Position numbers and translations under genes: made by a program. This document shows positions 1-64,000 of a DNA stretch of 64,000 nucleotides, piece after piece. The notes beneath the pieces are model-generated. The model saw only the letters and a program-made list of their open reading frames with translations, had not been told where the DNA came from and did not search any database. Every line of letters begins with the position of its first letter. Position 1 is the stretch's first letter. This DNA is from Niveispirillum lacus (GTDB lineage: Bacteria > Pseudomonadota > Alphaproteobacteria > Azospirillales > Azospirillaceae). The stretch spans positions 1 through 64,000 of the forward strand of contig NZ_NOXU01000026.1 of assembly GCF_002251795.1 (NCBI RefSeq). Reading direction: 5' to 3'.

Positions 1-150
1 GCCATCCAGCATCTGGCCGGCATGAAGGACAGCAAGGTCATAGTCGCCATCAACAAGGACGAAGAAGCCCCCATGTTCCAGGTCGCCGATTACGGTATCG
101 TCGGTGACCTGTTCAAGATCGTCCCAGAACTGACCGAAGCGCTGGGGTGA
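1..150 (+). CDS. etfA: Electron transfer flavoprotein alpha subunit, 3' end (partial)
   Basis: Only the last 49 codons are in the window; the gene enters from the left edge in frame 1 and stops with TGA at 148-150. The visible protein reads like the FAD-binding C-terminus of ETF alpha: a [15 protein letters not shown] stretch followed by [11 protein letters not shown] and a helix ending in TEALG. ETF alpha/beta passes electrons from acyl-CoA dehydrogenases to ETF-ubiquinone oxidoreductase. The next gene, 3-hydroxybutyryl-CoA dehydrogenase, belongs to related acyl-CoA metabolism, and this pairing is common in alphaproteobacteria. A strong terminator follows directly, so the two are probably transcribed separately. 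Confidence 0.93.
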
Positions 151-166
151 CGGGCGGTTGTGTCGA

Positions 167-197
167 CGCGCCGGGATACTCACCCGGCGCGTTTTTG
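167..197 (+). terminator. Rho-independent terminator after etfA
   Basis: CGCGCCGGG (167-175) pairs perfectly with CCCGGCGCG (183-191) across a 7-nt loop, and a run of five T follows at 192-196. It lies 17 nt after the etfA stop codon. Confidence 0.9.
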
Positions 198-290
198 CAA
201 CCATGCTATTGGACAAATGTCGCCGGGACGAGGGCATCGCCTTCATGCGACAGTGGGTATCTTGCTTTCCAACCCTGAATGGGGACAGCG

Positions 291-1163
291 ATGATTGAGA
301 AGGTTGGCGTTATCGGGGCGGGTCAGATGGGCAGCGGCATTGCGCAGGTCTGCGCCGTGGCTGGCCTGTCGGTGGCAATTTCGGACATCAACGCCGAACA
401 ACTCGCCAAATCCCTGGCCAACATCGCCAAGAATCTCGATCGTCAGATTGCCAAGGGCAAGCTGACCGAGCCGGAAAAAGATGCGGCGATGGCCCGTATC
501 GCCACGTCCACAGACCTGTCCATCTTCAAGGACAGCGATCTGGTGGTCGAGGCCGCGACCGAATCGGAAGACGTCAAGCGCCTGATCCTGAAGGCGCTTG
601 TCCCCAACCTGCCGCCAAAGGCGATGATCGCCACCAATACCAGTTCCATTTCCATCACCCGTCTGGCCGCATCGACCGATCGGCCGGAAAAGTTCATCGG
701 CATGCATTTCATGAACCCGGTGCCGGTGATGCAGTTGGTGGAGATCATTCGCGGTATTGCCACCGACGATGACACATTCCAGTCGATCAAGGCCTTGACG
801 GCGCGGCTGGGCAAGACGGCGGCCATTGCCGAGGATTTCCCGGCCTTCATCGTCAACCGTATCCTGCTGCCCATGATCAATGAAGCGGTCTATACGCTCT
901 ATGAAGGTGTGGGCGGGGTGGAAGCCATTGATACGGCCATGAAGCTGGGGGCCAACCACCCGATGGGCCCGCTGGAACTGGCCGATTTCATTGGCCTGGA
1001 CACCTGCCTGTCAATCATGCAGGTGCTTTATGAAGGTCTGGCCGACAGCAAGTACCGCCCCTGCCCCCTGATGGTGAAATATGTCGAGGCAGGCTGGCTG
1101 GGCCGCAAGGTTGGCCGGGGCTTCTACGATTATTCCGGCCCCACCCCGCGCCCGACGCGGTGA
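291..1163 (+). CDS. hbd: 3-hydroxybutyryl-CoA dehydrogenase
   Basis: A 290-residue NAD(P)-dependent 3-hydroxyacyl-CoA dehydrogenase that interconverts acetoacetyl-CoA and 3-hydroxybutyryl-CoA in butyrate, PHB or fatty-acid metabolism. The N-terminus has the Rossmann motif GAGQMGSGIAQV at about residues 8-19. Other family landmarks are NTSSISIT, the catalytic GMHFMNPVPVM segment with its histidine, and a C-terminal helical domain ending in GRKVGRGFYDYS. Length is normal. ATG 291 was preferred over the in-frame ATG at 279 because homologues begin close to the VGVIGAG motif and GGGGA at 281-285 is a well-placed ribosome site. It stands alone between the etfA terminator and the Ldt gene. Confidence 0.95.
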   Translation: MIEKVGVIGAGQMGSGIAQVCAVAGLSVAISDINAEQLAKSLANIAKNLDRQIAKGKLTEPEKDAAMARIATSTDLSIFKDSDLVVEAATESEDVKRLILKALVPNLPPKAMIATNTSSISITRLAASTDRPEKFIGMHFMNPVPVMQLVEIIRGIATDDDTFQSIKALTARLGKTAAIAEDFPAFIVNRILLPMINEAVYTLYEGVGGVEAIDTAMKLGANHPMGPLELADFIGLDTCLSIMQVLYEGLADSKYRPCPLMVKYVEAGWLGRKVGRGFYDYSGPTPRPTR

Positions 1164-1263
1164 GGCAGGCTTATCTGCGTATCCGTTGAATTCTCCTGAA
1201 GGAGGGGTTCGTATTGCCCCCACCCGATGCTACGTTACCCCCATCCAGGGTGGCGTGGCGGAG

Positions 1264-2988
1264 ATGATGGTGGGTTCAGTTCTGTTGCGTGGCCTTTGCC
1301 TGGCACTGCTGGCCGGCTTCCTGACCCTGCCCGCCGCCGCAACGGCGGCCCCGGATTTCACCACCGCCCTGGAACAGCGACTGACCAGCGGCATCGGCAC
1401 GCCGGAGACGGACCGGGACAGTCAGGATCTGCTCACGCTCGGCCGATTCTATGAGAAACGGGACTATGCGCCGGCCTGGATTGAGCAGGGCAAGCCGTCG
1501 CCCCGGGCCCACCTGCTGCTGCTGGCCCTGCAACAGGCCGCATCCCAGGGATTGAACCCTGCCGATTATGGCGTGGCCCGCATTACCACCCTGCTGGAAC
1601 GCGGCGACAGTCCCGATGCGCTGGCCGAGTTGGAGTTGATGCTGTCGCACGGCGCGTTGGATTATGGGCGCGATCTGGCCACGGGGCGGCTGGCTCCCAT
1701 GGCCATTGACAGCGAGCTTTATGTCGAAAAACGCGAAATTGATGTTCTGACCCTGCTGGATCGGCTGGCCAAACTGCCCGATCCGGGCAGTGAACTGGCG
1801 GAACTGCCGCCGCGCCGGGCGGAATATCAACAGCTTAAACTGGCCTTGCAGCATTATCGCGAACTGGCGGCGGCCGGTGGCTGGAAACAAGTGCCCCTGG
1901 CCGAGGCCTCGTTAAAGCCCGGCGGCACGGACGAACGCGTGCCCGCATTGCGCGCCCGGCTGAAGGTGACAGGCGAACTGGCCGTAGACGCGCCGGTGCC
2001 GGCGGACCCGACCCTGTTTGATGAAGCCACCATTGCGGCCCTGAAGATATTCCAGGCCCGGCACGGGCTGGAACCGGACGGGGTGCTGGGCAAACAGACG
2101 CTATTGGCCCTCAACATCAGCGCCGAACAGCGGGTGGCCCAGATCGCCATGAATATGGAGCGCTGGCGCTGGATGCCGCTGGATATGGGACCTTCCTACA
2201 TCCTGGTCAATCTAGCGGCCTTCCATCTGTCGATCTTTGACCAGGGCAATGTTGTGCATGAAGCCCGTGTCGTGGTTGGAACCAGTTCCACCCGCACGCC
2301 GGTTTTTTCCCGCAAAATGTCCTATCTGGAGATCAATCCCTATTGGCATGTGCCGACCAAGATTGTCCGGGATGAGATTTTCCCCAAGGCCAAGAAGGAC
2401 CCCACCTATTTGGCCAAACAGGGTTATGAATTGCTGTCCGACTGGTCGGAAAGTGCGGTGACCGTCGATCCCAAGACCCTGGACTGGGCCCATATGACGC
2501 GCCTGCCCTATCGTGTGCGGCAAGTACCGGGCGACAAGAATAGTCTGGGCCGCATCAAGATGATGTTCCCCAACGAGTTCGACGTCTATCTCCACGACAC
2601 GCCATCCAAGAACCTGTTTAACCGCGCCAACCGCAGTTTCAGCCATGGATGCATCCGGGTTGAGCATCCGTTCGATGTGGCGGACACCATTCTGCGCCTG
2701 ACCGGTACCACCGACTGGCCCCGCACCCGGGTGGACGAGGTGCTGGCCAGCGGGCAACGCACCGTCGTGCGTCTGAAAAAACCGATTCCCATCCATATTT
2801 CCTATGTCACTGCCTTTGTGGCCGGAGACGGGTCGGTCAATTTCCGATCCGATATCTATGGCCGCGACCGTAAGCTGGCCACAGCCCTGCGCGCCTCACG
2901 CGTGAAATGGGACGCGGTCGAGGCCGAGGCCCGTCTTGCCCCCGGCGGGGCGGCGGCGGGGCGGGGCACTGATAGCGTCGATCGCTGA
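1264..2988 (+). CDS. L,D-transpeptidase, YcbB/LdtD type
   Basis: A secreted or membrane-anchored peptidoglycan L,D-transpeptidase of about 574 residues. A hydrophobic signal sequence occupies about residues 5-29, ending AATAA. A PG-binding_1 domain follows, with the typical FDEATIAALKIFQ and PDGVLGKQTLLALN segments. The C-terminal YkuD catalytic domain carries the active site SHGCIRV at about 460-466, with Cys463 as nucleophile. This is the long-domain architecture of E. coli LdtD (YcbB), which makes 3-3 cross-links. The start is uncertain: ATG 1264 and ATG 1267 are tandem and GTG 1270 is also possible. GGAG at 1260-1263 favours a start at 1267 or 1270. Two murein hydrolase genes follow, recalling the ldtD-mepK pair in E. 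coli. Confidence 0.92.
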   Translation: MMVGSVLLRGLCLALLAGFLTLPAAATAAPDFTTALEQRLTSGIGTPETDRDSQDLLTLGRFYEKRDYAPAWIEQGKPSPRAHLLLLALQQAASQGLNPADYGVARITTLLERGDSPDALAELELMLSHGALDYGRDLATGRLAPMAIDSELYVEKREIDVLTLLDRLAKLPDPGSELAELPPRRAEYQQLKLALQHYRELAAAGGWKQVPLAEASLKPGGTDERVPALRARLKVTGELAVDAPVPADPTLFDEATIAALKIFQARHGLEPDGVLGKQTLLALNISAEQRVAQIAMNMERWRWMPLDMGPSYILVNLAAFHLSIFDQGNVVHEARVVVGTSSTRTPVFSRKMSYLEINPYWHVPTKIVRDEIFPKAKKDPTYLAKQGYELLSDWSESAVTVDPKTLDWAHMTRLPYRVRQVPGDKNSLGRIKMMFPNEFDVYLHDTPSKNLFNRANRSFSHGCIRVEHPFDVADTILRLTGTTDWPRTRVDEVLASGQRTVVRLKKPIPIHISYVTAFVAGDGSVNFRSDIYGRDRKLATALRASRVKWDAVEAEARLAPGGAAAGRGTDSVDR

Positions 2989-3182
2989 ACCCCGGTCACG
3001 AAAGAACGAGATCAGAAATAGGCCGGAAGGGTGGATTTCCGCTTGCATGCCCCATGCCGTTCTGCCAGAAGTGCAACGGTGTCCTGCTTTTGGCGCAGGG
3101 GCATTTGGCGAAATCAAGAAAGAGAGTGTCCTCGGCGCAACGGACGCGGGGGGTGCCTGACGGGGCGAAGGGGGATTGGGGC

Positions 3183-3848
3183 ATGGTGGCACGGCCGAAC
3201 GGGATCGACCTGACCATTGGACAAGAACACGCCCCCCCGGATTCACGCTCCCTTTCCCAATCATCCATTGATCCGGCTGTCGAAAGCGGGCGCCGCAGTT
3301 TTCTGCGGGGCCTTGGCGGTTTGTTCCTGGGGGCTGGCGCTGCCATCGCGGCCCCTGCCATCCTGACCGCTCCGGCCGATGCGGCCCCGGTCAGTGCCCC
3401 ACGCCGGCAGCTATCCTTTGTGTCGCTGCACACGAACGAGAAACTGAAGATCACCTATTTCGCCAATGGCGCTTATGACCGGTCGGCGCTGAAGGATGTG
3501 AACCATATGCTGCGCGACTGGCGCACGGGTGAGGTCGGGTCCATGGACCCGAAATTGTTGGACCTGCTGTTCCATCTGCGTCAGCGCTTGCGCACCGAAG
3601 AACCGTTTCAGGTCATCTCCGGCTACCGCTGCCCCAAGACCAACGCCATGCTGACGTCCAAGTCAGAAGGGGTGGCCACCAAGAGCCTGCATATGGAAGG
3701 CAAGGCCATCGACATCACCATGGCCGGTCGGCAGTTGAGCCGTATCCGACAGGAAGCGCTGAACCTGCGCCTCGGCGGTGTCGGCATCTATAGCCGGTCC
3801 GGTTTTGTGCATGTCGATACGGGCCGTGTCCGGCAATGGGGCGTTTGA
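3183..3848 (+). CDS. DUF882 (YcbK/MepK-like) peptidoglycan endopeptidase
   Basis: A 221-residue protein with a twin-arginine-like leader, GRRSFLRGLGG, followed by a hydrophobic stretch and an AADA-type cleavage area, so it is probably exported by Tat. The mature part matches DUF882, the M15-like Zn peptidase family of E. coli MepK, which cleaves murein cross-links. Visible signatures are ISGYRCPKTNAML, HMEGKAIDI (zinc His and Asp) and FVHVDTGRVRQW (second zinc His). ATG 3183 is chosen because it sits after a purine-rich GGGGATTGGGG stretch. The stop overlaps the start of mepA by 13 nt, so the two are very likely translationally coupled. Confidence 0.9.
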   Translation: MVARPNGIDLTIGQEHAPPDSRSLSQSSIDPAVESGRRSFLRGLGGLFLGAGAAIAAPAILTAPADAAPVSAPRRQLSFVSLHTNEKLKITYFANGAYDRSALKDVNHMLRDWRTGEVGSMDPKLLDLLFHLRQRLRTEEPFQVISGYRCPKTNAMLTSKSEGVATKSLHMEGKAIDITMAGRQLSRIRQEALNLRLGGVGIYSRSGFVHVDTGRVRQWGV

Positions 3849-4711
3849 CGCACCGTTCGGCGCCATTGCTGTTGGCCCTGATGCTGGGCGCCGCACCCGT
3901 TTGGGCGGTCGATACTGATCGTCCGCAGCAAAGCAGCGTCGCGCCAGCATCCGCCCCGCATGATCTGCGCCATCCCGGCAAGGGGCCGGCGGAACCGATC
4001 GGAACCTATGCCAATGGCTGTGTGCGCGGGGCTGAGGCGCTGCCCGCCGATGGTCACGGGTTTCAGGTGTTGAATCTGTCCCGCCACCGCAATTACGGCC
4101 ATCCCGACCTGATCGCCTATCTGACAAGTCTGGCGGCAGAGGTGGAGCGTGAAGGGCTGGGTATTCTTTCCATCGGCGACATGTCAATGCCCCGCGGTGG
4201 GCGCATGAAGACAGGCCATGCCAGCCACCAGATGGGCCTGGATGTCGATATCTGGTTTGTGCTGGACCTGGGCCGTCTGCCCCCGGCAGCACGGGAGCGC
4301 GAAGATTTCGCCACCATGGTGGATGTTCAGACACAACGGGTGAACAGCAATTTCGGCCCCGCCCAGATCCGACTGATGAAGCTGGCGGCATCCGCACCCA
4401 ACGTCACCCGCATCTTCGTGAACCCGGCGATCAAGCTGGCCCTGTGTGAGGCGGCGGGGGAGGATAAGGGATGGCTGCGCAAGGTTCGCCCCTGGTTCGG
4501 CCACGCCGCCCATCTGCATGTGCGTCTGGCCTGCCCGTCCGGTGCCAGTCAGTGCGAGGTGCAAGAACCCCCGCCCGAAGGTGACGGCTGTGGCGAGGAA
4601 CTACTGAGCTGGTTCCAGCCGCCCCCACCCGAGACGGGACCGCCAGCCCCACCCAAACCACCCCCACCGCCACCCGCCGCCTGTCTGGCCCTTTATGGGG
4701 AGCCGGATTGA
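3836..4711 (+). CDS. mepA: Penicillin-insensitive murein endopeptidase MepA
   Basis: A 291-residue periplasmic LAS-family zinc metallopeptidase that cleaves D-Ala-mDAP cross-links. It has a signal peptide at residues 1-24 (cleavage after VWA). The zinc motif GHASHQMGLDVDIW lies at 127-140, with H128 and D136 as likely zinc ligands. A later WFGHAAHLHVRL segment supplies the third histidine. The C-terminus is unusual: a proline-rich tail (PPPPETGPPAPPKPPPPPP) follows the CPSG...CEVQ region, possibly a wall-associated or flexible anchor. ATG 3836 overlaps the end of the upstream gene by 13 nt, suggesting coupling with the MepK-like enzyme. Confidence 0.93.
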   Translation: MGRLTHRSAPLLLALMLGAAPVWAVDTDRPQQSSVAPASAPHDLRHPGKGPAEPIGTYANGCVRGAEALPADGHGFQVLNLSRHRNYGHPDLIAYLTSLAAEVEREGLGILSIGDMSMPRGGRMKTGHASHQMGLDVDIWFVLDLGRLPPAAREREDFATMVDVQTQRVNSNFGPAQIRLMKLAASAPNVTRIFVNPAIKLALCEAAGEDKGWLRKVRPWFGHAAHLHVRLACPSGASQCEVQEPPPEGDGCGEELLSWFQPPPPETGPPAPPKPPPPPPAACLALYGEPD

Positions 4712-4719
4712 GAGGTATT

Positions 4720-4739
4720 TACATCCGAGCGCGGATGTA
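4720..4739. repeat. Perfect 8-bp hairpin after mepA
   Basis: TACATCCG (4720-4727) and CGGATGTA (4732-4739) form a perfect stem with an AGCG loop, 8 nt past the mepA stop. TTAATGTT follows instead of a proper T-run, so it is either a weak terminator or an operator for the downstream ABC-F gene. Confidence 0.45.
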
Positions 4740-4848
4740 TTAATGTTGCACGATTGTTGAGTTGGAGCCTGAGACCCATGGATCTGAACCCGTACGTCTG
4801 ACCGCCATCCCCCGCGTGGGGCATCCATGTCTGGCCAGGGTTCCATCT

Positions 4849-6354
4849 ATGTCTTCTTGGCTTGTTGCCGAGGGGCTGTGCTTTGCGCACGCCGCCGATC
4901 GGCCGTTGATTGAGAATATTCACCTTACCATCAATGATGAACGTGTCGCGCTGATCGGCAGCAATGGCGCCGGCAAAACGACCTTGCTGCGGTTGCTGAC
5001 CGGGGCGCTGGTTCCACAGCGCGGGCATATCGCTCGGCGGGGCCGGCAGGTCCATTGGCCACAGATGCCGGAACCAGGACAGGTGGTGGGCGATGTGCTG
5101 CCACCGGATGATCCGGGTCGGGCAGCGGCCTTGTCGCGCCTCGGTCTACCGCCGGAGATGCCTGACGATCTGCCGTTAAGCCGGTTATCGGGCGGGCAGG
5201 TTGCACGTCTGCATCTGGCCGCCATCCGCCTGATCCAACCGGACATGCTGATCCTGGATGAACCGGGTAATGATCTGGATGCCGATGGCCGGGCCTCGTT
5301 GGCCGATCTGATCCGGAACTGGCGCGGCGGGTTGCTGCTGGTCAGCCACGAGCTGGGGTTGCTGTCACTGGCCGACCGTATCCTGGACCTGTCGCCCCTG
5401 GGTTTGCGCAGCCATGGTGGGGGCTACCAAGGGTGGCAAGCGGCCAGGCAAGCGGAACGCCGGGCCGCAGAGCGCGCCTTGGTCGACGCCCAAAAACAGG
5501 CAAGACGGGCGCAGGTGGCCGTTCGGGAAACCGAGGCCAGGGCCGCGCGGCGGGCCCGGGCCGGCAAACAGGCAAAGGCACGCGGGTCAAACGCCCCGAT
5601 CCTGATGGGCCAACGCCGTGACAAGGCCGAACAGGCAGCCTCAGCGCGCCGCATCAAGGGGGAGCGGCAACAAGAAGCGGCAGACCATGCACTGGAACAA
5701 GCGCGCCGCGGCCTGCCCCCGCCGCCGCCGCCATTGGACATGGCTGTCAACCCAACCGGGGTGCCGGCGGGCAAAATGCTGCTCCGGGCGGTGGGGCTGA
5801 GCCTGTCGCGCAACGGGCGGCCCTTATGGCAGAATGTGTCGTTCGAAATGACGGGGCCGGCACGGTTGGCCCTGACCGGCCGCAATGGGGTCGGCAAAAG
5901 CAGTCTGCTGGATTGTCTGGATGGCCGCCTGTGCCCTGACACCGGCACACTGACGCGCGCCCCCCATCTGCAGATCGCCCGGTTGGATCAGCGGTTGGCA
6001 GCACCTTCAGATGCCACGCCCCTGTCACTGGCCCGGCTGGCACATAAAGCGCAAGGAGAGGGTGAAACCCGCGCAGCCTTGGCCCGGTTCGGCTTTCGTG
6101 CAGCGGCGGCAGAAATGCCGTTGCGGCTTCTATCAGGCGGCATGCGGGTTCGCGCCCATCTTTGTGCCGCCCTGGGCGGGGCGGCACCACCGCAGGTGCT
6201 GTTATTGGACGAACCCGCCAACCACCTGGATCTGGAGGGTCGCGCCGCCCTGCTGGAGGCCTTGTCGGCTTATGATGGTGCCCTGGTCCTGGTCAGCCAC
6301 GACCCGGATTTCCGCCGGGCCGTGGGGGTGACACAGGAGATCCAGTTGGGGTGA
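4849..6354 (+). CDS. ABC-F family ATPase (Uup/EttA-like)
   Basis: A 501-residue cytosolic protein with two ABC domains and no membrane segment, as in ABC-F translation factors. The first ABC domain has Walker A GSNGAGKTT (about 37-45), signature LSGGQ and Walker B MLILDEPGNDLD. The second has GRNGVGKSS (about 343-351), LSGGM and VLLLDEPANHLD. A long Arg/Ala-rich helical linker lies between them. ABC-F proteins bind the ribosomal E site or act in antibiotic resistance; the subfamily cannot be fixed by eye. ATG 4849 was chosen because the first ABC strand begins right after it and AGGG at 4837-4840 is suitably spaced. The gene is convergent with ilvD, with 5 bp between the stops. Confidence 0.9.
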   Translation: MSSWLVAEGLCFAHAADRPLIENIHLTINDERVALIGSNGAGKTTLLRLLTGALVPQRGHIARRGRQVHWPQMPEPGQVVGDVLPPDDPGRAAALSRLGLPPEMPDDLPLSRLSGGQVARLHLAAIRLIQPDMLILDEPGNDLDADGRASLADLIRNWRGGLLLVSHELGLLSLADRILDLSPLGLRSHGGGYQGWQAARQAERRAAERALVDAQKQARRAQVAVRETEARAARRARAGKQAKARGSNAPILMGQRRDKAEQAASARRIKGERQQEAADHALEQARRGLPPPPPPLDMAVNPTGVPAGKMLLRAVGLSLSRNGRPLWQNVSFEMTGPARLALTGRNGVGKSSLLDCLDGRLCPDTGTLTRAPHLQIARLDQRLAAPSDATPLSLARLAHKAQGEGETRAALARFGFRAAAAEMPLRLLSGGMRVRAHLCAALGGAAPPQVLLLDEPANHLDLEGRAALLEALSAYDGALVLVSHDPDFRRAVGVTQEIQLG

Positions 6355-6359
6355 TGGTG

Positions 6360-8219
6360 TTACTTCCGCCGGTACAGTTGGCTGACATCACGCACCGCAC
6401 CCCGGGCGGCAGACGTGGTCAGGGCTGCATAAGCCTGCAGCGCCTGGGAAACGACGCGTTCCCGCGGGGCGGACGGCTGCCATGCCGCCAGACCCTTGGC
6501 CTCTTCCGCCGCGCGGCGGCGCGCCAGTTCCTCATCCGACACCGCCAGATGAATACGACGGTTGGGTATGTCGATCTCGATCCGGTCGCCTTCCTCCACC
6601 AGACCAATGGTGCCCCCCTCGGCAGCTTCGGGACTGGCATGGCCGATGGACAGACCCGATGTACCGCCGGAGAAGCGGCCATCGGTGACCAGCGCGCAGA
6701 CCTTGCCCAGGCCCTTCGACTTCAAGTAACTGGTCGGGTAGAGCATTTCCTGCATGCCGGGCCCACCCTTCGGCCCCTCATAACGGATCAAGACCACATC
6801 GCCGGCCTGGATGCGGTTGCCCAGGATGGCACTGACGGCGGCATCCTGACTTTCAAACACGCGGGCCGGGCCGGAGAAGACCAGAGCGGAGGCATCGACG
6901 CCCGCCGTCTTCACGATGCAGCCCTCCTCCGCCAGATTGCCGAACAGCACCGCCAGACCGCCATCCTTGGAGAAGGCATGATCGACCGAACGGATCACGC
7001 CCGTGGCCCGGTCGAGGTCCAGTTCCTGGTAGCGGCTGGCCTGGCTGAAGGCAACCGTCGTGCGCACACCACCAGGGGCGGCCTTATAGAAATGCGCCAC
7101 CTCGGGATTGTTGGTCTGTGTCACGTCCCAACGGGCCAGCGCCTCACCCAGGCTGTCTGCATCAATACGTTTCACGTCGGTGTGCAGCAGGCCGCCACGG
7201 GCCAGTTCACCCAGGATTGACATGATGCCACCAGCCCGATGCACGTCTTCGATATGCACATCGGCAACGGCGGGGGCCACCTTGCAGATATTGGGCACGC
7301 GGCGGGACAGGCGGTCGATATCCGCCATGGTGAAATTCACCTCGCCCTCATGCGCGGCGGCCAAGAGGTGCAGGACGGTGTTGGTCGACCCCCCCATGGC
7401 GATATCCAGGGCGACGGCATTTTCAAACGCCTTGAAGGTCGCAATGGAGCGCGGCAGCACGCTTTCATCATCCTGTTCGTAATAGCGCTTGGCCAGACCG
7501 ACGATGCGGCGGCCCGCTTCTTCAAACAGGCCGCGGCGGTCGGCATGGGTGGCGAGAACGGTACCGTTGCCAGGAAGGGCTAGGCCCAGCGCTTCCGTCA
7601 GGCAGTTCATCGAATTGGCCGTGAACATCCCGGAACAGGAACCACAGGTCGGGCAGGCTGCCTTCTCAATGGCCGTCACTTCTTCATCGCTGTACTTGTC
7701 ATCGGCAGCAGCCACCATCGCATCGATCAGATCGATGGCAATCTCCTTGCCCTTCACCTGCACCTTACCGGCCTCCATCGGGCCCCCGGACACAAAGATG
7801 GTCGGGACGTTCAGACGAAGGGCCGCCATCAGCATGCCGGGCGTGATCTTGTCGCAATTGGAAATGCAGATCAGCGCATCGGCGCAGTGGGCATTGACCA
7901 TATATTCCACGGCATCGGCGATCACCTCACGCGAGGGCAGCGAATACAGCATGCCGTCATGGCCCATGGCGATGCCGTCATCCACCGCGATCGTGTTGAA
8001 CTCCTTGGCAACACCGCCCGCCGCTTCCACTTGCCGCGCGACCAGTTGGCCCAGATCCTTCAGATGCACATGGCCGGGCACAAACTGCGTGAAGGAATTG
8101 GCAATGGCCACGATGGGCTTGCCGAAATCCTCGTCCTTCATGCCTGTGGCGCGCCACAGGCCACGGGCGCCAGCCATGTTGCGGCCATGGGTGCTTTTGC
8201 GGGAACGAAGATGCGGCAC
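6360..8219 (-). CDS. ilvD: Dihydroxy-acid dehydratase
   Basis: A full-length 619-residue IlvD/Edd-family enzyme that dehydrates 2,3-dihydroxy-isovalerate or -methylvalerate to 2-oxo acids in valine, isoleucine and leucine synthesis. Iron-sulfur cluster cysteines appear in [12 protein letters not shown] and [18 protein letters not shown]. The N-terminus ([20 protein letters not shown]) and the substrate region [20 protein letters not shown] are typical. The upstream region contains a small inverted repeat, ATGCGA (8287-8292) / TCGCAT (8301-8306), which may be regulatory. No leader peptide or attenuator is apparent. It is a monocistronic gene by appearance. Confidence 0.97.
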
Positions 8220-8361
8220 GGGGGTCTTCCTTCAGGCTTGGTACGAAGATTTCAAAAACTGATTGCTGATGGACAGAATAATATGAATGCGACCATCAAA
8301 TCGCATCCAACATTCCTGCAACCCGTATATGCCCCTGCTGGGGAGCGGTTCAAGATGGGGG

Positions 8362-9579
8362 TCAGGCCGCGCGGGCCAGGACAGCGCGTTGTCGGACCAA
8401 CCGTTCGGTGAATTCCGACAGACCGATCAGCAGGACCATGCCCAGCAGCAGCCAGACCGGTAACACGATCAGCCCCAGATGCTGCGCCAACCAGCCCAGC
8501 GCCCCTGGAATGAGCGTGGCGCCGGCACCAGCCGCCGTCATTTGAAATCCCACCGCATGCGGAGCGATGGCGTCACCGACCCGGACGGGGGTCAGGGAAA
8601 CCAGGGTGGGGAAGGTGGGGGCAAGGCCAAAACCCAGGCCCAATGCGGCCGCCATGCCGATGGCCGGGGTGGGGAACCAGGCGAACAGCAGCGCAGAGAC
8701 CAGGGCGATGGCCAGACCGGCGCGCAAGGCGTTCAGCGGCCGCACCCGCGCCGTGACCTGCCCAAACACCAGCCGCCCGAAGGTCAGCGCCCCCCAATAG
8801 AGGCCGGCAATGGTGCCGGCGACCCCGACATCAATAGTGTGCTGACGGGTCAGCAGGGTGAACAGCCACTGCCCCGCCGCCATTTCCACCCCGCAATAGA
8901 CCATGAACAGGGCAGCATTCAGCCAGATCACGGGATGGCGTAAGGCATCGGCAAAGGGCGCTATGGCCACGATGCCGCTGCCGCTACCATCGCCATGAGC
9001 AGCCTTAGCCTCTTCCCAACGCCGCATGGTAACCAGAAACATCACCGCCATACCGGTCAGGATCAAGGCGATCAGGGCATAACCCCAACGCCAGCCCGCG
9101 CCGCTGGTGATCGCCGCTGTCATCAACAGCGGCCCGGCGGTCGCCCCCAGGCCCCAGGACCCGTGCAGCCAATTCATGACGCGGGGGGAGAAGCGGCGGG
9201 CGCCATAAAGATTGATGCCCGTATCGATGGCCCCGCTGGCCAGCCCGCCCAGGATGGCGGCCGGGATCAGCAGATAGAAGGACGGCGTCAGCGCATAGGT
9301 CGCCAGACTGACCACCATGGCGGCACTGCTGACCGTCAGCACGGTACCCAGGCCCGTTCGGCGGACAATGCTGCCTCCCGCCAGACCGGAGAACAGATAG
9401 CCGCCCGTGCCGCAGATCAGAAGAATACCCAGATTGCCCAGCGGCCGATCAAAAGTCTCGCGGATGAAGGGCCAGGTCACGCCAGGCAACCCGTCGGGCA
9501 GCCCCAGGCTGATGAAGGCCATGAACGCCATGGCAATCAGGGCGGTTGGCAGACGGGAACGGGGGCCGGAAGGGGTCAT
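8362..9579 (-). CDS. MFS transporter (YbjJ/FucP-like)
   Basis: A 405-residue integral membrane protein with about 12 hydrophobic segments, typical of the major facilitator superfamily. It begins with a short cytosolic Arg-containing tail, then a first helix ALIAMAFMAFISLGLPDG that resembles YbjJ or sugar-type MFS proteins. GSIVRRTGLGTVL fits the conserved loop between helices 2 and 3. The open frame extends further upstream, but ATG 9579 lies just before the first helix and removes a cysteine/proline-rich extension unlike an MFS N-terminus. The substrate is not predictable. It lies alone on the minus strand after the PAS chemoreceptor, with a 183-bp spacer. Confidence 0.85.
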   Translation of the reverse strand: MTPSGPRSRLPTALIAMAFMAFISLGLPDGLPGVTWPFIRETFDRPLGNLGILLICGTGGYLFSGLAGGSIVRRTGLGTVLTVSSAAMVVSLATYALTPSFYLLIPAAILGGLASGAIDTGINLYGARRFSPRVMNWLHGSWGLGATAGPLLMTAAITSGAGWRWGYALIALILTGMAVMFLVTMRRWEEAKAAHGDGSGSGIVAIAPFADALRHPVIWLNAALFMVYCGVEMAAGQWLFTLLTRQHTIDVGVAGTIAGLYWGALTFGRLVFGQVTARVRPLNALRAGLAIALVSALLFAWFPTPAIGMAAALGLGFGLAPTFPTLVSLTPVRVGDAIAPHAVGFQMTAAGAGATLIPGALGWLAQHLGLIVLPVWLLLGMVLLIGLSEFTERLVRQRAVLARAA

Positions 9580-9762
9580 GATCCGCAGGGCAGGGGGCAA
9601 TGCCGGCCATGCGCATGGGTCAGGCCGAAACCGGCCCAAAGCCGGTGATGGAATCGATATCATGCCGGCAAAGCCCCCGGCAAGACAGGCACAGGAATGG
9701 CAGGCCCCCGCCATCCTTGCCCAGATCCCGCCCCCGAACAGGGCCATGTGGCCAACGCGATG

Positions 9763-11244
9763 TCAGGCGAGCGCGCTCAGGGCTTCACGCACCCGTGTTA
9801 CCTGGTCATTGGCCAGGGCGGTGGAGCGGGAGATATCACCGACATTACCGGCGATGCGTTGAACCGCCAGGGAACTTTCCTGCATGTTCCGCGTCATCAA
9901 TCGGGCCACGCTGCTCTGCTGATCAATGGCGCCGGCGGTACTCAGCACCAGACTGCGCACGGCGGCGACAGCGTCATGGATGTGGCTGACCTGACTTGCC
10001 ACATCATCGGCGACATGCTGCACCGTGCCGATCTCATCGGCAATACGCTGCGTGGCCTCTGATGCCTGTCGGGCCAGGCCCTTTACTTCTGTTGCCACCA
10101 CCGCGAAGCCTTTGCCGGCCTCTCCGGCGCGCGCACTTTCGATGGTGGCGTTCAACGCCAGCAGGTTGATCTGACCGGCGATGTCCTGGATCAGACTGAC
10201 AATGCCGTTCATGGCGCTGGTGCCATCCACCAGCCGGGCCATGGCCTGACCCACCGCATCCACCTGGGCAAAGACCCTTTCGGCGGCATCGCGTGACTGG
10301 TTCATATTCTGGGCAATGGAACGGATGGAACCGTCCAACTGGTCAGTACCGACGGCCACAGCCTGGATATTGGCACTGGTCTGTTCGGTAGCGCCCGACA
10401 TCTCCACAGCCTGACGGTTGGAAACCTCCACCGCCTGGACGATATCGTCCAGATAGCGCTGCACCAGGGCCAGGACCTGCTCATTGCTGTGCCGCGCTTT
10501 CACCTGGGCTGTGATATCGCTGGCAAACTTCACCACCTTGAACACCTTGCCATTCATGTCCAGGATGGGGTTGTAGGTGGCATGGATATAGACTTCGCGC
10601 CCGTCGCGGGTCAGACGCCGGAATTCACCAGCGCTGTGCCGGCCCTGACGCAGGTCGTTCCACAGGCTGCGATACGCCGGCGATGATGCGTCCACCGGAT
10701 CAACGAAGATACGGTGATGGCGGCCCTTCACATCCTCCAGCCGATAGCCCATCAGCGACAGGAAATTTTCATTCGCATCCAGGATATGGCCGTCCAGATC
10801 AAAGGTGATCACTGCCTGTGACCGGCCCAACGCCTCGATCTGGCCGGACAGGTCGGCGGCGCGCAATCGTTGGTTTGTGACGTCGCTGGCAACCTTCACA
10901 ACCTTGTAGACACGTCCCCGTCCATCCAGCACCGGGTTATACGACCCCTGGATCCAGACAGGGCGGCCCCCCTTGGCGATACGACGGCTTTCCTGGGCCG
11001 GCACAGCCCGCCCGCTGGCCAGGTCAGACCAGAACCGGGCGTAGGCAGGGTCGGCGGCGTCGGCAGGATCGACAAACATACGGTGATGCTGGCCCTTGAT
11101 CTCCGCCAGCGAGTACCCCATCAGAGACAGGAAGGCGTTATTGGCCGTCAGGATGGTGCCATCCGGCTTGAATTCAATCAGGGCCTGCGTTCCTGAAACA
11201 GCCGCCAACGTTGCTGCGGCATCCTGCTTAAACCTGCCAAACAT
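9763..11244 (-). CDS. Soluble methyl-accepting chemotaxis protein with two PAS domains (BdlA-like)
   Basis: A 493-residue chemoreceptor without membrane segments. Two tandem PAS domains (about residues 11-125 and 135-250) are clearly repeats of each other: each has [11 protein letters not shown] or [11 protein letters not shown], then HHRMFVDP or HHRIFVDP, and a YNPVLD or YNPILD segment before VYKVVK/VFKVVK and a SDVT or SDIT end. The C-terminal coiled-coil signalling domain contains the CheA/CheW-binding hairpin tip around [20 protein letters not shown]. This matches the layout of Pseudomonas BdlA, a cytoplasmic biofilm-dispersion receptor. PAS ligands (haem, flavin or none) cannot be decided. 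ATG 11244 is preceded by AAGGGTGG. Confidence 0.9.
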
Positions 11245-11440
11245 GGCCCACCCTTTGCCTGCGTTCATCACCATTTCCAAATAGGATGCAGGCCACCGGA
11301 TTCCAACCTGACGGACGGGGAAACCGCCGCTGGTGTTGGCGACGGCAATTGCTCGGGCTTGCCATCGCTGGTCTGGACAGGCGTCAGCCGTCCGCCTAAT
11401 CCTGTCGCCATCCCGTCCCTGACAAGCCGAGGCCCCGCCC

Positions 11441-12235
11441 GTGCGTATCGCCACCTGGAACATCAACTCCGTCCGTTTGCGCATCGACATCGTGGGCAAG
11501 CTGCTGGACGAACAGCAGCCCGACGTGTTGTGCCTGCAGGAAACCAAGGTGGTGGACGACGCCTTCCCACGCGGGGAGTTTAAGGCGCGCGGGTATGAGC
11601 ATATCCATATTCATGGGATGAAGAGCTATAATGGCGTCGCCATCCTGTCGCGCATCCCCTTCACCTCACGCGATATCCGGCATTCCTGTGGCAAGGAGGA
11701 TTGCCGCCATGTCCTGGCCACACTGGCCAACGGGGTGGAGGTGCATAATCTGTACATCCCCGCCGGTGGCGACATTCCCGACCCCGCAGTAAATGACAAG
11801 TTTGCCCACAAGCTTCAGTTCCTGGACGAGATGCAGACCTGGTTTCAAGAAAACCGGTCCCCGGATCGGCCGATGATCCTGGTCGGCGACCTGAACATCG
11901 CCCCGCTGGAACATGATGTCTGGTCGCACAAACAGCTTCTGGACGTCGTCTCCCATACCCCCATCGAGGTGGAAAAGCTGACGGCGCTGCAGAACAGCCT
12001 GAACTGGGTCGATGCGGTCCGCCATTTCGTGCCGGCGGACGAAAAACTCTATAGTTGGTGGTCGTACCGCGCCGCCGACTGGAACCTGTCGAACAAGGGC
12101 CGCCGACTGGACCATATCTGGGTGACGCCGCCACTGGCATCCAGCCTGAAGGGGCAGACCATCCTGCGTGAGGCACGGGGATGGGAACCCAAGCCCAGCG
12201 ACCATGTACCCGTTATTGTTGATCTGGATATGTAA
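11441..12235 (+). CDS. xthA: Exodeoxyribonuclease III
   Basis: A 264-residue EEP-superfamily apurinic/apyrimidinic endonuclease and 3'-5' exonuclease for base-excision repair. Family signatures are [10 protein letters not shown] at the start, CLQETKV with the metal-binding Glu, [17 protein letters not shown] and the terminal catalytic SDHVPV. The start is GTG at 11441, with GAGG a few bases upstream, and gives the usual [11 protein letters not shown]-terminus. Its stop is 14 bp from the stop of the convergent histidine kinase gene. Confidence 0.96.
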
Positions 12236-12249
12236 CCCGCCGGTACCGT

Positions 12250-13974
12250 TCAGGCATGCAGGCGGGTCGGCAATCGGATGCTGACAGTTGTTCCCATGCC
12301 GGGCTCGCTGTCGATTGACAGCGAGCCTTCATGCAACTCGACCAGGGATTTGGCCAAGGGCAGGCCGAGGCCCGTACCTTCGCCCCCGCGGGTCAGATGG
12401 CTGTTCACCTGCCGGAACGGTTCCAGGGCCAAAGACACCTCGGTCGGTGTCATGCCACATCCGGTATCACTGACCCTCAGCACCATGAAATCATCCGGCC
12501 AGAGCGGGTCCGGTTCCACCGCCAAGGTGATGACCCCGCCCGCCGGTGTGTATTTCACGGCATTGTTGACAAGATTCAGCAGGACTTGACGCAGTTTCAT
12601 GGCGTCGGCCCGCAGATGGGGCGTCGTTTCCTCCCCGGCCACCACACGCAGATCTACAGACGCTGCCTCCACCCGGCCGCGCATCAGGCGAGCACATTCG
12701 ACCGCCAGCGCCGACAGATCCACCGGTTCCAGGCGTAGATCCATCTTCCCTGCCTCAATCTTCGACAGATCCAGGATATCGTTGATCAGGGCCAGAAGAT
12801 GCAGACCGGAATTGCGGATATCTTCGGCATATTCGGCATATTTGGGGTTGCCCATGGCGCCATGTATCCGATGCACCATCACTTCGGCAAAGCCGATGAT
12901 CGCATTCAGCGGCGTGCGCAATTCGTGGCTGGCCACGGCCAGGAATTGGGATTTCGCAGCGGTGGCCTGTTCAGCCTCGGCCCGGGCCAGTCGGGCCGCC
13001 GTCTCGCTGGCCTCCAGCTTGGCGACATACCGTCGGACCAGCACGACCAGCGCCAGCACCAGAATGGTGCCGAACACCCCTTGCAACAGCATCTGATTAC
13101 GGAACTGGCGATAGGGCTGCAGCACATGGTCCATATCCTGGCCCACCGAAACCAGCAGCCGGGTGCCCGGCAGCAATTCATAACTGGCGATACGGTCTTC
13201 GCCATCAATCGGGCTGACAGCGCGGATGATGCCATGGCCATCCCCCTCCCGCGCTGCCCCCACATAGGGAAGATCGGGATAGGATTGTCCCACAATGCCA
13301 GGGGTGGAGGCCCCGCGCGCATAAACGGTTCCATCCAGATCCATCAGTGTGGCGACCGCGCCCAGGTCCAGATCAACCGCACTGAAGAAGCCCGCAAAAT
13401 ATTCCGACAGGATGTCACCCACGACCACCGCGATCAGGCTGCCATCGGGTGTTTCAACCCGCACCCAGAACGGGATGGAGGACATCAGCGGGGTGCGGCC
13501 GATGATCGGTTTGCCGAAACCCAGGCGGGGCGATCCTGGCTCTGTTGCTTGGCGAAAATAATCGCTGTCGGACATATCCAGACCCACGGCACCGGGGCGT
13601 GTGGCATCCACCACCGTGCCGCGTGCATCCATGATACCCAGGAATTTCGACACGCGGTCCAGCCCGGCCACACGCCGGCGCATTACTTCCAGATCGGCGG
13701 GATATCCCGCCTCCACCCGGTCGGATACTTCCTGCAGCAATTGCTGCACCTGACTGACGGTGCGGCTGACATGCTGGCCAAAGGCGCGGGTCAGATTAGC
13801 CGTATCGCGTTCCGCATCGGCCAGGGCATCAATGTAGGATGTATGGATCTGCCAGCCGACAAGCAGCCACAAGCCGCCCAGCACCATGGCCGAAAGCAGG
13901 TTGATGCCGGTACGGCCCAGAAGGGCCGGCAACCGGCCAGACCGGTCGCTTCTGTCTTGGGTCTTCGGTCCCAT
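12250..13974 (-). CDS. Membrane sensor histidine kinase with extracytoplasmic Cache-like domain
   Basis: A 574-residue hybrid-free sensor kinase. TM1 is at about 24-44 and TM2 at about 296-314. The roughly 250 periplasmic residues between them look like a PDC/dCache sensor (SDSDYFRQA, PIIGRT, IAVVVGDI). The cytosolic part has the H-box ASHELRTPLN with phospho-acceptor H350, an N-box NLVNNAVKYTPAGG, G1 DTGCGM and G2 GEGTGLGL, which is a complete HATPase. There is no HAMP by eye and no receiver domain. No response regulator gene is adjacent, so the partner is unknown; an orphan kinase feeding a separate regulator is likely. Related kinases in Azospirillaceae sense small organic molecules, but no ligand can be given here. 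Confidence 0.92.
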   Translation of the reverse strand: MGPKTQDRSDRSGRLPALLGRTGINLLSAMVLGGLWLLVGWQIHTSYIDALADAERDTANLTRAFGQHVSRTVSQVQQLLQEVSDRVEAGYPADLEVMRRRVAGLDRVSKFLGIMDARGTVVDATRPGAVGLDMSDSDYFRQATEPGSPRLGFGKPIIGRTPLMSSIPFWVRVETPDGSLIAVVVGDILSEYFAGFFSAVDLDLGAVATLMDLDGTVYARGASTPGIVGQSYPDLPYVGAAREGDGHGIIRAVSPIDGEDRIASYELLPGTRLLVSVGQDMDHVLQPYRQFRNQMLLQGVFGTILVLALVVLVRRYVAKLEASETAARLARAEAEQATAAKSQFLAVASHELRTPLNAIIGFAEVMVHRIHGAMGNPKYAEYAEDIRNSGLHLLALINDILDLSKIEAGKMDLRLEPVDLSALAVECARLMRGRVEAASVDLRVVAGEETTPHLRADAMKLRQVLLNLVNNAVKYTPAGGVITLAVEPDPLWPDDFMVLRVSDTGCGMTPTEVSLALEPFRQVNSHLTRGGEGTGLGLPLAKSLVELHEGSLSIDSEPGMGTTVSIRLPTRLHA

Positions 13975-14007
13975 CGTTGCTGTCTATACCATGCAGCACG
14001 GTCGGCG

Positions 14008-14787
14008 TCACGCCGCCGCCAGTTCACCCACCAGCCCCAGCATCACGATCAAGTCAGCATCACGTGACAGGCGATGGTCCCCATCCTTGACCAGGGTGAT
14101 CCGGACATCCCGGGCTTCCAAAGCGGCCGCCAGATCCAGGCTGGTCTGCCAGGGGATATCGGGGTCGCACTGCCCATGCAGCAGGCGAACGGGGCAGCCG
14201 ACGCGGATCGGCCCGGCCCCCTTCGTCAGCAGCAGGTGATTTTGTGCCTCTTCCAGCAGGTGACGGGTGATTGGATACCCGGCAGGATCATAGGCCGATG
14301 GGGCGATGAACTGTCCATCGCGTGCCAAGGCCTGTAACTCCACCGGGCCCAGGCGCGGGCGGATCATGCGTTCAGTGAAATCAGGCGCCGGCGCGATACC
14401 GACCACCCCCGCGATCCGGTCCGGTCGGGCCAACGCCAGCAACAGGGCGATCCAGCCGCCCATGGACGACCCGACCAGGATTTGTGGCCCTTCGGTCACA
14501 CAATCCAGCACGGCCAGCGCGTCATCGCGCCAGCGCCCGATGGACCCGTCTTCCCAGTTACCGCCGCTGGCCCCATGGGCATGGTAATCGAAACGGACAA
14601 AGGCCCTTCCCTGGGAACGCGCCCAGCGTTCCAGCGCCACCGCCTTCGCCCCGGCCATGTCGGACCGGAACCCGGTCAAGAAGATGAGCCCCGGTCCCAA
14701 ACCTGGGCTGCGGCGATAGGCTATGGCGGTGCCGGCCCGATCCAGGCTATGTATCGGCACCTCGCCGTCCATGGCTGTCCCGTTCAT
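14008..14787 (-). CDS. Alpha/beta hydrolase (ABHD10-like)
   Basis: A 259-residue cytosolic alpha/beta-hydrolase fold protein. The nucleophile elbow is GSSMGGW, preceded by a strand with FVRFDYHAHGASGG, which is typical of the ABHD10/prolyl-oligopeptidase-like group. A late LLHGQCDPDIPW contains the acidic residue and DGDHRLS the catalytic His. The substrate is probably an ester or thioester but is unknown. ATG 14787 is possible; ATG 14772 is an alternative with better spacing after CGGGA. The start region is head-to-head with the glycosyltransferase start, leaving almost no shared intergenic space. Confidence 0.85.
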   Translation of the reverse strand: MNGTAMDGEVPIHSLDRAGTAIAYRRSPGLGPGLIFLTGFRSDMAGAKAVALERWARSQGRAFVRFDYHAHGASGGNWEDGSIGRWRDDALAVLDCVTEGPQILVGSSMGGWIALLLALARPDRIAGVVGIAPAPDFTERMIRPRLGPVELQALARDGQFIAPSAYDPAGYPITRHLLEEAQNHLLLTKGAGPIRVGCPVRLLHGQCDPDIPWQTSLDLAAALEARDVRITLVKDGDHRLSRDADLIVMLGLVGELAAA

Positions 14788-14804
14788 TGTCCGAATTCCC
14801 GCCC

Positions 14805-16019
14805 ATGCCGCCCCATGCTGACGCCGGCACCCTAGCCGGCGATGTCACGCCGGACAATCCCGGCCTTGATGCCACCAGCCTGTTTGGCGGCGGCAAACCT
14901 GTGATCCTGCAGGTAATCCCCACCCTGGTCACAGGCGGGGCAGAACGTGGCTGCATTGACATGGCCGCCGCCATCCAGCGGGCGGGGGGTACTGCCATCG
15001 TGGTTTCCGCCGGTGGCCCCATGGCGCGCGAATTGGACCGCTATGGCGCCAAGCACATCCAATTGCCGGTACAGTCCAAGAACCCGCTGACCATGCGGCG
15101 CAACGCGACCAGGTTGACCGAGATCATCAGGCAGCATGGGGTGGACCTGATCCATGCCCGGTCCCGCGCACCGGCCTGGAGCGCCTATTGGGCGGCCAAG
15201 CGCACCGACATCCCCTTCGTCACCACCTTCCACGCGCCCTATAACTTCAAGGGCCGGGTGAAGAAATGGTACAACAGCGTCATGGCCAAGGCCGACCGCA
15301 TCATCGCCGTGTCGGGCTTTGTTTATGAGCATGTGACCCGTGAATATGGGGTCGGGGCCGACCGGTTGCGCCTCATCCATCGCGGGGTCGATGTCGATAT
15401 CATGTCGCCCGACAAGGTGACCCAGGCGCGCATGGCCCAGTTGATCCAGCAATGGCGCCTGCCGGAGGATCAGCGCATCGTGCTGCTGCCGGGCCGCCTG
15501 ACCCGCTGGAAGGGCCAAGGCGTTCTGATTGAGGCCATATCCCGCCTGGGGCGCAGCGATGTGCGTGCTGTTCTGGTCGGCGATGATCAGGGCCGTGACC
15601 ATTACCGTCAGGAGTTGGAAGACCATATCCGCCGCTTGAATCTGGGCGGGCAGGTCACCATCGCCGGCCACTGCAACGACATGGCAGCCGCCTATATGCT
15701 GTCAGACGTGGTGGTGAACGCGTCTGTCGAACCCGAAGCCTTTGGCCGGGTGATTGCCGAGGCGCAGGCCATGGGTCGCCCGGTGATCGTGTCTGACCTG
15801 GGGGCAGTCAAGGAAACGGTCATCAACGGCGAAACCGGCCTGGTGGTGCCGCCCAACAATCCCGACGCCCTGGCCGGGGCCATCCGCGCCGCGCTTGACC
15901 TTGATCCTTTGCAGCGTCAGGCCGTGGGCCTGGACGGTATGCGTCATGTGCGGACCAACTTCACCAAGGCGGGCATGTGTGCGGCGACCTTGGCGGTTTA
16001 TGCGGAACTGCTGGGGTGA
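14805..16019 (+). CDS. GT4-family glycosyltransferase
   Basis: A 404-residue GT-B fold glycosyltransferase. The N-terminal half has VIPTLVTGGAERGCIDMA, the glycine-rich loop of GT4 donors and acceptors, and IHARSRAPAWSAYWA. The C-terminal donor domain carries LLPGRLTRWKGQGVLIEA and the E-x7-E motif region EPEAFGRVIAEAQAMGRPVI. It probably adds a sugar to a surface polysaccharide or LPS on the cytoplasmic face; no acceptor is known. ATG 14805 is the best start, although no clear SD precedes it and TTG 14787 is an alternative. It is not in a visible polysaccharide cluster. Confidence 0.88.
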   Translation: MPPHADAGTLAGDVTPDNPGLDATSLFGGGKPVILQVIPTLVTGGAERGCIDMAAAIQRAGGTAIVVSAGGPMARELDRYGAKHIQLPVQSKNPLTMRRNATRLTEIIRQHGVDLIHARSRAPAWSAYWAAKRTDIPFVTTFHAPYNFKGRVKKWYNSVMAKADRIIAVSGFVYEHVTREYGVGADRLRLIHRGVDVDIMSPDKVTQARMAQLIQQWRLPEDQRIVLLPGRLTRWKGQGVLIEAISRLGRSDVRAVLVGDDQGRDHYRQELEDHIRRLNLGGQVTIAGHCNDMAAAYMLSDVVVNASVEPEAFGRVIAEAQAMGRPVIVSDLGAVKETVINGETGLVVPPNNPDALAGAIRAALDLDPLQRQAVGLDGMRHVRTNFTKAGMCAATLAVYAELLG

Positions 16020-16382
16020 GTTGCCTGTAGGAAGAGCAGTTCAGGCCACGATCAGCGATTGGAACTCCTGCATTTACGATCGGCATCTGATACAATCTGG
16101 CTATTCTCACCAGACCCATATCCACCGCCCGTCAATGCCGCTGCTCTTCGGAGCGAGTGGGGCAATGGCCGTGAAACACCGCCTCATTTTGTGGTGCATG
16201 ATGTTTCACCTGGGTGTCGCGAAACCCGCCTTGTGCATTTTTCCCCGCCTGAATCCCGCCTTGATTGCCGTGTAAGCAGCAACTCCATCCGAGGGGCGAT
16301 CCGCCCGGCCTTGCCTAGTGCCGGCTTTTTTGCTCTAAGGATGGCTCCATATCTCCGCTGGCGTTATCCGGGTGGTATTCCC
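16020..16382. other. Intergenic region, no gene seen
   Basis: No convincing coding frame lies in these 363 bp. The region contains an inverted repeat, GTGAAACA (16171-16178) and TGTTTCAC (16202-16209), which are also half-sites of a parS-type sequence. A weak terminator-like stem, CCGGC/GCCGG, lies at 16305-16324 and is followed by CTTTTTT. The end of the region carries the ribosome site (GGGTGG) for the lipoprotein gene. Confidence 0.6.
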
Positions 16383-16892
16383 ATGTCCTTGCGTGCCCTG
16401 TCCGTAATTGGTCGTTCCGCCCTGCTGGGCACCCTGGTGCTTGGTCTCGGGGGCTGCTCCTGGCTGGGTTTCGGCTCAGAGCCGGAGGCCCCGAATACCC
16501 AGATCCTGCGCCAGAATAATGATGGTCAGGCCGGTATGAATGCCGCTGCCCGCCCTGCCGGCACCGTGACCGTCAACGCTTTCCTGTGGCGGGCCGCCCT
16601 GGATACGGTGACCTTCATGCCGCTGGTCCAGGCCGATCCTTATGGCGGTGTGATCCTGACGGACTGGTACAGCCCGCCGGCGACGCCCAATGAGCGGTTC
16701 AAGATCAACCTCTATATCCTGGATGCCGCCCTGCGCGCCGATGGCGTACGCGCCACCGTGTTCCGCCAGGAGTTGAAGGGTGGTGTCTGGATCGACGCAC
16801 CGGTGACGGCAGAAACCGGTACACAGCTAGAAGACACGATTCTGACCCGTGCCCGTCAGCTTCGTCAGCAGTCGGCAGCTCCGACCAACTGA
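16383..16892 (+). CDS. DUF3576 lipoprotein
   Basis: A 169-residue predicted lipoprotein. The signal peptide runs to the lipobox LGGC at about residues 21-24, so the protein is probably lipidated at Cys24. The remainder matches the DUF3576 family, common in alphaproteobacteria and of unknown function: NAFLWRAALDTVTFMPL, then a GGVILTDWYSPP segment and a strand-rich C-terminus. It lies just upstream of leuS and lptE, a position conserved in Rhodospirillales, which suggests a role in outer-membrane biogenesis (inference). ATG 16383 has GGGTGG upstream. Confidence 0.88.
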   Translation: MSLRALSVIGRSALLGTLVLGLGGCSWLGFGSEPEAPNTQILRQNNDGQAGMNAAARPAGTVTVNAFLWRAALDTVTFMPLVQADPYGGVILTDWYSPPATPNERFKINLYILDAALRADGVRATVFRQELKGGVWIDAPVTAETGTQLEDTILTRARQLRQQSAAPTN

Positions 16893-16931
16893 TCGTGCCC
16901 GTCTGGCGCCGGTTCGCGGCACAGGCATGCT

Positions 16932-16953
16932 AAGGCCGGCATTCGCCGGCCTT
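16932..16953 (+). terminator. Hairpin after the DUF3576 gene
   Basis: AAGGCCGGC (16932-16940) pairs perfectly with GCCGGCCTT (16945-16953) around an ATTC loop, about 40 nt after the stop codon. The T-tract is short (CTTCAG), so this is a likely but not classical terminator. Confidence 0.6.
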
Positions 16954-17060
16954 CAGCGTTCATGATAGTGATCGCTGAGCATAATTTTGAACCGCCGGGC
17001 ATCGGCCCCTGTCACGGGTGACGCCCGGCGAAGCGACACCCGTTCGACAGGTCCCGCCCC

Positions 17061-19646
17061 ATGTCCCGCTATAATGTCCGCGAAACCGAAGCCAAGTGGC
17101 AGTCCGTCTGGGAAGAACGCCGCAGCTTCGCCGTCACCGCCGATCAATCCAAGCCCAAGACCTATGTGCTGGAGATGTTCCCCTATCCGTCGGGGCGCAT
17201 CCATATGGGCCATGTGCGCAACTACACCATTGGCGATGTGATCGCCCGCTATAAGCGGTCCAAGGGGTTCAACGTTCTGCACCCAATGGGCTGGGATGCG
17301 TTCGGGTTGCCGGCGGAGAACGCCGCGCTGGAGCGCAACACCCATCCGGGCACCTGGACATACGAGAACATCAAGGCCATGCGCGGCCAGTTGAAGACCA
17401 TGGGTCTGGCCATCGACTGGGAGCGGGAGATCGCCACCTGCCGGCCGGAATATTACCGGTTCGAACAGAAGATGTTCCTGGATTTCCTCAAAGCCGGTCT
17501 GGCCTATCGTAAGGAAAGCTGGGTCAACTGGGACCCTGTGGACAATACCGTTCTGGCCAATGAGCAGGTGATCGACGGTCGCGGCTGGCGCACCGGCGCC
17601 CTGGTGGAAAAGCGCAAGCTCAGCCAGTGGTTCCTGAAGATCACGCATTTTGCGGACGAGCTGCTGTCGGCCATTACCACGCTGGATCGCTGGCCCGAAA
17701 AAGTCCGCATCATGCAGGAGAACTGGATCGGCAAGTCCACGGGCTGCCGCTTCTTTTTCCAGTTGTCCGACGGACATGCCGATCTGGAGGTGTTCACGAC
17801 CCGTCCCGACACGCTGTTCGGGGCGTCTTTCGTGGCCATCAGCCCCAACCATCCGCTGGCCGCTAAGCTGGCGGAGAACGATGCCGGCCTGGCCGGGTTC
17901 ATCGCCGAATGCAACAGCATGGGCACCAGCGAAGCCACGCTGGAACAGGCAGAAAAGAAGGGCTGGCGCACGCCGGTGACGGCGGAGCATCCGTTCGTCA
18001 AGGGCTGGACCCTGCCCGTCTATGTCGCCAATTTTGTGCTGATGGAATATGGCACGGGCGCCATTTTTGGCTGCCCCGCCCATGATCAGCGCGACCTGGA
18101 CTTTGCCCGCAAGTACGACCTGCCGGTGAAGCCGGTGGTGGTGCCAGACGGTGAGGACCCCGCCAGCTTCGCCGTGGCGAATGAGGCCTATACCGGCCCG
18201 GGCAGCCTCCGCAATTCCGATTTCCTGGATGGTCTGTCCGTGGAAGAGGGCAAGAAGGCGGCGGTCGCTAAGATCGAGGCGCTGGGCCGGGGGCAGGGGA
18301 CAACCATGTTCCGCCTGCGCGATTGGGGGGTTTCGCGTCAGCGTTACTGGGGCTGCCCCATTCCCATCATCCATTGCCCGGATTGCGGCGTGGTGCCGGT
18401 GCCGGAAGACCAGTTGCCCGTCACCCTGCCGCCCGACGTCACCTTTGATGCCCCCGGCAACCCGCTGGCCCGCCATGCCACCTGGAAGCATGTAAAGTGC
18501 CCGTCCTGCGGCAAGGATGCCGAGCGGGAGACGGACACGTTCGATACCTTTATCGAGTCGAGCTGGTATTTCCTGCGTTTTGCCGACCCCCGCAACGAGC
18601 AGGTGGCCTTCGACAAGGAGTTGGTAAAGTACTGGCTGCCCGTTGATAACTATATCGGCGGTATCGAGCATGCGGTTCTGCACCTGCTCTATTCCCGCTT
18701 CTGGACCCGTGCGCTCAGCCATGTCGGCTATCTGGATCTGCCGGAGCCGTTCGGCGGCCTGTTCACGCAGGGCATGGTGACGCACGCCACCTTCCAGGAT
18801 ACGGACGGCAAGTGGGTCTTCCCCGTGGATGTAGATATCCAGGGCGGCAAGGCCACCAAGATCGCCGACGGTTCGCCCGTCACCGTCGGCCCCGTCATCA
18901 AGATGTCGAAGTCCAAGAAGAATGTCGTGGACCCGGAAGGCATCATCGGCAGCTATGGCGCCGATGCCGCCCGCCTGTTCATGATGTCGGACAGCCCGCC
19001 CGACCGTGACCTGGAATGGACCGAAGCCGGCATTGACGGTGCCTGGCGCTATATCAACCGCCTGTGGCGGCATGTGACGGAACCGGGCTTTGCCCTGCCC
19101 GCTGCAGGTACCGCCATCCCCAGCAGCTTCGGCGCCGATGCCACGGCCCTGCGCCGCGCCGCGCACAAGGCGGCGGCGGCCGTGGCTGACGATATCGAGG
19201 GTTACCGCTTCAACAGTTCTGTGGCCAAGCTGCGTACCTTCACCAATGCGCTGGGCGACGCCTTGTCGAAGATGGCGGCCAAGGGTGAGGTTCCGGCCGA
19301 TGAGGGCTGGGCCGCGCGGGAGGCGCTGGAATATATGGCGCAGATCGTGCAGCCCGTGATGCCGCATCTGGCCCAACAGATGTGGGAAGAGTTGGGTCAT
19401 GCCGATCTGCTGGTCGACCGCACTTGGCCGGCCTCCGACCCGTCGCTGCTGGTGGATGACAGCGCCACGGTCGCCGTGCAGGTCAATGGCAAGCTGCGCG
19501 CCACCCTGACGCTCGCACGCGACTGCGCCGAGGCTGTCGCGCGCGAGGCGGCTTTGGCGGATGCAAATGTGCAGCGGGCCATGGATGGTAAGGAGCCGCG
19601 GAAGATCATCGTGGTGCCGAACCGGATTGTGAATATCGTAGTGTAA
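17061..19646 (+). CDS. leuS: Leucyl-tRNA synthetase
   Basis: A full-length 861-residue class Ia synthetase that charges tRNA-Leu. The HIGH-type motif [15 protein letters not shown] lies at about 41-55, and the KMSKS loop is exact at about 614-618. A zinc-ribbon-like CPDCG...CPSCG pair sits before the second half of the catalytic domain. The CP1 editing domain ([35 protein letters not shown]) is intact, so it should clear mischarged tRNA. An anticodon-binding domain and a C-terminal LeuS-specific domain ending in [14 protein letters not shown] follow. Lipoprotein and lptE/holA genes flank it in the typical alphaproteobacterial order. Confidence 0.98.
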
Positions 19647-19651
19647 GGCAG

Positions 19652-19697
19652 AAGCCCAGAAGGTTGAGGCTTGGTTCAACTTTCTGGGCTTTTTTTG
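19652..19697 (+). terminator. Terminator after leuS
   Basis: AAGCCCAGAA-GGTTGA (19652-19667) pairs with TCAAC-TTTCTGGGCTT (19677-19692) and is followed by a run of T ending at about 19697. It starts 5 nt after the leuS stop. The right half of its ascending arm is also part of a larger inverted repeat with the lptE leader. Confidence 0.85.
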
Positions 19698-19745
19698 GGG
19701 GTTCAGCTCAAAAATCCCCCTGTTTTTCTTGAACCAAGCCTCAAC
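19663..19745. repeat. Perfect 17-bp inverted repeat spanning the leuS-lptE junction
   Basis: GTTGAGGCTTGGTTCAA (19663-19679) and TTGAACCAAGCCTCAAC (19729-19745) are exact reverse complements 49 nt apart. The left arm lies inside the leuS terminator hairpin and the right arm ends 10 nt before the lptE ATG. RNA could fold either the terminator or the long-range stem, so an attenuation-like switch is possible (inference). A 16/17 match to the left arm occurs at 48267-48283. Confidence 0.85.
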
Positions 19746-19755
19746 GAGGCGTGCC

Positions 19756-20277
19756 ATGGCTCTGCGTTTCCCCTGTCTTGCCACCGCCCTGCTCTTGGTG
19801 CTGCCGCCCGTGGCGCTGGGGGGGTGTGGATTCAAGCCAGTCTATGGCACCGCATCCCAGGGCAGTGCTGTGGGGGCGGCCCTGGCCAATGTACAGATCG
19901 ACCCGATCGTGGACCGCAACGGTCAGGTGCTGCGCAATAACCTGATCGATCGGTTTTACACCGATGGTCGCCCCAGCAGCGCCCGCTATCGGCTGGCTGT
20001 GGCCCTGGCCGCCACGGAGGAAGAGCTGGGTATCCAGCAGGATGCAACCGCGACCCGTGCCCGCCTGCGCTTGCAGGCCAGTTACGAACTGATCGAGATC
20101 AGCACCGGCCAAGTGGTCTATCGCACCTTCTCCCGTTCCATCGTCAGCTTCAACCTGTTGGACAGCCAGTTCGCGGTACTGGCGACGCGTCAGGATGCCT
20201 ATGATCGCGGTCTGACCGAACTGGCCGATGATATCCGTACCCGGCTTTCGCTCTATTTCGCGCGCGACGTGCAGTAA
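19756..20277 (+). CDS. lptE: LPS assembly lipoprotein LptE
   Basis: A 173-residue outer-membrane lipoprotein, the plug of the LptD translocon that inserts LPS. A signal peptide ends in LGGC at about residues 18-21, and the mature start CGFKPVYG is the hallmark of alphaproteobacterial LptE. The remainder has RYRLAVALAATEEELGIQQDATATRARL, typical of the family. ATG 19756 is preferred; an in-frame TTG at 19729 would put an N-terminal extension before the signal peptide. It is followed at 12 bp by holA, as in most alphaproteobacteria. Confidence 0.92.
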   Translation: MALRFPCLATALLLVLPPVALGGCGFKPVYGTASQGSAVGAALANVQIDPIVDRNGQVLRNNLIDRFYTDGRPSSARYRLAVALAATEEELGIQQDATATRARLRLQASYELIEISTGQVVYRTFSRSIVSFNLLDSQFAVLATRQDAYDRGLTELADDIRTRLSLYFARDVQ

Positions 20278-20289
20278 GGGGAGGAGGCG

Positions 20290-21321
20290 TTGAAGGTTCA
20301 GCCGAAAAACGCCGACGCCTTTAGCAAGCGCCCGCCAGGGGCCACACGGCTGATCCTGCTTTACGGTCCCGATGCAGGTCTGGTGCGTGAACGGGCCAAG
20401 ATGGCGGCGCAGTCGGCCTGTCCCGACCTGTCCGACCCGTTCCGGGTAACGGAGATGAAAGCCGATCAGGTAACGGGTGATGCTGCACGCCTGGGCGATG
20501 AATTATCTGCCATCGCCCTGACCGGAGGGCGACGGGTGGTGCGCCTGCGCGACGCCGACGACAAGCTGGCGCCGGTGGTCACCACCCTGCTGAAGGACTT
20601 TCCCCCCGGCGACACGCTGCTGGTGATGGAGGCCGGAGAGCTGGATGCAAGGTCAAAGCTGCGTAAAGCCGTGGAGGATGCCGGCGAGATTGCCGGCGCC
20701 ATCGCTTGCTATGTGGAAGGCGAAGAAGAACTGGCCGGCACCATCGGGCGGATGATGGTCGATCATGGCCTGCAGATCGATCCGGATGCCCGCGATTGGC
20801 TGGCCGGCAATCTGGTGGGCGACCGCTCAACCGCGCGCGGCGAGATCGACAAACTGGCGCTGTATATGTTGGGGGAAAAGCGGGTCACCCTGGAGGATGC
20901 CCGCACCGTCATCGGTGATAGTGCCGCACTGGACATGGATGAACCGGCGCAAGCGGCCGCCAGCGGCGATATGGCCGAACTGGACCGGTCTCTACGCCGG
21001 CTTTATGCCGACGGCACCGCCACGGTGGCTATCCTGCGGGCCGCCCAACGCTATTTCCAGCGGCTGCACATGGCCGTGGCCCATGTCGCCAAGGGGCAGA
21101 CGCCCCAGGCCGCCGTAAAGGCCCTGCGCCCGCCCGTGTTCTTCAAGCTGGAACCCGTGCTGACGGCCCAGATCCGTAACTGGACCCTGCCCAAGCTGCA
21201 TCAGGCGCTGGACCGGCTGCAGGAGGCGGAAGCGGAGTGCAAGCGCACCCATATGCCGGACGAAACCATCTGCTCCCGTGCCTTTTTCCAACTGGCGCAA
21301 CTGGCACGGCGGCCGAACTGA
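20290..21321 (+). CDS. holA: DNA polymerase III subunit delta
   Basis: A 343-residue clamp-loader delta subunit, which opens the beta sliding clamp. The N-terminal domain has RLILLYGPDAGLVRERA and the clamp-binding region, followed by a AAA+-like lid and a C-terminal collar domain (AAQRYFQRLHMAVAHVAKGQ, PVFFKLEPVLTAQI) typical of HolA. It begins with TTG at 20290, directly after a strong GGGGAGGAGG ribosome site, which decides this rare start. The gene is 12 bp after lptE, so they are co-transcribed. In many relatives parB is the next gene; here three short genes separate them. Confidence 0.93.
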   Translation: MKVQPKNADAFSKRPPGATRLILLYGPDAGLVRERAKMAAQSACPDLSDPFRVTEMKADQVTGDAARLGDELSAIALTGGRRVVRLRDADDKLAPVVTTLLKDFPPGDTLLVMEAGELDARSKLRKAVEDAGEIAGAIACYVEGEEELAGTIGRMMVDHGLQIDPDARDWLAGNLVGDRSTARGEIDKLALYMLGEKRVTLEDARTVIGDSAALDMDEPAQAAASGDMAELDRSLRRLYADGTATVAILRAAQRYFQRLHMAVAHVAKGQTPQAAVKALRPPVFFKLEPVLTAQIRNWTLPKLHQALDRLQEAEAECKRTHMPDETICSRAFFQLAQLARRPN

Positions 21322-21348
21322 CCCAATGCGATGGGGAAGGATGGACCC

Positions 21349-22050
21349 ATGAACATCGTCATGCTGCTCTATCCCCGCCTCACCCAGTTGGACCTGACGG
21401 GCCCGTTCGAGGTTTTTACCCGCCTGCCCGACGTGAAGATCATTCTGGCCGCCAAAAGCCTGGACCCTGTCACCGACAGCGGCGGCTTGCGGCTGCTGCC
21501 CACGCACACGCTGGCCGAGGCACCACAGGCGGATATCCTGTTCGTGCCCGGCGGTCCGGGGCAGTTGCACCTGATGGATGACGCCGTGACGCTGGATTTC
21601 CTGCGTGCCCAGGCCGTTGCTGCACGCTACGTCACCTCGGTCTGCACGGGATCACTGGTTTTGGCCGCCGCGGGCCTGCTGACCGGTTATCGTGCCACCT
21701 GTCATTGGATGTCGCTGGATCAGCTTGCCCTGTTCGGCTGCACACCCAGCAGCGAGCGGGTGGTGGTGGACGGCAACCGCGTCACCGGCGGCGGCGTCAC
21801 CTCCGGCATCGATTTCGCCCTGCAGCTGGCGGCCCTGTTGTTCGATCAGGACCGCGCCGAGCGCACCCAGCTCTCCATGGAATACAATCCCGCCCCCCCC
21901 TTCAGCAGCGGCCACCCAAACAGCGCCGATCCAGCAATGGTGGAGGCGATGCGGGCGCGAGCGTCAGGACTGCAGCAGAAGCGCTGGGAGGCGGCGAGGA
22001 CAGCGGCGGCACGGTTGGGGTTGGCTGTTTCGTCTGACAAAAATTCGTGA
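21349..22050 (+). CDS. DJ-1/PfpI family protein
   Basis: A 233-residue class I glutamine-amidotransferase-like protein. The nucleophile-elbow cysteine lies in TSVCTGSLVLAAAGLL, followed by TGYRATCHW, a pattern found in isonitrile hydratase and ThiJ/DJ-1 relatives. The N-terminal YPRLTQLDLTGPFEVF segment and the GGGVTSGIDFAL region are also typical. Substrate is unknown; candidates are isonitriles or glyoxal-type compounds. ATG 21349 has GGGGAAGGATGGACCC upstream and is preferred over ATG 21331. It is 27 bp from the holA stop, so it may share its transcript. Confidence 0.85.
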   Translation: MNIVMLLYPRLTQLDLTGPFEVFTRLPDVKIILAAKSLDPVTDSGGLRLLPTHTLAEAPQADILFVPGGPGQLHLMDDAVTLDFLRAQAVAARYVTSVCTGSLVLAAAGLLTGYRATCHWMSLDQLALFGCTPSSERVVVDGNRVTGGGVTSGIDFALQLAALLFDQDRAERTQLSMEYNPAPPFSSGHPNSADPAMVEAMRARASGLQQKRWEAARTAAARLGLAVSSDKNS

Positions 22051-22162
22051 GCACAGGGCCTTCTGGATAAAATTTCGGGAGCAACGATCAAAATTTCCGC
22101 GCCGCCCCCCGATTCAGACAAATTCTGGTGAAGGCGGACAAGCATTTGTCGAGCCGTCGCGT

Positions 22163-22546
22163 TTACCCCGCTACCCGATGCCCCGCCGCCGTCAGGGCTG
22201 TGATCGCCGCCTGCAGCGTCTCCTCCCGCACCAGGATGTAATCCGTGTCATAGGTGGCGATGGCGAACAGGCTGATGCCGGCATCAGCCAGCGGGGCTGT
22301 CAGGGCGGCCAGAATACCGGTCAGGGCAAAGTCCAGCGGTCCTTGCACCTTCAACGCCCGCCACGGCCCCACGGCCGCCACATCGGCCGGAATGCGGTCC
22401 TGGCGGACCACGACGGACAATTCCTCGTCGGTGCGCGTGATGCTGACAAAGCCTGGACCCGCTGCCCAGGCGGGCAGGGGCGCGGCGGGGGCCAAACGGC
22501 AGACGGCCAGTTGGTCGGGCAGCAGCGTCAGCGGCAGGGACGGCAT
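22163..22546 (-). CDS. ACT-domain protein
   Basis: A 127-residue small protein of the ACT/CASTOR-like group (sometimes called DUF2241-type). Two ACT-like halves are suggested: ADVAAVGPWRALKVQGPLDFALTGILAALTAPLADAGIS and IFAIATYDTDYILVREE, the latter the classic loop before the last strand. ACT domains bind amino acids and give allosteric control; the partner here is unknown. Its ATG overlaps the stop of the upstream SnoaL-like gene (ATGA), so translation is coupled. No other regulator lies in this pair. Confidence 0.75.
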   Translation of the reverse strand: MPSLPLTLLPDQLAVCRLAPAAPLPAWAAGPGFVSITRTDEELSVVVRQDRIPADVAAVGPWRALKVQGPLDFALTGILAALTAPLADAGISLFAIATYDTDYILVREETLQAAITALTAAGHRVAG

Positions 22547-22968
22547 CAGGCGCCGGCCGGCAGCTTCACCGGCTCTTCATAGGAGATGACAACGGCGACG
22601 CGCCAGCCGGCCTCCCCGTCACGGCGCAGGACATAGGAGGTGGAGAAACGCATGATTTCTGCCCGGTCAGCAGAGCGCAGCAGCCACAGTACCTCTGCCC
22701 GCGCCAGATTCTCCCCACAGGGCCAGGCCCAGACGGCGGCCGGCACCGGCCAGGCCAGCCCGATATGGCGATAGGTATCCAGCATGCCATCGACATAGGC
22801 GCGCACGGCCGCCGGATCGCCATACACGATGGGCTTTGCCGCCGTCAGGACCGTCAGGGGTTGATCGAACAGAGCCGCGACGCGGTCAGTGTCATAGGCG
22901 GCGAAGGCAGCGCTGTAGCCGTTGAAATAAGCAGCGGCTTCAGCGCCGATCTGGCTGCTATCGGTCAT
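22546..22968 (-). CDS. SnoaL-like (NTF2-fold) protein
   Basis: A 140-residue protein with a cone-shaped NTF2-like fold. Evidence is the N-terminal helix AAAYFNGYSAAFAAYDTDRVAALFDQPLTVL and later strands RFSTSYVLRRDGEAGWRVAVVISYEE, typical of SnoaL-like/DUF4440 proteins. It might bind a small ligand or act as an isomerase or hydrolase; no catalytic residues can be assigned. It overlaps the ACT-domain gene by one base in the ATGA pattern, forming a two-gene minus-strand operon between holA and parB. Confidence 0.7.
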   Translation of the reverse strand: MTDSSQIGAEAAAYFNGYSAAFAAYDTDRVAALFDQPLTVLTAAKPIVYGDPAAVRAYVDGMLDTYRHIGLAWPVPAAVWAWPCGENLARAEVLWLLRSADRAEIMRFSTSYVLRRDGEAGWRVAVVISYEEPVKLPAGA

Positions 22969-23019
22969 TTTTCCCCCTGGATTGCCTGTTATTGTTGATT
23001 ACTTCTATGCCGCACGGGC

Positions 23020-23916
23020 TTACCGTTTCAAAATGCGGTTCAGCACACCATCCAATTGATCCAGCGTGCGATAATGGATCTGCAATGTCCCCTTCTTGCC
23101 GGTACCAGCCAGTGTAACCTTCAGCCCAAGCGCCAGTGAGACTTCACGCTCAAGGGCCACAGTGTCAGGCGCCTTTTCCTTGACCGCCTTTGTGAGCACC
23201 AGCGGTTCCGCCGACATCTGCTTTACCAGCGCCTCGGTCTGGCGCACATTCAGTTCGCGCTTGATGACCTCCTGCGCCGCGACCATCGGGTCGGGGGCCG
23301 TCAGCAGGGCACGAGCATGGCCCATCGACAGGCTGCCCTCTTGGACCAGATGTTTGACCTCGTCCGGCAGGGCCAGGAGACGCAACATGTTGGCAACATG
23401 GGACCGGCTTTTGCCGACTGAACGCGCCAAGTCCTCCTGTGTGTGGTCGAACTCATCCATCAAGCGTTTATAGCCTTCCGCCTCTTCCAAAGGCGTCAGA
23501 TCGGAACGCTGGATATTCTCGACCAGCGCAATCTCCAGCGCCTCGCGGTCGGTGAGGGTGCGGACCAGAACCGGCACTTCATGCAGGCCGGCCAACTGAG
23601 CCGCTCGCCAGCGCCGTTCACCGGCGATGATCTCATAACTGGTGTGCCCAGGGGCAGCACCGGGCTCTTTGCGCACCAGCAATGGCTGCAGGATACCGCG
23701 CTCCCGCACACTTTCGACAAGGGCGGTCAGTGCCTCCTCGTCAAAGCGGCGCCTTGGCTGGAATTTGCCCGGATGAACCTGATCAATGGGCAGCAATCGG
23801 GTCAGCCGGACCCGATCAACCTGCTGCTCTTCCTCGTTCCCCGCAGCTTCGCCGAACAGGGCGGACAGACCGCGCCCAAGGCCAGTGCGCGAATTGTTCT
23901 TTTTTGGTTCATCCAT
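23020..23916 (-). CDS. parB: Chromosome partition protein ParB
   Basis: A 298-residue CTP-dependent centromere-binding clamp. The N-terminus has the ParA-interacting GLGRGLSALFGE region. The ParB/Srx CTPase domain carries GERRWRAAQ (about 99-107), and a helix-turn-helix (EDLARSVGKSRSHVANMLRLL) reads parS. A KorB-like C-terminal dimerisation segment follows. The start overlaps the end of parA by 8 bp, so the two are translationally coupled. Perfect parS sites lie 1.4 and 4.8 kb upstream. It closes the DUF6489-to-parB operon and keeps the origin region near a cell pole by the parABS system. Confidence 0.97.
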   Translation of the reverse strand: MDEPKKNNSRTGLGRGLSALFGEAAGNEEEQQVDRVRLTRLLPIDQVHPGKFQPRRRFDEEALTALVESVRERGILQPLLVRKEPGAAPGHTSYEIIAGERRWRAAQLAGLHEVPVLVRTLTDREALEIALVENIQRSDLTPLEEAEGYKRLMDEFDHTQEDLARSVGKSRSHVANMLRLLALPDEVKHLVQEGSLSMGHARALLTAPDPMVAAQEVIKRELNVRQTEALVKQMSAEPLVLTKAVKEKAPDTVALEREVSLALGLKVTLAGTGKKGTLQIHYRTLDQLDGVLNRILKR

Positions 23917-24727
23917 AAGCCAACTGCCGCTTCCGCTCGCGCTTCAACATTTCACCCGCCAGATGGATATAGGCCTGTGCACCCGCCGACTTGTGGTCAT
24001 AGAGCAGCACCGGCTTGCCATGGCTGGGCGCCTCGGACACCCGCACATTGCGGGGGATCACCGTCTCATAAACCTTTTCGCCGAAGAAGCCACGCACATC
24101 GGCGGCCACCATGTCGGACAGGTTATTACGACGGTCGAACATCGTCAGGACCACGCCGTTAATATCAAGCGTGGGGTTGAAGGCGCGCTTCACGCGCTCA
24201 ATGGTACGGATCAGGTGCGAAAGCCCTTCCAGGGCATAAAATTCGCACTGCAATGGCACCAGCACAGCATCAGCCGCCGCCAGCGCATTCAGGGTCAGCA
24301 ATCCCAGTGCCGGTGGGCAGTCGATCAAGATGTAATCGAACCCGCCGGATGATTTTTCCAGACTGTCCTTCAGCCGGAACTCGCGACGTTCGACATTGAC
24401 CAGTTCGACCTCGGCCCCTGACAGATCGACATTGGCCGTCACCACCCACAGGCCGGGAACAGAGGTCGCTACTGCGACCTCTTCCACCGCCAGGTCGGCG
24501 AACAGCAGGTCATAGATGCCAAATTCCCGGTTGCTCTGTGGAATGCCTAACCCGGTGGAGGCATTGCCCTGAGGGTCATTGTCAATGATCAGCACCCGCT
24601 TGCCACAAGCAGCCAGCGCGGTGGCCAGATTAATGGTGGTCGTGGTTTTGCCCACGCCCCCCTTCTGGTTGGCCAGGGCGATCACACGGGCACGGTGGGC
24701 GGGAAGGGGCAGGGCGGCGCTCGGCAC
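23909..24727 (-). CDS. parA: Chromosome partition ATPase ParA
   Basis: A 272-residue deviant Walker ATPase that forms a DNA-associated gradient pulling ParB-parS complexes apart. The deviant Walker A is KGGVGKTTT (about 22-30) and Walker A' the DNDPQGNAST loop; switch II is in IDCPPALGLL. Length and motifs are typical of chromosomal ParA (Soj). ATG 24727 is used. It overlaps parB by 8 bp and follows rsmG at 40 bp, within the same operon. Confidence 0.97.
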   Translation of the reverse strand: MPSAALPLPAHRARVIALANQKGGVGKTTTTINLATALAACGKRVLIIDNDPQGNASTGLGIPQSNREFGIYDLLFADLAVEEVAVATSVPGLWVVTANVDLSGAEVELVNVERREFRLKDSLEKSSGGFDYILIDCPPALGLLTLNALAAADAVLVPLQCEFYALEGLSHLIRTIERVKRAFNPTLDINGVVLTMFDRRNNLSDMVAADVRGFFGEKVYETVIPRNVRVSEAPSHGKPVLLYDHKSAGAQAYIHLAGEMLKRERKRQLAYG

Positions 24728-24767
24728 GGTCGTTCAACCTCTGTCGTTCGGCATGTGCGAGACCGGC

Positions 24768-25442
24768 TTATCGCGGTGAAAGCTCGGTAAGACGCAGGAT
24801 GGTTCCGGCCGGATCAGTCTGGCTGGGGAACCGCTCGACCCGCATATTCCAGGAATCCTGCACGGCGGTCAATTCATCCTCCGCCGTCCTGCCCTTCGGA
24901 AATAGGCAGGTGCCGCCCAGTTTCAGCATTCCATGGGCCCAAGGCAGCAACAGCGCCAGTTCCGCCAGGGCACGGGCAGACACAACATCAGCCGGAGGGG
25001 TATCCGCTACTTCAATCCGAACCGGGTGAACCGTCACCGGGGCGCCTGTCACCCGCGCCACCTCACGCAGAAAAGCAGCCTTGCGTACATCCGACTCGAC
25101 CAGATGCACCTCCGGCACACCCAGGATGGCCAGAACCAGACCCGGGAACCCAGCACCAGACCCCAGATCCACCAGCACCTGGGCACCTTCCGGGATCAGG
25201 CTGAAGACCTGGGCACTGTCGGCTAGATGCCGCGACCAGAGATCATCCAAGGTTGACTTGGACACAAGATTGATGGCCGGGTTCCACTTGTGCAGATGCG
25301 CCGCATAGAGTTCCAGCCTGGCCAGTGTTTCACGTGAAACACCGAAGCGGGACTGAAACTCATGCGGGCTCATTGGCGGCGGGCCGGGCGGCCGGGGCAT
25401 TGGTGGCAATTTCAGCGGCTTGGACGGTTTACGCGGCGCCAC
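24768..25442 (-). CDS. rsmG: 16S rRNA G527 methyltransferase (GidB)
   Basis: A 224-residue (shorter if a later start is used) SAM-dependent methyltransferase that methylates N7 of G527 in 16S rRNA. The SAM motif is [15 protein letters not shown], followed by [16 protein letters not shown] and SARALAEL, all typical of RsmG. Possible starts are ATG 25442, which overlaps mnmG by 14 nt, ATG 25400 and ATG 25373; the early N-terminus is proline-rich and unlike the family, so 25373 is quite possible. A perfect parS site lies in its coding sequence (25326-25341). Confidence 0.94.
25326..25341. promoter_or_regulatory. parS site 1, perfect
   Basis: TGTTTCACGTGAAACA, the exact 16-bp consensus parS palindrome to which chromosomal ParB binds. 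It lies within rsmG and encodes in part the peptide VSRET of RsmG, so coding and centromere functions overlap. It is the closest perfect parS to parB (about 1.4 kb). Confidence 0.97.
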
Positions 25443-27297
25443 GGTCGCCCCCGCGCTTCTTCACATACCGCAACAAAGAGGTGAGGGCCGCCGGCGTCAT
25501 GCCCGGAATACGAGCAGCCGCCCCCAGCGTGGCAGGGCGTGTGGCCTTGAGCTTCTGGCGGATCTCAGCGGACAGCGAGGCGATGCCACCCGGGTCCAGA
25601 TCAGCCGGCAACTCCAGCGCCTCGTCCTTGCGGAAGGCACGGATATCGGCCTCCTGGCGATCCAGATAGCCAGCATACTTACCATCAATCTCTACCTGCT
25701 CAGCAATGTCAGGCGACAGGCTGGATAGCGCCGGCCAGACCTGGCACAGGCGCGGGAAGTCAATCTCCGGATAGCGCAGCAGGTCCAGTGCGTTGCGCCG
25801 CACACCATCCTTGTTGATGTGCAACCCCTGCTTTTCCAGCTCGTTCGGCGTGGCCGACAGGCTGGTGACCAGGTCGCGCGCCCGCGCCAGGGCCTGCTTC
25901 TTGGCGGCCCAATGCGCTTGCCGGCGGCTACCCACCACACCGATATCCAGGCCACGATCGGTCAGGCGCTGATCGGCATTGTCGGCGCGCAGGAGCAGGC
26001 GATATTCAGCCCGGCTGGTAAACATGCGATAGGGTTCAGAGGTGCCCCGCGTGATCAAATCATCGATCAATACACCGATATAGGCCTCGGCCCGGTCCAG
26101 GACGAATGGGGCGGAACCTGCAACGAGCAGAGCGGCATTGATGCCGGCGATCAGCCCCTGCGCGGCCGCTTCTTCATACCCCGTGGTGCCATTGATCTGA
26201 CCAGCCAGGAACAGGCGTGGCAGACGACGGGTTTCCAGTGTGCGGGTGAGCTCGCGCGGGTCAACATAATCATATTCAATGGCATAGCCGGGTCGGATCA
26301 TCCGCACCTGTTCCAGGCCAGGGATGTTTTTCAGAATATCGAGCTGTACATCACGGGGCAGGGAGGTGGAGATGCCATTGGGATAGACCGTGTCATCGTC
26401 CAGCCCCTCCGGCTCCAGAAAAATCTGGTGCCGTTCCTTATCGGCGAAGCGGACAACCTTATCCTCCACGCTGGGGCAGTAACGGGGGCCCACACCCTCA
26501 ATCTGACCCGAATACATGGGGGCGCGATGGATGTTATCGCGAATGATGCGGTGAACTTCCGCCGTCGTATAGGTGATGGCGCAGTCGATCTGCGGCGTTG
26601 TGATCCGGTCAGTCAGGGTGGAAAAGGGCGGGGGCGGGTTGTCACCGGGCTGCATTTCCAACCCGGCCCAATCGATGGTCTTACCATCCAGACGCGGCGG
26701 CGTGCCCGTCTTTAACCGACCGAGATTGAAGCCCAGCTTCTCCAGGGTCAAAGACAGGCCGATGGCTGGTTCTTCGCCCACCCGGCCCGCCGGGATTTTT
26801 TCTTCCCCAATATGGATCAGCCCGCGCAGAAAGGTACCGGTGGTCAGGACCACAGCACCAGCGCGGATTTCCCGACCGTCACCGGTCACGATTCCGGCGC
26901 AAGCACCCGCAGCATCGATGATCAGGTCTTCGACGGCGGCGGCAATAATGTCCAGGTTCGGCAGTTCAGCCAGCGCCGCCTGCATGGCCTGCCGGTACAG
27001 TTTGCGGTCGGCCTGGGCACGTGGGCCCCGTACCGCCGGCCCCTTGGACCGGTTCAGGATACGGAACTGGATGCCACCCTGGTCCGTCACCCGGCCCATG
27101 ACACCGTCCAGCGCATCAATCTCCCGCACAAGATGTCCCTTGCCCAGGCCACCGATGGCCGGGTTGCACGACATCTCGCCAATGGTTTCCGTCTTGTGGG
27201 TCACCAGCGCCGTACGGGCCCCCGCACGCGCCGCCGCGGCCGCCGCCTCGCATCCCGCATGGCCGCCGCCAACCACGATCACATCATAGTGCTGCAT
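25429..27297 (-). CDS. mnmG: tRNA uridine 5-carboxymethylaminomethyl modification enzyme MnmG (GidA)
   Basis: A 622-residue FAD-binding enzyme that, with MnmE, makes the cmnm5 modification at wobble U34 of tRNAs. The FAD motif [10 protein letters not shown] is near the N-terminus. Other family stretches are [21 protein letters not shown] and [20 protein letters not shown] in the middle, and the C-terminal helical domain is complete. The gene is of normal length. ATG 27297 gives the usual [11 protein letters not shown] start, although the SD is not evident and an in-frame ATG exists at 27348. It is followed by rsmG with overlapping ends. Confidence 0.97.
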
Positions 27298-27357
27298 GGG
27301 CGGGAAGATAAGCGCGGCCGGGGTTGGTGTCAAAGGCTGGGGGCGCATGGGCCCCCG

Positions 27358-28677
27358 TCACTTCCCGATACAGAAATCCCGAAAAATCACGTCCAGCAAA
27401 TCTTCTACATCCACCCGCCCCGTGATGCGGCCCAGGGCACGCACGGCCAGACGCACATCCTCTGCCGCCAGTTCCGGCAGCGGCGCCTGCAGCGCCCGGT
27501 GCAGGTTTTCCCGACATTCCTCCAGCGCCGCGCGGTGCCGGGCACGGGTCAGGGCCGGCGCACCCGAAGGGGCGTAGCGGGCGGCAACAGCCTGTTCCAG
27601 GGCCGACAGCAAGGCCGGCACACCATCCCCCGTTCGGGCAGACAGCGGCAGGATCGGGCGGCCCACCAGGGGCGCCACGGCGCCCGGCAGATCAGCCTTG
27701 TTCATCACCAGAATGGCATCATCATCGGCCAGCGCCAGGGTGGCGGGATCGGGCAATTCACTGCCATCAAAGACCAGCAATTTCAGATCGGCCTTGGCGG
27801 CCCGGTCCAGGGCACGGCGGATGCCCTCGCTTTCCACCTGATCGGCGGCATCACGCAGGCCCGCCGTATCGGCCAGCAAAACGGGATAACCACCCAGGTC
27901 CAACTGCACCTCAATCACATCCCGCGTCGTACCCGCCTGGTTCGACACGATGGCAACATCGCGCCGCGCAATGGCGTTCAGCAGGCTGGACTTACCGGCA
28001 TTGGGCGCCCCGAGAATAGCGATGGAAATGCCATCGCGCAGCCGCTCGCCACGCCCCTGATCGGCCAGATGCCCCGACAGGTCGGCCACCAGCCCCTCCA
28101 CCACAGGGCGTACGGCATCCGACAGGCCACCGGGTAGATCTTCGTCGGGGAAGTCGATATCCGCCTCCAGATGGGCCAGCGCACGGGTCAGGCGGTGGCG
28201 CCAGCCATCGTAAAGCTGACCCAAAGCGCCTTCCATCTGGCGCAGGGCCTGGCGCCTTTGTGCTGCTGTTTCGGCATCCACCAGATCGGCAATGGCCTCA
28301 GCCTCCGTCAGGTCCAGCTTGCCATGCTCAAACGCGCGGCGGCTGAACTCCCCCGGTTCAGCCACACGCAGACCCAGACCCATCAGCGCCTGGGTCGCCG
28401 CCGACAGGACAGCGCGACCACCATGCAGATGCAGTTCCACCACATCCTCACCCGTGAAACTACCGGGACCGGGAAAGGCCAGGACAAGGGCCTTGTCGAA
28501 CAGCTCCCCCGTGACCGGGTCACGCAGCGCCGCCAGTCTGGCATGGCGCGGCGAGGGTAGGGGACAACCGGTCAGCCGTGACAATGCCGTCCCCGCATCC
28601 GGGCCGGAGATGCGGATGACCTGCACCCCGGCACGACCGGGAGCAGAGGCCAGGGCGAAGATCGTGTCGGTCCGCAT
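27358..28677 (-). CDS. mnmE: tRNA modification GTPase MnmE
   Basis: A 439-residue protein with an N-terminal tetrahydrofolate-binding domain, a helical domain and an inserted Ras-like G domain. G1 is GAPNAGKSS (about 223-231), G3 DTAGLRD, G4 NKAD, and the C-terminus ends in the required FCIGK with its catalytic cysteine. It acts with MnmG on U34 of tRNA. The stop lies 60 bp before the mnmG ATG. The start is directly beside a parS site (28684-28699), and the leader between that site and the ATG (28678-28683) contains no good SD. Confidence 0.97.
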   Translation of the reverse strand: MRTDTIFALASAPGRAGVQVIRISGPDAGTALSRLTGCPLPSPRHARLAALRDPVTGELFDKALVLAFPGPGSFTGEDVVELHLHGGRAVLSAATQALMGLGLRVAEPGEFSRRAFEHGKLDLTEAEAIADLVDAETAAQRRQALRQMEGALGQLYDGWRHRLTRALAHLEADIDFPDEDLPGGLSDAVRPVVEGLVADLSGHLADQGRGERLRDGISIAILGAPNAGKSSLLNAIARRDVAIVSNQAGTTRDVIEVQLDLGGYPVLLADTAGLRDAADQVESEGIRRALDRAAKADLKLLVFDGSELPDPATLALADDDAILVMNKADLPGAVAPLVGRPILPLSARTGDGVPALLSALEQAVAARYAPSGAPALTRARHRAALEECRENLHRALQAPLPELAAEDVRLAVRALGRITGRVDVEDLLDVIFRDFCIGK

Positions 28678-28683
28678 CAGGCG

Positions 28684-28699
28684 TGTTTCACGTGAAACA
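28684..28699. promoter_or_regulatory. parS site 2, perfect
   Basis: TGTTTCACGTGAAACA, the exact consensus, fills the gap between the ferredoxin stop codon (28700-28702) and the mnmE ATG (28677). It therefore occupies the position where an SD for mnmE would normally be. Confidence 0.97.
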
Positions 28700-29089
28700 T
28701 CATTCCGCCGCCACGCGGCGGGCGACGATATCGGCGGGCAGCTTGTCGGTAGGCAGCAGCATCAGGCGCTCCACACGCTTGCCCTCCACCAGATGGGTTT
28801 GCAGCACTTCGTCAATGTCGGCCTTACTGGTCACCGCGTACCAGACGCCTTCGGGATAAACCACCAGGACCGGCCCCAACTCGCACCGGTCCAGACAGCC
28901 GGCATTATTGATGCGTACCGCCTTGCCCAGACCCAGGCCCGTGGCCTTCTTCTTCATATAGTCACGCAGCTCATCACCGCCCTTTTCGCGGCAGCAGCCA
29001 CGTGGGTGACCCGCTTCACGTTCATTGGTGCAGACAAACACATGCGCACGGTAATAGGGGGCGGGGTCCGTCAGAATGTCGTCACTCAC
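28700..29089 (-). CDS. 2Fe-2S thioredoxin-like ferredoxin
   Basis: A 129-residue protein of the thioredoxin-like [2Fe-2S] ferredoxin family (Aquifex Fd4 type). Cysteines in CTNEREAGHPRGCC and in NNAGCLDRCELGPVLVVYPEG match the cluster-binding pattern. The likely start is GTG at 29089, whose GTGA overlaps the stop of the DUF6489 gene; this gives the start VSDDILTD. It is probably an electron carrier of unknown partner. Position at the front of the mnmE-parB operon is common in Rhodospirillales. The parS site follows the stop immediately. Confidence 0.86.
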   Translation of the reverse strand: MSDDILTDPAPYYRAHVFVCTNEREAGHPRGCCREKGGDELRDYMKKKATGLGLGKAVRINNAGCLDRCELGPVLVVYPEGVWYAVTSKADIDEVLQTHLVEGKRVERLMLLPTDKLPADIVARRVAAE

Positions 29090-29349
29090 TTTTTGGTATC
29101 CTTTGTCGGGGTGCCGCCCATGGCGCTGGACATTTGTGACCACATCATTTTCTGGAACTGTTCAATACCCTGCAGCCCCACGGGCAGCCAGGTCTTCATC
29201 ATGGTTTCGGGGTCCATAGCCTTCATATTGGCCGACAACTGATCCTGCATCTGCTGCATCAGGGCTGTCTGCATGGGCTGCACATCAGGCAAACCCAGAA
29301 AGGTCCGGGCTTCTTCGGGTGTGCAATCAATATTGATGGTCACCTTCAT
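29086..29349 (-). CDS. DUF6489 small protein
   Basis: An 87-residue protein beginning MKVTINIDCTPEEARTFLGLPDVQPMQ, the signature of a conserved alphaproteobacterial family of unknown function (DUF6489). It is rich in Met and Gln with an amphipathic helix, and has no signal peptide or membrane segment. ATG 29349 has a strong AAGGAG eight bases upstream, which decides the start. It overlaps the ferredoxin start by four bases and is the first gene of the operon running to parB. Confidence 0.85.
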   Translation of the reverse strand: MKVTINIDCTPEEARTFLGLPDVQPMQTALMQQMQDQLSANMKAMDPETMMKTWLPVGLQGIEQFQKMMWSQMSSAMGGTPTKDTKK

Positions 29350-29480
29350 GGCGCCGGATCTCCTTCTGACGTGCCGTGATTTTTCCTGCACCCTGGGTTT
29401 GACACAAGGATAAACTATCTGTTGTTCACATGCCCGTCATGGATTGGCGCCATGATGGACCACCCGGCAAAGGATGAAAC

Positions 29481-31535
29481 ATGGCCACGCCACCAAACAG
29501 CGCCCATCGCGGCGCCGGCAACCTGCTGTACCGGGAAACCAGCCCCTATCTGCGCCAACATATCGACAATCCCGTGGATTGGATGGGATGGGGTCCAGAG
29601 GCATTGACGAAGGCCAAGGCCGAAGGCAAGCCAATCTTGCTGTCGGTGGGTTATGCCGCCTGCCATTGGTGCCATGTCATGGCCCATGAAAGTTTTGAGC
29701 ACCCTGTCATTGCCTCACTGATGAACAGGCTGTTCGTCAATATCAAGGTGGACCGGGAAGAACGCCCCGATCTTGACCATATCTACCAGCAGGCACTGGC
29801 CCTTCTCGGGCAGCAAGGGGGCTGGCCTTTGACGATGTTCCTGACCCCGGATGGTCATCCTTTCTGGGGCGGAACCTACTTTCCACCTGAACGGCGGTGG
29901 GGGCGTCCTGGCTTTCCTGAAGTCCTGCAGACCGTGGCACAAACCTTTGCCGAAGAACCAGCCAAGGTTCAGCGGAATGTCAAAGCGCTGGCCACAGCCA
30001 TGGATAATCTATCGGCGGGCCGCCCCGGCGAGGCGATCACCGATGATACATTCATTCAAGTCGCCGAACATCTTGCGCAGGAGGTGGACCCCGTCTGGGG
30101 CGGTATCGGGGGGGCCCCCAAATTCCCGCAGCCCGGGATTTTTGAACTGCTGTGGCGGGCCTTCTGCCGCACGGGCCAACCGCACTTTGCCAGCGCGGTC
30201 ATCCAGACCCTGACCCGGATGGGCCAAGGTGGCATCTATGATCATCTGGGCGGCGGTTTTGCCCGCTACGCGGTGGATGCAGAATGGCTGGTCCCGCATT
30301 TTGAAAAGATGCTGTACGACAATGCTCAATTAATCGACCTGATGTTGACTGTCTGGCAAGAGACACGCGACCCATTGCTGAAAGCCCGCATCACCGAAAC
30401 GGCCGATTGGGTACTGGCGGAAATGCGGGCTGAAGGTGGCGGTTTTGCCGCCTCACTGGATGCCGACAGCGAGGGGGAGGAGGGGCGTTTCTATGTCTGG
30501 ACCGACAGGGAAATCCGCCGACTGCTGCCCGCCGACGATGCCGACCTGTTCTGTCGTACCTATGGGGTGACGGAAGAGGGCAACTGGGAAGGTCACACGA
30601 TCCTCAATCGGATGCATGAGGACACACTCGCCGACGACACCGCCGAAGCGACTCTTCAGCGCTGCCGCGCCCTGCTATTGCGGGCACGGGCGTCCCGGGT
30701 GCGCCCCGGCTGGGATGACAAGGTCCTGGCCGATTGGAATGGCATGATGATCGCGGCCCTGGCACGGGCCGGCACGGTGCTTGAGAGAGCCGACTGGCTA
30801 CAGGCCGCGCAAGATGCCTACCGTTTTGTGGTGGCACAAATGACAACCCCTGATGGCCGGTTGCTGCACAGCTACAGAGACCAGCAGGCACGCCATCGCG
30901 GAACCTTGGAAGACCATGCCAACATGGCACGCGCCGGTGTCATCCTGTATGAGATGACGGGGCAGGAAGCGTATCTGACACAGGCCGTGGCCTGGTTGGT
31001 CGAGATCGACCGGCATTTCCGTGATGGCACCGATGGCGGGTATTTCAGCACGGCAGAGGATGCCGATGATCTGATCCGCCGGCCGCGCCACGCCCATGAC
31101 AATGCTGTTCCGTCCGGCAACGGCACCCTGGTTTGGCTGTTCAGCCGATTGTGGTTGATCACCGGTGACGACCAGTGGCGGCAAAAGGCCGATGCCCAGA
31201 TCACCGCCTTTGCGGGCGAGGTGGGGCGGAACTTCTTCCCTCTGGCAGGCTTCCTGAACGGTGTGGACCAGCGCCTGCATGGCCAGTCACTGGTTCTTGT
31301 GGGGCCGATGAATGATCCGGACCTTATTGCCCTGCGTCAGGTAGCATGGGCCAAGTCACGGCCCAATCTGGCCCTGATCCACCATCATGGCGAGGCATCC
31401 GCCTTGTCGTCGACACATCCCGCCGCCGGCAAAATCATGGTTAAAGGGCGCGCAACCGCTTATCTTTGCCAAGCACAGCATTGTTCAGCCCCGGTGACGG
31501 TCGCCACAGATCTGGCGGCCCTTCTGGGCGGATGA
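29481..31535 (+). CDS. Thioredoxin-domain protein, DUF255 (YyaL/SPATA20 family)
   Basis: A 684-residue protein. The N-terminal thioredoxin-like DUF255 domain includes [10 protein letters not shown] with CxxC at about 61-64, and [24 protein letters not shown]. The C-terminal part is an (alpha/alpha)6 glycosidase-like toroid with [31 protein letters not shown]. The family is widely conserved (YyaL in Bacillus, SPATA20 in mammals) but its biochemical role is not established. ATG 29481 has AAAGGATGAAAC upstream. The gene is divergent from the DUF6489 operon. Confidence 0.93.
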
Positions 31536-31580
31536 TCATCCGCTCCATTTCATCTGTACATTCACAGGAAGGATATCCCG

Positions 31581-32273
31581 ATGCCTGATGTTTCGATCCA
31601 ATCCCCCGACGGTAATTTCAGTGCCTATCTGGCCACCCCGGCCAGCGGCGAAGGCCCCGGCATTGTAGTGATCCAGGAAATTTTCGGTGTGAACGCCAAT
31701 CTGCGCGCCATTGCCGACAAATATGCCGAAGCGGGCTATTTTGCCATCGCCCCTGACCTGTTCTGGCGCCAGGAACCCGGTGTGCAGATCACGGATCAGA
31801 CCGAGGCAGAATGGCAGAAAGCATTCCAGCTTTATCAGGGATTTAATGAGGTGAAGGGCGTGGAAGATCTCGCCACGACGCTGGCGTTCATCCGCCACTA
31901 TCCCGGCGTCACCGGCAAGGTCGGCTGTGTTGGCTTCTGCCTGGGTGGCAAACTGGCCTATCTGATGGCCACTCGCACCGATATCGATGCTTCCGTCTCC
32001 TATTACGGGGTGGGGATCGACAAGGATGTGGCAGAGGTTCCAGCCATTACCAAACCGCTGCTGCTGCATATTGCTGCGCTGGATGGCTTTGTCCCGCCTG
32101 ACGCACAGAATGCCATCAAGCAGGCCGTTGCCGGCAATTTCCTGGTGGAAGTGCATGTCTATCCGGAACGCGACCATGCCTTCACCCGGATCGGCGGCAA
32201 ACATTACCATGACGCAGATGCCCTTTTGGCCCATGGCCGTTCGGCCGCGTTTTTTAAGAAGCATCTGGGCTGA
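31581..32273 (+). CDS. Dienelactone hydrolase family protein
   Basis: A 230-residue alpha/beta hydrolase with a cysteine nucleophile in VGFCLGGKLAY, the DLH family hallmark, and a late HVYPERDHAFTRIGG with the catalytic His. The start MPDVSIQSPDGNFSAYLATPASG and IVVIQEIFGVNANLR are typical of carboxymethylenebutenolidase-like enzymes. It may act on dienelactones or other lactones and esters; the physiological substrate is unclear. It follows the DUF255 gene by 45 bp and has AGGAAGGA as a ribosome site. Confidence 0.9.
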   Translation: MPDVSIQSPDGNFSAYLATPASGEGPGIVVIQEIFGVNANLRAIADKYAEAGYFAIAPDLFWRQEPGVQITDQTEAEWQKAFQLYQGFNEVKGVEDLATTLAFIRHYPGVTGKVGCVGFCLGGKLAYLMATRTDIDASVSYYGVGIDKDVAEVPAITKPLLLHIAALDGFVPPDAQNAIKQAVAGNFLVEVHVYPERDHAFTRIGGKHYHDADALLAHGRSAAFFKKHLG

Positions 32274-32329
32274 GTGATGGCCCGGCCGGGATGCGGGGCC
32301 CCCCATCCCGGCCCAGTGCAGGAAAAGAC

Positions 32330-33304
32330 ATGACCCACGCCATCACTGTTGAACAGACGGGCGGGCCTGACATGCTGCGTTGGCAGACGGTCAATCTGCC
32401 ACAGCCCGGACCGGGGCAGGCCTTAATCCGGCACACGGCCATCGGTCTGAACTTTATTGATATCTACTATCGCACTGGCCTGTATCCCGCCCCGCTTCCC
32501 TTTACCCCTGGCATGGAAGGGGCAGGTATTGTTGAAGCGGTGGGCGAGGGGGTGACGGATATCCAGCCGGGTGACCGCGTGGGGTATGGTCAGTCCCCCC
32601 TGGGTGCCTATGCGCAGCGACGCCTGATCCCGGCGGATAAGTTAATTCGTCTACCAGACTGGATCGGGGATGAGGTGGCGGCGGCCCTGCTCTTGCAGGG
32701 GCTGACAGCGCAATATCTGGTGCGACAGACTTTTCCCGTGAACCCGGGACATATCGTGTTGATCCATGCTGCGGCCGGTGGTGTCGGCCTGCTGGCCTGT
32801 CAATGGGCCAGGGCGCTTGGCGCCACTGTCATCGGAACGGTTGGATCGGTAGAAAAAGCCACCCTGGCCGCCAACCATGGCTGCCACCATGTCATCCTTT
32901 ACCGGGAAGAGGATCTGGTTGTGCGCGTGCGGGAGATCACGGGCGGTCAAGGTGTTGATGTCGTTTTCGACGGGGTCGGCAAGGATACGTTCGACCGGTC
33001 GCTGGACTGCCTGCGCCGGCGTGGCCTGATGGTCAGCTACGGCAATGCCTCAGGCCCGGTACCACCCTTCGATATCAGCCTGCTCAATCGTAAGGGTGGG
33101 CTGTTCCTGACCCGGCCATCGGTGCAGCACTATGCCGGCACGCGGGCCGAATTGCTGGCCATGGCCGACGAGTTGTTCACTATGGTCAGGGCAGGGCAGG
33201 TGGTGGTGAATATCCATCAGCGTTTTGCGCTGCGTGACGTGGCCGAAGCCCACCGCGCCTTGGAGGCCAGGGCCACAACCGGCGCCACAGTGCTGATCCC
33301 GTAA
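32330..33304 (+). CDS. Quinone oxidoreductase (zinc-free MDR family)
   Basis: A 324-residue NADPH:quinone reductase of the medium-chain dehydrogenase family. Signatures are GLNFIDIYYRTGLYP, the nucleotide-binding AAAGGVGLLACQWAR with GTVGS, and PSVQHY. No zinc-binding cysteine set is present, as in E. coli QorA. It probably does one-electron reduction or NADPH-dependent quinone or enone reduction. ATG 32330 is chosen with AGGAAAAGAC upstream. The DLH gene is 56 bp ahead. Confidence 0.92.
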   Translation: MTHAITVEQTGGPDMLRWQTVNLPQPGPGQALIRHTAIGLNFIDIYYRTGLYPAPLPFTPGMEGAGIVEAVGEGVTDIQPGDRVGYGQSPLGAYAQRRLIPADKLIRLPDWIGDEVAAALLLQGLTAQYLVRQTFPVNPGHIVLIHAAAGGVGLLACQWARALGATVIGTVGSVEKATLAANHGCHHVILYREEDLVVRVREITGGQGVDVVFDGVGKDTFDRSLDCLRRRGLMVSYGNASGPVPPFDISLLNRKGGLFLTRPSVQHYAGTRAELLAMADELFTMVRAGQVVVNIHQRFALRDVAEAHRALEARATTGATVLIP

Positions 33305-33317
33305 GGGCAGGGGGTGA

Positions 33318-35156
33318 TCACACCTCTTTGACCCACTGATCAACCACCTGTTCCAGAACCGACAACGGCAATGATCCATTGCCTAAGATGGTGTCATGGA
33401 AGCGTTTAATGTCAAACCGGCGGCCCAGTCGCTGTTTGGCCTCTTCCCGCAGAACCAGAATTTTCTGCATCCCGATGTAATAGGCACAGGCTTGGCCGGG
33501 ATAAACGATATACCGATCCACCTCACGTTCCGCCACCTCGCGGGTGAACGCGGAATTGGCCACGAAATAATCAATGGCCTGAACCCGTGTCCAGCGTTTG
33601 GCATGGATGCCCGTGTCCATAACCAGGCGCAACGCCCGCCACAAGGCAAAGGTCAACCGGCCGAAATCGGAATAAGGATCGGCATAGAAACCCAGCTCCT
33701 TGGGCAACCGTTCTGAATAAAGGCCCCAGCCTTCGACATAGGCGGTGTGGAAGTCATGCCGGCGGAAGTCGGGCAGGCCCGTCGCTTCCTGCGCCAGGGC
33801 GATCTGCATATGGTGGCCCGGAATACCTTCATGAAAGGCCAGAACCTCCATCTGCCAGATCGGCATCTCTTTCATGTTGGACAGGTTCACATAATAGATG
33901 CCGGGTCGTGAGCCATCGGCGGCCGGTTGGCCATACCGGGCGATGGTGGAACTGGCCTCGCGATAGCGCTCAAACCGCTGGACCACCAGGGGTGCTTTGG
34001 GCTTCAGATTGAACTGGCCATCCAGGACCTGCTTCACCCGGTCCAGGATCAGGTTCGCGCCCTTGATATAGGCTTCCCGCCCAGCATCATCATCGGCGAA
34101 ATAGAACTGACGGTCGGTACGCAGGAAATGGTTAAAGGCCTGCAGATCGCCCTTAAAGCCGACCTGGTCTTTGATTGTCTCCATTTCCGCATGGATGCGC
34201 TTCACCTCGGCCAAACCCAAGGCGTGAACATCCGTTGGATTGAGGGGCAAGGTCGTATGTCGGGAGAGGCAATGTTGATAATAGGCTTCGCCATCGGGCA
34301 GTTTCCAAACCCCATCACGGTCATCAGCCTTGGCCAGAACCGCCTCCATGGCCGCCGCCAGCCGCGTCCAGGCGGCGGCAAAGCGGGTAGACAACAGTGT
34401 TTCTGCTTCCGCCAGCAACGCGGTCTTCTCGGCGTCCGGCAGGTCCAGCGCCGATACTTTGGCCCGAAAACCAGCCAGCAGGCTCGCCTCTGCCGCCGCA
34501 TTCGCCACAAAGGGACGCCCGGTCAAGACGGCACGGGTGGTGGCCAAGGCCTTTTCCATGGAAAAGCGCGGGGCAATAACGCCGTTCTCAGCCCGCACTT
34601 GCAGCGCCTGGATCAGTTGGTCAACCGGTTGATCGATCCGGGCAACGCGGGCCAGCCAGGCCTGGGCACCGGCCTGGTCCCGGACTGGGTGATACGTGGT
34701 CAGGGTATCAATAATGTCGCTGTGCCGGCCGTTAAAATGGTCAGTAGGATAGTCATGGCTGCGCCAACGGGCAGCGGACAGCTTTGCTTCCGCCTGATAC
34801 TCCCACAGTGCCTTGTTCAGGCGTCCTTCGGGGGACAGGCCCGCATCAGGAAAGTCCCGGCGCAGGGTGGCCAGATCAGCGCGCAGCGCAGCATCATCGG
34901 CGGCAACGGCGGCATCGGAAAGATCGTCCCAGGCACCCTGATCGCCCGGTAAACCCAAAGCGGTGCGCAGCTCCGGCGATTTCGCAGCCTGACGGGCAAA
35001 AGCTTTGGCAAAAAACGCGTCCAATGCCGGATCAGCGGTGGTGGCGCGGGCCGGGCCGGTCAGCAGACCACCCACCAGGTTCCACGCGGCGAGGCCACAG
35101 CACGAACAGAGAAAGCCGCGACGCCCCATCACCGCATTGCTGCCGCTGACACCCAT
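33318..35156 (-). CDS. DUF885 family exported peptidase-like protein
   Basis: A 612-residue protein with a probable Tat signal (GRRGFLCSCCGLAAW) and a DUF885 domain. The metallopeptidase-like motif HEGIPGHHMQIA and a nearby conserved YVEGWGLYSERL fit a zinc-dependent carboxypeptidase-like fold. The family is common in proteobacteria and its substrates are little known. ATG 35156 was chosen because GGGGAG is eight bases upstream and the leader then begins with MGVSGSNAVMGRR. A cysteine-rich C-x-C-C sits inside the signal sequence. It is convergent with the quinone reductase gene. Confidence 0.9.
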   Translation of the reverse strand: MGVSGSNAVMGRRGFLCSCCGLAAWNLVGGLLTGPARATTADPALDAFFAKAFARQAAKSPELRTALGLPGDQGAWDDLSDAAVAADDAALRADLATLRRDFPDAGLSPEGRLNKALWEYQAEAKLSAARWRSHDYPTDHFNGRHSDIIDTLTTYHPVRDQAGAQAWLARVARIDQPVDQLIQALQVRAENGVIAPRFSMEKALATTRAVLTGRPFVANAAAEASLLAGFRAKVSALDLPDAEKTALLAEAETLLSTRFAAAWTRLAAAMEAVLAKADDRDGVWKLPDGEAYYQHCLSRHTTLPLNPTDVHALGLAEVKRIHAEMETIKDQVGFKGDLQAFNHFLRTDRQFYFADDDAGREAYIKGANLILDRVKQVLDGQFNLKPKAPLVVQRFERYREASSTIARYGQPAADGSRPGIYYVNLSNMKEMPIWQMEVLAFHEGIPGHHMQIALAQEATGLPDFRRHDFHTAYVEGWGLYSERLPKELGFYADPYSDFGRLTFALWRALRLVMDTGIHAKRWTRVQAIDYFVANSAFTREVAEREVDRYIVYPGQACAYYIGMQKILVLREEAKQRLGRRFDIKRFHDTILGNGSLPLSVLEQVVDQWVKEV

Positions 35157-35255
35157 CACCGCATCTCCCCGTTCTGACGATAAGCGGGAAGAGTGGCGCA
35201 AGGTCGGAGAAGGGGCAATAGCGGCGCAAAGCCGACCTGTGCGCCCCTGCCAGTT

Positions 35256-36206
35256 TTACCGTGTGGCCGCGTACCGGGCTTCCATCGCGTCCCATAGAAC
35301 GGATTCCAGTGCCGACCCATCCAACTGGTTGATCTGCTGGATGCCGGTAGGGCTGGTGACATTGATCTCTGTCAGATAATCCCCGATGACATCGATACCA
35401 ACAAAGATCATGCCTTGCGCACGCAAGGTGGGGCCGATCGCCTCGCAAATCTCCTGCTCTCGCCGGGTCAACTGGGTTTTGCCGGCACTCCCCCCAGCAT
35501 GGAAATTTGCCCGCGCTTCGCCATCCTGGGGGATGCGTGACACGGCACCGGCGGGTTTGCCATCGATCAGGATGATGCGTTTGTCGCCCTTACGAATCTC
35601 CGGCAGATATTTTTGTACAATGATCGGCTCGCGGTAAAGCTGGGTGAAGGTTTCCAGCAGGGCGCCCAGATTCTCATCATCGGGTTTCACGTGAAACACA
35701 CCCGAACCACCGTTACCGAACAAGGGCTTAACAATAATGTCCTTCCATTCCGCACGGGCAGCCAGCACCTCTTCCGCCGACGATGTGATCACGGTTGGCG
35801 GCATCAGATCGGGAAAATGGGTAACAAACAGCTTTTCGGGTGCGTTGCGCACCGCGGCCGGGTCATTCACCACCAGGGTCTTGGGGTGGATATGTTCCAG
35901 CAGATGGGTGGCGGTGATATAGGCCATGTCGAAGGGTGGGTCCTGCCGCATCAACACCATGTCCATGGTCGACAGGTCGATTACTTCTGCCGCGCCCATG
36001 GCGTGATGATTACCGCGTTCACGGCGGACCTGCATCGGGCGCACCTTGGCGAACAGCCTGTTGCCACGCAGGGCCAGATCACGGGGGTGATAATGCCACA
36101 GCGTATGGCCGCGACGCTGAGCCTCCAGCGCCATCATAAACGTGCTGTCGGTATCGATGTTGATGGACTCGATCGGGTCCATCTGGATGGCGACCTTCAG
36201 GGTCAT
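35256..36206 (-). CDS. gshB: Glutathione synthetase
   Basis: A 316-residue ATP-grasp ligase joining gamma-glutamylcysteine and glycine to make glutathione. N-terminal MTLKVAIQMDPIESINIDTDSTF is the classic start. IIVKPLFGNGGSGVFHV and the C-terminal FVGIDVIGDYLTEINVTSPTG are ATP- and metal-binding regions. ATG 36206 is used; a longer frame upstream adds an arginine-rich segment not seen in the family. A one-mismatch parS site lies inside the coding sequence (35683-35698). gshA is not in the window. Confidence 0.96.
   Translation of the reverse strand: MTLKVAIQMDPIESINIDTDSTFMMALEAQRRGHTLWHYHPRDLALRGNRLFAKVRPMQVRRERGNHHAMGAAEVIDLSTMDMVLMRQDPPFDMAYITATHLLEHIHPKTLVVNDPAAVRNAPEKLFVTHFPDLMPPTVITSSAEEVLAARAEWKDIIVKPLFGNGGSGVFHVKPDDENLGALLETFTQLYREPIIVQKYLPEIRKGDKRIILIDGKPAGAVSRIPQDGEARANFHAGGSAGKTQLTRREQEICEAIGPTLRAQGMIFVGIDVIGDYLTEINVTSPTGIQQINQLDGSALESVLWDAMEARYAATR
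35683..35698. promoter_or_regulatory. parS site 3, one mismatch
   Basis: GGTTTCACGTGAAACA has the perfect 14-bp core of parS and differs from the consensus only at the first position (G for T). It lies within gshB, about 8 kb from the putative oriC and 12 kb from parB, so it may extend the ParB loading zone toward the origin. Confidence 0.8.
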
Positions 36207-36297
36207 GTCAGAATGTCTCCGGCCAGCGGAAATGAAGAGAGCGGCAGGAAAGCATAAGCGCCGTCGCAACACCATGCGCGACGTCACAGGGCAGAGA

Positions 36298-37176
36298 TTA
36301 AATCAGGCGACTGCGCAATTGCCGCAGCAACGTGCGCGTATGATCCAATAATTGTGCCGAAGCGCCCCGTTCCTCACCGATACGCAAAAACACCTCGAAC
36401 GCCGCGATGCCAGCGGTCAAGTTGCCCAGATGGGCATTCAACAGGCCAGACTCCCGCCACAGACCAATATGGTCTGGGGCGAACAGCAACATGTCCTCGA
36501 TCACGGCAAGGGCCTTTTGAGGCTGATCTGTCGACAGGTGGCGAAGTTTAAGGTTGTTTTGCAGGCGCAGCAGAATCTCGCGGTTCGACACAGGCGCATA
36601 ATGATCGGGTGTCAACTCTGCCTCGATGCCGGCGGTCTGTTTTAACATGTCGCGCAATTCACGCGGTCCCAAAGGAGCGGCACCGCTGAACGGGTCAATA
36701 ATCTGCCGACCACCGGCATAATCGAGACGCAGCAAGAAATGACCCGGGAAATTCAGCCCCAATATTTCCCAGCCCTGGGCGCGGGCCGCCTGGATCAGCA
36801 AGATGCCAAGGGAGACGGGCAAACCCCGACGCCGGTCAATAACCCTGACCAGATTGGCGTTCTGCAAATCCTCATAGGTTTCGCGATCACCGGTATACCC
36901 GTGCAGATCCAACAACTGGCCCAGCGCGATGACCCGTTGCGACAGGTCATCGGGTACATCCCGTATCAATCGGCCAAGGTCTGTCCCCAATTGTGCCAGA
37001 TGGGATCGATAGGGGGCCAGATCGGCGGGATAATCCACAATGGCCAGCGCCAACGCGGCTTCGCCTAAATCAATATCGGCATCCACCTTGTTACCAAGGC
37101 GGCGCAGATAATCCAGGGCCTGTTGGCGCGGCGTCACGGGCGCACTGCTCGTTTCTGGTTCAATCGCGCTTCCCAT
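36298..37176 (-). CDS. SirB1 family transglutaminase-like/TPR protein
   Basis: A 292-residue protein of the SirB1 family, with a transglutaminase-like N-terminal region (DRRRGLPVSLGILLIQAARAQGWEILGLNFPGHFLLRL) and TPR-like helices at the C-terminus (LLRLQNNLKLRHLSTDQPQKAL). Family members in enterobacteria lie near prmC and kdsA; their role is unclear. The RGLPVSL motif precedes the region that carries the transglutaminase cysteine in other proteins, but here no cysteine is visible at that place. ATG 37176 is used in preference to an upstream ATG at 37287. Confidence 0.85.
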   Translation of the reverse strand: MGSAIEPETSSAPVTPRQQALDYLRRLGNKVDADIDLGEAALALAIVDYPADLAPYRSHLAQLGTDLGRLIRDVPDDLSQRVIALGQLLDLHGYTGDRETYEDLQNANLVRVIDRRRGLPVSLGILLIQAARAQGWEILGLNFPGHFLLRLDYAGGRQIIDPFSGAAPLGPRELRDMLKQTAGIEAELTPDHYAPVSNREILLRLQNNLKLRHLSTDQPQKALAVIEDMLLFAPDHIGLWRESGLLNAHLGNLTAGIAAFEVFLRIGEERGASAQLLDHTRTLLRQLRSRLI

Positions 37177-37303
37177 AGCGCAGCCAGGGCCGGGGTGTCG
37201 AGCCTTTCGGCATGACCCCGCTTGACGTCTGGTCTGCCCGGCGCATTGCCATATTGCCTTGGTAAGGGCATTCGCTCTAGATAACACTCATCCCGATATA
37301 GGA

Positions 37304-37318
37304 TTAAGGGATCGTTAA
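37304..37318. promoter_or_regulatory. Candidate CtrA box (TTAA-N7-TTAA)
   Basis: TTAAGGGATCGTTAA matches exactly the TTAA-N7-TTAA consensus of the alphaproteobacterial cell-cycle regulator CtrA. It lies 30 bp before the TetR gene ATG, a position at which CtrA could block or activate the promoter. Chance occurrence is possible, because the motif has only eight fixed bases. Confidence 0.45.
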
Positions 37319-37348
37319 GTCAGTAACCTTTGTTTCTGGAAGAACACG

Positions 37349-38011
37349 ATGTCGGTCTCCTCCTCGATCGCCAAGGAACAGGAAAGCGAATTTCAGGGTT
37401 CGCGTGTCCGGCAGACGCCAAAAAGCATCGCCACACACCAACGTATCATCGAAGCTGCCATACGTTGCTTCCTGGAAATCGGCTATCACCGCACCACCAC
37501 GTCGGAAATTGCCAAGCAGGCCCGGGTAACGCGCGGTGCGGTTCAATATTACTTTCCTACGACACCGGAAGTGCTGCGCGCCACGGTCGACCATATCATC
37601 CAGGGCTTTACCACCGAATATGCGACCGCGACGGCCAATGTCGCGCATGAGGGCGGGGAGGGGCTGGACCAAGGTATCGATGCGCTGTGGCATGCCGCGC
37701 ACAGCCCATTGTGGACTGCCTGGAAAGAACTGGAGGCTGCGGCACGCACAGAACCCGAGCTGGCCGCAATCATGGGACCGGCCAAAGCTGCCTTTGCTGC
37801 CCGCTGGGAGCAGACAGCAAAAGACCTGTACGGGTCATTTCTGGTGGCTGATCCGGTAAAGTTTGAAATGGGGCGGCACCTGGCTTGGCAATTCCTGCAG
37901 GGGCTGGCCAGCAGTCGCTTCACCCATACCGAAGAAGACCAGATGGTCAAGGCGCGCCTATTGGCGGAATTCAAACGTCTGATGCGCCAGTATTGGGGGC
38001 TTGAGGGCTGA
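37349..38011 (+). CDS. TetR family transcriptional regulator
   Basis: A 220-residue regulator. The N-terminal HTH is canonical: THQRIIEAAIRCFLEIGYHRTTTSEIAKQARVTRGAVQYYFPTTPEVL, with the recognition helix in TRGAVQYYF. The C-terminal ligand domain is helical and unassigned. A 17-residue tail precedes the HTH. It stands alone, with no adjacent efflux or metabolic operon that would reveal its target; the divergent SirB1 gene is the nearest candidate. A CtrA-like box lies in the upstream region. Confidence 0.92.
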   Translation: MSVSSSIAKEQESEFQGSRVRQTPKSIATHQRIIEAAIRCFLEIGYHRTTTSEIAKQARVTRGAVQYYFPTTPEVLRATVDHIIQGFTTEYATATANVAHEGGEGLDQGIDALWHAAHSPLWTAWKELEAAARTEPELAAIMGPAKAAFAARWEQTAKDLYGSFLVADPVKFEMGRHLAWQFLQGLASSRFTHTEEDQMVKARLLAEFKRLMRQYWGLEG

Positions 38012-38452
38012 GCCATCCGCACGCCACAACGCCCGGGGTCATTGCCTCACCGGCCAATCGCGGTGCGTCAGGCGCTTCATGCGACCATGACCATGGCGGC
38101 CAGCAGGACGGCGGCGGGCCCGCTACCAGTTGCGTCTGATGTTAACCGAGGCCGGCCCCAACCTGGACTGGTGGCCGCTGTCTGCCCCCCGGTGCGGGAT
38201 GGACAATGATCAGGATCTGCACAAGCGGGCACTGGCTGGCCGCCATTGTGGCCCTTGCCGGACAGGCTTGCGGAATCCCCAGGAAAACTGTTTTCGCAGA
38301 AAGACTTACCCTTGCGCAGCCGCCCCGGCTGGGGCAATCTTCCTTGGTTAAACAAAGGTGGCCGACGGCCCATGACCTTCGGCCCGGCCGCCGGTCAGTC
38401 TGTGAAGGTCGGGTCTCTAGAAGGCTACAGGTCCCAGGGGGGATAAACAGGC
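38012..38452. other. Intergenic region before ihfB, no gene seen
   Basis: These 441 bp carry no convincing coding frame. They include a small stem, GCCCC/GGGGC (38322-38335), and an AT-richer section (TTGGTTAAACAAAGG) at about 38345. It probably contains the ihfB promoter region, although no consensus -35/-10 pair stands out. Confidence 0.6.
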
Positions 38453-38737
38453 ATGACCAAGTCGGAACTGATCCAGCGACTGGCCGAACGTAACCCGCAC
38501 CTCTATCAGCGGGACGTCGAAAAGATTGTGACCACGATCTTTGACGAGATCACGGAAGCATTGGCCCGAGGCGACCGGGTTGAATTGCGCGGCTTCGGTG
38601 CCTTCTCCGTCAAACGGCGCGACGCCCGCACAGGCCGCAACCCGCGGACGGGTGAAAGTGTGGATGTCGATGAAAAGGTCATCCCCTTCTTCAAGACCGG
38701 CAAACAGTTACGCGAACGGCTGAACACCGACGAGTGA
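38453..38737 (+). CDS. ihfB: Integration host factor beta subunit
   Basis: A 94-residue histone-like DNA-bending protein, the same length as E. coli IHF beta. The start [11 protein letters not shown] is characteristic of the beta subunit, followed by [26 protein letters not shown] with the DNA-intercalating beta-arm and its proline. The C-terminus [16 protein letters not shown] is typical. IHF functions in replication initiation, transcription and recombination; it binds near origins in alphaproteobacteria such as Caulobacter. ihfA lies elsewhere. The oriC region is 5 kb away. Confidence 0.96.
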
Positions 38738-38862
38738 CGGGTTCTGGACGCACCAAACTGGCTGACCTGACGCATGAGGCGGGGCCGCCGCAGAGGCCTG
38801 TTCCGCTGTGCCGTTCGGTTGCTGTGTCGGACGTGCCAATCTCGGGCACGGGTAAATTCCAT

Positions 38863-38896
38863 AAAAAACCCCGCCGACCCTGGGGGTGGCGGGGTT
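38863..38896 (-). terminator. Rho-independent terminator for the nitroreductase gene
   Basis: On the minus strand, AACCCCGCC (38896-38888) pairs perfectly with GGCGGGGTT (38875-38867), followed by a T-run (A-run on the plus strand, 38863-38868). It lies about 35 nt after the minus-strand stop at 38932. The stem may also terminate ihfB transcription from the other side. Confidence 0.85.
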
Positions 38897-38931
38897 GGAG
38901 CCTATGGCAGCCGTTCAGCCAGCCCGTGAAA

Positions 38932-39519
38932 TCACAGAATCTGGCAGACATCTTCAAAATCGAAGCGCGGGCTGCGTTCAAACAGGCTGACAGGGTCGCC
39001 GTAACCCAGATTACAGATGAAATTGACCTTGAAGCGACCATCCGCGAAGAATTCGGCGTTGACCTTGCCCTGATCAAAGCCGGACATCGGACCGCAATCG
39101 AGACCCACGGCACGCGCCGCCAGCAGGAAATATCCCGCCTGCAGGGTGCTGTTTCTGAACGCGGTTTCAAAGGCCACATCCGGGTGGGAAAACCAGGGGC
39201 GGGCATCCACATGCGGGAACAGCCGCGGCAGATGATCGGCAAATTGTGTGTCATAGGCCAGGATGGCTGTGACCGGCGCCGACATGGTCTTGGCTAGATT
39301 GCCTGCAGAGAGGGCCGGCCGCAGCCTTTCTTTCGCCTCTGGCGTCGTCAGGAAGACGATCCGCAGGGGACAGCAATTGGCACTTGTGGGGCCCCACCGC
39401 AGTAGATCATGGATTTGGCGAAGGGTTTCCCCGCCGACCGGCCGGTCGGTGAAGCCATTATAGGTACGGGCCTGCCGGAACAATTGATCCAGCGCGGCAT
39501 CTGAAAGCATCTCACTCAT
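38932..39519 (-). CDS. Malonic semialdehyde reductase-like nitroreductase (RutE family)
   Basis: A 195-residue FMN-dependent nitroreductase-fold enzyme. The start [19 protein letters not shown] and [13 protein letters not shown] are characteristic of the RutE/HadB group that reduces malonic semialdehyde to 3-hydroxypropionate in pyrimidine degradation. [11 protein letters not shown] and [10 protein letters not shown] complete the family pattern. There is no rut operon here, so a physiological role in pyrimidine catabolism is not supported by neighbours; a general nitro or aldehyde reductase is equally possible. AAGGATGCGACA precedes ATG 39519. Confidence 0.9.
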
Positions 39520-39618
39520 TGTCGCATCCTTGGCAGCAAGCGGCAGTCATGCCCGTGATATCGGTCATCACAGGCATGAGGGCAAGTCACAAGAACCACA
39601 TCCTGGTAAACAGCGGGT

Positions 39619-40716
39619 TCAGCGCCGCAGGCTGACCGGCACAACACCATGGTCGCGGGCCAATTCGGCCCGGGTGCGAGGCCCGACCACCTCTTCCATG
39701 TGATCCTCGCTCAACACCGCCTTGTCAAAATCAGACAAGGCGTTCGCCCGGATCAGCGACCGGATGGTCCGCAGATAATCTTCACCCCGTTCGGAATAGG
39801 CACCCAGAGAATTTACCAGCATCAAGCCCTCGACAGGCTTGTTCTGGCTGCGCAGGCTGGCCCGCATCTGCCGAAACTGCGTATAGGCACGGTGGGTGTT
39901 CAGATTGTGGATATAGCTTTCCACGCTGCCCTTCGGGTCATCAAATGACCGGAAGCGGTGGGTCTCACCCTGGCGGCGATTGCGCGGGACGATTCCCTCG
40001 TCCTCGGCCTTGAAGGTCAATTGCCCGAACAGGGCATTGCCTTTCTGAGCGAAACGGGAGGTGCCCCAGCCACTTTCTTCTGCCGCTTGAGCCAGGGCCA
40101 GGGAGACCGGAACGACATCCACCCGCTGCAAGAGCGCTTTTGTATTGACCTCGCCATCACCAGAAAGCCCGTAACGGATCGCCAGATCCGCCAGCCAGAG
40201 GCGGTCCTGTGGGGCCAGACCCTGGCCAGACTGCCGCAGGGCGTGCAACCGGCGAAGCCGGTCACGATCCAATTCAATCTGCTCATTGGCCAGCAAGATT
40301 AGGGGCAGCAATGTCTTGACGAACAAGGCTTTGCGGTCATCCGTCTTCTCCAGGGCCGTCATCCCGGTCGGCAGATCGGTCAGCACCAGGCGCGGCACCG
40401 CTGTTTCACCACTCCGTACCGCTTCGATCCGGTACTCACGGGAATGGAACAGGTCCAAGGTCGCCTTGGCTTCCAATGTGAAGGTCGGGTCATGGCGTGT
40501 GGTGGCCGCCGCTATCTCCACCGTGAAACCTGGGTCCGGGCGCAACACCGGCAGCAGGAATTCCCGCGCCGTCCTGTCCAGCGAACGGCTGGATGCGCTT
40601 ATGAACACAGTACCCGGAACAATCACAGTGATCAGCAGGAACAGGGCCGACAGGCCCCATATGCGGGCAGCCGTGCCGCGGGGGCCATCAAGGCCCTCGT
40701 TCGCGTCTGTCTGCAT
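39619..40716 (-). CDS. Bax-like glucosaminidase (GH73)
   Basis: A 365-residue exported protein with a single N-terminal membrane segment (about residues 19-40, ALFLLITVIVPGTVFI). The C-terminal domain has VPVSLALAQAAEESGWGTSRFAQKGNALFGQ, typical of the glucosaminidase fold of the Bax family, with the catalytic Glu in AAEESGWG. It continues with RSFDDPKGSVESYIHNLNTH. It probably cleaves peptidoglycan glycan chains during cell growth or division. This domain arrangement with an N-terminal anchor is common in Rhodospirillales. AAAGGA lies before the ATG. Confidence 0.88.
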   Translation of the reverse strand: MQTDANEGLDGPRGTAARIWGLSALFLLITVIVPGTVFISASSRSLDRTAREFLLPVLRPDPGFTVEIAAATTRHDPTFTLEAKATLDLFHSREYRIEAVRSGETAVPRLVLTDLPTGMTALEKTDDRKALFVKTLLPLILLANEQIELDRDRLRRLHALRQSGQGLAPQDRLWLADLAIRYGLSGDGEVNTKALLQRVDVVPVSLALAQAAEESGWGTSRFAQKGNALFGQLTFKAEDEGIVPRNRRQGETHRFRSFDDPKGSVESYIHNLNTHRAYTQFRQMRASLRSQNKPVEGLMLVNSLGAYSERGEDYLRTIRSLIRANALSDFDKAVLSEDHMEEVVGPRTRAELARDHGVVPVSLRR

Positions 40717-41032
40717 TGTGTTTCAATCCTTTACAGTCCAAGCCGAATGGACAAACAGCGCCGCCCTTTCAAGGCGCGCGTCCGTCATTTTGCCGGAGCA
40801 AACTCCGCACTTTGGCCCATGGCCCCTAATAAGGCCGGCCTGACAGCATCAATGGCCAGATCCCCCCTGCGGTCCCTTCCTGGGTTTCGCCGCAAGCAGG
40901 ATTTCATGCCGGTGGGGTCTAATTCCCCCGCAAAAGGGGGCCCCGACCCCCCCGGCACGCCATCTGTTGACGCTCTTTATCCCATTCCAATACGACCGAA
41001 TTAGGGCGCATTTTATGGAACGGATTTTTACC
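40717..41032. other. Intergenic region, no gene seen
   Basis: No convincing coding frame is present in this stretch of 316 bp between the NfuA-like gene and the Bax-like gene. It contains CCCCC-GCAAAA-GGGGG (40925-40940), a possible terminator-like stem. It also has an AT-richer section at about 40965-41030 with TTGACG at 40968. Confidence 0.55.
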
Positions 41033-41587
41033 TTACCGGATTTGCTGCACTTCGACAACCTCAGGAATGTAATAGCGCAGCATGTTCTCAATGCCGGCCT
41101 TAAGTGTCGCCGTACTGCTGGGGCACCCCGCGCACGCTCCCTTCATGGCCAGATAGACAACGCCCTTCTCAAAGCCATGAAAGGTGATATCGCCGCCATC
41201 CTGGGCCACTGCCGGCCGCACCTTGGCATCCAGCAATTCCTTAATCTGGGCTACGATCTCGTCGTCATCCTCATTCACCTGGTTATCATCTGCCTTGACC
41301 TGGGTCAAAACCGGCTTGCCGGTGGCAAAATGTTCCATGATGGCACCCAGAATGCCGGGCTTCATCACATACCAGTCGCGCCCGGCATCCTTGGTCACGG
41401 TGATGAAATCAGCAGCCAAAAACACACGGGTCACACCATCGACCTGAAACAGACGCTCAGCCAGGGGAGAGCGGGCGGCCGCATCGACCGCATCGGTGAA
41501 ATCCGCCGTGCCGGTACCCAGAACATCACGACCCGGCAGGAACTTCAGGGTTGCCGGGTTCGGCGTGTCTTCGGTCTGAATGAACAT
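41033..41587 (-). CDS. NifU/NfuA-type Fe-S carrier
   Basis: A 184-residue iron-sulfur cluster carrier. The N-terminal Nfu_N domain has MFIQTEDTPNPATLKFLPG, and the C-terminal NifU domain has VRPAVAQDGGDITFHGFEKGVVYLAMKGACAGCPSS with the CxxC cluster site. Such proteins deliver [4Fe-4S] clusters to targets such as aconitase. The gene is of normal size and a clear AGGACAG precedes the ATG. The ferrochelatase-like and hemE genes lie upstream on the same strand, with a 65-bp gap to the former. Confidence 0.94.
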   Translation of the reverse strand: MFIQTEDTPNPATLKFLPGRDVLGTGTADFTDAVDAAARSPLAERLFQVDGVTRVFLAADFITVTKDAGRDWYVMKPGILGAIMEHFATGKPVLTQVKADDNQVNEDDDEIVAQIKELLDAKVRPAVAQDGGDITFHGFEKGVVYLAMKGACAGCPSSTATLKAGIENMLRYYIPEVVEVQQIR

Positions 41588-41652
41588 GTTTTACTGTCCT
41601 GATCATGCCCCAGGGGCCTCACATGCGAACTTGGGGCCAATGGCCGGCATAA

Positions 41653-42687
41653 TCAAGCCATGCTCTGCCCATGCATGGCAGCCACCGCCATGCGGCGATG
41701 TGGACATTGGCCGCGATCATCAGGACAAAGCCGGCGACCAAACCCTGTACAGATCCCGGCCCGGCCGGCCAGTGCCTGTCGTACCAGGGGTGCCAGATCC
41801 TCTCCCTCACTCCAAAATGGTTGCGCCATACTGAAGGACAGGACACCGGCAGCCGCGGCCAATTCCTGCCATTCGTCCCGGTAAGCAGCCCAATTGGCCC
41901 GCAGCAGCGGCGATCGGGTCAGTGGCAGCACCGACAAGGACGGTGTACGGGTGCGGCGGATGGCCTGTTCCACGGTCTGCAACCCGCCCTCATCAAATCC
42001 CGGTACATCCAAGCGGGCGACGACGATACGCCCAACGGGCAGGTCCAGCAGCAGGGTAAGTTCCCGTGCAAGCCGTTCCATCTGCCATGCCAACGGATCC
42101 CCATCGGGCCAAGCCATACCGGGCGCCACCAGCAGCAGCGATCCTGTGCCCGACCGGCCCAATGCTACGGATGCTCGCTGTGAGAGGATACGCAGAATGG
42201 CTGGATCAATGGGATGACAACACAGGCTGCTGGTCGTCACACCAAGGCCGGCTGCCTGTGCCGCACGGTCCCAGACCTGCAGCGCCATCCCATTCAAACC
42301 ACCAGAAAAAAGCGGGGAAGGCGGAAGCAGCACCAGTCTGTCCGGTTGAAAGGCGGCCACATCATGGGCAATGGCAATGGCCGACGGTGACGCAAAAAGG
42401 CTGGCAGCAAAAACCCGTACAATACCCTCCCCCCATAGCGCGTTTTCCAGGCCTGTGATCAACGGGTCCACCGTCTGGGCCGTCAATTCATCCAGACTGA
42501 AATGCCGGCTCAGACGACGGGCGCGCAAAGCAATCAGGGCCCGTATCGGCAGGGAAGGGGGATGCCGATGGGCCGCCGTCAGCAAAGTCTGAAAATAGGG
42601 CAGAACCAGACTATCTGCCGCCGGTTGGCCCGGCTGCATCATGATGATGGCAATGCGGTCCCGAACAGAGTCTGACACCACCGGCAC
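41653..42687 (-). CDS. Ferrochelatase-like protein, active-site histidine not seen
   Basis: A 344-residue protein with the ferrochelatase (HemH) skeleton: LLPPSPLFSGGLNG resembles LPLYPQYS, and GDPLAWQMERLARELTLLL corresponds to the GDPYP...T helix. In active enzymes the helix is preceded by SAHGLP with the catalytic His, but here the segment is VAPGMAW, so the histidine is replaced. The later conserved acidic motif also cannot be recognised. The C-terminus ends with CTGFGRRLCPDDRGQC (C-x7-C-x6-C), recalling cluster-binding ferrochelatases. Position right after hemE (22-bp gap) is the usual hemH place. It could be an inactive paralogue or an altered chelatase; a true hemH may lie elsewhere. 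Confidence 0.7.
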   Translation of the reverse strand: MPVVSDSVRDRIAIIMMQPGQPAADSLVLPYFQTLLTAAHRHPPSLPIRALIALRARRLSRHFSLDELTAQTVDPLITGLENALWGEGIVRVFAASLFASPSAIAIAHDVAAFQPDRLVLLPPSPLFSGGLNGMALQVWDRAAQAAGLGVTTSSLCCHPIDPAILRILSQRASVALGRSGTGSLLLVAPGMAWPDGDPLAWQMERLARELTLLLDLPVGRIVVARLDVPGFDEGGLQTVEQAIRRTRTPSLSVLPLTRSPLLRANWAAYRDEWQELAAAAGVLSFSMAQPFWSEGEDLAPLVRQALAGRAGICTGFGRRLCPDDRGQCPHRRMAVAAMHGQSMA

Positions 42688-42708
42688 ACAAATTGTGGGA
42701 TTGAGTAA

Positions 42709-43773
42709 TCAATCCCTTGTGTCAGGTTTCCAATCCCGTATCAACCCGGCCAAACGAGATACGTTTTCCGGTGATGTTTCCTTAATAATGCCGTGACCCA
42801 GGTTAAAAATGAAGGGTCTGTTGCCAAGAGTTTCCAGCAGATCAAGGACGGCACGGTCCATGGCCTCGCCGCCGGCGATCAACAGAACCGGGTCCAGATT
42901 TCCCTGAACAGCAACCTTGTGCTGCAGGTGTTTGGCAGCCCACGACGCAGGTACACCCGGGTCCAGCGATACGGCATCCACACCCGCCTGTTCAACAAAC
43001 CCTTCCAGGTTCAGTCCCGCCGTGCGCGGAAAACCGATAATCGGCGTGCCGGGATGCCGTTCCTTCAACGCCGCCGTGATCCGCCGTGTCGGGGCCACAA
43101 CAAAACGCTGGAAATCAGGCGCAGACAGCGCACCAGCCCAACTGTCGAACAGTTGCACCAGTTCGGCACCGGCCTGGATCTGCATAGACAGATACTCAAC
43201 CGTCGCTTCCACCAGGATATCAATCAGCCGGTTAAAGCCGGCAGGGTCGGTATAGGCAAAACGCTTCACATGGGCGTATTCCTTCGACCCCCCCCCTTCG
43301 ACCATGTAACAGGCCACGGTCCAGGGCGAGCCGGCGAAACCAATCAGGGCCGTCCGGTCATCCAGAGCAGCCCGAATGCGTGATACCGTCTCGTACACAG
43401 GTGCCGCCCGCCGATGCAGCCCATCCAAGTCCAGCTTCAGCAGACCTTGCTGATCACGGATGGCATCCAGCACCGGCCCTTCGCCTTCCGCGAAGCGCAA
43501 GCCTTGCCCCAGTGCGTGGGGGATGATCAGAATATCGGAAAACAGAATCGCAGCATCCATGCCATAGCGGCGCAAGGGTTGCAGCGTGACCTCGCAGGCA
43601 AGTTCAGGGTTCATGCAAAGGTCGAGGAACCCGCCAGCCTGTGCCCGAACCTGCCGATATTCCGGCAAATAGCGACCCGCCTGCCGCATCAGCCAGAAAG
43701 GCGGGGGTGTTTGAGCCTGACCGGCAAGGGCGGCCAGCATTTTCTTCTTCGGTGCAGGAACGACAGAGTTCAT
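42709..43773 (-). CDS. hemE: Uroporphyrinogen decarboxylase
   Basis: A 354-residue enzyme that decarboxylates uroporphyrinogen III to coproporphyrinogen III. The substrate motif FWLMRQAGRYLPEYR and the catalytic Asp region ILFSDILIIPHALG are exact family patterns; the C-terminal FNLGHGIIKET is also typical. ATG 43773 gives MNSVVP; a GTG at 43779 is an alternative. It is transcribed away from the origin, as in Caulobacter, where hemE borders oriC. Confidence 0.97.
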   Translation of the reverse strand: MNSVVPAPKKKMLAALAGQAQTPPPFWLMRQAGRYLPEYRQVRAQAGGFLDLCMNPELACEVTLQPLRRYGMDAAILFSDILIIPHALGQGLRFAEGEGPVLDAIRDQQGLLKLDLDGLHRRAAPVYETVSRIRAALDDRTALIGFAGSPWTVACYMVEGGGSKEYAHVKRFAYTDPAGFNRLIDILVEATVEYLSMQIQAGAELVQLFDSWAGALSAPDFQRFVVAPTRRITAALKERHPGTPIIGFPRTAGLNLEGFVEQAGVDAVSLDPGVPASWAAKHLQHKVAVQGNLDPVLLIAGGEAMDRAVLDLLETLGNRPFIFNLGHGIIKETSPENVSRLAGLIRDWKPDTRD

Positions 43774-43799
43774 AGGCACAACCCGGATGACGGAGAGCG

Positions 43800-44000
43800 A
43801 TAAGGCTGCCGGACTTTATCCCAACACCTCTCTTAAAACTTAACTTTTTTAATGAAAGGATAGGAGAGGTAGTAGGTCCTGTGGATAACGGTAATTCCTT
43901 CTTGTCCGCATTTTTGTCCACAAACAGGGTCGATCCCAGGCTTGTGGACAAAAACTGTGGAAAACTTTCTGGATACCGATGCAAGAGCCGCGTGAATGCT
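43800..44000. other. Putative chromosomal origin of replication (oriC)
   Basis: The non-coding stretch between hemE and the PPDK regulator gene has an AT-rich section (about 43831-43860) beside four DnaA-box-like nonamers: TGTGGATAA at 43880-43888 (perfect box, reverse), TTGTCCACA at 43914-43922, TGTGGACAA at 43943-43951 and TGTGGAAAA at 43956-43964. The hemE side and the PPDK regulator side match the known Caulobacter origin (hemE-oriC-RP001), and genes on both sides run outward. The parABS cluster lies 16 kb away. The boundaries given are approximate. Confidence 0.88.
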
Positions 44001-44209
44001 GGGTTTACTGGGATCATTGCGATATGGGGACAATCCGGCTGTGCTGCCGGAGTCGTCCTTGATTCTCAGGTAAACTCCCAGATTTAATCCCAGCCCGCGC
44101 AACAGGGCCGATAAAGTCGGGCTTGCCAGGGATAGAAAAGCCCGGCTACGCATTTGAGGCGCGTTCACACACATCCGTCCCCGATATATCCCCAGGAGCG
44201 GTTCACAGG

Positions 44210-45121
44210 ATGCATCCCGGCGAACACCATGGCAGCCATATCAAGGCGCCCACTGCACCCCGGAATTTCCACCTGCATCTTGTCTCCGATGCGACGGGGG
44301 AGACGATCAATTCTGTCGCCCGCGCCTGTGTCAGCCAGTTTGATCAGGTGCATCCGATTGAGCATTTCTGGAACCTGGTCCGCACCGAGCGCCAGTTGGA
44401 CATGGTGTTGGAAGGTATCCGGGAAAATCCCGGTCTGGTGATGTTCACCCTGGTGAATGAGAAACTACGTCACAAATTGCAGGATACATGTCGGGAAATC
44501 GGCATTCCCAGCATTTCAGTGCTGGACCCGCTGATCAACGCGCTGGGCAATTATCTGGGCCTGCAGAGCCAGTCGAAACCGGGGCGCCAGCATGCCCTGA
44601 CCGCCGAATATTTCGGACGCATCGATGCCATGGATTTTGCCCTCAACCATGACGATGGGCAAAGCGCCTGGGCTCTGCATGATGCCGATGTTATTCTGGT
44701 CGGTGTCAGCCGAACATCGAAGACCCCGACCTGTATCTATCTGGCCAACCGCGGCATCAAGGCGGCCAATATCCCCTATGTGCCCAATTGTCCGCTGCCG
44801 CCGGAACTGGATCAACTGACCCGACCCTTGATCGTCGGGCTGACCAAGGACCCGGAACGACTGGTCCAGATCCGTCGCAACCGGCTGAAACTCCTTAACC
44901 AGGGTGACGACACGTCCTACACCGACCCCGAACGGGTAAGAGAGGAGTTGTTGGAAGCGCGGCGCCTGTTCACCCGTAAGGGCTGGGCAGTCATTGATGT
45001 GTCACGCCGATCAATTGAAGAGACGGCGGCTGAAGTGATGATGCTGCTGGCCCGTCGCCGTCCACAGGTGATCGCCGCTGCCGCCGCTGCCACTGGCGAT
45101 GTATCCAAGGGGAAGGATTGA
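44210..45121 (+). CDS. Pyruvate, phosphate dikinase regulatory protein (DUF299)
   Basis: A 303-residue kinase/pyrophosphorylase that switches PPDK (or PEP synthetase) by phosphorylation and phosphorolysis. Start FHLHLVSDATGETINSVARA and the P-loop GVSRTSKT (about 164-171) are standard DUF299 features. It is the RP001 homologue next to Caulobacter oriC. ATG 44210 follows AGGAGCGGTTCACAGG; the open frame extends to 44123, but the extra residues do not look conserved. Its stop overlaps the start of maf by one base (TGATG). Confidence 0.95.
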   Translation: MHPGEHHGSHIKAPTAPRNFHLHLVSDATGETINSVARACVSQFDQVHPIEHFWNLVRTERQLDMVLEGIRENPGLVMFTLVNEKLRHKLQDTCREIGIPSISVLDPLINALGNYLGLQSQSKPGRQHALTAEYFGRIDAMDFALNHDDGQSAWALHDADVILVGVSRTSKTPTCIYLANRGIKAANIPYVPNCPLPPELDQLTRPLIVGLTKDPERLVQIRRNRLKLLNQGDDTSYTDPERVREELLEARRLFTRKGWAVIDVSRRSIEETAAEVMMLLARRRPQVIAAAAAATGDVSKGKD

Positions 45122-45735
45122 TGTCTGTCTTCCTGACTTCTGAACCGATCATTCTGGCCTCTGCCAGCCCGTCACGCCGCCGCATGCTGGAAGCAGCGGG
45201 TGTGGAAGTACATGCCGAGGCAGCACGGGTGGATGAGGAAGAGATCAAATTGTCGGGCAAAGCCGCAGGCATGAAACCACCAGAAGTGGCCGAAGCCCTG
45301 GCTGACCTGAAAGCATCGAAGCTGGCCCGCAAATATACCGGTCCCTACATCGTGGGCGGTGATCAGATGCTGGAATGTGACGGGCACTGGTTCGACAAAC
45401 CGGTGGACCGTGCCGATGCCGCCAACCATCTGCGCCGGCTATCGGGCCGCACCCACACGCTATATTCTGCGGTGGTGGTCTTCCACAATGGTGCGCGGGT
45501 CTGGCACCATATCGATCATGCCACCCTGACCATGCGGTCCTTGTCGGATGATTTCATCGACCGCTATCTGGATGCTGCTGGGGATGCCGTGCTTTCCTGC
45601 GCCGGGTCCTATCAGGTTGAAGGGCTGGGGGCGCAACTGTTCAACAAGGTGAAGGGCGATCACTTCACCATCCAGGGCCTGCCCCTGCTGCCGCTGCTGG
45701 ATTTCCTGCGCGTGCGCAAGGTTCTACCGGCTTGA
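45121..45735 (+). CDS. maf: Maf-family nucleotide pyrophosphatase
   Basis: A 204-residue Maf/YceF-like septum-related protein that hydrolyses non-canonical or modified nucleoside triphosphates. Signatures are ILASASPSRRRMLEAAG, the IVGGDQML loop with its catalytic Asp, and QVEGLGAQLFNKVKGDHFTIQGLPL. ATG 45121 shares one base with the preceding stop codon, indicating coupled translation with the PPDK regulator. aroE follows at 16 bp. Confidence 0.95.
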   Translation: MSVFLTSEPIILASASPSRRRMLEAAGVEVHAEAARVDEEEIKLSGKAAGMKPPEVAEALADLKASKLARKYTGPYIVGGDQMLECDGHWFDKPVDRADAANHLRRLSGRTHTLYSAVVVFHNGARVWHHIDHATLTMRSLSDDFIDRYLDAAGDAVLSCAGSYQVEGLGAQLFNKVKGDHFTIQGLPLLPLLDFLRVRKVLPA

Positions 45736-45751
45736 AAGGGAGCCTGACTGA

Positions 45752-46597
45752 ATGCTGACGGGTAAGGGGCTGGTCGCAGGTGTCATGGGGTGGCCCATCA
45801 GCCATTCACGCAGCCCGCTGCTGCACGGGTTCTGGCTGCGCCAGTATGGCATTGATGGGGCCTATGTGCCGCTGGCCGTGCCGCCGGACCGCGCCGAACA
45901 GGCGATCCGGGCGCTGCCGGCCATGGGGTTTCGCGGCTGCAACGTCACCATCCCGCATAAGGAAGTGGCATTTCGTATCGTCGACCGGCTGGACAGCAGT
46001 GCCCGGCGTATCGGGGCCGTCAACACCATCATTGTGGCAGCCGATGGAACCTTGGAGGGTCGGAATACCGATGGCTTCGGATTTTGGGAAAACCTGATCG
46101 GCAGCGCGTCTGCCACCTGGTCGGTCTCCCGCGGGCCTTCTGTGGTCTTGGGCGCCGGGGGTGCGGCGCGGGCGGTGGTGGTGGCGCTGCTGGATGCTGG
46201 CGCGCCGGAAATCCGCCTGTTGAACCGCACACAGGCCCGCGCCGCTGAAATTGCTGCCGATCTCGGGGACGCCCGTATCAAGGTTGGTGCCTGGGATGGA
46301 CGCGACGCGGCACTGGACGGGGCCGTCCTGCTGGTCAATGCCACCAGCCAGGGCATGACGGGTTATCCACCGCTGGAGATCAACCTGTCCGCCTTGCCCC
46401 TGGATGCCATTGTCACGGACATTGTCTATGTCCCCCTGGTCACACCGTTGCTGCAGGCGGCGGCGGCACGGGGCAATCCCATCGTGGATGGATTGGGCAT
46501 GCTGTTGCATCAGGCGCGACCGGGTTTTCATGCCTGGTTTGGTACCGACCCGCAGGTCACCGATGACCTGCGCCGCTTCGTACTGGACCCGCGATGA
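45752..46597 (+). CDS. aroE: Shikimate dehydrogenase
   Basis: A 281-residue NADP-dependent enzyme that reduces 3-dehydroshikimate in aromatic amino acid synthesis. [13 protein letters not shown] and [13 protein letters not shown] with the catalytic Lys, plus the Rossmann motif [16 protein letters not shown], are clear. NRTQARA marks the NADP-specificity loop. GGGAG lies at a good distance from ATG 45752. Its last base overlaps the coaE start (ATGA, 46594-46597). Confidence 0.97.
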
Positions 46598-47217
46598 TCA
46601 TCCTGGGCCTGACCGGCTCCATCGGTATGGGCAAATCCACAGCCGCCGCGATGCTGCGCCGGTTGGGATGTCCGGTACATGATGCCGATGCCACCGTTCA
46701 CCGGCTTTATGCCAAGGGTGGCAAGGCAGTTGCGCTTGTACAGGCCTTGTTCCCCGATGTTGTTCAAAACGGGGCCGTGGATCGTTCGGCTCTGGCGGCC
46801 TGTGTTCTGGGCAAACCCGACGCCCTGAAGCGGCTGGAAGCCGTGGTGCATCCGCTGACCCGCGCCGATGCCGATGCCTTCTTGAAACGCTGTGCCCGGC
46901 GGCGGGTGCCGGTGGTGGTGATGGATATCCCGCTGCTGTTTGAAACAAAGGGCGAGCGTCGGGTGGATGCTGTCGCCGTGGTATCGGCTCCGCCCTGGCT
47001 TCAGCGCCAGCGGGTCCTGGCCCGCCCCGGCATGACCCCAGACAAGCTGGCCAATATCCTGGCCCGGCAGGTGCCTGACCGGGTGAAGCGGCGTCGGGCC
47101 GATTTTGTCGTGCCCACGGGCCTGGGCCGCTACTTGACCCTGTCGCTGCTGCGCCGCATCGTATTGGCCCTGAAGAACCGGCGGGGCCATGTCTGGTCGC
47201 CCGCACGAAAGGCCTGA
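46594..47217 (+). CDS. coaE: Dephospho-CoA kinase
   Basis: A 207-residue P-loop kinase for the last step of coenzyme A synthesis. The P-loop [12 protein letters not shown] (residues 5-16) and [11 protein letters not shown] are typical; [13 protein letters not shown] carries the conserved acid. The gene overlaps aroE by 4 bp and precedes dnaQ by 5 bp, in the origin-flanking operon. Confidence 0.97.
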
Positions 47218-47222
47218 ACCCC

Positions 47223-47909
47223 ATGCGTGAGATTGTCCTCGATACCGAAACCACGGGCATTGACCCGCTGAATGGCGATCGGGTCGTCGAAATTGGTTGC
47301 GTGGAACTGTTCAACCATGTGGCCACAGGCAAACATTACCACACCTATCTTAATCCTGAACGCGACATGCCAGCCGAAGCAGAGGCGGTGCATGGCCTGT
47401 CGGCCGCCTTCCTGTCCGATAAACCGCTGTTCCCCGCCATTGTCGGTGATTTCCTGGCATTCATCGCGGACGCCCCCTTGGTCATTCACAATGCGTCTTT
47501 CGATGTCGGTTTCCTGAATATGGAACTGGTGCGGATCGGCATGGGCAAATTGTCCAATCCAGTCGTCGATACCGTAAAGATCGCCCGTAAACGGTTCCCT
47601 GGCGCGCCGGCCAGCCTGGACGCTCTGTGCCGCCGCTTCGACATCGACAATTCCAACCGCACCCTGCATGGTGCCCTTCTGGACAGCCAGTTGCTGGCAG
47701 AAGTGTATCTGGAACTGATGGGCGGGCGGCAGCCGGATCTGGTTCTGGCGGGAAGCCCAGCACAAAACCGGGCGGCCCTGGATGCGGGGGTGATCCGCAG
47801 CGACCGTACCTTCCGGCCCGCCCGCCCGCATGCCCCGGCCCCGGACGAACTGGCGGCCCATGAAACCTTTGTCAAAGGTCTCAAGAACGCTGCCTGGCTG
47901 GCCTCCTGA
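47223..47909 (+). CDS. dnaQ: DNA polymerase III epsilon subunit
   Basis: A 228-residue proofreading 3'-5' exonuclease of the DEDDh type: IVLDTETTGIDP at residues 4-15 holds the first acidic pair, HNASFDVGFLN the second Asp, and HGALLDSQLLAEVYLEL the His and last Asp. The C-terminal region is long enough to contact the alpha subunit. It ends the PPDK-regulator-to-dnaQ unit. The SD is weak. Confidence 0.97.
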   Translation: MREIVLDTETTGIDPLNGDRVVEIGCVELFNHVATGKHYHTYLNPERDMPAEAEAVHGLSAAFLSDKPLFPAIVGDFLAFIADAPLVIHNASFDVGFLNMELVRIGMGKLSNPVVDTVKIARKRFPGAPASLDALCRRFDIDNSNRTLHGALLDSQLLAEVYLELMGGRQPDLVLAGSPAQNRAALDAGVIRSDRTFRPARPHAPAPDELAAHETFVKGLKNAAWLAS

Positions 47910-48393
47910 CTGCCGGTTACAGCCTGTGTTTCATATGAAACAACGATAGGATTGCGCCCAGGCCGACGATCAACGGGGCCGGACAGCACGCTTTACGCCG
48001 GTTTCCTGCAAAGGATTGCCGCTCTGTCCATTCCGCAGGTGGACAAAGACAAACTCGTGGCAAAAGCCGCGACCATTCTGACCAGCATAGCGAAGACCGG
48101 GGCTGCGATCTCTCCGCTTGGTCCAACACCCGTTTCGCCCGGTGCAGAAGATTCTGGATCTGCGCAACCTCAAGAAACAGGCATTGGACACAATGTTCGA
48201 CCTGCGGGCCTTTCTTGTTCTGATGCGTGGTTCGACGCTGTCCCGCTGGGGTTGGGGGGCGAGCAGGTTGAGGCTTGGATCAAGTTAACCTCGGCCTGGT
48301 ACAGCAGCAGGAGAGGGGAACCCCTGCCTATTGACGGGTCTATGATCTGTCATCACCATGCTTGTACTGCACCGCAACATGGATGGCGCCTGC
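47910..48393. other. Gap after dnaQ: parS-like palindrome and possible gene remnant
   Basis: The 484 bp hold TGTTTCATATGAAACA (47927-47942) close to the dnaQ stop. They also include a short frame at about 48118-48288 encoding peptides such as HPFRPVQKILDLRNLKKQ with good codon use but no clear start or SD, possibly a remnant. A GTTGAGGCTTGGATCAA sequence at 48267-48283 matches the leuS-lptE repeat at 16 of 17 positions. No complete gene can be supported. Confidence 0.5.
47927..47942. promoter_or_regulatory. parS-like palindrome with CATATG centre
   Basis: TGTTTCATATGAAACA has the same TGTTTCA...TGAAACA arms as parS but TA replaces the central CG. It is a perfect 16-bp palindrome. It may be a weak ParB site, a Noc-type site or a decoy; a terminator role is unlikely because it has no loop or T-run. 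Confidence 0.55.
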
Positions 48394-49317
48394 ATGAACC
48401 GGCTGATCCCCGCCCTGCTGACCCTGCTGCTGTTCCTGGCGCCCGCGCGGGCGGCCTTGCTGGACACAACCCCGCGTATTGCCGTCATGTCGGCCTTTGC
48501 GCCCGAACTGGTTACCCTGCTGGCGGCGACGAAGGACAAGCAGGTGATCAGCGTTCACGGTATTGATTTCACACTGGGCACCCTCTCGGGCCGCCCCGTG
48601 GTGTTGGTCCTGTCGGGTGTCAGCATGGTGAATGCCGCCATGACCACGCAGATGCTGCTGGATCGGTTTAAGGTCGATGCCTTGCTGTTCAGTGGCATCG
48701 CCGGCGGCCTTGATCCCAACCTGCATATCGGCGATGTGGCTGTTCCCCGGCGGTGGGGCCAGTATCTGGAAAGCCATTTTGTGCGGGAAGGGGCCGATGG
48801 CAGCCTGAAGCCGGTGCCCTGGGCCAGCCTGCCATACCCAGCCTATGGCGTGATCCAGCCGTCCAATGCTTATGTCCGGGTGCCGGACAAGGCCGAACCC
48901 GTGCGCAAATTCTGGTTCGAGGTTGACGCCAGCCTTCTGGCACTGGCTGAAAAGGCAGTGGCCGGGGTGAAACTGGATAAATGCGCTGCCAACAAGACCT
49001 GTCTTGAGACAAGTCCCAAGATTGTCTTGGGGGGTGACGGGGTATCCGGGCCGGCCTTTATGGATAATGCCGGCTGGCGTACCTATCTGAATGGCACCAT
49101 CGGGGCCCGGGTGGTGGACATGGAAAGTGCCGCCGTGGCCCTGGTCGCTGAACAGAACGCGGTGCCATACATTGTATTCCGGTCTGTCTCCGACCTGGCC
49201 GGGGCCGATCCGGATGAAAACCGCATCCCCACCTTTATGGCACTGGCCTCCAGCAATGCTGCCAAATTGGTAACGGCGATGCTGTCTGTCATGCCATCAA
49301 CTCCTCATACCCGATAA
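48394..49317 (+). CDS. Periplasmic MTAN/purine nucleoside phosphorylase-like protein
   Basis: A 307-residue PNP_UDP_1 family protein that carries a signal peptide (ALLTLLLFLAPARAAL, about 5-20), so it is predicted to be exported. The enzyme core has FSGIAGGLDPNLHIGDV and VVDMESAAVALVAEQNAVPYIVFRSVSDLAG, which are the nucleobase and ribose-binding regions with the catalytic acidic region DMES. Periplasmic nucleosidases could salvage purines or clear methylthioadenosine. Cys pairs (KCAANKTCLE) may form a disulfide. ATG 48394 is preferred; ATG 48379 is possible. Confidence 0.82.
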   Translation: MNRLIPALLTLLLFLAPARAALLDTTPRIAVMSAFAPELVTLLAATKDKQVISVHGIDFTLGTLSGRPVVLVLSGVSMVNAAMTTQMLLDRFKVDALLFSGIAGGLDPNLHIGDVAVPRRWGQYLESHFVREGADGSLKPVPWASLPYPAYGVIQPSNAYVRVPDKAEPVRKFWFEVDASLLALAEKAVAGVKLDKCAANKTCLETSPKIVLGGDGVSGPAFMDNAGWRTYLNGTIGARVVDMESAAVALVAEQNAVPYIVFRSVSDLAGADPDENRIPTFMALASSNAAKLVTAMLSVMPSTPHTR

Positions 49318-49435
49318 AGGGATTGGTTCTGGCGGCGACGGTTTGCCCGGTGCCCGCTCGCTGGTCGCCAAACGCCATGGATGGGGACGCTTGCGCCTGG
49401 GGCCACTGATCGGCAGCGATCACTGGGCAGGCTGA

Positions 49436-49747
49436 TCAATTTGCCGCCTTCTCCATGAATGTCGCCATTTCGATGTCCAGACGGCTCAGGCCGCCGACAT
49501 CATGGGTGTTCAAGGTCACCTCGACCCGGTTATAGACATTGAACCATTCAGGATGATGGTCGATCCTGTCGGCCAGAAGGGCCACCCGGGTCATGAAGCC
49601 GAAGGCCTCGTTGAAATCCTTGAACCGAAAGGTCTTGACGATGGCGGCGCCATCATCGCGCAAGGTCCAGCCGGGCAGGGTGGCCAGGGCTTCATGAATG
49701 GCGTCGATGGCCAGTTTGGGCGGCCGACCGGTTTGGGCTTGCGTCAT
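49436..49747 (-). CDS. phhB: Pterin-4a-carbinolamine dehydratase
   Basis: A 103-residue PCD/DCoH-family protein that dehydrates pterin-4a-carbinolamine in the phenylalanine hydroxylase cycle. [57 protein letters not shown] contains the active-site histidines (DHHPEW) and typical helices. No phenylalanine hydroxylase gene is adjacent. A small TGATCG/CGATCA stem lies near 49418. Confidence 0.93.
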
Positions 49748-49863
49748 CTGTGCCTCCTGATCAGGATTTGTTGGCCTGTAGGTGGCCCCGTGACGGTCAT
49801 GGCGTCAAGCCGCCAATGCCGTCCGGTGCCTTTGCTCCGATCGATAACCCATATCGGTGCCCC

Positions 49864-50271
49864 ATGACCTCGCTTCGTCGTTTCACCACCGCCCCAACCC
49901 TGGAAGAGATGGAAAGCATCGCTGCCCGCGCGGCGGACACCATCCCCGAGGCTTTGCGCCGCCACGTGCGCAATGTCCTGATCCGGGTGGAGGATTTTCC
50001 CGATGAGGAGACGGAACGGGAAATGGGCCTGGAAAGCCCGTTTGACCTTCTGGGTCTCTATCGCGGCGTGGGTATGCCCTGGCAGAGTGTGACGCAGCCG
50101 CATCTGGAACCGGACCTGATCTTCCTCTACCGCCGGCCCATCCTCGATTACTGGTGCGAGACGGGGGAAGAACTCGACCACTTGGTTCGCCATGTGCTGA
50201 TCCACGAAATCGGCCACCATTTCGGCTTCAGCGATGCTGATATGGAAGCACTGGAAGCCGAGTTGGACTGA
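49864..50271 (+). CDS. Small zincin-type metallopeptidase family protein
   Basis: A 135-residue protein with an HEIGHHFGFSD zinc motif (HExxH plus a downstream Asp) at about 117-127, of the DUF1025/metallopeptidase-family type found widely in bacteria. The N-terminal portion TLEEMESIAARAADTIPEALRRHVRNVLIRVEDFP and a VGMPWQSV segment are typical. A protease activity is inferred from the motif; no substrate is known. ATG 49864 was chosen to match the start of conserved residues. No partner gene is adjacent. Confidence 0.85.
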   Translation: MTSLRRFTTAPTLEEMESIAARAADTIPEALRRHVRNVLIRVEDFPDEETEREMGLESPFDLLGLYRGVGMPWQSVTQPHLEPDLIFLYRRPILDYWCETGEELDHLVRHVLIHEIGHHFGFSDADMEALEAELD

Positions 50272-50395
50272 ACAATCTGTCGCCAAACGCCTGCCCGCCC
50301 GTCCTGTCCGCAGCGTCCAAAGAGGGGCCGACAGTTCTTTACGCTCGCCCGGAGCCAGTGAGCGCCGGCAACACATAACCTGTAATTTATTTCAA

Positions 50396-50425
50396 TTGAT
50401 CAAGTCATATGACCTAGCATATAGG
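50396..50425 (+). promoter_or_regulatory. Candidate promoter of the RHH regulator
   Basis: TTGATC (50396-50401) and TATAGG (50420-50425) stand 18 bp apart in an AT-rich patch. The -10 region and following bases overlap a small inverted repeat ACCTA-GCATA-TAGGT (50412-50426). Confidence 0.5.
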
Positions 50426-50430
50426 TTTAT

Positions 50431-50458
50431 GTGTCCGCATATTGATTTATGCGGACAC
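50431..50458. promoter_or_regulatory. Palindromic operator candidate upstream of the RHH gene
   Basis: GTGTCCGCAT (50431-50440) and ATGCGGACAC (50449-50458) are perfect 10-bp inverted repeats with an 8-nt spacer, 30 bp before the chosen GTG start and just after the putative -10. This is the expected position of an autoregulatory operator. Confidence 0.75.
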
Positions 50459-50487
50459 TACCCGACGAACAAAGAGGGGAGGCCGCC

Positions 50488-50853
50488 GTGCCGCCGCGTT
50501 CAAAGCGTTTCACCAGCGAAGATCTGCCCGATGGCAGCAGCACCCTGGTCATCCGCAATGTCGTTGTCCTGGGCAAGCGTACCAGCCTACGCATGGAACC
50601 GGAAATGTGGGATGCGTTGGCGGATGTTGCGGCACGTGAAGGACATAATGTCCACGATATTTGTACCCAGATTGTGGAACGTAAGCCGCCAGCGGCGTCT
50701 CTGACGGCGGCCATCCGGGTGTTTCTGGTGAATTATTACCGACTTGCTGCCACGGATGAGGGCCATGCCAGGGCCGGACATGGGCAGACCGGGATGGATA
50801 TCATCGCCGCCGCCTTGAACTATGCCGCCGCTGCCGGCAGCCCCGCCGAATGA
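50488..50853 (+). CDS. Ribbon-helix-helix domain protein
   Basis: A 121-residue small protein with an RHH_4-type DNA-binding domain: KRTSLRMEPEMWDALADVAAREGHNVHDICTQI (about 30-62). The N-terminal strand supplies base contacts and the following helices form the dimer. The start GTG 50488 has the strong ribosome site GAGGGGAGG five bases upstream, while an upstream in-frame ATG at 50449 lies inside the inverted repeat and has no SD. The regulated target is unknown; the operator implies autoregulation. Confidence 0.82.
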   Translation: MPPRSKRFTSEDLPDGSSTLVIRNVVVLGKRTSLRMEPEMWDALADVAAREGHNVHDICTQIVERKPPAASLTAAIRVFLVNYYRLAATDEGHARAGHGQTGMDIIAAALNYAAAAGSPAE

Positions 50854-50891
50854 CGACCAGAAGATGAAACCAGCATAAGGGTAGGGCCCCT

Positions 50892-51392
50892 CTACTGGCC
50901 AGCCTGTACAAAACAGGTGCAGGTACCGTGGGCGTAGAGTTTACCGTCATCGCGTCCGACAACCCGCCCTTCAGCCAGCATCAGGGTACGGCCAGCATTG
51001 ATCACTTTACCTTCGACACGAACGACACCGGCATGGCGCAAAATAGGCCGCAGGAAGCTGACTTTCAGGTCAACCGTGCCATAGCCGGCCCCTGCGGGTA
51101 GCAGCGTATGCACGGCGCAACCCATCGCACTGTCCAGAAGGGTGGCGGCAAACCCGCCATGGACCGTACCCAGAGGGTTCAGCACATGGTCACCTGGCTC
51201 TCCCTCGAAGGTGACGGATCCGTGATCAACGGCATCCGGCAGCAGGGTCATGCCAAGCGTCGCGGCGATGCTGGGTGCCGGCAGGTCACCGCGCGCGATC
51301 ATCCGGATAATCTCAATCCCCGGTAATTGGGCCAGCAGGCCTGGATCCAGCGGTGTGGCATCCCAATCGTAACTGCGTGTGCGTCGTGTCAT
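50892..51392 (-). CDS. PaaI-type hotdog thioesterase
   Basis: A 166-residue hotdog-fold acyl-CoA thioesterase. The family motif HGGFAATLLDSAMGCAVHTLL contains the conserved His-Gly-Gly, and NPLGTVHGG precedes it. VDLKVSFLRPI and AEGRVVG are typical of PaaI/YdiI relatives. Such enzymes hydrolyse aryl- or hydroxybenzoyl-CoA. ATG 51392 is used. A strong promoter with a palindromic operator-like element lies directly upstream, which suggests metabolite-controlled expression. Confidence 0.88.
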   Translation of the reverse strand: MTRRTRSYDWDATPLDPGLLAQLPGIEIIRMIARGDLPAPSIAATLGMTLLPDAVDHGSVTFEGEPGDHVLNPLGTVHGGFAATLLDSAMGCAVHTLLPAGAGYGTVDLKVSFLRPILRHAGVVRVEGKVINAGRTLMLAEGRVVGRDDGKLYAHGTCTCFVQAGQ

Positions 51393-51411
51393 TCTAGCCC
51401 GCCATAAAAGA

Positions 51412-51451
51412 ACGAACGGTCGTATTATACGCGACGAGCCGGTGGGGTCAA
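51412..51451 (-). promoter_or_regulatory. Near-consensus promoter with operator-like element for the thioesterase
   Basis: Read on the minus strand, TTGACC (51451-51446) and TATAAT (51429-51424) are 16 bp apart, a nearly consensus sigma70-type promoter that is rare in this GC-rich genome. Immediately after the -10 comes ACGACCGTTCGT (51423-51412), an imperfect palindrome of the type bound by TetR-family regulators. Confidence 0.7.
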
Positions 51452-51554
51452 CCATTCGTGCAACACATCGCTTCACCGGATTGTAGAGGCTTATCCTCTA
51501 GCGTAGGGTGCAAGGGCACTCACCACTGATGCCGGCTTTCAGGGCCAACGACCC

Positions 51555-53039
51555 ATGACCACAACGACCACGCCCGCCCGTGACGTGGAATTCCTGCGCA
51601 AGGAATTCCAGATGCACCGTCTATGGCTTGACGGCAAGGGCGGCCGCCGCGCCGAACTGGCTTTTCAGGACCTGTCGGGTCTCACGCTAAAGGGTGCGCG
51701 GCTGGCGGAGGCCAAGCTGGCCGGTGCCAACCTGTCGGGCTGCAATCTGGAAGGGGCTGATCTGGCCCGCGCCGATCTGTTCGGTGCCGACCTGGAAGGG
51801 GCAGAACTGACGGGCGCCAACCTGATGGGCGCCGATCTGCGTGGTGCCAACCTGCATCGCGCCACACTGAATGATGTCATCCTGCGTGGGGCCGATTTCC
51901 GCTCCGGTACCCTATCGGACAGCAGCGGGGCCACCAAGCGCGACGGGGCGGCGGTATTGACCGAAGCGCGGCTGGAACGCGCGATCCTCTGTTCGGCCAA
52001 ACTGACCGGATGTGATCTCACAGGTGCTGATCTGATGGACGCGGACCTGGCCGGGGCGGACCTGTCGAAATGTGTCATGCTGGGTGTGGACCTGACCGGC
52101 GCCAACCTGATGGGCGCACAACTGGCCGGGACCATGGTCGATAGCGAGATGTTGTCGCGGGGTAAACACCTGCCCGATGGTGTCACCACCATGATTGCGT
52201 CGCCCACCCGCCGGCGCATCCCCAGCGCGGAATTGTCGGCCCTGATCAATGGCCATGAACAATGGATCGAGACCGGTGGCGCCAAGGGGGCGCGTCTGGA
52301 TCTGGACATGGCGGAACTGGACCCGCTGGTGCTGCATGGCCGCAACCTGGCCGGTGCCCGCCTACGTCGCTGCCGGCTGGTTTCGGCTGACTGGGCCGAC
52401 AACCGGCTGGAAATGGCCGATCTGTCCTACAGCGATCTGTCGCAGTCGGTTCTGGATGGCTCGGTCCTGGCGGGGGCCACCCTGCGTCGGGCAAATCTGT
52501 CGGGCGCGCATCTGGCCGGGGTCGATCTAACAGCCCAGGCCCTTTCGGGTGGCCGCACCTGGCCGGCAAACCTGGATGGCGCCAACCTGCGCGGTGCCGA
52601 TCTGACCAATGCCGTCCTGTCCGGGGCCATTCTGCGCAAAGCTGATCTGGCCGGTGCCATTGTTACGGGCGTGAATATGCGCGGCGCCGATCTGGCGGGT
52701 GCCACCCGCGCCGGTGATGGCGATGCCAAGCAGCGCCGCCGCCTGCGTCGCTTTGTCCAGCCGCCCTTGGCGGTTGGCAGTCGCAAAGGTACGGCCCGCA
52801 CCCGCAATTGGTCGTTTGGCGGACTGGCGCTGGATGCCGATACCACCCTTTATCAGGAAGGCGAATTGCTGACCTTGCTGGTGGCAGCACCGGGCGCCGG
52901 CGAGCCTGTTCCCGTACAGGCGCGGGTCATGGCGCTGGACGTTGCCACCCGTTCCGTGTCAGTGAAATTCGAGCCGCTGACGCCCGAATTGAAGACCTAT
53001 CTGAACGGGCTGGTGGCGCCGCGTTACCGCCTGGGCTGA
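51555..53039 (+). CDS. Pentapeptide-repeat protein with C-terminal PilZ domain
   Basis: A 494-residue cytosolic protein. Two blocks of A(D/N)LxG-type pentapeptide repeats (about 40-185 and 255-390) predict right-handed beta-helices; they are separated by a linker with LINGHEQWIETGGAKGARLDL. The last 100 residues form a PilZ-like domain: QRRRLRRF supplies the RxxxR motif, RNWSFGG the [DN]xSxxG motif, and SVSVKFEPL the end strand. PilZ motifs suggest c-di-GMP binding. ATG 51555 is the start. The stop is 10 bp from the start of the DUF599 gene, so the two form an operon. The pairing of the two domains is unusual. Confidence 0.88.
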   Translation: MTTTTTPARDVEFLRKEFQMHRLWLDGKGGRRAELAFQDLSGLTLKGARLAEAKLAGANLSGCNLEGADLARADLFGADLEGAELTGANLMGADLRGANLHRATLNDVILRGADFRSGTLSDSSGATKRDGAAVLTEARLERAILCSAKLTGCDLTGADLMDADLAGADLSKCVMLGVDLTGANLMGAQLAGTMVDSEMLSRGKHLPDGVTTMIASPTRRRIPSAELSALINGHEQWIETGGAKGARLDLDMAELDPLVLHGRNLAGARLRRCRLVSADWADNRLEMADLSYSDLSQSVLDGSVLAGATLRRANLSGAHLAGVDLTAQALSGGRTWPANLDGANLRGADLTNAVLSGAILRKADLAGAIVTGVNMRGADLAGATRAGDGDAKQRRRLRRFVQPPLAVGSRKGTARTRNWSFGGLALDADTTLYQEGELLTLLVAAPGAGEPVPVQARVMALDVATRSVSVKFEPLTPELKTYLNGLVAPRYRLG

Positions 53040-53049
53040 AGGTGTTCCC

Positions 53050-53790
53050 ATGCCACCGCTATTTACGTCTCTGACGCTGCTGGATGGGGTGGCGTTTATC
53101 TGGTTCATCCTGCTCTGGTGGGGGTATGGCTGGCTGACCGACCGCCGTCAGGGGGCACCGACCAGCCTGAACCAGCATATGCTGCGTATCCGTATCCGTT
53201 GGATGACCAACATGCTGTACCGGGACAACCGGGTGATGGACAGCATGCTGATGGGCCATCTGATCCATAGTGTTTCTTTCTTTGCCTCCACAACCGTGCT
53301 GGTACTGGCTGGCCTGTTGGGTGTGCTGGCCTCGTCTGACAGTGCCTATAAGGTGGTGATGGAGCTGGGTTTCACCCAACCCACCGACAAGGCGGTCTTC
53401 GAGGCAAAGTTGCTGCTGCTGCTGGCAATTTTTATCTACAGTTTTTTCTCGTTCACCTGGGCGGTGCGGCAATTCAACTATACCATCGCCCTGATCGGCG
53501 GTGCGCCCCTTGATCCGGGGGACGAAGCGCTGACGACAGCGAAGGCAGCGGCCAAGATGATGACCCTGGCCATAACCAGCTTTAACCGTGGCCTGCGCGG
53601 CTATTACTATGCCTTTGCCAGCCTTGGATGGATGATCCATCCCTATGCTTTCATTGCCCTGGTGGCGCTGGTGACCTACGTCCTTTGGCGTCGCCAGTTC
53701 CGCTCCGCCGCCTTTGATGCGGTGGCCCGCTATTCCGCGCATGGCATGGGTGAGCGGCCCATGGGTGGGAAAAGCCAGAGCGGTATGTGA
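53050..53790 (+). CDS. DUF599 membrane protein
   Basis: A 246-residue polytopic protein of the DUF599 family. Hydrophobic segments are visible at about 8-27 (LLDGVAFIWFILLWWGYGWL), 73-95, 120-140 and 196-216. The conserved segments MLRIRIRWMTNMLYRDNRVMDSMLMGHLIHSVSFFAS and FIYSFFSFTWAVRQFNY are typical. The family is uncharacterised, with few hints to its role. Its start is 10 bp after the pentapeptide-PilZ stop, so functional linkage is likely. The Hsp70 gene ends head-on against it, with 5 bp between. Confidence 0.88.
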   Translation: MPPLFTSLTLLDGVAFIWFILLWWGYGWLTDRRQGAPTSLNQHMLRIRIRWMTNMLYRDNRVMDSMLMGHLIHSVSFFASTTVLVLAGLLGVLASSDSAYKVVMELGFTQPTDKAVFEAKLLLLLAIFIYSFFSFTWAVRQFNYTIALIGGAPLDPGDEALTTAKAAAKMMTLAITSFNRGLRGYYYAFASLGWMIHPYAFIALVALVTYVLWRRQFRSAAFDAVARYSAHGMGERPMGGKSQSGM

Positions 53791-53795
53791 GGGGG

Positions 53796-55046
53796 TTAGC
53801 TGTAACGCCGTCCCGCCTCAATGGTCAGGCCCAGGCCGACAGCCCCGAACTTGTCACCTTCCACGATCCGCGCATCCGGCAGGGCGCCGGTGATGGCACC
53901 GCGTACCGCAGGCAGCAGGGTGGAACCGCCGGTCAGGAAGATGGCGTCAACCTGATCACCGCGCAAGCCCGCTTGACGCAGGCAATCGGTCGTCATGGCC
54001 GCCAGTTTCTCCACCGGATCACCCACCGCCGCCGCCAGCCGTCCGCGTGTAGACGGGGCATTCAGGCCCTTTTCGACCAGCGACAGGTCAATATCGAAAC
54101 TGCTGGACCCCGACAGCGCGATCTTGGCCTCTTCCACCTTCATGGCCAGCGCGTGGCCCAGATGTTCCTCTAACACCGTGGCCAGCCGGCGGATCAATTG
54201 CGGGTGCTTCGCCTCCTTCACCAGCCGTTCAACATCGGCCAGAACGGCGGGACTGTAGAGGAAGTTGATCTTGGCCCAAGTGGCCAGATCCACATACAGG
54301 TGGTTGGGCGTCAGCAGGCCCTGGCGCAGAAGGGGGGAGCGGTAGCCCAGATGCGGCATCACCGCCTCCAGGCTCAACAGCCGGTCGAAATCCGTACCCC
54401 CGATGCGCACGCCATCATTGGCCAGGATGTCCTGGGCCCGCTCTGCCCTCCGCGCCCGGTCCGGTCCAATCCGCACAATGGAAAAGTCCGATGTGCCGCC
54501 GCCAATATCGGCGATGAGCGCGATCTGCTCTGCATTGATCTGCGCCTCATAGGCGAGCGCTGCTGCGATCGGCTCATACTGAAAGCTGACATGCCTGAAG
54601 CCACTGGCCCGCGCAATGTCGGCCAGCGCATTTTCTGCCCGCTGGTCAGCGGCATCGTCGCCATCCACAAAATGAACCGGCCGGCCATGCACAACATGGG
54701 TCAGTTCCCGGCCAGACCGGCGCTCGCCCTCTTCCTTGATATGGCGGATGACCAGACCGATAACCTCACGAAAGCCGATACGGCGGCGGCCCAGCAGCGT
54801 TTCCTCATCAATCAGGCTGGTGCCCAGCACCGATTTGATCGACCGCATCAGGCGCCCGTCACCCCCCGCTACATAGGCATTGATGGCGGCACGGCCAAAA
54901 GCCGGGCGATGGGTCTCAAAATCGAAAAAGATGGCGCTGGGCAGCGTCTCATGGTCGCCCTCCAGAGCCAGCATGCGGCTACCCGCCTCGTCCGCCACGC
55001 CCAGCGTGGAATTGGAGGTGCCGAAATCCAGCCCGCACGCCACCAT
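53796..55046 (-). CDS. Hsp70-like protein (YegD type)
   Basis: A 416-residue Hsp70-like ATPase with only the actin-like nucleotide domain and a short tail, as in E. coli YegD. Nucleotide phosphate loops are seen in CGLDFGTSNSTLGV and ADIGGGTSDFSIV; the adenosine motif GGSTLLPAVR follows. It lacks the substrate-binding lid of DnaK. The function is not known; YegD-like proteins may be chaperone-related. ATG 55046 is used. A small ORF lies 14 bp upstream on the same strand. Confidence 0.88.
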   Translation of the reverse strand: MVACGLDFGTSNSTLGVADEAGSRMLALEGDHETLPSAIFFDFETHRPAFGRAAINAYVAGGDGRLMRSIKSVLGTSLIDEETLLGRRRIGFREVIGLVIRHIKEEGERRSGRELTHVVHGRPVHFVDGDDAADQRAENALADIARASGFRHVSFQYEPIAAALAYEAQINAEQIALIADIGGGTSDFSIVRIGPDRARRAERAQDILANDGVRIGGTDFDRLLSLEAVMPHLGYRSPLLRQGLLTPNHLYVDLATWAKINFLYSPAVLADVERLVKEAKHPQLIRRLATVLEEHLGHALAMKVEEAKIALSGSSSFDIDLSLVEKGLNAPSTRGRLAAAVGDPVEKLAAMTTDCLRQAGLRGDQVDAIFLTGGSTLLPAVRGAITGALPDARIVEGDKFGAVGLGLTIEAGRRYS

Positions 55047-55059
55047 GATCCTGAACCCT

Positions 55060-55278
55060 TCAAGCCGGCAAAAGGGGCGAGGTTGTAAGGGGCAGGGCCG
55101 GTCGCGTCAAGCACCTATCGACTCGGGATAAGGAATGGCCCAAAAAAGGAAGCAGGCGCCCCGGGGTGCTTTCCCGACCCGCCCATTCCCAGGCCCGGCC
55201 GATCAGGAGGGTGACGGGGATGACACGCCGCTGCCAGATCGGTAACCGGAACATCAGAAGAATGGGCATATTGCGCAT
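55060..55278 (-). CDS. Small protein, unrecognised
   Basis: A 72-residue ORF starting ATG 55278, MRNMPILLMFRLPIWQRR. A strong SD, GGAGG, lies seven bases upstream and codons in the first 40 positions end mostly in G or C, as in neighbouring genes; later codons are less convincing. The N-terminal third is hydrophobic and cationic. It lies 14 bp before the Hsp70-like gene and may be co-transcribed. I do not recognise a family, and it could be a chance ORF. Confidence 0.45.
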   Translation of the reverse strand: MRNMPILLMFRLPIWQRRVIPVTLLIGRAWEWAGRESTPGRLLPFLGHSLSRVDRCLTRPALPLTTSPLLPA

Positions 55279-55291
55279 GTCCATGCCTCCG

Positions 55292-55323
55292 AATGGCGGA
55301 TCGCTTGATTGCGGTCCGCCATT
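55292..55323. repeat. Hairpin beside the SD of the small ORF
   Basis: AATGGCGGATCGC (55292-55304) and GCGGTCCGCCATT (55311-55323) form a stem of 12 pairs and one mismatch with a 6-nt loop. On the minus strand its 3' end is 2 nt from the GGAGG of the small ORF, so it could influence translation. No T-run follows on either side. Confidence 0.6.
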
Positions 55324-55477
55324 TCATTTCCGGGAAGGGTCGGGACGCCGGCAAGCATAAAAGTGTGGGTGCCGGCGGCTTTTCTCCCGTCACCCGGGCA
55401 GGAAAGCCAGTACTTTGCGCTCAACCCTTCGACCTTTATGCTGCTGCTCCCTGATCCCGTCATTCCGCCCGGTGCCC

Positions 55478-55852
55478 ATGACCCCGTTTGGTAGCCGTGT
55501 CCGTCAACTTCGCACTGAGAAGGGCGTCAGCCTGAAACAGATGGCGGATGAGCTTGAAATCTCTTCCGCCTATCTGTCGGCCCTGGAACATGGGCATAAG
55601 GGTTTGCCCTCGCCCATGTTGCTACGGCAGATCTGCACTTATTTCGGCCTGATCTGGGACGCGGCGGAGGAGTTGGAGCGTGTCGCCGCCTTGTCCGATC
55701 CCCGTGTCACGGTTGACACTGCGGGCCTGTCCCCCGACCATACGCTGGTGGCTAATCTGCTGGCCCGCGACATCGCCCGGCTGAGTCCGGGACAGCTCTC
55801 CGGCTTGTTGTGTGTCTTGGGGGCGCAAAGCACGGTCTTGACCGGGACCTGA
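55478..55852 (+). CDS. XRE-family transcriptional regulator
   Basis: A 124-residue protein with an N-terminal helix-turn-helix: FGSRVRQLRTEKGVSLKQMADELEISSAYLSALEHGHKG (about 4-42), where ISSAYLSALE is the recognition helix. The C-terminal part (LSPDHTLVANLLARDIARLSPGQLSGLL) is helical and does not match a sensor domain by eye. ATG 55478 is chosen; the reading frame extends to 55415 but the added residues are cysteine-rich and unlike the family. It precedes fur at 80 bp. The target is unknown. Confidence 0.85.
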   Translation: MTPFGSRVRQLRTEKGVSLKQMADELEISSAYLSALEHGHKGLPSPMLLRQICTYFGLIWDAAEELERVAALSDPRVTVDTAGLSPDHTLVANLLARDIARLSPGQLSGLLCVLGAQSTVLTGT

Positions 55853-55906
55853 GGCAGATTTATCGAATAGAAACGCCCAACCCCCCTCGCCATGGCACGC
55901 GGGATG

Positions 55907-55920
55907 GTCCATATGTGGAC
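55907..55920. promoter_or_regulatory. Inverted repeat before fur
   Basis: GTCCA-TATG-TGGAC (55907-55920) is a short palindrome 12 bp before the fur ATG 55933. It might be an operator for Fur or XRE, but it does not match a Fur box and could be chance. Confidence 0.3.
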
Positions 55921-55932
55921 GGATGATTTGCC

Positions 55933-56418
55933 ATGAGAACCGGATCGGAGACGACGGACATGCCATCCCGCCTCGAACAGCTTTGCGTCCAGAAGGGCCT
56001 GAAGATGACCGAACAGCGCCGCGTGATCAGCCGCGTGCTGTCGGACAGCCAAGATCACCCGGATGTGGAGCAGGTTTATCGGCGGGCTGTCGAAATTGAT
56101 CCCCATATCTCCATCGCCACCGTCTATCGCACCATGCGCCTGTTCGAGGAAGCCAACGTCATCGAACGGCTGGATTTCGGCGACGGCCGTGCCCGCTATG
56201 AAGAAGCGCGCGAGGAGCATCACCATCACCTGATCGATGTGCAGACCGGTGACGTGGTGGAGTTCTCCAGCGAGGAACTGGAGAAGATTAAGGAAAAGAT
56301 CGCCGACGAGTTGGGCTATCGCCTGATCGGCCACCGTCTTGAACTCTATGGTGTGCGTAAGGACCGTCCGATTATCGAACGGACCTATGTGCCGGGTGGC
56401 CACGGTTCCAAGGTTTGA
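55933..56418 (+). CDS. fur: Ferric uptake regulator family protein
   Basis: A 161-residue Fur-family regulator (152 if ATG 55960 is used). The winged-helix part has MTEQRRVISRVLSDSQDHPDVEQVYRRA and HISIATVYRTMRLFEE. The sensor region EEHHHHLIDVQTGDVVEFSSEELEKIKEKI contains the metal-binding histidines, and the C-x-x-C structural zinc motif of E. coli Fur is absent, as is usual for alphaproteobacterial Fur/Mur. In alphaproteobacteria such proteins control iron or manganese homeostasis. It begins the fur-small protein-hemW segment. ATG 55960 has GGAG upstream and is also plausible. Confidence 0.92.
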   Translation: MRTGSETTDMPSRLEQLCVQKGLKMTEQRRVISRVLSDSQDHPDVEQVYRRAVEIDPHISIATVYRTMRLFEEANVIERLDFGDGRARYEEAREEHHHHLIDVQTGDVVEFSSEELEKIKEKIADELGYRLIGHRLELYGVRKDRPIIERTYVPGGHGSKV

Positions 56419-56422
56419 TGTA

Positions 56423-56668
56423 ATGGGCCGGGACATTCCCAAGGAATATCTGGGCCAGCCCTGCGCCGACCACCCGGTGGCAGGCAGCGGTGATTGCTGC
56501 CGCTCTGCTGTCACCCGCGCCTATCGCGATCTGCGGTCGCGCGGGGTGCCCGATGCTTATTGCCTAGATGCCGCCCTGGCCGTGTATCAGTGGCACCACC
56601 CGGAGGCAGAGGGCGACACTGCCGCCGCCATCGTCGGGTCCTGGGTGACCACTGGCACATTGCACTGA
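56423..56668 (+). CDS. Small cysteine-containing protein of unknown function
   Basis: An 81-residue protein beginning MGRDIPKEYLGQPCADHPV 4 bp after fur. It has four cysteines (QPCADH, GDCCRS, DAYCLDA), with no signal peptide or membrane segment, and an alpha-helical middle. The tight spacing to fur and lack of a separate promoter indicate co-transcription. The cysteines could bind iron or zinc (inference only). I do not recognise a named family. Confidence 0.7.
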   Translation: MGRDIPKEYLGQPCADHPVAGSGDCCRSAVTRAYRDLRSRGVPDAYCLDAALAVYQWHHPEAEGDTAAAIVGSWVTTGTLH

Positions 56669-56725
56669 ACCAAGGTGGCCACCGGTCTTGACCGGCGCGG
56701 ATCGCCGATCAAGGACATTTGTGAC

Positions 56726-57892
56726 ATGATCAGTTCGCCCGATCCGGGTTTTGCGCTTTATGTGCATTGGCCGTTCTGCGCGTCCAAATGTCCCTATTGC
56801 GACTTCAATTCCCATGTCCGCGAAAAGGTCGATCAACCGCGCTGGGCCGAGGCCCTGCTGCGCGAACTGGATCATTTTGCGGACCTGACACCGGGCCGGA
56901 CCCTGACATCGGTGTTTTTCGGCGGCGGCACCCCTTCATTGATGCCACCTGCGACCGTGGAAGCCATCCTGAAACGTGCTGATGAACGCTGGGGATTACC
57001 CGCCGGTACAGAGGTCACGCTGGAGGCCAACCCCACCAGTGTCGAGGCGGATAAGTTCCGGGCCTTCCGGGCGGCCGGGGTCAACCGTGTCAGTCTGGGT
57101 ATCCAGGCACTGAATGAGGCTGATCTACAGGCCCTCGGCCGGCGGCATTCAGCGGCCGAGGCTTTGACGGCCATCGGTTTGGCCCGGTCGATCTTCCCGC
57201 GCTACAGCTTTGATCTGATCTATGCACGGCCCCAACAGACGGTTGCCGCCTGGCGGGATGAGCTTTCCCGTGCGCTGGACCATGCTGTCGGGCATTTGTC
57301 GCTCTATCAACTGACCATTGAAGAGGGAACGCAGTTCCACACCCTGCATGCGCGCGGTGACTTGATTCTGCCGGAAGAAGAGGTCCAGGGCGAGTTGTAT
57401 GCGACAACACAGGCAGTGCTGGAGAGTGCCGGTCTGCCTGCTTATGAAGTGTCGAACCATGCGCGCCCGGGACAGGAAAGCCGACACAATCTGACCTATT
57501 GGCGATATGGGGATTATGTCGGTATTGGGCCGGGCGCTCATGGGCGGTTGACCCTGCCCGGCCTGGGCAAGGTTGCGACCCGCACCCACCGGGCGCCGGA
57601 AATCTGGCTGGAACGCAGCTTGGCCACCGGTACGGGCGCCAAGCCTTTTGAAACGGTGGCAGCCGCAGACCGGCTCACCGAAATGCTGATGATGGGTCTG
57701 CGCCTGTCCGAAGGGGTGGCGCTGGACCGCGTCCTGGTGGAAACCGGGCGGCCGCTGTCCGACTGGATCGAGCCAGCGCGCATAGAGGGGCTGATCCGCC
57801 ACGGCATGGTGCGTTTGGACGGGGCCATCCTGTCCGCCACCAAGGACGGCCGGGAACGGCTGAACGCCGTGCTGTCCCGGCTTCTGGGATAG
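56726..57892 (+). CDS. hemW: HemW (HemN-like radical SAM protein)
   Basis: A 388-residue radical SAM protein, with CASKCPYC (CxxxCxxC, about 18-25) binding the [4Fe-4S] cluster. FFGGGTPSLM, LEANPTSVEADKFRAFRAAGVNRVSLGIQALN and the C-terminal YWRYGDYVGIGPGAHGR are HemW hallmarks. HemW is a haem chaperone and lacks the extra cysteine of HemN coproporphyrinogen oxidase. The sequence alone cannot show the haem function. ATG 56726 follows AAGGA; upstream residues are non-conserved. It is 57 bp after the small cysteine-containing protein. Confidence 0.93.
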   Translation: MISSPDPGFALYVHWPFCASKCPYCDFNSHVREKVDQPRWAEALLRELDHFADLTPGRTLTSVFFGGGTPSLMPPATVEAILKRADERWGLPAGTEVTLEANPTSVEADKFRAFRAAGVNRVSLGIQALNEADLQALGRRHSAAEALTAIGLARSIFPRYSFDLIYARPQQTVAAWRDELSRALDHAVGHLSLYQLTIEEGTQFHTLHARGDLILPEEEVQGELYATTQAVLESAGLPAYEVSNHARPGQESRHNLTYWRYGDYVGIGPGAHGRLTLPGLGKVATRTHRAPEIWLERSLATGTGAKPFETVAAADRLTEMLMMGLRLSEGVALDRVLVETGRPLSDWIEPARIEGLIRHGMVRLDGAILSATKDGRERLNAVLSRLLG

Positions 57893-57903
57893 CAGGCCAG
57901 AAC

Positions 57904-57923
57904 GCCTATCCTGCAGGATAGGC
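57904..57923. promoter_or_regulatory. Perfect 20-bp palindrome after hemW
   Basis: GCCTATCCTGCAGGATAGGC is a perfect 20-bp palindrome without spacer, 12 bp after the hemW stop. It has no T-run, so it is more like a protein-binding site than a terminator. It lies 245 bp before the chemoreceptor gene. Confidence 0.6.
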
Positions 57924-58167
57924 ACCAGAAGATGGCATAGTTAACAAACTGCGTTAATTTTGGGCAAATCTGCGCTGGGCGGATTGCCGTGACTGAACTC
58001 ATGTTCCCGGCTGCGATGTAAGGATGACGATCATAGTCCGAGATGCGGATCGGATGGTTTGACAGTGTCGAAGTTGAAGCGGTTTGATTTGCCTTACGAA
58101 CCAATATTCTTCGTTTTCCCTGGAAACCATTTCTTTGCCATCCGGAAATTATTTGGGGGGGAAACTA

Positions 58168-61113
58168 ATGCGTGACAATGGGCCTGTGACGAACCGTGAA
58201 GTGGAGATGACGGAGGGTGACCTGCTGGTGTCGAAAACGGATACCGGCGGTCGTATTACCTTTGTCAATGATGCCTTCATCGCTATCAGCGGCTTTTCCG
58301 AACAGGAACTGATCGGCGCGCCCCATAATGTCATCCGCCATCCCGACATGCCGAAGGAAGCGTTTGCTGACCTGTGGTCGACGGTCAAGGCGGGTCGGCC
58401 GTGGGAAGGGCTGGTTAAGAACCGTTGCAAGAATGGAGACCATTACTGGGTCCGGGCCAATGTGACGCCGGTGATCGAGGATGGGCAGCTTGCCGGGTAT
58501 ATCTCCATCCGCACCAAACCAGCGCGGGCCGATGTCGCAGCAGCCGAAGCCCATTATGCAGCCTTCCGCGCCGGTCGGGCGGGAAATGCCCGCATTCATC
58601 ATGGGATGGTCGAGAGTACAGGGCCTTTGGCAGCAGCCCGGCACTGGTTTAACTCTGTGCGTGGCCGGCTGGTCATGGTTTTCACCCTGATGCTGGTGCT
58701 GCAATTGCTCATTGGTGGTCTGGGGATGAAGGCCGTCGATGATGGTCACACCCGCATGGCCCACCTTAATGAGGAAGCGGTTGTGCATATGCGCCGGCTG
58801 AAGGTCGTGTCGGATGCTTATGCCGTGTCCATCGTTGATGCATCACACAAGGTCCGCAACGGCAACTTCACCTGGGATGAAGGGATCAAGTCCATCGAAA
58901 AGGCCCGTACGGATATTCGGCGGGAATGGGGTGATTTCGCGGGTTCCGACATGGACCCCGACGAAACGGACATGGTTGAAAAGGTCAAACCGCTGCTGGC
59001 GGCGGCGGATCAGACGGTCAACGACCTTCTGGCCGCGATGAGGGCAGAGGACCGCGCCGCCCTTGAGTCTTTGGTGAAAAACAAGCTGTATCAGACCATT
59101 GACCCCGTTGCCGACGTGATCAGCCGGCTGACAGAAATGCAGTTGGCCCATGGGCCGGAGGCATTGGAGGAAAGCGACAGGGCCCATAGCGCCCTGCTCT
59201 GGGGGCAGTCAATCATCGGTCTGCTGGGCCTGACGCTGACCATTGCCGCTGCCCTGTGGCTTTTGCTCACCATCCGACGCCCTATGGACGGGATGCGGCT
59301 TGCCTTCGACGCCATCGCTGCCAACCGGTTAGAACAGCCCATCGACATGCCCGCGGCACGGGAGTTCCGTGGTGCCTTTGCGCAGTTGCGTGCCACCCGC
59401 ACCAAGTTGGCCTTCGCACAGGAGCAGCAGCAGGTTGCGGCAGCCAAGTCACGGGCCGAAACCCGGATGCGACTGCTGGAAACCTGTGATGCCATTGAAA
59501 CGGATCTGATCGCCACCTGGCAGGGTGTCGAACAGAGTTGCCAGCGGGTGGTCGGCGGCATGAACCAGTTGGGTCAATCCATGGGGTCGGTGCGGGAGAA
59601 TGCGGTCCTGTTGGCATCCATCGCCGAACAGACCTCCGCCAATGCGCAGAATGTGGCCGCCGCAACCGAAGAGTTGGGCGCATCGGGTACCGAGATCGCC
59701 CGGCAGGCCAGCCTGTCCAGTCAGGTTGTCGCCCGTGCGGTGGCCAGTGCGCGCGACGCCCAGTCTGCGGTGTCACGCATGGCCGAAGCCACCGGGGAAA
59801 TCCGTGCCGTTGTTGGTCTTATCGCGGAAATTGCCGAACAGACCAATCTTCTGGCCTTGAATGCCACGATTGAGGCGGCGCGCGCCGGGGATGCCGGCAA
59901 AGGATTTGCCGTTGTCGCATCGGAAGTGAAAAGCCTGTCTAACCAGACGCGCAACGCCACCGAAGACATTGCCAAGCGCATTGAAGCGGTGCACAGCGCC
60001 GTTGACGGCTCTGTTGATGGCATCAATGCGGTGATCCGTGTTGTGGAAGAGATCAACCACACCGCCACCGCCACTGCCGCTGCGGTGGAAGAACAGTCTG
60101 CGGCCAGTGCCGAGATCGGCCGTAATGCCGAGGAGTCTGCCAGCGGTGCCTTGCAGGTTTCCGAAAGCGTATCGCGCATCAGTGGCGATATCGATCAGGC
60201 CAGAGTGGTTGCCAGCGATGTGGAGGGTCGGGTTGCGGATACGCAGCGGTCGGTGTCTGCCCTTCGTACCCGGCTGTTGACCACGTTGCGCCAGTCGGTG
60301 GCAGGTGATCGCCGCAGCCATGACCGCATCCCGACCGATCTGCCGGCCCATCTGGTCACCGGCGGCACCGATCTGTCCGTCACCGTGCTCGACCTGTCCA
60401 CAGATGGCGCCCTGCTGACCATGCCGGCTGCATTCCGGGCGGAACCCGGCGCACGGGCGCAACTGAAACTGCAGGAACTGGGCAGTATCGCCGCCCGGAT
60501 TGTCGGCGGCAGCGATTTGGGCCTGCACCTGAATTTTGAACCGCGCGCTGCTGACCAGGAAGCATTGCACAGCTTTGTTCAGCGTCTGATCAACGCGGAA
60601 TCGAAATTTATCCTGGCGGTACAGGAAAATGCCGCCAAACTGTCCACTTCGTTGGAACAGGCCCTGGCGGGCGGGCGGATCAGCGAAGATGATCTGTTCT
60701 CCACAGACATGCGGTTGGTACAGGGGTCCGATCCCGAACAGTTCATCGCGCCGTTCACGGCCCTGACCGATGAACTGTTTACCCCGATCCAGGAAGCCGT
60801 CCTGGCCTTGGACCCGGCTGTGCAATTCTGTGCGGCGGTGACCAATATCGGTTACCTGCCCACACATAACCGTAAATTCAGCGAGCCGCAGCGTCCGGGT
60901 GATCGTGACTGGAACATCGCGCACTGCCGTAACCGCCGCATCTTTGATGACCGGGCGGGTATGGCGGCCAGCCGTAACAGCCGGCCGTTCCTGATGCAGG
61001 CCTATACGCGTGATATGGGCAGCGGGGTGCTGGTGCGCCTGAAGGAAGTGGATGCGCCGATCATCGTGGTGGGCCGCCGCTGGGGAAATCTTCGGCTGGC
61101 CTATAAGAAATAG
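58168..61113 (+). CDS. Aer-type chemoreceptor with PAS, 4HB, HAMP, MA, PilZ and an extra C-terminal domain
   Basis: A 981-residue membrane receptor. The PAS domain (about 15-118) is strikingly like E. coli Aer: [18 protein letters not shown] and [12 protein letters not shown] keep Aer residues linked to FAD binding, so redox/energy sensing is likely. TM1 is at about 168-187, a helical periplasmic sensor follows, and TM2 is at about 345-368. The HAMP and signalling domain includes the tip [21 protein letters not shown] (about 553-573). Then comes a PilZ domain (712-805) with RSHDR and DLSTDG motifs. The last 170 residues hold a conserved module with [13 protein letters not shown] and [22 protein letters not shown] precedes ATG 58168. 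It is likely to integrate energy taxis with c-di-GMP. Confidence 0.93.
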
Positions 61114-61127
61114 CCGCCCTGGGTCTG

Positions 61128-61157
61128 GCCCCTATGGACCCGGTCCATAGGGGCTTT
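61128..61157 (+). terminator. Terminator after the Aer-like receptor
   Basis: GCCCCTATGGAC (61128-61139) and GTCCATAGGGGC (61143-61154) form a perfect 12-bp stem with a 3-nt loop, followed by TTT. It is 14 nt after the receptor stop and separates it from the tRNA gene. Confidence 0.85.
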
Positions 61158-61196
61158 CCCGCCGCCACGAATGCCGCTATATGGGGGACGTGGTTG

Positions 61197-61273
61197 GCGT
61201 CCGTAGCTCATCAGGATAGAGCGCCGGTTTCCTAAACTGGAGGCAGCAGGTTCGAGTCCTGCCGGGCGCGCCA
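61197..61273 (+). tRNA. tRNA-Arg (anticodon CCT)
   Basis: The 77-nt cloverleaf has acceptor arms GCGTCCG (61197-61203) and CGGGCGC (61263-61269), with one G-U pair. The D arm is GCTC-ATCAGGATA-GAGC, and the anticodon stem CCGGT/ACTGG holds the loop TTCCTAA with anticodon CCT. The T arm is GCAGG-TTCGAGT-CCTGC, and the 3' CCA is encoded. It reads AGG. tRNA-Arg genes often serve as phage attachment sites, but no integrase follows here. Confidence 0.95.
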
Positions 61274-61307
61274 CATTTCAGCGCTAAGCCGCGACTGCCG
61301 TCAGCCG

Positions 61308-63197
61308 TTATCGCCGCCCGCCCCCCGCACGACGGGGCGCCGCGCCCCATCCCTGACGGCTATCTTCATCAAACAGTTCGGCCAACTTTTCCATCATGGT
61401 GCCACCCAACTGTTCGGCGTCAATGATGGTGACGGCACGGCGGTAATAGCGGGTCACATCGTGGCCGATACCGATGGCCACCAGTTCGACCGGGCTTCTT
61501 GTTTCGATCCAGTCAATGACGGCGCGCAGGTGCTTTTCCAGGTATGAGCCGTTATTGACCGACAGGGTGCTATCATCCACCGGCGCGCCGTCGCTGATCA
61601 CCATCAGGATGCGGCGCTGTTCGGGGCGGGCCAGCAGCCGTTGATGCGCCCACATCAGTGCTTCGCCGTCGATATTTTCCTTCAGGATACCTTCGCGCAG
61701 CATCAGGCCCAGATTGCGCCGCACCCGGCGCCAGGGCGCATCTGCGCCCTTGTAGATGATGTGACGCAGGTCGTTCAGGCGGCCTGGCTGCGGTGGTTTG
61801 CCGGCGGCGATCCAGCGTTCACGCGACTGCCCGCCTTTCCAGGCTCGTGTCGTAAAGCCCAGGATTTCCACCTTCACGCCACAGCGTTCCAGGGTGCGCG
61901 AGAGGATATCCGCACTCATCGCCGCGATGGAGATTGGGCGGCCGCGCATTGACCCGGAATTGTCGATCAGCAGCGTGACGACCGTGTCGCGGAAATCTGT
62001 TTCATTCTCCCGCTTGAACGAGAGGGGGACAGTGGGATTGATCACGACGCGGGCCAGACGCGCCGCGTCCAGCATGCCTTCTTCCAGGTCGAACTCCCAG
62101 GACCGCGTCTGTTTGGCCAGAAGCCGCCGCTGCAGCCGGTTGGCCAGTTTGGAGATGACGCCCTGAAGATTCTGCAATTGCTGGTCCAGCATCAGGCGCA
62201 GGCGGGTCAACTCATCCGGGTCGCACAGTTCGGCAGCGTCCACCACCTCATCAAAGGCAGTCGTAAAGGGCTTATAGGCGCCGGCGTCGGGTTCATTGCG
62301 GCTGCGTTCGGGACGGGGCTGCTGACTGGGATTGCCCGGTTCCTCCGATCCATCGCCTTCGCTCAGTTCGCCTTCTGCCTTTTCACCATCTTCGCCGTCG
62401 GCGGCTTCTTCGGACCGGCGCTGCTGTTGCTGCTGCTCCTGCATCTCCTGCGACTGGTCCTCGCCGGATTGCTGCTGGCCGCCCTGGCTGTCCATCTCCT
62501 TGTCGCTGTCGCCGGCATCGGGGCTTTCAGGGGCATTGTCCTGCTCCCCCTCGTCGCTGTCCGGTTCGGCGCCGACATCCATGTCCATATCGGACAGCAA
62601 CCGGCGGACCGCCTTGGCATAGGCGTCCTGGTCTTCCATGACCGCACCCAGCTTGCCCAGGCCTGTACCCAGTTTGTCGGCCACTTTCTGCCGCCACAGG
62701 TCCACGGCTGCCCGTGCGCTTTCCGGTGGGGCGGCCCCTGTCATGGCTTCGCGGGCCAACAGGCGCAGTACGTCGGGCACCGGTACCTGTTCCGGGTCGT
62801 GCAGGCGATCAAACCCCGCTTTGCGGTACTTCTCTTCCAAGCTGGCGGCCAGATTGCCGGCAACGCCGCGCATCTGGGTGGCCCCGATGGCTTCCACCCG
62901 CGCCTGTTCCAGCGCTTCGTAGGACAGGCGTGCCTGTTCACTGACCGGCATGCGGTTGGCGTGGATCGCGGCGTTATGATGACGCAGACGCAAGGCGGCG
63001 GCATCGGCCGATCCGCGAACATGCGCCAGTTCGCGCGGGTTCAGGTCACGCGGTGGCAGGGGGACCCGCACCCGCGCACCGGCCACACCTGCCGGTTCGG
63101 ACGAAAAGCCCACCACCAGATCCTTGCGATCCGCCAGGGCCCGCACGGTGGCGGTGGTGGCGCGCTTGAAGATCTCAACGGGGGATTCCTGGGTCAT
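61308..63197 (-). CDS. cobT: Cobaltochelatase subunit CobT
   Basis: A 629-residue vWA-domain protein, the CobT subunit of the ATP-dependent aerobic cobalt chelatase that inserts Co into hydrogenobyrinic acid a,c-diamide. The N-terminal region fits the CobT family ([31 protein letters not shown]). A long acidic, Gln/Glu/Ser-rich linker (about 215-300) follows, then the vWA domain with the MIDAS motif DNSGSM. The C-terminus is basic (GGGRR). CobS is usually encoded directly upstream, but in this window two small secreted proteins are found instead. Confidence 0.94.
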
Positions 63198-63325
63198 GAT
63201 CCATCACTGTTCCAACCGCCCGGTATGATTGGGCAATAACCCAGCATACCGGATGGCGGCGGCGGCGCCCATCCGTTTTGCCAGGGTCGCCTATCGCCCC
63301 TGGTCATGCGTCCGGAAATGACATG

Positions 63326-63604
63326 CTATTTGGGTGTCTTTGTCGCCATGTCGTTACGCTGCATCTGTTCGGTTTCAGCGCGCTGTTGGCGATAGAATTC
63401 GTCCCATTCCGCCTTTGTCCGGCAGACTTTCTTGGCGGCGAGACGGCTTCCTGTCTCTTTTTCCTTCTTGCAGATCTGCTTGTCTGCTTCGGTTGCAACA
63501 CTGGCCGCTGCCGGTGTCTGACTGTCCGATGATTGGGCGACGGCGCCGGGAACGCCCCCGGCTGCAAAGCCCGCGATGAGAAACATCACTGCAAAACCGC
63601 GCAT
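63326..63604 (-). CDS. Small secreted protein, paralogue A
   Basis: A 92-residue protein with a signal peptide (FAVMFLIAGFAAGGVPGAVA, cut near AVA). The mature part has two cysteines spaced C-x15-C in ICKKEKETGSRLAAKKVC, followed by RTKAEWDEFYRQQ; this small-secreted-protein pattern is common in alphaproteobacteria and unnamed. A disulfide in the periplasm is likely. The ribosome site GGGAGG is clear. A second copy lies upstream at the window edge, so the pair is a tandem duplication. Function is unknown. Confidence 0.8.
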   Translation of the reverse strand: MRGFAVMFLIAGFAAGGVPGAVAQSSDSQTPAAASVATEADKQICKKEKETGSRLAAKKVCRTKAEWDEFYRQQRAETEQMQRNDMATKTPK

Positions 63605-63760
63605 GTTATTCCTCCCTGTTTCTGGGGTCGGCAGGGTACAGGATCATGCCCCTGGGACCATCAGCATTTGGTTTATCGCATGACCAAGCCCAGAACCGTA
63701 ACCGGTTCTGGCAATCACACACCAAAGATAGCCCAGGCGGGTTCTGCGGTACGCAATGGG

Positions 63761-63820
63761 CAATGGCGGGGGGTGTCCCGCCCGCCATTGACAAAGGGCT
63801 GCCCCATCGGCCCGCCATTG
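63761..63820. repeat. Repeated CCCGCCATTG motif between the two small secreted-protein genes
   Basis: CAATGGCGGG (63761-63770) is the inverse of CCCGCCATTG at 63781-63790, forming a hairpin, and CCCGCCATTG occurs again directly at 63811-63820. It lies just after the stop of the edge-truncated paralogue on the minus strand and may serve as its terminator. Confidence 0.7.
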
Positions 63821-63832
63821 CGCCCCCGCAGT

Positions 63833-64000
63833 TCAGCCCTTGGGCGTTTTATTCGCCATGTCATTGCGCTGCATCTGTTCCGTTTCGGCCCGCTGCAAGC
63901 GATAGAATTCATCCCATTCAGCCTTGGTCCGGCACGTCTTCTTCTTAGCCAAGCGCGTGCCAGTCGGCTTTTCCGCCTTGCAGATTTCGCGTTCGGCGGC
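63833..64000 (-). CDS. Small secreted protein, paralogue B (partial)
   Basis: The last 55 codons of a gene that continues beyond the right edge. The visible protein reads EICKAEKPTGTRLAKKKTC and then RTKAEWDEFYRLQRAETEQ, matching paralogue A (63326-63604) at most positions, including the C-x15-C pair and the EQMQRNDMA end. Stop TGA is at 63835-63833. The signal peptide must be outside the window. Same orientation and spacing indicate a recent tandem duplication. Confidence 0.82.
   Translation of the reverse strand, partial: AAEREICKAEKPTGTRLAKKKTCRTKAEWDEFYRLQRAETEQMQRNDMANKTPKG

Follow-up and report, generated by a model that had tools for sequence, protein, structure and literature searches.

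Whether the intergenic region between hemE and the gene for a PPDK regulatory protein is the replication origin of the main chromosome is the question raised by this locus of Niveispirillum lacus. The window, i.e., the whole stretch of DNA that was analysed (64 kb), is the first part of a 266,796-bp contig (C15) in a 31-contig draft genome of 4.97 Mb. A sequence-only reading had placed the chromosomal oriC here, pointing to four DnaA boxes within 85 bp (43880-43964), one perfect in reverse orientation and three near matches, and a re-scan found these boxes at the same positions. We estimate a probability of about 0.96 that the 430-bp region at 43780-44209 represents the main-chromosome oriC, of the Caulobacter/Rickettsia type, on the basis of its sites, their conservation in near relatives, the gene context and the turn of GC skew in a relative. 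This reading is supported, with the gene context, the box cluster, the nearby parS sites, the conservation among the nearest relatives and the absence of a competing cluster at the dnaA loci examined all pointing the same way, and the likely Niveispirillum origin is fixed at base level.

Gene context and chromosomal position

The region is bounded on the left by hemE, encoding uroporphyrinogen decarboxylase (42709-43779, - strand; Pfam URO-D, 2.9e-119), and on the right by the gene encoding the PPDK regulatory protein of the RP001/COG1806 type (44210-45121, + strand; Pfam Kinase-PPPase, 1.2e-95). These Pfam assignments bear out the earlier proposal that the two genes flank the gap and point outward as in Caulobacter. 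To the right of the regulator gene, the + strand encodes Maf, shikimate dehydrogenase, CoaE and an exonuclease, as identified by Pfam. The regulator protein is 95 and 96% identical to those of two Niveispirillum sp., 96% identical to those of an Azospirillum sp. MAG and of alpha proteobacterium AAP38, and 90% identical to that of Niveispirillum irakense.

A total of 59 genomes were searched, comprising the genome itself and, according to the labels of the search tool, 10 from its genus, 24 from its family and 24 from its class; the 13 without a match to the regulator were left out. The nearest gaps form a set of 29, including the gap studied here and leaving out one locus (L043, genome G025), while the further gaps form a set of 17 (6 from the same family and 11 from the same class), in which G025 was re-fetched as L181. 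A placement with hemE on one side and the COG1806/PPDK regulator gene on the other, which characterizes alphaproteobacterial hemE-type origins, was likewise found in relatives; hemE adjoins the regulator gene in all but one of 30 loci and in 14 of the 17 loci of the second set, G025 having been missed in the former and counted among the 14. For the three loci without a hemE motif (G038, G044 and G053), the gap was taken as up to 700 bases preceding the regulator gene, and the G053 sequence is cut by the contig end.

Genes for chromosome partitioning are found to the left of the gap, with parB at 23020-23916 (- strand; Pfam ParB_N, HTH_ParB and ParB_C) and parA at 23909-24727 (- strand; Pfam AAA_31 and CbiA). 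The sequence-only reading had put parABS 16 kb from the origin; parB and parA (23020-24727) actually lie 19-21 kb away. Its three parS sites on one side were recovered, all on the + strand and left of the gap: two perfect sites at 25326-25341 and 28684-28699 and one with 1 mismatch at 35683-35698. These are all three of the matches with at most one mismatch in the genome, at 8.2-18.6 kb from the gap, an arrangement expected of a parABS-linked primary chromosome origin, with parS near oriC. A degenerate parS-like palindrome with 2 mismatches, TGTTTCATATGAAACA, was also observed at 47927-47942, across the origin from the three better matches.

Because the genome is a draft, chromosome-wide skew was taken from G006, a relative of the same genus assembled in 5 contigs, in which the regulator gene is located at 2,592,828 of the 3,397,866 bp of contig C1 and the orthologous box cluster at 2,592,497-2,592,582. 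Skew was computed from 100 stretches of 20 kb in 34-kb steps, covering 59% of the chromosome and keeping stretches of odd G+C content. This check had been named beforehand as one that could overturn the assignment, and the minimum of the cumulative GC skew fell in the stretch that contains the orthologous gap and its cluster (2582405-2602404), with the maximum at 815-835 kb and the antipode of the cluster at approx. 0.894 Mb. As this minimum is shallow over the range 2.55-2.64 Mb, skew alone places the origin only to within tens of kb, and the box cluster narrows it further. The octamer GGGNAGGG, which we take to be a KOPS-like motif, reached its cumulative maximum in G006 at 917-937 kb; its cumulative minimum was offset from the gap by 60-110 kb to the left.

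In the window itself, cumulative GC skew in 2-kb steps was lowest at 43001-45000, and on the whole contig skew changed sign nearby; all four 12-kb bins on the left, ending at 48 kb with a bin that straddles the gap, were negative, and 16 of the 18 bins to the right were positive. On this contig, GGGNAGGG showed no turn at the gap (11 vs 7 in the left bins and 36 vs 16 in the right bins). In another relative, G012, the cumulative value of GGGNAGGG was lowest at 2.83 Mb and had risen by 3.05 Mb, as compared to positions of 2.88 Mb for the gap and 3.13 Mb for dnaA; plain GC skew over 20 stretches of this genome gave no clear minimum. A second dip, with reversed GGGNAGGG polarity, was observed on the single contig of G012 at 0.22-0.44 Mb (L184 and L185), which is perhaps an inversion or an assembly matter.

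An origin located at dnaA, as in many bacteria, would make the box cluster no more than a promoter region, regulated by DnaA, for hemE or the PPDK regulator gene. Promoters too can carry DnaA boxes and the gap serves two divergent genes; in addition, in 4 of 10 genomes (G017, G022, G043 and G046), dnaA is found at positions 367-653 of its contig, as if it had been chosen to begin the record. However, among the 10 dnaA loci located, none of the 7 that were examined for box groups (2.3-3.5 kb each; G000, G006, G012, G017, G022, G028 and G031) contained at least three boxes within 150 bp, and dnaA of G006 lies 238 kb from both the box cluster and the skew minimum. The available text of a published study also reports that dnaA is not conserved close to the origin in Rhodospirillales (PMC8116508). 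We consider an origin at dnaA very improbable, and setting it there would err by approx. 240 kb in the complete relative G006.

The DnaA box cluster

Box 1, a perfect TTATCCACA, is located at 43880-43888 on the - strand, with 7 of its 9 columns invariant among the 11 gaps of the genus. Each of the other three boxes carries 1 mismatch. Box 2, TTGTCCACA, at 43914-43922 on the + strand, is invariant in 9/9 columns and box 4, TTTTCCACA, at 43956-43964 on the - strand, in 8/9, while box 3, a second TTGTCCACA at 43943-43951 on the - strand, is poorly kept (1/9 columns). Overall, the window contains 13 sites with at most one mismatch, twice as many as in shuffled sequences (6.6 +- 2.4). The perfect 9-mer is not rare genome-wide, with 26 occurrences as compared to 19 for a reversed control, and lone boxes therefore carry little weight.

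The density of the cluster, which is greater than elsewhere in the sequence scanned, is in keeping with a hemE-type origin. Among 50 sites in the 264 kb of the contig that were scanned, the only group of at least three boxes within 120 bp was the one in the gap, and among 216 sites in 2.0 Mb sampled from G006 the only such group was the orthologous cluster. These observations also bear on the possibility that the cluster is a site for DnaA titration or reactivation (datA/DARS-like) and that the true origin occupies another nearby gap, which would be compatible with a skew that places the turn only within tens of kb. A second group of three or more boxes is absent from the 264 kb, however, and both the AT-rich stretch next to the strong box and the position between hemE and the regulator gene suit an origin; we give this possibility a very small chance. 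That the four boxes represent a chance cluster, to which the single mismatches in three of them might lend some weight, can practically be dismissed, as the densest 100-bp stretch never held more than 2 sites in 60 Markov-1 simulations of the window (no more than 1 in 57 of them and 2 in the other 3) and boxes 1, 2 and 4 are largely invariant across the 11 genus gaps.

A different box order, lacking the extended first box described below, was observed in three same-family gaps (L044 of G015, L165 of G032 and L181 of G025), in which TTATCCACA or TTATCCCCA on the + strand is followed approx. 42 bp on by a box on the - strand.

Conserved anatomy of the gap

Alignment of the 11 genus gaps showed 91 of 430 columns to be invariant. 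Boxes 1, 2 and 4 together with an extension of box 1 account for 31 invariant columns out of 36, as compared to 21 out of 297 outside the named elements; except for the four boxes, the elements were picked once the alignment had been viewed, and their conservation numbers are therefore descriptive. The extension, CGGTAATTC, at 43889-43897, is invariant in 7 of 9 columns and represents nine bases that are kept beyond what a DnaA box requires.

The extended box 1 (box followed by CG[GT]N[AG]AT[TC]) was found in 28 of the 29 nearest gaps, including the one studied here, the exception being G015 (L044), and in none of the 17 further gaps (6 from the same family and 11 from the same class). By rank, it was present in 11/11 genus, 17/24 same-family and 0/11 same-class gaps. 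Its use as a family-wide mark was rejected on these counts, and its absence from all further gaps indicates that it is a mark of nearer lineages only. Moreover, 5 of the 17 further gaps hold at most one box with no more than one mismatch; with the extended box missing in all 17 and these five nearly free of boxes, the architecture in its details does not hold for the class as a whole. A common origin map, without CtrA sites, is shared by 28 of the 29 nearest gaps.

The AT-rich segment with TTAA repeats that had been noticed beside the boxes was located at 43833-43861. Its letters are not conserved (2/29 columns invariant); its placement is, as 27 of the 28 gaps with an extended box have their most AT-rich 30-mer beginning 47-62 bp to the left of box 1. 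As judged on composition alone, this segment provides the AT-rich unwinding region adjoining the boxes that is expected of a hemE-type oriC. Because it represents the AT-rich side to the left of box 1, with the same polarity as in E. coli oriC, 43833-43861 is likely the melting site and a probable DNA unwinding element.

Three further elements were recognized. The weak DnaA-box-like site TTGTCCGCA, at 43902-43910 on the + strand, is present in 10 of the 11 genus gaps and invariant in 8/9 columns. The weak site TTGTCCCCA, with a W-box-like TCCCCA, was identified at 44025-44033 on the - strand, and in the alignment block that matches it an exact TTATCCCCA on the same strand was found in 10 of 29 gaps. 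The TTATCCCA element, at 43816-43823 on the + strand, is invariant in 7 of 8 columns in the 11 genus gaps and could possibly serve DnaA as a weak site or belong to the upstream region of hemE.

Taken as an origin, the gap would be expected to work as follows. DnaA, which is encoded elsewhere, would bind box 1 and boxes 2-4, aided by the weak sites on the right, and the resulting complex would melt the AT-rich stretch at 43833-43861 just to the left of box 1. The helicase would then be loaded at the melted stretch and, on firing, two forks would depart in opposite directions. The nearby parS sites would be copied next and presumably moved by ParAB.

Several other elements were sought. A DnaA-trio (BUS) reading of the GTAGTAGG-like stretch to the left of box 1 was rejected under a rule of at least three NAN trios on the unwinding side, no more than 16 bp from the box (from the available methods text of PMC8287927), as this gap has 2 trios. 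At least three trios were found in 6 of 28 gaps as compared to 20.5% of shuffled flanks, i.e., no better than chance; the count reaches 4 in G007, a very near relative, and 3 in E. coli oriC. A sigma-70 promoter scan of 43700-44300 identified none, which leaves room for other promoter types, and an Rfam search of 43500-44500 yielded no structured RNA at E<=1.

Putative methylation sites and comparison with known origins

GANTC is the CcrM site. A block with two such sites, GAGTCGTCCTTGATTC, was found at 44050-44065 on the + strand, approx. 85 bp to the right of box 4 and 145 bp to the left of the regulator gene, with 12 of its 16 columns invariant in the genus. GANTC-N6-GANTC occurs in 12 of the 29 nearest gaps, namely all 11 of the genus and one from the same family, and in none of the 17 further gaps. 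The degenerate block GANTCGTCCNNGANTC was found once in the 4.97-Mb genome, with no occurrence of a reversed control, and twice in 2.0 Mb of G006, one of these copies being at the origin. Among 226 GANTC sites in 264 kb of the contig, the sole pair at 11-bp spacing is the oriC block; pairs at 10, 12, 13 and 21 bp also occur on this contig. The genome also encodes a GcrA-family protein (the control search matched Caulobacter and, oddly, Sulfolobus) and a RAMA-domain protein (the control search matched Caulobacter only), which fits with the presence of CcrM.

The block may possibly be a methylation-sensitive promoter or origin element. A more specific proposal, which we regard as speculative and rather unlikely, is that the GANTC pair acts as a methylation switch, which would be hemimethylated after passage of the fork until CcrM acts and, via GcrA or directly, would gate either re-firing of oriC or an origin-borne promoter of the PPDK regulator gene, as a lineage-specific replacement for the CtrA control of Caulobacter. 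Through the pair, CcrM methylation would be connected to the copying of the origin in a specific way that can be put to the test.

Control by CtrA itself received no support. The TTAA repeats had been described as not spaced like CtrA boxes, and no TTAA-N7-TTAA was indeed found in the gap, even with one mismatch; the same was true for all 29 nearest gaps, while 1 of the 17 further gaps (G035) contains the motif. CtrA sites of the Caulobacter type were rejected for the nearest gaps.

The position of oriC between hemE and the COG1806 gene was determined by experiment in Caulobacter and by prediction in Rickettsia, according to the available text of PMC1914354. The gap shares its two boundary genes with Cori of Caulobacter crescentus (hemE-oriC-CC0001/COG1806) as described there and, as far as Cori is described in the accessible part of PMC4285127, also an AT-rich segment and several DnaA sites, among them weak TCCCCA sites that resemble W-boxes. 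In the same account, the strong box of Cori is the G-box TGATCCACA, whereas it is TTATCCACA here, and Cori has five CtrA sites in contrast to the lack of TTAA-N7-TTAA in all 29 nearest gaps. The gene pair is also shared with the oriC of Rickettsia prowazekii and R. typhi (hemE-RP001/COG1806), in the portion of PMC1914354 consulted; the Rickettsia origins are approx. 82% A+T and are reported with CtrA and IHF sites, unlike the gap studied here with regard to CtrA. A narrow literature search returned no report on an oriC of Niveispirillum or Azospirillum among the matches listed.

Escherichia coli oriC (L182) resembles the gap in that its AT-rich side lies to the left of an identically oriented CTGTGGATAAC box and differs in its gene context, mnmG/mioC. 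The E. coli origin is under GATC/SeqA control. The hemE-oriC-COG1806 position is thus already known in relatives, and the Niveispirillum gap is an ordinary, well-supported chromosomal origin.
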